Positions 1 through 20,746 of a stretch of 20,746 bases of DNA are shown piece by piece. The notes beneath the pieces are model-generated. The model was not told the DNA's origin, did no database searches, and was given only the letters and a program-made list of their open reading frames with translations. This stretch comes from Candidatus Saccharimonadota bacterium (GTDB lineage Bacteria > Patescibacteriota > Saccharimonadia > Saccharimonadales > Saccharimonadaceae). A program made the translations under genes and the position numbers. How positions within the stretch are numbered: position 1 is the first letter of the stretch; every line of letters starts with the position of its first letter. The stretch lies in the NCBI GenBank assembly GCA_020428185.1, contig JAGQNH010000021.1:1-20746 (forward strand), given 5' to 3'.

Positions 1-261
1 CGAGAGCTCACCGAAGCACGCCTGAAGAAGGTTGACAAACTGAAGGCGATCGCCGAGAAGCTCAACATGTCTCTCCCGGTAATGGCACTTGCCTGGTGCT
101 TGAAGAACCCGAACGTGAGCACGGTGATCCTCGGGGCGAGCAAGGAAGCGCAGTTGAAGGAGAATCTCGGGGCGGTTGAGGCGCAGGACCTCTTGACCGC
201 AGCCGTGATGGAAAAGATAGAGAAGGTACTGGACAATGCGCCGCTGCGGCCACAGTGGTGA
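1..261 (+). CDS. Aldo/keto reductase, C-terminal fragment
   Basis: The frame is open from the first base, so this is the last 86 residues of a longer protein. It shows the end of an aldo/keto reductase barrel: a stretch reading MALAWCLKNPNVSTVILGAS, followed by QLKENLGA. This is the NADP(H)-phosphate-binding strand and helix seen in the AKR6 / potassium-channel beta-subunit-like branch. Such enzymes are cytosolic NADPH-dependent carbonyl reductases; the substrate cannot be told from this piece. It converges on the next gene (35 bases between stop codons). GC is clearly higher than in the region right of 1380, and with its neighbour it looks like Bacteroidota DNA, so it probably does not belong to the organism of the main segment. 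Family assignment is secure; finer assignment is not. Confidence 0.85.
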   Translation, partial: RELTEARLKKVDKLKAIAEKLNMSLPVMALAWCLKNPNVSTVILGASKEAQLKENLGAVEAQDLLTAAVMEKIEKVLDNAPLRPQW

Positions 262-296
262 TCAGTGGTCGTTCAGGGAGGCGAATGATCGGTTTC

Positions 297-1357
297 CTAT
301 GTTCCGCTTTTCACGAAGTCATAGGTCTGTACCGACCCCGCGGAAACGACGCGTACCTTGTACGGGCCCGGCACAAGGTCCTGGACAGGAATGGTCATCG
401 CGCCGCTCGTCGTGCTGCTCATGGAATACACCATCCGACCGCTCGCATCCAACACCTGAACGTGGGCGGCTGCTGGTACAAGGGGTAGTGTGATCAGGTC
501 CTTGGTCGGGTTCGGGTAAGGAGCGGTTACCGCCTCCGGACGCTCTTGGATCCCAACGTTCCCACCTGTCAGGTCCAGGTCATCGACGTACAATACGGAG
601 CCCGGGTTCTGACCAGAGGAGATGACGATGAGCATGGTGTCCGGCTCTGCGAAGAGAAAGGTCGGTGAAGCAAAGGGGGTCCACCCGAAGCTTGCTGATG
701 TGACCTCGAAAGAGGCACTTCCAATGATCACGCCTTCACTCTTGAACACGACGCCGATCCGGGCCGTGTCCGAACCGCTGGGTTGATATTGATAGGCCCC
801 CACGAATTGTCCGGGGATGCTGGCATAGGGCGCCCCGCCAGAGTTGAAGTCCAGGACATTACCATTCGTAAGGAGGCCCGGAAGCGTATCGCCCTCTACT
901 GCAAAGGTTTCAATGCGTGCAGAGTATATCCCGGAATTGGCCGTATTGCTTTTCGTAACAGGTTGCAGACCAAAAGGCGAGGTAAGGCTGTTCCACGTGT
1001 TCCACAGGTCCGGATCCTCAATGGTGAGGTCGGACCATTCCTCAAAGTCGTGGTTCGGCAGTAGGTCCGGTACAGGCGCTGTAGGGCTGATCAACCGGAC
1101 GTCGTCCACCTCCAACCAAGAGCCGCTGGCCATGTTCATCTCATTGAACGGGTCCGAACTTGCGAAGGCCACGGTCACGCTATCCACATTCGTGAAGATC
1201 CCCGGGAGGGTCAAGGTGACTTCTTCCCAATCTGGTCGTGCCCCTCCGAAACGCCATTCTTCAGCAGCAACGACGAAGCCTTCGGACCATATCGCGAGCA
1301 GAGCGAGTGCTGAATCGTTCCCGACCAGTTCATGCCGGATCCAGCACTGCATTGCAC
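297..1357 (-). CDS. T9SS type A sorting-domain protein, 5'-truncated
   Basis: About 350 residues are readable, ending at a TAG at 297-299. The last ~75 residues form a type IX secretion C-terminal sorting domain: an APYPNPTKD start, a VQVLDASGRMVYS strand, an IPVQDLVPGPYKVRV strand and a terminal YDFVK. In the family this domain directs export across the outer membrane and is removed on secretion. Upstream are two beta-sandwich-like modules, each ending in a DDVRL or DDLDL type motif, resembling carbohydrate-binding or adhesion modules. T9SS is confined to Bacteroidota (Fibrobacteres-Chlorobi-Bacteroidetes group), so this gene is foreign to the Saccharibacteria-like remainder. The frame can be read to an ATG at 1412, but those first residues overlap the sigma-factor gene on the same strand in another frame. 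The true N-terminus is missing at the junction near 1360. Confidence 0.8.
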
Positions 1358-1385
1358 GGACGTCCGTCGTCAAGGCCGTACGATA
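1350..1385. other. Probable chimeric contig junction
   Basis: Left of here the DNA is GC-rich and Bacteroidota-like; right of here it is AT-richer and Saccharibacteria-like. Two genes on the same strand but in different frames both break here. The sigma factor is normal up to region 4.1 (ending GLDDGRP, codons down to 1357) and then reads into unrelated residues and a stop at 1330. The T9SS-sorted protein loses its N-terminus here. No transposase, tRNA, direct repeat or integrase is visible at the boundary. Confidence 0.7.
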
Positions 1386-2214
1386 ATTCGACCACACGCC
1401 TTTCTCGTTCACTCAATCGAGACATTATTTCATGAAGATCTTTCCTCAAATTTTCGATCTCCAAACCTTGTTGTGCCTCATTGGCGGTATACGAGTCGGG
1501 AATAATATCGCCCATTTCATTCGTCGAATCTTCACCACCAACTACAATATTTAAGCTTAGTGTGCTTTTTGAATAACCCGTATACTTCTCAATGTCAGCA
1601 ACTGTCATGCCCGCAGCATCTGCAAGCTCTTCATCCGTCACGCACCTTCCTAGTTCCGTTTCTAATTCGCCCTTAACCTTCGAGAGGGTGTTCACTTTTG
1701 CGACGACAGGGGTGGGTAGACGTACCAATCGAGCCTTATTGGCAATACCGCGACAAATCGCTTGTCGTATCCAGAAATTAGCGTATGTACTAAATTTATA
1801 CCCTCGTTTGTAATCAAACTTTTCTACAGCTGTAATCAGACCTATATTTCCATCCTGTATCAAATCAAGATATGGGACACTACCGCCCCTATACCCCTTC
1901 GCCTGTGCCGCTACAAGACGCAAATTTGCCTCAATCATACTATTTTTTGCAATTTCGCCACGCTTCTTCAGCTGGAGATAATCTTCTCGTGTTTCATCGC
2001 CTATAGTGTTGTCGTCAATTTCTGATTTTTCCAACAAAAAATCCGCATATAGCCCAGCTTCTATATCCTTGGACAGCTCTACTTCCTGCTCTGCATTTAG
2101 TAGCGCTATTTTGGCTATCGCAGACAAATACTCTCCCGTACTATCGACATAGTAATTTGACTCGTCACTTTCTACAGCAGAATTCTCGTCGGTAGAATTG
2201 TATATTTCGTTCAT
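1357..2214 (-). CDS. Alternative sigma-70 family factor (sigma C), truncated
   Basis: Sigma-70 family RNA polymerase sigma factor, cytoplasmic. About 286 native residues are present. An acidic N-terminus is followed by region 1.2 (GEYLSAIAKIALLNAEQEVEL), region 2 (EANLRLVAAQAKGYRG, LDLIQDGNIGLITAVEKFDYKRGYKFSTYA, NFWIRQAICRGIA), region 3 (VTDEELADAAGM) and region 4.1 (LSERERRVVELSYGLDDGRP). The region 4.2 helix-turn-helix is absent because the sequence changes at about 1357. The frame continues only into foreign residues to a stop at 1330. In the -10 recognition helix the usual WWIRQAIT reads FWIRQAIC, so most contacts remain. ATG at 2214 has AGGG four bases upstream and lies six bases after the preceding sigma gene, implying one operon of two sigma paralogues. 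Family certain; promoter specificity unknown. Confidence 0.85.
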
Positions 2215-2220
2215 ATAACC

Positions 2221-3234
2221 CTACGAGATATCTTCTAAAAGCTGCTTATAGCGCACCGCCTTATTGGATTGTCCTACATTCTCTCTAATTTTTTTCAATG
2301 CAGTATTTGCTATGCGTGATGCGTGATGATTTGAAATGGAATGAATTTTTGCGATATGCTCGAACGGCTGGTCTTCTGCAAACCTCAACCAAAGTATTTC
2401 TTTTTCTGTGTCGTTCAACCCGCTGTCATCACATATTTCACCTACAATTTCTCGTTTATTGAAATCGTCTATCTTGCCGATGATCTTCTCGTCAAAATCA
2501 GAATTTACAGTGTCTTTTATATAGTTTTCAAGCTCAGGATTATCATCAACGCCATTGTCATAGTCATAATTAAGACTCATAGTTTCTATTTCGATGCTTC
2601 TCAAATCCTCAACAGCCTCCTCTGACATATTCATTGCATCTGCCAACTCAGCAGTAGACATTTTTTTACCGGTTATCCCAAAGTAGTATTCTTCTTTCTG
2701 CCGAAGAGACTTTAATGTAATGCTCAAATCTCTTGGGATACGAATTGTACGAGAATAATTATGCACTGCTTTTGCGACATCGGCACGAATTCGCCTTGTG
2801 GCATATGTGCTAAAGGAAGCCGAAGTAGGACTACTCGGGTTAAATAACTCCGCAGCACGCATGAGCGCTATATTTCCCTCCTGAATCAAATCCTCTTCAT
2901 CAACTCCCTGAGATTTATTTATTCGCGCCCACTTAAATACAAGTCCGGTATTTGCCACCACAATACTATTGCGTGCCTCCATACCCTTTTTTACAGTGCA
3001 TAGCAACTCATCACGTTCGTTTCGAGATAATTCAGCATCAGAATCAAGCTGCTTCTGAGCACCTAATCCTGCTTGTAGATCTTCTACATGGGACAACATA
3101 GTATCATTATCAATTCTCTTGTGCTTTTTTGTATCATGACGATATAGTCCAAAAATATCATCACCCAAAAATATACCTTCATGACTAGGTGGGCATGTAG
3201 GAAATGATTCTGAGTGAGGATTTTTCGCTGTCAT
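2221..3234 (-). CDS. Divergent alternative sigma-70 family factor (sigma B)
   Basis: A 337-residue sigma-70 family protein. Region 2 is recognisable (DEEDLIQEGNIALMRAAELF, then ASFSTYATRRIRADVAKAV and RTIRIPRDL). Region 3 is ITGKKMSTAELADAMNMSEE and region 4 is LNDTEKEILWLRFAEDQ plus a helix-turn-helix HIAKIHSISNHHASRIA. The N-terminal ~60 residues match nothing I know. The two Trp that open the -10 element in housekeeping sigma are both Arg, and the Gln and Thr that read it (Q437, T440 in E. coli numbering) are both Ala. It therefore probably recognises a different -10 element or melts DNA poorly. A TTG at 3237 is possible, but ATG at 3234 is preferred because GGAG sits six bases before it. 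It is followed after six bases by a second sigma gene. Confidence 0.85.
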   Translation of the reverse strand: MTAKNPHSESFPTCPPSHEGIFLGDDIFGLYRHDTKKHKRIDNDTMLSHVEDLQAGLGAQKQLDSDAELSRNERDELLCTVKKGMEARNSIVVANTGLVFKWARINKSQGVDEEDLIQEGNIALMRAAELFNPSSPTSASFSTYATRRIRADVAKAVHNYSRTIRIPRDLSITLKSLRQKEEYYFGITGKKMSTAELADAMNMSEEAVEDLRSIEIETMSLNYDYDNGVDDNPELENYIKDTVNSDFDEKIIGKIDDFNKREIVGEICDDSGLNDTEKEILWLRFAEDQPFEHIAKIHSISNHHASRIANTALKKIRENVGQSNKAVRYKQLLEDIS

Positions 3235-3269
3235 CAAGTACTCCGAGAAAACTCTATAATTTTGTGATT

Positions 3270-3298
3270 ACATTACATATTTTTTTCATTTTTGTCAA
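3270..3298 (-). promoter_or_regulatory. Promoter of the tandem sigma genes
   Basis: On the minus strand a perfect -35 TTGACA (3293-3298) is followed by a 17-base spacer and a weak -10 TAATGT (3270-3275). The A/T-rich spacer contains a run of seven A. It would start transcription near 3263, giving a ~28-base leader with the GGAG ribosome binding site. The -35 and spacing support it; the -10 is poor. Confidence 0.5.
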
Positions 3299-3382
3299 TA
3301 TACTTAAATACTATATGCACACATAGCACTATCACCACACAATGCATACAAAATAATTATGCTTTTAGCTCGTCTTTTCTGA

Positions 3383-3388
3383 TACAAT
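3383..3388 (+). promoter_or_regulatory. Extended -10 box of P-loop kinase gene (leaderless)
   Basis: The sequence TGATACAAT is an extended -10 element (TGn plus TACAAT). The second in-frame ATG (3396) lies seven bases downstream, about where transcription should start. The first ATG (3390) would lie upstream of the transcript start. This favours the 3396 start and a leaderless mRNA. Confidence 0.5.
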
Positions 3389-3395
3389 AATGGTA

Positions 3396-3959
3396 ATGTC
3401 TGAGCAAAATGCAAAAATCATTGCCTTTGTTGGTCTCGATGGCTCCGGAAAATCCGCTGCCACAAATTATGTTATAGAGCGCGGATACCCAAAAGTGCAT
3501 TTTGGTAGCATCATAAAAAAAGCCCTCGATGACGAAGGTTTGGAATTTACACTCGAAAATGAGCGTGCAATGCGCGAAAAACTTCGCCAAAATGGCCAAG
3601 ATCTTGTAGTTAATCGAGTTGTAGAGCAAATCAGAAACCTTATCGATGCTGGTCAGCGTCGTATTGTTGTAGATGGAATGGGCAGCTGGAATGCATACAG
3701 AACACTCAAGCATGAGTTTCCTGGTGAGCTCGTCACTGTTGCACTAACTCCATTTCGATCTATTCGATTGCGTCGGCTCGAAAATCGCAACGAACGCCCC
3801 CTATCCGAGCACGATGCCTATGAGCGTGACTTTGATGAAATTGAAAACCTTGGCAAAGGTGGAGTTATTGCAATCGCCGACTACTCCATCCTGAATAACA
3901 GCAGCCAAGAACAATTACATATGCAGATAGACGAATTGATGCGCTTTATCGATTTCTAA
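3396..3959 (+). CDS. P-loop nucleotide/CoA kinase-like AAA protein
   Basis: A 187-residue P-loop protein (189 from the upstream ATG at 3390). Walker A is FVGLDGSGKS near the N-terminus. A strand ending RRIVVDGMGSW occupies the Walker B position, followed by LTPFRSIRLRRLENR, which resembles the lid/arginine region of dephospho-CoA kinases and nucleoside-monophosphate kinases. The C-terminal part, with RDFDEIENLGKGGVIAIADY, recalls the archaeal UPF0200 dephospho-CoA-kinase-like family. It probably phosphorylates a small molecule in the cytoplasm; the substrate is unknown. It runs opposite to the neighbouring genes and converges on another P-loop kinase-like gene, their stop codons overlapping in the four bases CTAA (3956-3959). 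Confidence 0.7.
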   Translation: MSEQNAKIIAFVGLDGSGKSAATNYVIERGYPKVHFGSIIKKALDDEGLEFTLENERAMREKLRQNGQDLVVNRVVEQIRNLIDAGQRRIVVDGMGSWNAYRTLKHEFPGELVTVALTPFRSIRLRRLENRNERPLSEHDAYERDFDEIENLGKGGVIAIADYSILNNSSQEQLHMQIDELMRFIDF

Positions 3960-4543
3960 AGCTCAAATCTATCAACCAAATGGTTCCTGTACGATTCGAG
4001 GTCCTGGAAATCATTTTCTACGAATATATCCGCAATCTCATGCACCGCTTTCATATTCAATGATCCAACTGGTGCATCAATCGGTGGATGCATCTCGCGG
4101 TATTCCTCTCTTTGAAAATCCTCAAATGAAATACTATCTTCAGATCTCCCCCTATTAGCAGACTGTAGACGATCATACCGAAGACGTTGATCAGCATCAA
4201 CCCATACAACAACACCTCCATGCGCATGCACATGATAGGCCTCGTCAGGATGACGTAAGCTCACTAGAGCAAGCCCTTTATACGTCTTCCGATCGCCCTC
4301 AAAATACGCATCTATAGCACGCTTAAACATTACACCGTTATCCCCAGAATCGACTCGCCACTTTGCGCTTAACAGTGCTTGGTTTTCCCTATTAACCTCC
4401 TGATTAGTCCGAAGAAGTTCATCCCTCAGTAATTCACTCACGCTATGGAAGCTATACGCGCATCGCTCAGCCAGCAATTTACCTAACTCATCCTTACCCG
4501 CACCATTAGTGCCAGAGATACCGACAATCTCCGGTAATTTCAT
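3956..4543 (-). CDS. P-loop kinase-like protein (dNMP/dephospho-CoA kinase-like)
   Basis: 195 residues with an N-terminal Walker A, GISGTNGAGKDELGKLLAER. The GKD ending of the loop is typical of dephospho-CoA kinase and phage-type deoxynucleoside monophosphate kinase folds. A later VVVWVDADQRLRYDRLQSANRGRSED segment looks like the strand plus lid with arginines. Its ATG overlaps the rpoD stop by one base (TAATG), so translation is coupled and it is the third gene of the dnaG-rpoD operon. At its 3' end it overlaps the convergent P-loop gene. The operon position hints at a link to nucleotide supply or DNA replication, but this is inference. Family level is reasonably sure; substrate is not. Confidence 0.7.
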   Translation of the reverse strand: MKLPEIVGISGTNGAGKDELGKLLAERCAYSFHSVSELLRDELLRTNQEVNRENQALLSAKWRVDSGDNGVMFKRAIDAYFEGDRKTYKGLALVSLRHPDEAYHVHAHGGVVVWVDADQRLRYDRLQSANRGRSEDSISFEDFQREEYREMHPPIDAPVGSLNMKAVHEIADIFVENDFQDLESYRNHLVDRFEL

Positions 4544-5550
4544 TAGCCTAGATACTCGTGAAGTTTCTTTGCGTCTTTGTGCTTGCGAAGTTTTGCAAGC
4601 GCCTTAGCCTCAATTTGTCGAATACGCTCACGTGTCACCGCAAACTCTTGACCAACCTCTTCGAGTGTATGGCTTTTGCCATTTTCCAAACCAAAACGCA
4701 TTTTGATAATTTTTTGCTCACGATCAGAAAGTGTCGACAATACTGCCTGCACTTGCTCCTTAAGGAGTTGCTCTGTGGCAGAATCTTGTGGCGTCTTGCC
4801 ATCTTCATCTTCGATAAAATCACCAAGGACACTATCCTCATCTTCACCATCACGTCCAACACCAGCATCAAGCGATGTGATATCTTGCTTGATTTTAATT
4901 ACATACTCTACCTTTTCGGGTTCCATCTCTAACTCTTTGGCTAGCTCTTCAATAGTTGGCTCTCGGTTTAACTCTTGTGTCATACGACGCTGCGTACGTA
5001 GCAATTTATTGATTGTCTCAACCATGTGGACAGGAATACGGATTGTTCGAGCTTGATCGGCAATAGCACGCGTGATGGCTTGTCGAATCCACCATGTCGC
5101 GTATGTACTAAATTTAAATCCTTTGTCTGGATCAAACTTCTCAACAGCGCGCAATAGACCAGTATTGCCCTCTTGAATAAGGTCCAGGAAATCCAGACCA
5201 CGACCGCTATATCGCTTCGCAATAGACACTACAAGACGCATATTTGCTTCGGCCATTTTGTCCTTCGCACGCTTATCTCCAGCAACAACCTTTTGCGCTA
5301 GCTCAAGCTCCTCTTCCGAATTCAATAGAGGAATTTTGCCGATTTCTCGAAGATACAATCGAACACTATCATCACTGATATCATCAAGATACTGACTATT
5401 GTTGAGGGATTCGTCATCAATCTCTTCTTCATCAACCAAATCATCGAGCACCGGCTCTTCAATATCATTCAGGTCATTTGATGCAACAGTATTGTCGTCA
5501 GATGATTGGTCGTCAACTAGGTGCATATCGTCGTCATTGTTTTCGGGCAT
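4543..5550 (-). CDS. rpoD: Housekeeping RNA polymerase sigma factor RpoD
   Basis: Primary sigma-70 factor, 335 residues: a short form lacking the long region 1.1 and carrying a ~55-residue Asp/Glu-rich N-terminus instead. Visible: region 1.2 ([21 protein letters not shown]), region 2 ([61 protein letters not shown]), region 3 ([17 protein letters not shown]) and region 4 ([17 protein letters not shown], then the helix-turn-helix [20 protein letters not shown]). All -10-reading residues (WW, Q, T) are intact, unlike the two other sigma genes nearby. The ATG overlaps the dnaG stop (TAATG). Its Shine-Dalgarno AAGGAG lies inside the last dnaG codons, so the two are translationally coupled. dnaG-rpoD is the core of the classical macromolecular synthesis operon. 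Confidence 0.97.
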
Positions 5551-7298
5551 TATCTTTCTCCTTTTATAAGCATGCTTAGTTGTCGCAAATATTCTGCAGC
5601 AGCCTCACTGTCTCCACGTTCCCGTGCCGCTGCCTCATTTTGTAATAATTCTTCTTTTTTTGCCTTTTGATAGTTCGTTTGTAACGATCGTAGAACTTCG
5701 GTTGCAGTTGAGACTCTATTCTCCACATTCCAATCCACATTATCTACGTCGGGATGTAATAATAACATCGTAACATATTTCTCATACTCCAACAAATTTT
5801 GTGGTATTGATTCAATTTTTTCGCCTCTGTTTTTTGCTATGTATGCACCGACACCCTGGCGATCCTTGCCGCGAAATATTACAGGATTCACACCTTCAAA
5901 CAACTCCTGAATACGCACATCTACCAACGCAACAGCCAGAAGTGAATCCTGAATCTTATCTGGCTCTTCATGTTTTTCTTCAGTGACATCATGAGGCTTC
6001 TTTATAGTCTTTGGTATTTTCGGTGCACTATCAGCCGATACGGACATTTTTCGCATCAATGCATCACGAGTTGTATCTGTCATTTTGGCAATTTTAGTCA
6101 GATAATGATCCTGCTCTACTGGGTCACCGAGTGTACGGATAACACTTAAAGCGGCTGTTGAAAATAATCGCTTGCCTGCCGCTGACTCCAAATCTTCACG
6201 CTTGGCAAATTGCTCAATAACCCAATCAACAGCAGGCTTTGCGTTATCGATTGCCAACTGCCACAATGCCGGATCTTTTTGAATGAGCTCATCAGGATCC
6301 TTGGCATTATCCGGTAATCCAATGATCGATAGTTCAACACCGACAGATTGTGCAATTGGTATCGCTCTCTCTGTCGCCGCAACTCCGGCTTTATCGCCAT
6401 CAAATGCTAAGCGTACATTAGATGTTAACCGACTGATTGCCCGTAAATGATGCTCAGTCATCGCTGTCCCTGCCGTTGCAACGACAGGACAAACTCCAGC
6501 CTGATGGCTACTGACGACATCGAGGTTACCTTCTACGACTACAGCGTAGTCAGCTTTACGCATCGACTCCTTTGCCTGCGAGAAACCAAATACATGCCTA
6601 CTCTTATCGTACAAAAGAGTCTGGGGTGTATTGAGGTATTTAGGTGCTGATGGGTCGTCTGAGATGATACGCCCAGTAAAACCTATCACCACTCCAGTAC
6701 TATCCATCAAGGGAATCATCATACGCCCTCTAAACAAATCACCTCCAAATCGATTTGTAAGCCCAGCGTCCTTTATCTCCTGTGGCGAGAAGCCTTTCTT
6801 CTTCAAAAAACCTGTTAGCGCCTCACCACTATCAGGTGCATAGCCAATTTTAAAATCCTGAACAACTTTTTTATTAAGTCCACGTCGCTTGAAAATATAC
6901 TGCTGTGCGTGTTCGTTGCGCAATAAGCTTTGCTGGTAGTACGCCGCCGCTAATTCATTGGCGGCAATCAGTCGCTTTTTCTTTTTTGCCAAATCCTGTG
7001 ACCCGCTACTTTGATACAAAGATAAATCGACTCCTGCTCGTCGTGCTAGTAGTTCAAGCGCCTGACGAAAATCCATTCCCTCGACTTCCATGACAAAACT
7101 AAATACATCACCACCCTTACCCGAACTAAAATCATGCCAAATATGTTTATCTGGACTCACGTAAAAACTAGGAGTCTTTTCACCGCTAAACGGACTAAGA
7201 CCCTTAAAATTCCGACCCGCGCGCTTTAATTGGACGTACTCTCCGATAACGTCCTCAATGTTAAGCCGCGCTCGCACCTCCTCTTTGGCCTCTTGCAT
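5550..7298 (-). CDS. dnaG: DNA primase DnaG, zinc-ligand-less
   Basis: Replicative primase, which makes RNA primers for lagging-strand synthesis with the DnaB helicase. 582 residues from ATG 7298; 588 from ATG 7316. The N-terminal domain ([31 protein letters not shown]) aligns with the zinc-binding domain, but all four usual ligands are gone (C40, H43, C61, C64 in E. coli become Ser, Ser, Asp, Ser). The RNA-polymerase domain is intact: [12 protein letters not shown], the TOPRIM glutamate in [10 protein letters not shown], and the metal-binding AFDGDKAG. The C-terminal ~150 residues are divergent, as usual for the helicase-interacting domain. The 7298 start is preferred because a TATACT -10 box lies six bases upstream and the shorter N-terminus matches the family. 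It heads an operon with rpoD and a P-loop kinase. Confidence 0.95.
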
Positions 7299-7304
7299 GC
7301 TACT

Positions 7305-7310
7305 AGTATA
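7305..7310 (-). promoter_or_regulatory. -10 box of dnaG operon (leaderless)
   Basis: TATACT on the minus strand, followed by AGTAGC and then the ATG at 7298. No Shine-Dalgarno fits in between, and no good -35 is visible 17 bases upstream. The arrangement matches the -10 boxes of orn and argS in this window and suggests transcription begins at or next to the start codon. Confidence 0.5.
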
Positions 7311-7357
7311 TGGCAATTACCACTCACTAGATAGTGGAAAATAGTATCCTCTTATGG

Positions 7358-7363
7358 TTAAAT
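7358..7363 (+). promoter_or_regulatory. Extended -10 box before the 231-residue protein gene
   Basis: TGGTTAAAT (TGn plus TTAAAT) ends seven bases before the ATG at 7371. No Shine-Dalgarno is present. A leaderless transcript is the simplest reading; the hexamer itself is a weak match. Confidence 0.35.
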
Positions 7364-7370
7364 AGCTTTA

Positions 7371-8066
7371 ATGGACCCGTATCAACAACAAAATCCAAAT
7401 CAACAGCCGCTGGAACAACCACAGCCAGTCGCTCCTCAGCCGCCAACAAATTACGGAGCCCCACAGCCTCCCGCATATGACCCCAATTACCTTGACACCA
7501 TTGCACCACCCCCTCCTCGACCATCATTTTTTAGTGGCAGCTTCGGAAAAATATTCTTCATCCTATTGGGCGTATTTGTCTTTGCGGTAAGCCTAATTAT
7601 TGCTTTTAGCGGCAAAGATAACACCGCAGATCTACAGCTACTTTCGACTCGAATCGAAAACCTATCACTAGTATCCAAGTCTGCTCATCCGAAGCTAAAA
7701 AGTAACAATCTGTCTACGGCTGACAGTATCTTCCAAGCCTGGATAGTCAATAGTAGTCGACAAGCCAAAGATCTACTCGACAAAGCAGGCGTTAAAAAAT
7801 CACAGTATGCAAAAACTATGGTCGCGAGCGAAAAAGCAATCGCTGAAGAGCTTGATCAAAAATTTACCGATGCCCGTCTCAATGCCATGCTTGATCGTGT
7901 ATACGCAAATACTATGTCCACCGAAACTGCCAAATTAATTGCTTTATTCAATACAATGGCAAAAACGAGCAAATCACCAGTCATACGAGAATATGCGAAA
8001 TCGACAAGCGCAGACCTAGTGCCTATACAAAAAAGCTTCGCAGACTACGTCGACGACGGCAACTAA
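7371..8066 (+). CDS. Pro/Gln-rich membrane-anchored protein, function unknown
   Basis: 231 residues, no family recognised. Residues 1-52 are very rich in Pro and Gln (for example QPQPVAPQPP) and likely disordered. A single hydrophobic helix spans about residues 61-79 (FFILLGVFVFAVSLIIAF). The remaining ~150 residues are predicted mostly helical, with no cysteines and many Lys, Asp and Ser. By charge this is most simply a single-pass protein with the Pro-rich tail inside and the helical domain outside, though topology is not certain. Pro-rich cytoplasmic tails ahead of one membrane helix are common among uncharacterised Saccharibacteria proteins. It starts seven bases after an extended -10-like sequence. 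Its stop overlaps that of the convergent mmcQ-like gene in CTAA. Confidence 0.7.
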   Translation: MDPYQQQNPNQQPLEQPQPVAPQPPTNYGAPQPPAYDPNYLDTIAPPPPRPSFFSGSFGKIFFILLGVFVFAVSLIIAFSGKDNTADLQLLSTRIENLSLVSKSAHPKLKSNNLSTADSIFQAWIVNSSRQAKDLLDKAGVKKSQYAKTMVASEKAIAEELDQKFTDARLNAMLDRVYANTMSTETAKLIALFNTMAKTSKSPVIREYAKSTSADLVPIQKSFADYVDDGN

Positions 8067-8407
8067 TCTATACTCAGCGATCCACTCACCAGCTGGTAGC
8101 TATGACGTGCAAGGTCAAATATTTCGTCTTTTGTTATCTGTCCGCTACAAATAATAGTATTCCAGTGCTTCTTATTCAGATGATATCCCGGCAACACGCT
8201 CTCGTATTTCTCCCTAAGATGCTTTGCGAGCAAGGGGTCACATTTCAAACTCACACGCAATGGACTCGTGCCCTCGGCAACAATTGCAACAATTTTACCT
8301 TCAGGCTTGTTGCCATATTTGTATACTGCCATCCCATCGCCAAACGGATAATCAAGCCATACGCTGGGTAAATCTAGTAAAAATGAATGTATTTCTTCAT
8401 GTTTCAT
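8063..8407 (-). CDS. MmcQ/YjbR family protein
   Basis: 114 residues from ATG 8407 (116 from a GTG at 8413). Family features are visible in order: an N-terminal helix with LLDLPSVWLDYPFG, then KYGNKPEGKIVAIVAEG, a basic LRVSLKCDP strand, YESVLPGYHLNKKHWNTI, and a C-terminal helix DEIFDLARHSYQLV. This is the CyaY-like double-wing fold of the MmcQ/YjbR group, often called DNA-binding, with no settled biochemical role. The first possible start (GTG) overlaps the orn stop in GTGTGA; the ATG lies two bases after that stop. Either way it is the second gene of an orn-mmcQ unit. Its stop overlaps the convergent upstream gene. Confidence 0.85.
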   Translation of the reverse strand: MKHEEIHSFLLDLPSVWLDYPFGDGMAVYKYGNKPEGKIVAIVAEGTSPLRVSLKCDPLLAKHLREKYESVLPGYHLNKKHWNTIICSGQITKDEIFDLARHSYQLVSGSLSID

Positions 8408-8409
8408 AA

Positions 8410-8958
8410 TCACACACGCACCTTGCCTAAATAATATTTCAACTCCATGATACTACCCCTTATATCATCGAGTGCTCGATGAACTTCTGGCTTGGCAAAT
8501 CTCTTATTGTACTTGCCATCAAATACAACCTTCCAGGCACTTACATCCAACATACGATAGTGCAGTCTAGCACTTACCTTTTTCCACTCACTATCAATAA
8601 ACTTTCTATCTTGATGAATGGAATTTCCTGCAAGCAACACTGGGGCATCAAGGTCAAAATGCTCTTCAAGAAATGAGAGTAGCCCCTCCTCAACAGCAAG
8701 TACGTCGGTCGCCTTATCTGAATTATTTTGCGCTAGAAGTGCATCGCGGACTTCCGGGTACGTATTCCAAAAATCAGGAGCAGATGCAATGCGATCTGCA
8801 AAAAGCTTCGGATCAACCTTCACGACTGCCTCAAATGTTCCAATCTCATTGAAATTCCAGTCAGTCACAATAGCCGCAACCTCAACAATTTTGTCCAATT
8901 CCGGATCTAAGCCGGTCATCTCGAGATCCATCCATAATAATTTCGCATGTTTTACCAT
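8410..8958 (-). CDS. orn: Oligoribonuclease
   Basis: A 182-residue DEDDh 3'-5' exoribonuclease that degrades di- to pentaribonucleotides (including pGpG) to mononucleotides in the cytoplasm. All catalytic residues are seen: D11 and E13 in LLWMDLEMTGLD, D117 in GNSIHQDRKFID, H160 and D165 in HRALDDIRGS. Length matches E. coli Orn (~181). ATG 8958 is preceded at six bases by a perfect TATAAT, so it probably has its own promoter and a leaderless transcript, although msrB ends only 17 bases upstream. It is followed by the mmcQ-like gene with overlapping or adjoining start. Confidence 0.96.
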   Translation of the reverse strand: MVKHAKLLWMDLEMTGLDPELDKIVEVAAIVTDWNFNEIGTFEAVVKVDPKLFADRIASAPDFWNTYPEVRDALLAQNNSDKATDVLAVEEGLLSFLEEHFDLDAPVLLAGNSIHQDRKFIDSEWKKVSARLHYRMLDVSAWKVVFDGKYNKRFAKPEVHRALDDIRGSIMELKYYLGKVRV

Positions 8959-8964
8959 ACGACT

Positions 8965-8970
8965 ATTATA
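8965..8970 (-). promoter_or_regulatory. -10 box of orn (leaderless)
   Basis: A perfect TATAAT on the minus strand ends six bases (AGTCGT) before the orn ATG. It sits in the 17-base gap after the msrB stop. There is no room for a Shine-Dalgarno. No clear -35 is visible in the end of msrB. Confidence 0.55.
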
Positions 8971-8975
8971 CAGGT

Positions 8976-9374
8976 CTAGTGTTTATCTGGATCGAATTTT
9001 AGACTTAACGAGTTAATACAATATCGCTGATCCGTCGGCACACCAAGACCCTCACCTTCAAACACATGTCCCAAATGGCTACCACATGTCGCACATGTTA
9101 CCTCTGTTCTGCTCATTCCCAGGGAATCATCAGAAGTCAATACAACTGATCCTGGGATTGCATCAAAAAAACTAGGCCACCCGCACTGAGCATCAAATTT
9201 TTTATCACTTTCAAAAAGCTTAACGCCACACGCACCGCATGTATATAAACCCGCGTCAAACATATCATCATATTCACCGCTAAACGCCGGCTCAGTTCCC
9301 TTCTCACGAAGCACATGATACTGCTCAGGCGTTAGTTCATCCTGCCATTCACTTTCAGACTTGTCGATCTTCAT
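8976..9374 (-). CDS. msrB: Peptide methionine (R)-S-oxide reductase
   Basis: Reduces methionine-R-sulfoxide in proteins, repairing oxidative damage. 132 residues from ATG 9374. The zinc site is two CxxC pairs (C46/C49 in YTCGACG and C94/C97 in CATCGSHLGH). The catalytic Cys is C119 in DQRYCINSLSL, and C64 in CGWPSF is a candidate resolving Cys. An in-frame ATG at 9410 would add 12 residues that overlap mscL. The 9374 start is preferred because AAAGGAG lies 10 bases upstream and the N-terminus matches the family. It is seven bases downstream of the mscL stop, so the two form an operon in which the mscL end carries the msrB ribosome binding site. Confidence 0.95.
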   Translation of the reverse strand: MKIDKSESEWQDELTPEQYHVLREKGTEPAFSGEYDDMFDAGLYTCGACGVKLFESDKKFDAQCGWPSFFDAIPGSVVLTSDDSLGMSRTEVTCATCGSHLGHVFEGEGLGVPTDQRYCINSLSLKFDPDKH

Positions 9375-9381
9375 ACGAATA

Positions 9382-9801
9382 TTACTCCTTTTTCTTGTCA
9401 AGACGATCAAGCCCAGCTATATGCACCATCACATAAATCACAAAAACCGTTGCAACGAGTGTGATCAGCGACGAAAGAGCCGCGCCCCATTGAAAATCCG
9501 CGACACGCCCCCATAATTCAACATGCCACACCTGTACCTCAAGAGTTTTGTGCGTACCGACAATAAACTGCACAATCGGTGTTATAAAGCCTTCGACAAT
9601 CGTCTTCACTGTACCACTTGCGACAGTACCAATCGCAAGACCGATTGCCATTCCTACTATTCCTTTATCTCGTATAAAGTCAGTGAAACTGGTTGCCTGC
9701 TTGGCCATAGATATAACAACCGTCTTTTCCTTTGCGACTTGCGCCTTTTCAACGGCTCTCGTCTTTGCGTGTCGTACCTTCGATTTGATTCTCTGAGTCA
9801 T
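9382..9801 (-). CDS. mscL: Large-conductance mechanosensitive channel
   Basis: A pentameric inner-membrane channel that opens under membrane tension to release solutes during hypo-osmotic shock. 139 residues. The MscL core begins near residue 39: FTDFIRDKGIVGMAIGLAIG (amphipathic N-helix and first membrane helix), TVKTIVEGFITPIVQFIVG (its continuation and loop), and a second helix at about 108-128 (LSSLITLVATVFVIYVM), then a charged RLDKKKE tail as in E. coli. A basic/Ala-rich extension of ~35 residues precedes the core; E. coli lacks it. The start at 9801 is supported by GGAG six bases upstream; ATG 9708 would give a normal-length protein but has no ribosome binding site. First gene of an mscL-msrB operon. 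Confidence 0.9.
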   Translation of the reverse strand: MTQRIKSKVRHAKTRAVEKAQVAKEKTVVISMAKQATSFTDFIRDKGIVGMAIGLAIGTVASGTVKTIVEGFITPIVQFIVGTHKTLEVQVWHVELWGRVADFQWGAALSSLITLVATVFVIYVMVHIAGLDRLDKKKE

Positions 9802-9826
9802 ACTGCTCTCCGATTAATATGGTGTC

Positions 9827-9832
9827 ATTGTA
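9827..9832 (-). promoter_or_regulatory. Possible -10 box of mscL-msrB
   Basis: TACAAT on the minus strand, about 25 bases before the mscL ATG, leaving a short leader that contains the GGAG site. The -35 position reads TTTCTT, a poor match. Confidence 0.35.
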
Positions 9833-9859
9833 TAGGATTCTAATTTTATAAGAAAGATT

Positions 9860-9907
9860 GTTAGATGAAGTAGCATAGAAGATACCTCTTATGCTACTTC
9901 ATCTAAC
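9860..9907. repeat. 18-bp perfect inverted repeat (hairpin)
   Basis: The arms 9860-9877 (GTTAGATGAAGTAGCATA) and 9890-9907 are exact reverse complements, separated by a 12-base loop. On the minus strand the hairpin is followed by AATCTTTCTT, which is T-rich but not a clean T tract. It could be a second, weak terminator ahead of mscL. A 14/15 copy of the arm (inverted relative to the left arm) occurs at 10150-10164, across the argS stop codon. Confidence 0.75.
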
Positions 9908-10017
9908 GTTCCGTGCCTACCTGGGTCGCAGATAGTGTCATGCCTTCGCTGTGATGGGCCACCGACAAATAGTCGACATCCGGTACAACTCGCACGGTAA
10001 GAACATCCCCTCAGAAC

Positions 10018-10044
10018 AAAAAATCTCGCCGTTTGTTCGGCGAG
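10018..10044 (-). terminator. Rho-independent terminator downstream of argS
   Basis: On the minus strand, CTCGCCG, a six-base loop AACAAA and CGGCGAG form a 7-bp GC-rich stem, followed by ATTTTTT. This is a classical intrinsic terminator about 110 bases after the argS stop. Flanking bases (CAGAACAA 10012-10019 with TTGTTCTG 10045-10052) could extend the stem around the T tract. Confidence 0.75.
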
Positions 10045-10130
10045 TTGTTCTGCGGAAAATATCAGGAACTAACTCGCCGACGAATCAATAATCACGATAA
10101 TGAGACCGCTGATAATTGAGTTTTGGCGAG
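10025..10130 (-). promoter_or_regulatory. Attenuator-like alternating complementary segments
   Basis: Reading the minus strand there are four segments: CTCGCC (10130-10125), CGGCGAG (10079-10073), CTCGCCG (10044-10038) and CGGCGAG (10031-10025), then six T. Segments 1:2, 2:3 and 3:4 can pair. 3:4 is the terminator, and 2:3 extends to 13 bp with one bulged base (10066-10079 with 10038-10050) and would prevent the terminator. This is the topology of an attenuator or riboswitch expression platform. It lies in the 355-base gap between argS and mscL. Nothing else recognisable is present in 9908-10011, which has further short self-complementary stretches. Confidence 0.45.
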
Positions 10131-10156
10131 ATATAATTCCCATACTACCTATGCTA

Positions 10157-11785
10157 CTACATCTTTTCGGGAGCGACAATGCCCAAAATCATCAATCCAG
10201 CGCGCAGTGTATCCGCATACATCGCCACAATTCCTGCTCGATGAGATTCCTTTTCGTTCCCGACGACCTGATTCTTTTCATAATATCGATTAAACTCTTG
10301 CGCGAGCTCAAACAAATAATTACAGATATAGTGTGGTTCTAAGCTTTGTGTTGATAGAGCCACCAATTCTCCATACTCACCCAACTTTCTCACAAGCATT
10401 CTATCCTCAGGATACAAGTTGTCTGATACACGAATATCTCCTGCTGTTTTCTCAAGTATGCGACGTGCTCTTGCGTGCGCGTACTGCAAGTAGCTACCCG
10501 TATTTCCAGTCAAACTAACAGCATCGCTTACATCAAATACGACATCGCTCCCAACCTTCACCTTCAGGAACTGATAGCGGAGAGCTCCTGCAACAATCTC
10601 ATCAGTTGGCTCACCACCCCTCTCTTTTATCGCCTCACGAAACTGGTCAAACAACCAACCTATCTCAACCACATCGCCGTCGCGACTACTCATCTTTCCA
10701 GTAGTCAATTTCACCAGTCCCGTTGGTATATTGACCGTAACAGATTTCAATTCAGGTATACATAGTTCCGCAGCAGCAATCACGCCCTTGAAATAATCAC
10801 GTTGTTCACCACCCGTAACAATATAGCTCTTCTCTGCATGATAGGCGTTGTTTTTTAATTGCATCAACCCCAAATCACGAGCGGCATATAACCCACTGCC
10901 ATTGCTTGCAACAAACGCATTATCAAATGATCCGTACTCACTACCCTTAAAGATAAGTGCTCCGTTAGATTCTTGAAACACATCAGGTACATTGTTTCGA
11001 ACCGTCTCTACTCCGACCGGATCAGCTTCGCTTTCCAAAAAACGTCGTTCGACAGAAATATTGCCAAGTTGCGCAACAGTCGCATCTATTTGCTCAAAAC
11101 TCCACGCCTTACACGTTTCGTACACATGCTTATACAAATCAGATGTTGGCGAAAATGACTCCTTGGCGAGCGCATCGATCTCCAGCTTGGCCACCTCATC
11201 TTCTTTATAAGCCCTTGAGCCCTCTGCATACATCCTAGACATAAATGTATTTCGCTCATCAACCGGAACATTGTGCAATTTCGAGATGTTACCGTCAACA
11301 TATCTCAAGAGACTATACATACTTTTACCAACATGCAGACCGACATCACCGTGATAACTCACACGATGAACCACAGCTCCATCGACTGCCAGCAAGCTAG
11401 CAATAGTATCAGCTAAAACGGCATTGAATGCATGTCCAATATGCATAGCCTTAAATGGATTAGGATTATTCGTCTCAATGACAACCTTCATACCTGCGCG
11501 CTTTGGATGCGGTTCATTTTTCACAAGTTGCAGCAATGCTTTATCGCTTAGGCGAATATTTATAAACCCAGGACCAGCAATAGATACTTCGGAGAAATCA
11601 CCAACATGTTGCATCTTATCAACAAGTTGCATTGCAATATCTCGAGGATTCTTCCCGACCTCTTTTGCAAGTTGCATTGCAATGTTTGTTGAATAATCTC
11701 CAAACTGTGGTTCAGGTCTTGAAAGTTGCACATCGGTCTTAACACCGAACAGTTCTTCTACAATGAGAGCAATTTGTGTATTCAT
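10157..11785 (-). CDS. argS: Arginyl-tRNA synthetase
   Basis: Class I aminoacyl-tRNA synthetase that charges tRNA-Arg with arginine. 542 residues, slightly short for the family (~550-580). N-terminal additional domain about residues 1-90 (GDYSTNIAMQLAKEVGKNPR and GPGFINIRL), ATP-binding HIGH at 115-118 (NPNPFKAMHIGHAFNAVL), and the second signature GKMSSRDGD at 363-371. The C-terminal anticodon-binding helical domain ends GLMILGIVAPEKM, as in other bacterial ArgS. ATG 11785 lies eight bases after a perfect TATAAT, with GGGAG between, so the transcript has a very short leader or none. A terminator lies ~110 bases past the stop. Confidence 0.97.
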   Translation of the reverse strand: MNTQIALIVEELFGVKTDVQLSRPEPQFGDYSTNIAMQLAKEVGKNPRDIAMQLVDKMQHVGDFSEVSIAGPGFINIRLSDKALLQLVKNEPHPKRAGMKVVIETNNPNPFKAMHIGHAFNAVLADTIASLLAVDGAVVHRVSYHGDVGLHVGKSMYSLLRYVDGNISKLHNVPVDERNTFMSRMYAEGSRAYKEDEVAKLEIDALAKESFSPTSDLYKHVYETCKAWSFEQIDATVAQLGNISVERRFLESEADPVGVETVRNNVPDVFQESNGALIFKGSEYGSFDNAFVASNGSGLYAARDLGLMQLKNNAYHAEKSYIVTGGEQRDYFKGVIAAAELCIPELKSVTVNIPTGLVKLTTGKMSSRDGDVVEIGWLFDQFREAIKERGGEPTDEIVAGALRYQFLKVKVGSDVVFDVSDAVSLTGNTGSYLQYAHARARRILEKTAGDIRVSDNLYPEDRMLVRKLGEYGELVALSTQSLEPHYICNYLFELAQEFNRYYEKNQVVGNEKESHRAGIVAMYADTLRAGLMILGIVAPEKM

Positions 11786-11793
11786 TACTCCCT

Positions 11794-11799
11794 ATTATA
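11794..11799 (-). promoter_or_regulatory. -10 box of argS
   Basis: A perfect TATAAT on the minus strand ends eight bases before the argS ATG; the bases between are AGGGAGTA. No good -35 is visible. A transcript starting at the usual distance would begin at or just before the ATG. Confidence 0.55.
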
Positions 11800-11871
11800 C
11801 CCCGATAAGTCAGGAATATAAGAGGTCATATTTTTTTGTTGCAAAAAACAACCTAGAATTGAACAAATGAA

Positions 11872-12066
11872 TTAAACGTCTGCTTCAAAATCGAGATCTT
11901 CACCAAAATGTGCGTCTTCTTCAGCTTCTCGATACTCTTCTTCAAGAGCATCACCAAGCACGCCACCAGATACAGGACTTGTGCCCTTTACGTTGCGTAG
12001 TACATAACGCAATACGCGATTATCATCGTGATAATTAATTGGTTCGTTATTGTGATCTTCTGACAT
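11872..12066 (-). CDS. Small acidic protein, function unknown
   Basis: 64 residues with no recognised family and no cysteines. The N-terminal half has INYHDDNRVLRYVLRNVKGT. The C-terminal half is strongly acidic (LEEEYREAEEDAHFGEDLDF) and probably helical or disordered. It looks genuine: it has the best promoter of the window (TTGACA-N17-TACTAT), a ~20-base leader with AAAGG, and a clean stop. It lies between pyrG and argS on the same strand, 67 bases after the pyrG stop. A role as a regulator or partner of a basic protein or nucleic-acid-binding complex would be a guess. Confidence 0.7.
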   Translation of the reverse strand: MSEDHNNEPINYHDDNRVLRYVLRNVKGTSPVSGGVLGDALEEEYREAEEDAHFGEDLDFEADV

Positions 12067-12091
12067 TTTTGTTTGTTACCTTTGTACACTC

Positions 12092-12120
12092 ATAGTAGCA
12101 CTTATGCTTATGATTGTCAA
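12092..12120 (-). promoter_or_regulatory. Strong sigma-70 promoter before the small acidic gene
   Basis: Minus strand: perfect -35 TTGACA (12115-12120), a 17-base spacer and -10 TACTAT (12092-12097). Predicted start near 12085, giving a leader of about 20 bases. It directly follows the pyrG stop (12134). Confidence 0.8.
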
Positions 12121-12133
12121 GTTACCTAATCTA

Positions 12134-13717
12134 TCACCCCTTCATTGCAGCACGTATCAAACCAAGAAATAGTGGATGGGGCTGATTAGGTCGTGACTTG
12201 AACTCTGGGTGCGCTTGTGTAGCTACAAAGTACGACCCATCCTTTGATTCAACAAACTCCACCAACTTGCCGTCTGGAGATGTTCCAGATATGGTTAGTC
12301 CGCCCTTTTCTATCTGATCCGCAAAGTTCTGATTCACCTCATAGCGATGGCGATGTCGCTCAACCACTGATGTCGCATTATAGGCTTTGGCCACGGCACT
12401 ATCCTTCTTCAATTTCGCCACGTAATTACCCAGTCGTAATGTACCTCCAGTAGATTCCTTGCCTTCTTGACCATCCATGATATACACGACATTGCTTGAT
12501 GTCGATGGGTCAAATTCTGTACTATTCGCATCTGAGAGCCCCGCGCGCCGCGCCGCTGCAATCACCGCGACCTGCAGACCAAGACAAAGGCCAAGATATG
12601 GCTTGCCTGTTTTGAGTGCGTACGAAGCAGCGGCAATCTTACCAGGAATCCCCCGACCACCAAACCCACCAGGCACCAGAAGTGCGTCAACCTTCTTGAA
12701 GTCCGTTGGCGTCGCAGTCTCCGCATTAATCCACTTGATATCCACAGTTACATCCTCGTGCCATCCAGCAGATTTGATAGCTTCCAAAACTGATATATAC
12801 GTGTCTTCATTGTCCATATATTTAGCAACGAGACCTATGGATATTTTCTTCTTGTGCGTACTCGTCTGCGCCTGAACAATTTTTTTCCATTTATTCAAAT
12901 TCGGTCGCTTCGTATTGCCTGTGAATTTGCTAAGTACGCCATTGATACCACTTGCAGCAATAGAAAGAGGGATTTCAAATACTGTCGACGCATTAGGTAG
13001 TAAAATCACCGAATTTTCATCGACACCACTAAATAGACTAATCTTTTTTGCGACTCCTGCAGGCGCCGTCGAATCAGTGCGCACAACAACTGCATCTGGC
13101 ACAATTCCAAAGCCCCTTAGGTCATTTAGGGCATTTTGTGCTGGCTTCGTCTTAAATTCCTTGCTTGTACCGATGAACGGTACATAGACGACATGTACAT
13201 AAAAGCAATTTTCTCTCCCGACACGATTTGCGAATTCACGAATAGCCTCGACAAAACTCAAGCCTTCGTAATCTCCAACCGTGCCACCAATCTCAACTAT
13301 ATGAATATCTGCTCCATCTGCTGCTTCAGCAATCGCATCCTGAATCGCTGATGTTAGGTGTGGCACAAGCTGAACAGTCTTACCGCCAAACTTTCCCGCA
13401 CGCTCGTCAGCAATAAGATTCTGCAACAACCGCCCAGATAGTGTCGCATTTTTTTGTGTCAATTCAATATCCAAGAATCGCTCATAATGACCAAGATCGA
13501 GATCCGTCTCGGCACCATCCACAGTCACAAAACACTCACCGTGCTCAGCTGGATTTAAAAGTCCCGCATCTACATTAAGATACGGGTCACATTTTTGAAT
13601 TGAGACGCTTAATCCTTTGCCTTGTAGTACAGCGCCGATACTAGCCGCTGTGATACCCTTGCCGACACCTGATAATACACCACCAGTTACAAATATAAAT
13701 TTCTGCTTTTTCACCAT
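12134..13717 (-). CDS. pyrG: CTP synthase
   Basis: Converts UTP to CTP with ATP and glutamine, the last step of pyrimidine ribonucleotide synthesis. 527 residues (usual 535-550). The amidoligase domain begins with the P-loop GGVLSGVGKGITAAS (12-26), then DPYLNVDAGLLNPAEHGE and GAETDLDLGHYERF, and later GGTVGDYE. The class I glutamine amidotransferase domain has the nucleophile C378 in GLCLGLQVAV and the H503/E505 pair in AHPEF; GGFGGRG forms the oxyanion region. All catalytic residues are present. An extended -10 lies upstream, and GGGAGA about 12 bases before the ATG may serve as ribosome binding site. zwf ends 64 bases upstream on the same strand, so partial read-through from the nrd-zwf operon is possible. 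Confidence 0.98.
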   Translation of the reverse strand: MVKKQKFIFVTGGVLSGVGKGITAASIGAVLQGKGLSVSIQKCDPYLNVDAGLLNPAEHGECFVTVDGAETDLDLGHYERFLDIELTQKNATLSGRLLQNLIADERAGKFGGKTVQLVPHLTSAIQDAIAEAADGADIHIVEIGGTVGDYEGLSFVEAIREFANRVGRENCFYVHVVYVPFIGTSKEFKTKPAQNALNDLRGFGIVPDAVVVRTDSTAPAGVAKKISLFSGVDENSVILLPNASTVFEIPLSIAASGINGVLSKFTGNTKRPNLNKWKKIVQAQTSTHKKKISIGLVAKYMDNEDTYISVLEAIKSAGWHEDVTVDIKWINAETATPTDFKKVDALLVPGGFGGRGIPGKIAAASYALKTGKPYLGLCLGLQVAVIAAARRAGLSDANSTEFDPSTSSNVVYIMDGQEGKESTGGTLRLGNYVAKLKKDSAVAKAYNATSVVERHRHRYEVNQNFADQIEKGGLTISGTSPDGKLVEFVESKDGSYFVATQAHPEFKSRPNQPHPLFLGLIRAAMKG

Positions 13718-13745
13718 AGGTTTTTAGTCTCTCCCATGGGGTTTC

Positions 13746-13754
13746 ATTGTACCA
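13746..13754 (-). promoter_or_regulatory. Extended -10 promoter of pyrG
   Basis: TGGTACAAT on the minus strand, an extended -10 (TGn plus TACAAT), about 29 bases before the pyrG ATG. This leaves a short leader containing GGGAGA. No convincing -35. Between it and the zwf stop lies a perfect 10-bp palindrome, ACGCTAGCGT (13770-13779). Confidence 0.45.
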
Positions 13755-13781
13755 TTTTGCCTACGAATAACGCTAGCGTAA

Positions 13782-15059
13782 TCAGGCGTTTATAATATCG
13801 TCTACGCTACTCCCAGATGGATATTTCTGCACATCAGTTACACTACTCCAGTATTGCTGAACAGGAGCTAATATCTCCCATGCTCGCAACACCTCATCGT
13901 TAGTAGCGAACAAACTCTTTCTGCTACTGATTGCATCGACAAGAACTTGCTCGTACGCGTCAGGTAATCGCGTATCTGCCGGATACATGTAACTAAGCTT
14001 TTGATGCTCAAGCTCCTGGTCATACCCAGGTTTTTTCGTCATCAAATCAATCTCTATCCCCTCATCCGGCTGAATCTTAAATATCAAACAATCACCCTGT
14101 CCATTCGTCGAACCTCTAAAATGAATACGCACTTCGGTCTTTTTACAATCAAGCGCCTTGCCGGTAGTCAATCGAAGTGGCACAGAAGCCCATCGAGGAT
14201 TATTCGAGTGCAGTTCAAGTGACACAAATGTCTCCACTGGACTATGCGGATTGTCGACTTCACTCTGATAATTATCGTATTGCGCACGAATACTCCTCAC
14301 TGGATCTGCAGGTTCAACAGCGCTCAGCGCAGCAAGTCGATGCCCGGGAAGACTCTCCCAATCAAGCTCGCCTTCTAGCGACAACAACACAAGGGCGAGT
14401 AGCTGCATCAAATGTCCCTGAACAACATCCCGTAGTGCACCTGTTTGTTCATAAAACGCCACTCGGCCCTCGATACCAATCGACTCAAGCGCGACAACCT
14501 CAACGCGCTCGATATACTCGGCACTCCAAAGATGCGAGAAGATCGCATTTCGTGCACGAAATGCAACAATGTTTTGCGCCATTTCCTTTGCGAGAAAATG
14601 GTCTATACGATATACCTGAGACTCATCAAAATATGTCGCAGTATGCTCAACCATTGCGCGAGCACTGTCCAAATCTTTGCCAAATGGCTTCTCTAGCAAT
14701 AGCTTGTGGCGTGGACCATTCATACCAGCTTGGCCCAAGCGCTCTATTATGTTCGTAACAGAATCAGGAGGAACCGAAAGATAATACAAGACCTGCTCAT
14801 CGTCACCCGCATCAATATAGTCCTTAAGACGCTCGTAGTGTTGTGTATCATTCAGATCCATTTGAAACAACGATGTAGTGCCGTCGAGGTGCTGATGATG
14901 CTCACCGAGCACCTCAAACTGCTCCACTTCTCTTCGAGAAACACCAATAATTCGTAACTCGTCGCATTTTTCGGCTTCGATAACACTTGATAGCGCAGGC
15001 AGTAGCTTCCGCTGCGCCAAGTCGCCCGTGATGCCAAATATTACGAGTGTAGATTTCAT
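13782..15059 (-). CDS. zwf: Glucose-6-phosphate 1-dehydrogenase
   Basis: Oxidises glucose-6-phosphate to 6-phosphogluconolactone and makes NADPH, the first step of the oxidative pentose phosphate pathway. 425 residues, about 60-80 shorter than usual. The Rossmann-type nucleotide site is FGITGDLAQRKLLPAL (8-23), then EKPFGKDL (123-130). The substrate signature RIDHFLAKE is at 151-159 (canonical RIDHYLGKE), and the likely catalytic base His216 is in VVQGHLMQ. It starts six bases after the nrdB stop, so it is the last gene of the nrdA-tail-nrdB-zwf operon. This links NADPH production to ribonucleotide reduction. The shortness is spread over loops; no key motif is missing. Confidence 0.95.
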   Translation of the reverse strand: MKSTLVIFGITGDLAQRKLLPALSSVIEAEKCDELRIIGVSRREVEQFEVLGEHHQHLDGTTSLFQMDLNDTQHYERLKDYIDAGDDEQVLYYLSVPPDSVTNIIERLGQAGMNGPRHKLLLEKPFGKDLDSARAMVEHTATYFDESQVYRIDHFLAKEMAQNIVAFRARNAIFSHLWSAEYIERVEVVALESIGIEGRVAFYEQTGALRDVVQGHLMQLLALVLLSLEGELDWESLPGHRLAALSAVEPADPVRSIRAQYDNYQSEVDNPHSPVETFVSLELHSNNPRWASVPLRLTTGKALDCKKTEVRIHFRGSTNGQGDCLIFKIQPDEGIEIDLMTKKPGYDQELEHQKLSYMYPADTRLPDAYEQVLVDAISSRKSLFATNDEVLRAWEILAPVQQYWSSVTDVQKYPSGSSVDDIINA

Positions 15060-15065
15060 CGGTAC

Positions 15066-16052
15066 TTAGTCTTTTTTCGCACCATTTACTTCATATGAAG
15101 TATTTGTTGCTTCAAAGAAATTAACGAGTTGCAGCGTATCATTGGCAGTAGCCATCCACTTTGCTGGGTTACCGACATTATAGTGAGCATCAAAGCCCAA
15201 TTCCTCGAGTCGTCTATCAGCAAGATATTTCACATATTGATTTATGTAGTCGGCGTTGAGTCCCAAAATACCATTTGGAAGCAAATCGTTATTGTATTGC
15301 TCTTCCATTTCGACACCGCTAAGAATCATGTTCTTAATCTCATCTGCAAATTCTTCTGTCTGCAGATCTTCGTTCTCTTCAAGCACTGTCAATATCAAAT
15401 TAATACCAAACTTGAGGTGCAATGACTCATCGCGAACAACCCAGTCAATAAGTGCACCGAAATTACGCAATAAATTACGCTGCCGGAAGCTAAGCGCGAC
15501 CATAAAGCCACTATAGAACCATATACCTTCGAGAATAATATTGTACGCAATCAGGTTTCGGATAAAGTCCTTCTTACCTTCTGTAGTAGTGATATCTAGC
15601 GTGTCCTCAGTCATACGCTTGATGAATTTCGTCTCGAACTCTTCCTTGCGTGCCATAGACGGCACTTCGATATGAGCTGCATACGATGCATCTCGATCAA
15701 TAGGAAATGTCTCAAGTACATACTCAAATGCCATGCAGTGATTTGCCTCTTCCCACATCTGCTTCGCAAGATACAGGTGACACTCAGCTGCATTAACATA
15801 TGGATACACTCCGAACGCAAGTGCCTTATTCACTAAGAGTTCATTCGGGTTAAAATAGCTCATCAAAAACGTCACAGCATGACGCTCTTCATCGCTCATC
15901 TTCTTCCAGTCAGACAAATCCTGACCTAATTGAATTTCGTTAGGGAACCAAGTATTCGCAACTGCTTGCTCATACAAATCGTATGCCCATTTATATGTGA
16001 CTGGTTTAAGTAGTAATCCGTCCTGGATACCAGTGCCGAGAATGCCTGCCAT
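15066..16052 (-). CDS. nrdB: Ribonucleotide reductase small subunit, class Ic-like
   Basis: The beta subunit (R2) generates the oxidising equivalent for ribonucleotide reduction. 328 residues. The metal ligands align with E. coli R2 by exact spacing within each helix pair: E71 (for D84), E102 (E115), H105 (H118), E175 (E204), E209 (E238), H212 (H241). The position of the radical tyrosine Y122 is F109 in EEANHCMAFEYV, and the first ligand is Glu instead of Asp. Both changes define class Ic enzymes such as that of Chlamydia trachomatis, which use a Mn(IV)/Fe(III) centre instead of a tyrosyl radical. W35 and the C-terminal Y320 (NTSYEVNGAKKD) are available for radical transfer to the large subunit. 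AAAGGA lies 15 bases upstream of the ATG. Metal use is inferred from sequence only. Confidence 0.93.
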   Translation of the reverse strand: MAGILGTGIQDGLLLKPVTYKWAYDLYEQAVANTWFPNEIQLGQDLSDWKKMSDEERHAVTFLMSYFNPNELLVNKALAFGVYPYVNAAECHLYLAKQMWEEANHCMAFEYVLETFPIDRDASYAAHIEVPSMARKEEFETKFIKRMTEDTLDITTTEGKKDFIRNLIAYNIILEGIWFYSGFMVALSFRQRNLLRNFGALIDWVVRDESLHLKFGINLILTVLEENEDLQTEEFADEIKNMILSGVEMEEQYNNDLLPNGILGLNADYINQYVKYLADRRLEELGFDAHYNVGNPAKWMATANDTLQLVNFFEATNTSYEVNGAKKD

Positions 16053-16107
16053 GGTATTGTCGTAGTCCTTTCTTTATCGTGTTTATCAACCGTATCATCT
16101 CAAACCC

Positions 16108-16281
16108 CTATTCGCAACCGTCGCAAATAGTAAGACTAGCTGGATCGAGTGGTGCTGACGCGACGCCTTTTGCTCGGGCTTGCTCGTCAGCTTGTGCCTG
16201 CGCAGCTTTCATTGCCGCGTCAATAGCGTCTAGCTTCTGCTCTAGAGTCATGTTTTCTTCGATAATATTTGATGCGTTCAT
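16108..16281 (-). CDS. Small protein with C-terminal CxxC: detached NrdA redox tail?
   Basis: A 57-residue gene lying exactly between nrdA and nrdB. AGGGGG sits six bases before its ATG. The sequence is a charged start (MNASNIIEENMTLEQKLDAI), an Ala/Gln-rich helix (DAAMKAAQAQADEQARAKG), a Pro/Ser linker (VASAPLDPASL) and the end TICDGCE. Its only cysteines are the CxxC pair, three residues from the C-terminus. Class I ribonucleotide reductase large subunits normally end in such a pair on a flexible arm, which re-reduces the active-site disulfide. Here NrdA lacks it, so this peptide could do that job in trans. Alternatives are a small thioredoxin-like carrier or a metal-binding accessory. The coding call is strong from RBS, operon position and composition; the function is inference. 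Confidence 0.7.
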   Translation of the reverse strand: MNASNIIEENMTLEQKLDAIDAAMKAAQAQADEQARAKGVASAPLDPASLTICDGCE

Positions 16282-16345
16282 TTTATACCCCCTATATTGA
16301 TTTGTTGTAACAATTTTTTATTCATTTATTCTCAGTACCCATAGG

Positions 16346-18757
16346 CTAACTATCCGAATTTACCGCTTGTTTCTTCGCAAATCCAAAACCTGCCTTGCGT
16401 GGACCGCTACCCGCGAGCGACTCTGCCTTGTTGACCTTCACCGTACTCTGCTCTGCCGTGTGCCGAGGTTTAACGTGTAGGTAGTACGTCGTCTTGAGAC
16501 CCTTCTTCCATGCAGCCATATAGATCTTTTCATACTCATCGATGTCGCGAGTCTCGAGGTACATATTGCGACTAATAGCCTGGTCGACCCACTTCTGTGC
16601 ACGCCCCGCTACTTCGATAAATGCATAAGGGCTCAGCTGGAAGCTTGTCTTGTAAACAGCCTTGATGTGATCTGGAATATCAGAAATCTGCTGAACATCA
16701 CCTTGCAGGCGCAATACGTCATCCTTCACCTTTTCCCATAAATCAAGTCGCTTTAGGTCGTTGATGAGGTTGACATTAACTTCGAGAAACTTGCCATTTA
16801 GAGTTGCGCGACTAAAGATCTGGGCGAATTGCGGATCGAGTCCGGGCGTCGTACCAGCAATATGGGCAATATTGGCAGTCGGAGCAATCGCCATCAATGT
16901 TGCGTTGCGCATGCCTTTTTTGACCTTCTTGCGAAGCACGTCCCAGTCCATACGAGCCTTTCGGCTGATATCTACACGTACGTGACGATCGTGGTCAAGC
17001 TGCTCAATCGTATCTATCGGAAGCATACCTTTGCTCCACCCACTGCCCTTGAAGTTTGGATAACTTCCAAGTTCTTTTGCGAGATCCGCACTTGCATCGA
17101 TCGCATGATAGCTGACAAACTCAGCCAACTGATCAATCAAGTCATATGACTCATCGGAATCATAGCTATAGCCTAGTCGCTCAATTACATCAGTGAAGCC
17201 CATGATACCAAGCCCAAGTGCACGGTTTTGAACATTTGAATTCATTGCTTCAGGAATCGGCGTATTTGTAATGTCGCACAGATTATCAAGTTGTCGAATC
17301 GCACTGCGTGCACTTGCAGCCAATCGGTCCCAGTCCCATTCCTTGTTCTCATCCAAAAATGCCGACAGGTTAATACTTACCAAGTTACATACTGATGTAT
17401 TGTCCTTGTCTTGTGGCAACGTAATCTCTGTACAAAGGTTGCTATGATGGATCGTTCCAGTATTGTTGTTGATTGCTCGGACATTGATAGTGTCTTTCCA
17501 CGTCAACCACGGGTGACTTGTCGCCTGAAGAATCGTAAGGATATTCCGCCATTGTTCACGCGCATTAACCTTGATAAAATCACGCATCTGCCCCTTGTCG
17601 GCCAACTTTACGTATTCATTGTAGCGCTTCGAGAAATCCTCACCGTAAAGCTCCGTTAGATCTGGTGTTTCAGCGGGATCAAACAAATACCATTCTTTGT
17701 TCTTCTCGACACGCTTCATAAACTCGTCGCTCAGATATACAGCAGTGTTTGCAATTCGAGTACGAAGATAAGGGTCGCCGCTATTTTGCTTTAGATCCAA
17801 GAACTGCGGAAAATTCAGGTGCCAGTTTTCCATATAAATCGCTGCTGAACCAGCTTTTTTACCCTTACGGCTAACTGCAAATAGCGCAGTATCAAGCATC
17901 TTGATAAACGGAATTGGTCCTGTCGACTCAGTGTTTGTCGTCTTCACCGGGCTGCCGGCCGCACGAAGCTTCGTGACTCCGATTCCGATTCCACCAGTAC
18001 CCTTTGCAATCCACATCGTGTCTCGCACACCCTTGGCGATTGCTTCCATGTCGTCGTCGATATTAAACAAGAAGCAGTTCGAAAGTTGTGGAAACGCACC
18101 ACCTGCGTTGATACGTGTTGAACCACCAGGAACATATTCAAGTCGACTCATGTGATCGTAAAAATCAAGCGCTGCAGCGGTTGGGTCCTTTTCATTGAAG
18201 CTTAGCCCCATCGCAATACGCATATGTGTATATTGTGGAACCTCAATCGGGTCACCACTCTGTCGGCGCAGAGCATAACGGTTCTTATTTGTCACAACGC
18301 CAAGATACTTACTCAAATCATCTCTCGATGGGTCAAGAGCGGCGGCGAGCTTCTTGATATCAAACACTTGCGCATTCATCCGCGTATCGAGCAGGCCGTC
18401 AGCCACACCTTCTTTTAGATATGTTGCAAAATGCTTCTGATGCAACTTCCGTAGCTCCGCGGCGTCGTTATAATGACCTAAAATTTTCTTGTAAATATTC
18501 TTTAGTGCCAAACGAGCGGCAATCTTATCGAAGTCCGGGTCGTCTTTGACATTCTGTAGTGCCGTATGGATAACCGCTTCATCCAATTGCTCTGTCGTAA
18601 TGCCGTCAAATAGTGTTAATTGTAGCTCCGTAGCTACCTGTACTACCTTTTGAATTTGATCCTTCAATCCTTCACTCGCTTCAACGAGTGCCAAATTGAC
18701 CTGGTTGGCGTCGAATGGTTCGCGGGTGCCATCGCGTTTAACCACATTGATGCTCAT
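16346..18757 (-). CDS. nrdA: Ribonucleotide reductase large subunit, lacking C-terminal Cys pair
   Basis: The alpha subunit (R1) converts ribonucleoside diphosphates to deoxyribonucleotides. 803 residues. An N-terminal ATP-cone (KRDGTREPFD to about residue 95) indicates dATP/ATP allosteric control. Active-site residues: C228 (LSNCFLF), N440, C442, E444 (SNLCTEI) and C457 (SVCNLVSINL). C228 and C457 form the redox pair, and C442 carries the thiyl radical. Y758/Y759 in TTYYLHVKPR are the radical-transfer tyrosines, and PTANIAHIAGTTPG binds substrate phosphate. The family normally ends with a CxxC or CxxxxC on a flexible arm; here the ~40-residue tail (ending KKQAVNSDS) has no cysteine, and the next gene supplies one. 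GGGAG lies nine bases before the ATG. Operon head. Confidence 0.97.
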   Translation of the reverse strand: MSINVVKRDGTREPFDANQVNLALVEASEGLKDQIQKVVQVATELQLTLFDGITTEQLDEAVIHTALQNVKDDPDFDKIAARLALKNIYKKILGHYNDAAELRKLHQKHFATYLKEGVADGLLDTRMNAQVFDIKKLAAALDPSRDDLSKYLGVVTNKNRYALRRQSGDPIEVPQYTHMRIAMGLSFNEKDPTAAALDFYDHMSRLEYVPGGSTRINAGGAFPQLSNCFLFNIDDDMEAIAKGVRDTMWIAKGTGGIGIGVTKLRAAGSPVKTTNTESTGPIPFIKMLDTALFAVSRKGKKAGSAAIYMENWHLNFPQFLDLKQNSGDPYLRTRIANTAVYLSDEFMKRVEKNKEWYLFDPAETPDLTELYGEDFSKRYNEYVKLADKGQMRDFIKVNAREQWRNILTILQATSHPWLTWKDTINVRAINNNTGTIHHSNLCTEITLPQDKDNTSVCNLVSINLSAFLDENKEWDWDRLAASARSAIRQLDNLCDITNTPIPEAMNSNVQNRALGLGIMGFTDVIERLGYSYDSDESYDLIDQLAEFVSYHAIDASADLAKELGSYPNFKGSGWSKGMLPIDTIEQLDHDRHVRVDISRKARMDWDVLRKKVKKGMRNATLMAIAPTANIAHIAGTTPGLDPQFAQIFSRATLNGKFLEVNVNLINDLKRLDLWEKVKDDVLRLQGDVQQISDIPDHIKAVYKTSFQLSPYAFIEVAGRAQKWVDQAISRNMYLETRDIDEYEKIYMAAWKKGLKTTYYLHVKPRHTAEQSTVKVNKAESLAGSGPRKAGFGFAKKQAVNSDS

Positions 18758-18947
18758 TACTACTCTCCCTTGGTTTAATTTTTATATCTAGGGACTCTTA
18801 CCCCCTACACATGCTTCCCAAATATACGCGTCTCTCCTCACGTTTTGGGGCACAAGAAGAAGCCATATCATAAACGATCTGGCGGTGGACTGCCCTCCGT
18901 CTTGCAAAATGTGTATTTTTGTTGAACTACTACATATGTAGTGTCTA
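18758..18947 (-). promoter_or_regulatory. Long nrdA leader, probably structured
   Basis: If transcription starts from the promoter at 18954-18982, the mRNA has a ~190-base leader before nrdA. It holds several GC-rich self-complementary stretches: GGAGGGCAGTCC near 18891-18902, and AGGG/CCCT arms at 18790-18808. No known riboswitch class could be assigned. A TATAAA at 18781-18786 could serve as a second, proximal -10. The apparent reading frames here are not convincing as genes. Confidence 0.4.
18929..18944. promoter_or_regulatory. NrdR-box-like operator 1
   Basis: ACTACATATGTAGTGT matches 12 of 16 positions of the NrdR box consensus ACACWATATATWGTGT, and contains the perfect palindrome CTACATATGTAG. 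It lies just downstream of the predicted nrdA transcription start and its centre is 32 bp from operator 2. NrdR is the zinc/ATP-cone repressor of ribonucleotide reductase genes and binds paired boxes about three helical turns apart. Confidence 0.55.
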
Positions 18948-18953
18948 CTTAAA

Positions 18954-18982
18954 ATTTTAGACCCTATATATATGGTTTTCAA
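18954..18982 (-). promoter_or_regulatory. nrdA operon promoter
   Basis: Minus strand: -35 TTGAAA (18977-18982), a 17-base spacer (18960-18976) and -10 TAAAAT (18954-18959). The spacer is almost entirely occupied by an NrdR-box-like palindrome, and a second box sits at the start site, as expected for repressor control. Confidence 0.6.
18961..18976. promoter_or_regulatory. NrdR-box-like operator 2
   Basis: ACCCTATATATATGGT matches 13 of 16 positions of the NrdR consensus. It fills the -35/-10 spacer of the nrdA promoter. The centre-to-centre distance to operator 1 is 32 bp. Confidence 0.6.
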
Positions 18983-19019
18983 GCGTTTTTTATATGTTTT
19001 TTTCACCACAAGCTTATTA

Positions 19020-19066
19020 ACACCTTATAGTGTTGTAAATAATATAGCATACGCTATATATGGTGT
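19020..19066. promoter_or_regulatory. Second pair of NrdR-box-like palindromes
   Basis: ACGCTATATATGGTGT (19051-19066) matches 14 of 16 consensus positions, the best of the region. ACACCTTATAGTGTTG (19020-19035) matches about 10 and shows an AACAC/GTGTT inverted repeat. Their centres are 31 bp apart. This pair lies 63 bases before the SIMPL-domain gene and over 260 bases from nrdA. It could therefore act on the plus-strand gene, on a distal nrdA promoter, or by looping with the first pair. Confidence 0.45.
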
Positions 19067-19128
19067 TTTAGTTTTGTTCGTACCTTTCTATAAAAATACC
19101 CTAGCTATGAAAAACCATAAGAGATATT

Positions 19129-19926
19129 ATGTATATATCTATGAATAACGATTCAAATACACGAAAACTCAAACGATGGATTACTATCTTTGGTGTTGTC
19201 AATTTACTAGTAGTCCTAGGCATTCTTGTCAGCCTTATACTGTTTTGGCGCCCATGGGATACCACTTTTTCAACCACAACTCGCAAAATTACAATCACTG
19301 GTAGTGCTACAGTCACCGCAGAGCCGGATGAATTTAGATTCACTCCTTCGTATACAAGAGATACAACGCGTGAAATCATCAAACTAAACGATCAAATTAT
19401 TGCGACACTCAAAAATCTAGGTGTTCAAGCAAATCAAATTACCAATAACGCCAGTACATACGGCTCTACTGACGTCTACTACATACTTCCCGTAGAAGAG
19501 AAAGATGTTGCAAATCTTAGCCTCACGGTTACTGTCAGTAGCCTGAAGTTGGCTCAGAAAGTCCAGGATTACCTTCTCACAACCAATCCAGAAGGCTCAA
19601 TTACCCCTATCGCCACATTCAGCACAGCAACACGCAAAAAACTCGAAAATAAAGCGCGAGGCGAGGCTATCAAGGATGCCCGAACGAAAGCAAACCAAAC
19701 CGCTACAGGGCTCGGAACAAAACTCGGCAAGGTCATTACAATATCAGAAGGCTCAAATACCCGTGGATGCGATGTGGGCGGTGTGTTGTGCCCAATAGCA
19801 CTCGAAGGCTCTGAAGTCTCATCATCGTCTGATGATGCAGCGAAAAGCGAAAAAGACAGCCTCATACTGCAGCCTGGCACAAATGATTTGACATATAGCT
19901 TCACAGTCACATTTGGCCTCGAGTAA
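19129..19926 (+). CDS. Membrane-anchored SIMPL (DUF541) domain protein
   Basis: 265 residues. A basic N-terminus (TRKLKRW) is followed by one membrane helix at about 18-40 (ITIFGVVNLLVVLGILVSLILFW), then a SIMPL/DUF541 domain on the outer side. The domain opens with KITITGSATVTAEPDEFRF, the usual start of the family, and continues with LNDQIIATLKNLGVQANQI, a YYILPVEEKDVANLSLTVTV strand and AIKDARTKANQTATGLGTKLGKVITI. A GCDVGGVLC insertion could form a disulfide. SIMPL proteins form oligomeric cell-envelope assemblies (BP26-like channel-shaped rings), with unclear function. An alternative start is ATG 19141. Upstream it has NrdR-box-like sequences, and a candidate TTGTAA-N16-TATATA promoter overlaps them. 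Confidence 0.85.
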   Translation: MYISMNNDSNTRKLKRWITIFGVVNLLVVLGILVSLILFWRPWDTTFSTTTRKITITGSATVTAEPDEFRFTPSYTRDTTREIIKLNDQIIATLKNLGVQANQITNNASTYGSTDVYYILPVEEKDVANLSLTVTVSSLKLAQKVQDYLLTTNPEGSITPIATFSTATRKKLENKARGEAIKDARTKANQTATGLGTKLGKVITISEGSNTRGCDVGGVLCPIALEGSEVSSSSDDAAKSEKDSLILQPGTNDLTYSFTVTFGLE

Positions 19927-20079
19927 ATAACTCACTATACACAATGCTTCATATAGTTTACTTTTAGTAAAATTTATATTATAGTTTTCTCAGTTTTGAG
20001 TTGTATTGTTTATACATTCATAACTCGTCCCGCGTCAATTCCGACCCGGAGATAATAGTTTGATTCCCTAGGAGCAACG
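19927..20079 (+). promoter_or_regulatory. Intergenic region with possible promoter of the hydrolase
   Basis: A/T-rich for the first 100 bases, including a small TTTACT/AGTAAA inverted repeat, with no clear terminator for the SIMPL gene. GATAAT at 20051-20056, about 23 bases before the GTG, may be the -10; no good -35 is seen 17 bases upstream. Confidence 0.3.
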
Positions 20080-20746
20080 GTGCTCAAAAACACTATCGCG
20101 CGTGCCTATGCATGGCTACTCGCAATATTCGGCGTAGTAACTCTCGTCGTCATAGGTACACCCTCTGCAATAGCAGATCCGACAGTTCTCGGAGTGAACG
20201 GCACAACCGTCAATATTCCTTTGCCGATACTAGATACTATTTCTGGTGCGCTTGAAGTAAATCACGGTGAACTCAAGCATCTACCAGGCTATACTGTCGT
20301 CAAAGTCGACTACCCTGCTTCGCTTGGGCTTTTGACGCTCGGCGGTCCTGGCTATGACAAATCGGTCAGTATCGGCGTGCAAAAAACGGTCGCAGAGATC
20401 CGAAATGCCCAAAATGGTGACTCGTCAGTACCAGTGAAACTCGCATGTTATTCACAAGGTGCTGATGTCTGCACCCAAGTAAATGACGAACTTGCTAGCA
20501 CCGGCTATGATCAATCAAGCATATCGTATCTGTTGCTCGGCAATGTCGACAATGCCGAGGCTGGCATCAAAGTACGATTCCCATATATCGATGAAAAGGG
20601 AGTTTTTATTCCCCTAGCTGGTCTAACCCTTGGCAATGCGACCCCGACGACCGGTAGCGATGCACAGATTACTCAGCTACTCTACGAATACGATGGCTTT
20701 GCTCGTGCACCGGAATATCCGCTCAACCTGCTCGCCGATCTAAATG
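20080..20746 (+). CDS. Secreted PE-PPE-domain-like serine hydrolase, 3'-incomplete
   Basis: A GTG start with a perfect AGGAG five bases upstream opens a frame that runs off the window (222 codons). A signal peptide is evident: basic LKNTIAR, hydrophobic AWLLAIFGVVTLVVIG, and a cut after TPSAIA. The mature part is an alpha/beta hydrolase of the cutinase-like PE-PPE type. S125 is the nucleophile in LACYSQGADVC, and QLLYEYDGFARAPEYPLNLLADLN matches the YDGxxDxPxYPxNxxAxxN block of mycobacterial PE-PPE proteins. The remaining catalytic residues lie partly beyond the end. In the family these are esterases or lipases acting outside the cell. Saccharibacteria live on actinobacterial hosts, so an envelope-lipid target or a gene acquired from the host is plausible but inferred. 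Confidence 0.8.
   Translation, partial: MLKNTIARAYAWLLAIFGVVTLVVIGTPSAIADPTVLGVNGTTVNIPLPILDTISGALEVNHGELKHLPGYTVVKVDYPASLGLLTLGGPGYDKSVSIGVQKTVAEIRNAQNGDSSVPVKLACYSQGADVCTQVNDELASTGYDQSSISYLLLGNVDNAEAGIKVRFPYIDEKGVFIPLAGLTLGNATPTTGSDAQITQLLYEYDGFARAPEYPLNLLADLN

What the first reader, a model, noticed from the sequence alone, without database searches (positions are those of the whole stretch)
16108..16348. Ribonucleotide reductase redox tail encoded as a separate 57-residue protein
Seen: NrdA has all active-site residues but its last ~40 residues contain no cysteine. The very next gene, with its own AGGGGG ribosome binding site, encodes a peptide whose only cysteines are a CxxC at the extreme C-terminus (TICDGCE), after an Ala-rich helix and a Pro/Ser linker. 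Known: class I large subunits carry such a CxxC on a flexible C-terminal arm, which reduces the active-site disulfide after each turnover. Inference: the arm has been split off and works in trans, with the helix docking on NrdA. I know of no described split of this kind. There is no sign of a simple frameshift: 65 bases, stop codons and a good RBS separate the two.
Basis: partly seen in the sequence, partly recalled or inferred. Interest (0 to 1): 0.85.

Follow-up and report, generated by a model that had tools for sequence, protein, structure and literature searches.

The report
Detached redox tail of ribonucleotide reductase
In a group of tiny, reduced-genome bacteria, the swinging cysteine tail that recharges the DNA-building-block enzyme ribonucleotide reductase is missing from the enzyme and appears to be made instead as a separate 57-residue protein from a nearby gene.

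Summary
The 57-aa ORF between nrdA and nrdB is a conserved gene (median dN/dS 0.13). In 295 genomes sampled from the window's family, 105 carry this NrdA. Of 101 NrdA C-termini seen (one cut by a contig end), none has a cysteine after the YYxH motif. In 98 of 101 a small ORF ending in CxxC lies downstream (antisense control 2 of 101); the other three genomes have the gene on another contig. Its last 14 residues share spacing with the fused tails of the nearest NrdA outgroups (D-P-x5-C-x2-C-Q/E), so it is most likely the ancestral redox arm. Frameshift, readthrough and artefact are unlikely: gaps of 3-181 nt occur in all three frames, and in 26 of 96 loci the gene follows nrdB. All 12 single-contig genomes checked have one class I/II large subunit. 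NrdA of two other lineages also lacks the cysteines, with a free CxxC peptide after nrdB (one genome) or away from the nrd genes (seven genomes; three more showed none). Class II NrdJa/NrdJb is a published precedent for a redox tail in trans; my searches showed no class I case. Action in trans is inferred; helix docking on NrdA has no support yet.

The parts
16346..18757 (-). nrdA, class I RNR large subunit, 803 aa, ATP-cone plus barrel; no Cys in the C-terminal 46 residues; ends ...GPRKAGFGFAKKQAVNSDS
   Evidence: Pfam PF03477, PF00317, PF02867; NF005101 1326.8 bits over cut-off 988; Cys positions
16282..16345 (-). 64-nt gap between nrdA and the small gene; puts the small gene in another frame
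16288..16293 (-). AGGGGG, likely ribosome-binding site, 6 nt before the ATG
   Evidence: sequence; G-rich runs also upstream of the homologues listed
16108..16281 (-). 57-aa gene for the detached redox tail (stop codon included)
   Evidence: found in 10 of 10 genus genomes, own included, 100 of 295 family genomes, 129 database proteins, own included
16168..16245 (-). helix, residues 13-38, proposed docking element
   Evidence: AlphaFold2: helix 13-38, block pLDDT 75-80; invariant M11, L13, K16, L17, A19, I20 in 28 rows. Docking itself not shown
16111..16152 (-). residues 44-57, PLDPASLTICDGCE, the segment that aligns without gaps with the fused NrdA tails (such as PVDPQERLQCDSCQ)
16114..16125 (-). 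C53-x-x-C56, proposed redox pair
   Evidence: both Cys invariant in 28 of 28 rows
15066..16052 (-). nrdB, class I RNR radical-generating subunit, 328 aa
   Evidence: PF00268 1.1e-73; NF007186 402 bits over cut-off 237

Best explanation
The small gene encodes the ancestral C-terminal redox arm of NrdA as a free protein. NrdA (with NrdB) reduces the nucleotide and is left with an active-site disulfide between C228 and C457. The small protein, perhaps held near NrdA by its conserved helix, brings its terminal CxxC into the active site, takes over the disulfide, and is then reduced by glutaredoxin or thioredoxin. Shown here: a separate conserved gene, loss of the NrdA cysteines, similarity to fused tails, linkage with nrdA/nrdB, a single class I/II large subunit in the complete genomes checked. 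Inferred: thiol-disulfide exchange in trans, docking by the helix, identity of the final reductant.
For: (1) NrdA tail without Cys in 101 of 101 C-termini seen, and a small CxxC ORF downstream in 98 of 101, with the other three on another contig. (2) Co-occurrence in 295 family genomes: both 97, NrdA only 8, small gene only 3, neither 187 (counted); of the 8, four carry a divergent CxxC gene and four show only NrdA fragments without the C-terminus. (3) The five nearest outgroup NrdA (53-61% identity) end in CP[VI]DPQxRxxC[DE]SCQ; spacing D at -12, P at -11, C at -5, C at -2 is the same in 98 of 98 small ORFs. (4) A profile of the f11 free peptide, run over 379 genomes, finds five fused NrdA tails and six window-type small proteins at the tail segment, though at weak E-values (9e-4 to 0.07). 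(5) One PF02867 protein in 12 of 12 single-contig genomes. (6) A thioredoxin or glutaredoxin domain in 13 of 13 genomes checked. (7) Three separate losses of the NrdA Cys tail forced by well-supported branches of a 31-row tree. (8) In the split class II enzyme NrdJb is reported to do this job in trans (PMC4520616).
Against: No biochemical data. The helix is no more confident in a chain with NrdA (block pLDDT 71-77) than alone (75-80), so docking gets no support. The tail similarity rests on about 14 residues, and the true matches share their E-value range with 12 others taken as chance; of the 14 family genomes there that have the gene, six matched. The N-terminal part varies: in G411, G412, G447 and G566 it is hardly recognisable. 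In f11, three of 11 genomes searched have Cys-less NrdA but showed no free peptide by the pattern used, and G651 has a fused tail plus two free peptides.
Confidence: 0.86

Rival explanations
1. The small protein is a different RNR-linked factor (regulator, metal carrier or chaperone of NrdA/NrdB), and Cys-less NrdA is reduced directly by a small glutaredoxin or a low-molecular thiol.
For: The helix region is as well conserved as the tail in the main group. Reduction of RNR active sites by artificial thiols such as DTT is reported (PMC4520616, passages). Three f11 genomes have Cys-less NrdA with no free peptide found.
Against: What the divergent copies share with the rest is mainly the DP motif and the terminal CxxC, which match the fused NrdA tails. 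Only two cysteines, so no four-Cys metal site in one chain.
Confidence: 0.08
2. The tail is rejoined to NrdA by frameshifting, readthrough or protein ligation, so the working enzyme is a normal single chain.
For: In a few loci the small gene is close and in frame (L019: one stop and one codon between).
Against: Gaps of 3-181 nt in all three frames (23, 27 and 19 of 69 loci), own likely ribosome-binding site, and position after nrdB in 26 of 96 loci. Pfam showed no intein-type domain in the window's NrdA or small ORF.
Confidence: 0.02
3. Assembly or sequencing artefact, or a decaying gene fragment.
For: The window is a contig of a fragmented assembly (146 contigs) and its first 1.4 kb looks chimeric.
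Against: Same arrangement in about 100 genomes, including single-contig ones; median dN/dS 0.13.
Confidence: 0.01

Closest known systems
Split class II RNR NrdJa/NrdJb of Pseudomonas aeruginosa (PMC4520616, passages read)
   Same: The redox-active C-terminal cysteines sit on a separate polypeptide from the same operon; NrdJb is reported to mediate thiol-disulfide exchange for NrdJa and to be needed in vivo.
   Different: Class II (B12-dependent); [quoted passage not shown] Here class I, 57 aa, one predicted helix and a short tail. Sequence relation of the small protein to NrdJb was not tested directly.
C-terminal CxxC arm of class I NrdA (fused), e.g. outgroups L033-L036
   Same: Same terminal motif and spacing; same enzyme family.
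   Different: There it is joined to NrdA through a variable linker; here it is a free protein with an N-terminal helix.
Genes-in-pieces NrdA of phage Aeh1 (PMC2988022, passages read)
   Same: NrdA made as two polypeptides that together give an active enzyme.
   Different: Cut by insertion of a homing endonuclease gene; none was seen between nrdA and the small gene here, and only the redox tail is separate.

Membership tests
Class I RNR large subunit (NrdA) | ATP-cone, all-alpha and barrel domains; family model over cut-off | tested here: met
Class I RNR large subunit (NrdA) | Active-site motifs (three Cys, NLCTE, Tyr pair) | tested here: met
   C228, C442, C457, NLCTE at 440, TTYYLH at 756; roles of the residues from recall
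Class I RNR large subunit (NrdA) | C-terminal double cysteine on the same chain (CxxC in 1737 of 2022 class I sequences, PMC9531940, passage read) | tested here: not met
   no Cys after TTYYLH in the window; none in 101 of 101 C-termini seen in the family
Class I RNR large subunit (NrdA) | Adjacent nrdB | tested here: met
Split redox-tail RNR (type NrdJa/NrdJb) | Catalytic chain without the terminal Cys pair plus a separate Cys-bearing chain encoded nearby | tested here: met
Split redox-tail RNR (type NrdJa/NrdJb) | Class II, B12-dependent | tested here: not met
   NrdB present and best family model is a class I alpha subunit
Split redox-tail RNR (type NrdJa/NrdJb) | Cys-rich zinc-finger domain on the separate chain | tested here: not met
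   two Cys only in 120 of 120 listed proteins; no Pfam family over its cut-off
Split redox-tail RNR (type NrdJa/NrdJb) | Both chains needed for physiological activity | not testable with these tools
   needs an enzyme assay

The most novel reading that the evidence does not exclude
In Patescibacteria the redox arm of class I RNR has been detached at least three times into free peptides: window type (57 aa, with the nrd genes, throughout the NrdA-bearing part of the family sampled), G133 type (71-aa open frame after nrdB, one genome), and f11 type (32-37 aa, WDKPMxCPIDPxxLxECxxCQ, away from the nrd genes). The free peptide is then a minimal electron carrier without a thioredoxin fold, dedicated to RNR: a new kind of RNR component.
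Probability: 0.6. Interest if true: 0.82.

Novelty: new variant of a known kind. Interest (0 to 1): 0.74.

Why it matters
RNR makes the DNA precursors, and in the 12 single-contig genomes checked this is the only class I/II RNR large subunit. A redox arm that works as a free 57-residue protein would show that the arm needs no covalent tether, give a natural system in which arm and enzyme can be varied separately (binding, stoichiometry, regulation, choice of reductant), and add a so far unnamed component to the RNR of a large, mostly uncultured bacterial group.

Tried and rejected
Frameshift, readthrough and gene decay: judged unlikely. Docking of the helix on NrdA: AlphaFold2 on a read-through chain (nrdA stop read as Gln, L019) and on the small protein alone gave similar helix confidence; coordinates are not given, so contacts could not be measured. 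Structural relatives: the A1 profile found no convincing solved structure (best E 0.013). Pfam and NCBIfam give the small protein no family over its cut-off. Free-tail profile over the phylum: of 24 genomes with a match at E up to 0.1, 12 are the f11 peptide itself (1), fused NrdA tails (5) or window-type small proteins (6); the other 12 were taken as chance, of which I looked closely at one (G081, L222). A database search with the f11 peptide's open frame found two proteins only. Not searched: class III RNR, thioredoxin reductase.

Literature: eight searches of an open-licence library listed no described class I split of this kind. Listings were capped (20 of 40; 20 of 33; 10 of 25; 15 of 37). 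Passages were read in six papers: PMC4520616, PMC9669993, PMC9531940, PMC4390871, PMC2988022, PMC5704485. Work on the yeast Rnr1 C-terminal domain acting in trans is recalled; one search did not list it.

Full report
Observation. The window holds nrdA (16346-18757, minus), a 57-aa ORF (16108-16281, minus) and nrdB (15066-16052, minus) in that order. NrdA matches the ATP-cone, all-alpha and barrel domains and the class I model NF005101 over its cut-off. It has four cysteines, C228, C442, C457 and C494; none follows TTYYLH at 756. The small ORF has two, in the terminal TICDGCE. The gap is 64 nt, the small ORF is in another frame, and AGGGGG lies 6 nt before its ATG.

Conservation. All 10 genomes of the genus, own included, have the small gene. 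A database search gave 129 proteins, own included, 120 listed; 110 of the 120 are 57 aa long and 119 have the CxxC within the last ten residues. The exception (P0002) has extra residues after CDGCE on a 1.1-kb contig. The few with a source name are called 'hypothetical protein', from Saccharibacteria, a 'Nomurabacteria bacterium' or 'Patescibacteria group bacterium'. Across 15 copies the median dN/dS is 0.129 over 59 unsaturated of 105 pairs.

Linkage with Cys-less NrdA. I searched 295 genomes of the family, drawn from a larger group, with a profile of the small protein and with NrdA at E up to 1e-60. Comparing the lists: both in 97, NrdA only in 8, small gene only in 3, neither in 187. I examined the C-terminal end at 102 of the 105 NrdA loci; G429, G450 and G524 were left out because the fragments found there stop before the C-terminus. 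101 of 102 showed the YYxH motif (G533 did not); one is cut by a contig end (G400). None has a Cys after the motif. 98 of 101 have an ORF downstream on the same strand, with an ATG 25-80 codons before its stop, that ends in CxxC plus 0-2 residues. By that ATG rule 97 are 47-79 aa (64 are 57 aa) and one (L157, G456) reads 28 aa because a run of N interrupts it. On the antisense strand of the same stretches 2 of 101 have such an ORF. The other three (G009, G546, G400) carry the gene on another contig. Four genomes missed by the profile (G411, G412, G447, G566) have divergent copies that keep DP, five or six residues, CxxCQ. The three genomes with the small gene only are G396 (67% complete), G424 (contig starts about 200 nt before the gene, nrdB follows) and G455 (weak partial match, not examined).

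Position. Where nrdB is in the locus, the small gene lies between nrdA and nrdB in 70 and after nrdB in 26. Leaving out L157, the between-gap runs from 3 to 181 nt (median 67) in all three frames (23, 27 and 19 of 69). 24 of the 26 after-nrdB loci, and 0 of the 70 others, share an SEQ variant in the NrdA tail, which suggests one move within the family.

Origin of the tail. The nearest outgroups (L032-L036, other families of the phylum, 53-61% identity) have fused tails such as CPVDPQERLQCDSCQ; the L032 gene is interrupted by one stop in that record, and its tail was read from the second part. Aligned without gaps, the last 14 residues of the small protein correspond. In 98 of 98 small ORFs D is at -12, P at -11, C at -5 and C at -2 (I had required a DP somewhere in the ORF, which removed no locus). 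GFG near the end of NrdA is kept in 100 of 101, the exception being the cut one, so the break lies after it.

Independent cases. A tree of 31 NrdA, tails trimmed, groups the 19 rows of the window's family beside fused relatives, and its well-supported branches force three changes of the label fused or Cys-less. In G133 (f21), NrdA ends without Cys, and a 71-aa open frame straight after nrdB ends in GDPNLNVCESCQ, like the fused tails GDPNLNICESCQ of its relatives; the six other f21 tails seen are fused. This case rests on one genome. In f11, 11 of 12 NrdA lack the Cys tail. A DNA pattern for CxxC ends, run on 11 f11 genomes (G655 not given), found a conserved 32-37-aa ORF outside the nrd operon in 8 of 11; one of these, G651, has a fused NrdA and two free copies; in G237 it lies about 65 kb from nrdA on the same contig. 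G650, G657 and G661 showed none. A profile of that peptide over 379 genomes matched, beyond itself, five fused NrdA tails and six window-type small proteins at the tail segment, with E from 9e-4 to 0.07, among 12 other matches taken as chance. That f11 NrdA uses this peptide is inference.

Setting. All 12 single-contig genomes checked have exactly one PF02867 protein; class III was not searched. Of 13 genomes, 7 have a thioredoxin domain and 12 a glutaredoxin domain; each has at least one.

Structure. AlphaFold2 gives a mostly confident NrdA body, a low-confidence linker, a helix and a low-confidence tail; alone, the small protein has a helix at 13-38 and a weaker one at 47-55. No evidence for or against docking.

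Mechanism. Class I RNR is re-reduced through a C-terminal Cys pair that passes electrons from thioredoxin or glutaredoxin to the active site (PMC5704485, passages). For the split class II enzyme the separate NrdJb is reported to do this (PMC4520616, passages). By the same logic the small protein here should reduce the C228-C457 disulfide. That step, the docking and the reductant are inferred.

Known or new. [quoted passage not shown] PMC9669993 (passages) says class I RNRs almost exclusively have a C-terminal double Cys. Eight searches of the open library, some listings capped, showed no class I case with the tail in trans; most subscription papers are not covered. I therefore rate it a new variant of a known kind.

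Noticed in passing
window 1-1400: Probably chimeric: GC 0.56-0.59 against 0.34-0.46 in windows after 1400; an ORF with a Por_Secre_tail sorting domain and an aldo-keto reductase end; the sigma-factor ORF 1330-2214 lacks region 4 at this junction.
   Followed up: partly
window 1330-5550: Three sigma-70 type genes close together (1330-2214, 2221-3237, 4543-5550), next to an ORF at 5550-7316 that looks like dnaG (recall, not tested); the first one is truncated.
   Followed up: no
L164 5973-6188: G133: separate tail ORF straight after nrdB (71-aa open frame...GDPNLNVCESCQ) with Cys-less NrdA; relatives fused.
   Followed up: partly
L210 4950-5057; also L195, L196, L199, L201-L203, L206, L209: f11 family: conserved 32-37-aa ORF with WDKPMxCPIDP and a CxxCQ end outside the nrd operon, in genomes whose NrdA mostly lacks the Cys tail; G651 has both fused and free forms.
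   Followed up: partly
L145 3180-3302: G502 has a second, shorter CxxC ORF (40 aa...MTLEQKLQAI...DLICEGCE) downstream of the usual one.
   Followed up: no
L036 (G028): The fused linker contains INASTTITQDS, resembling the small protein's start MNASTIINDTM; a possible trace of how the start arose, or chance.
   Followed up: no
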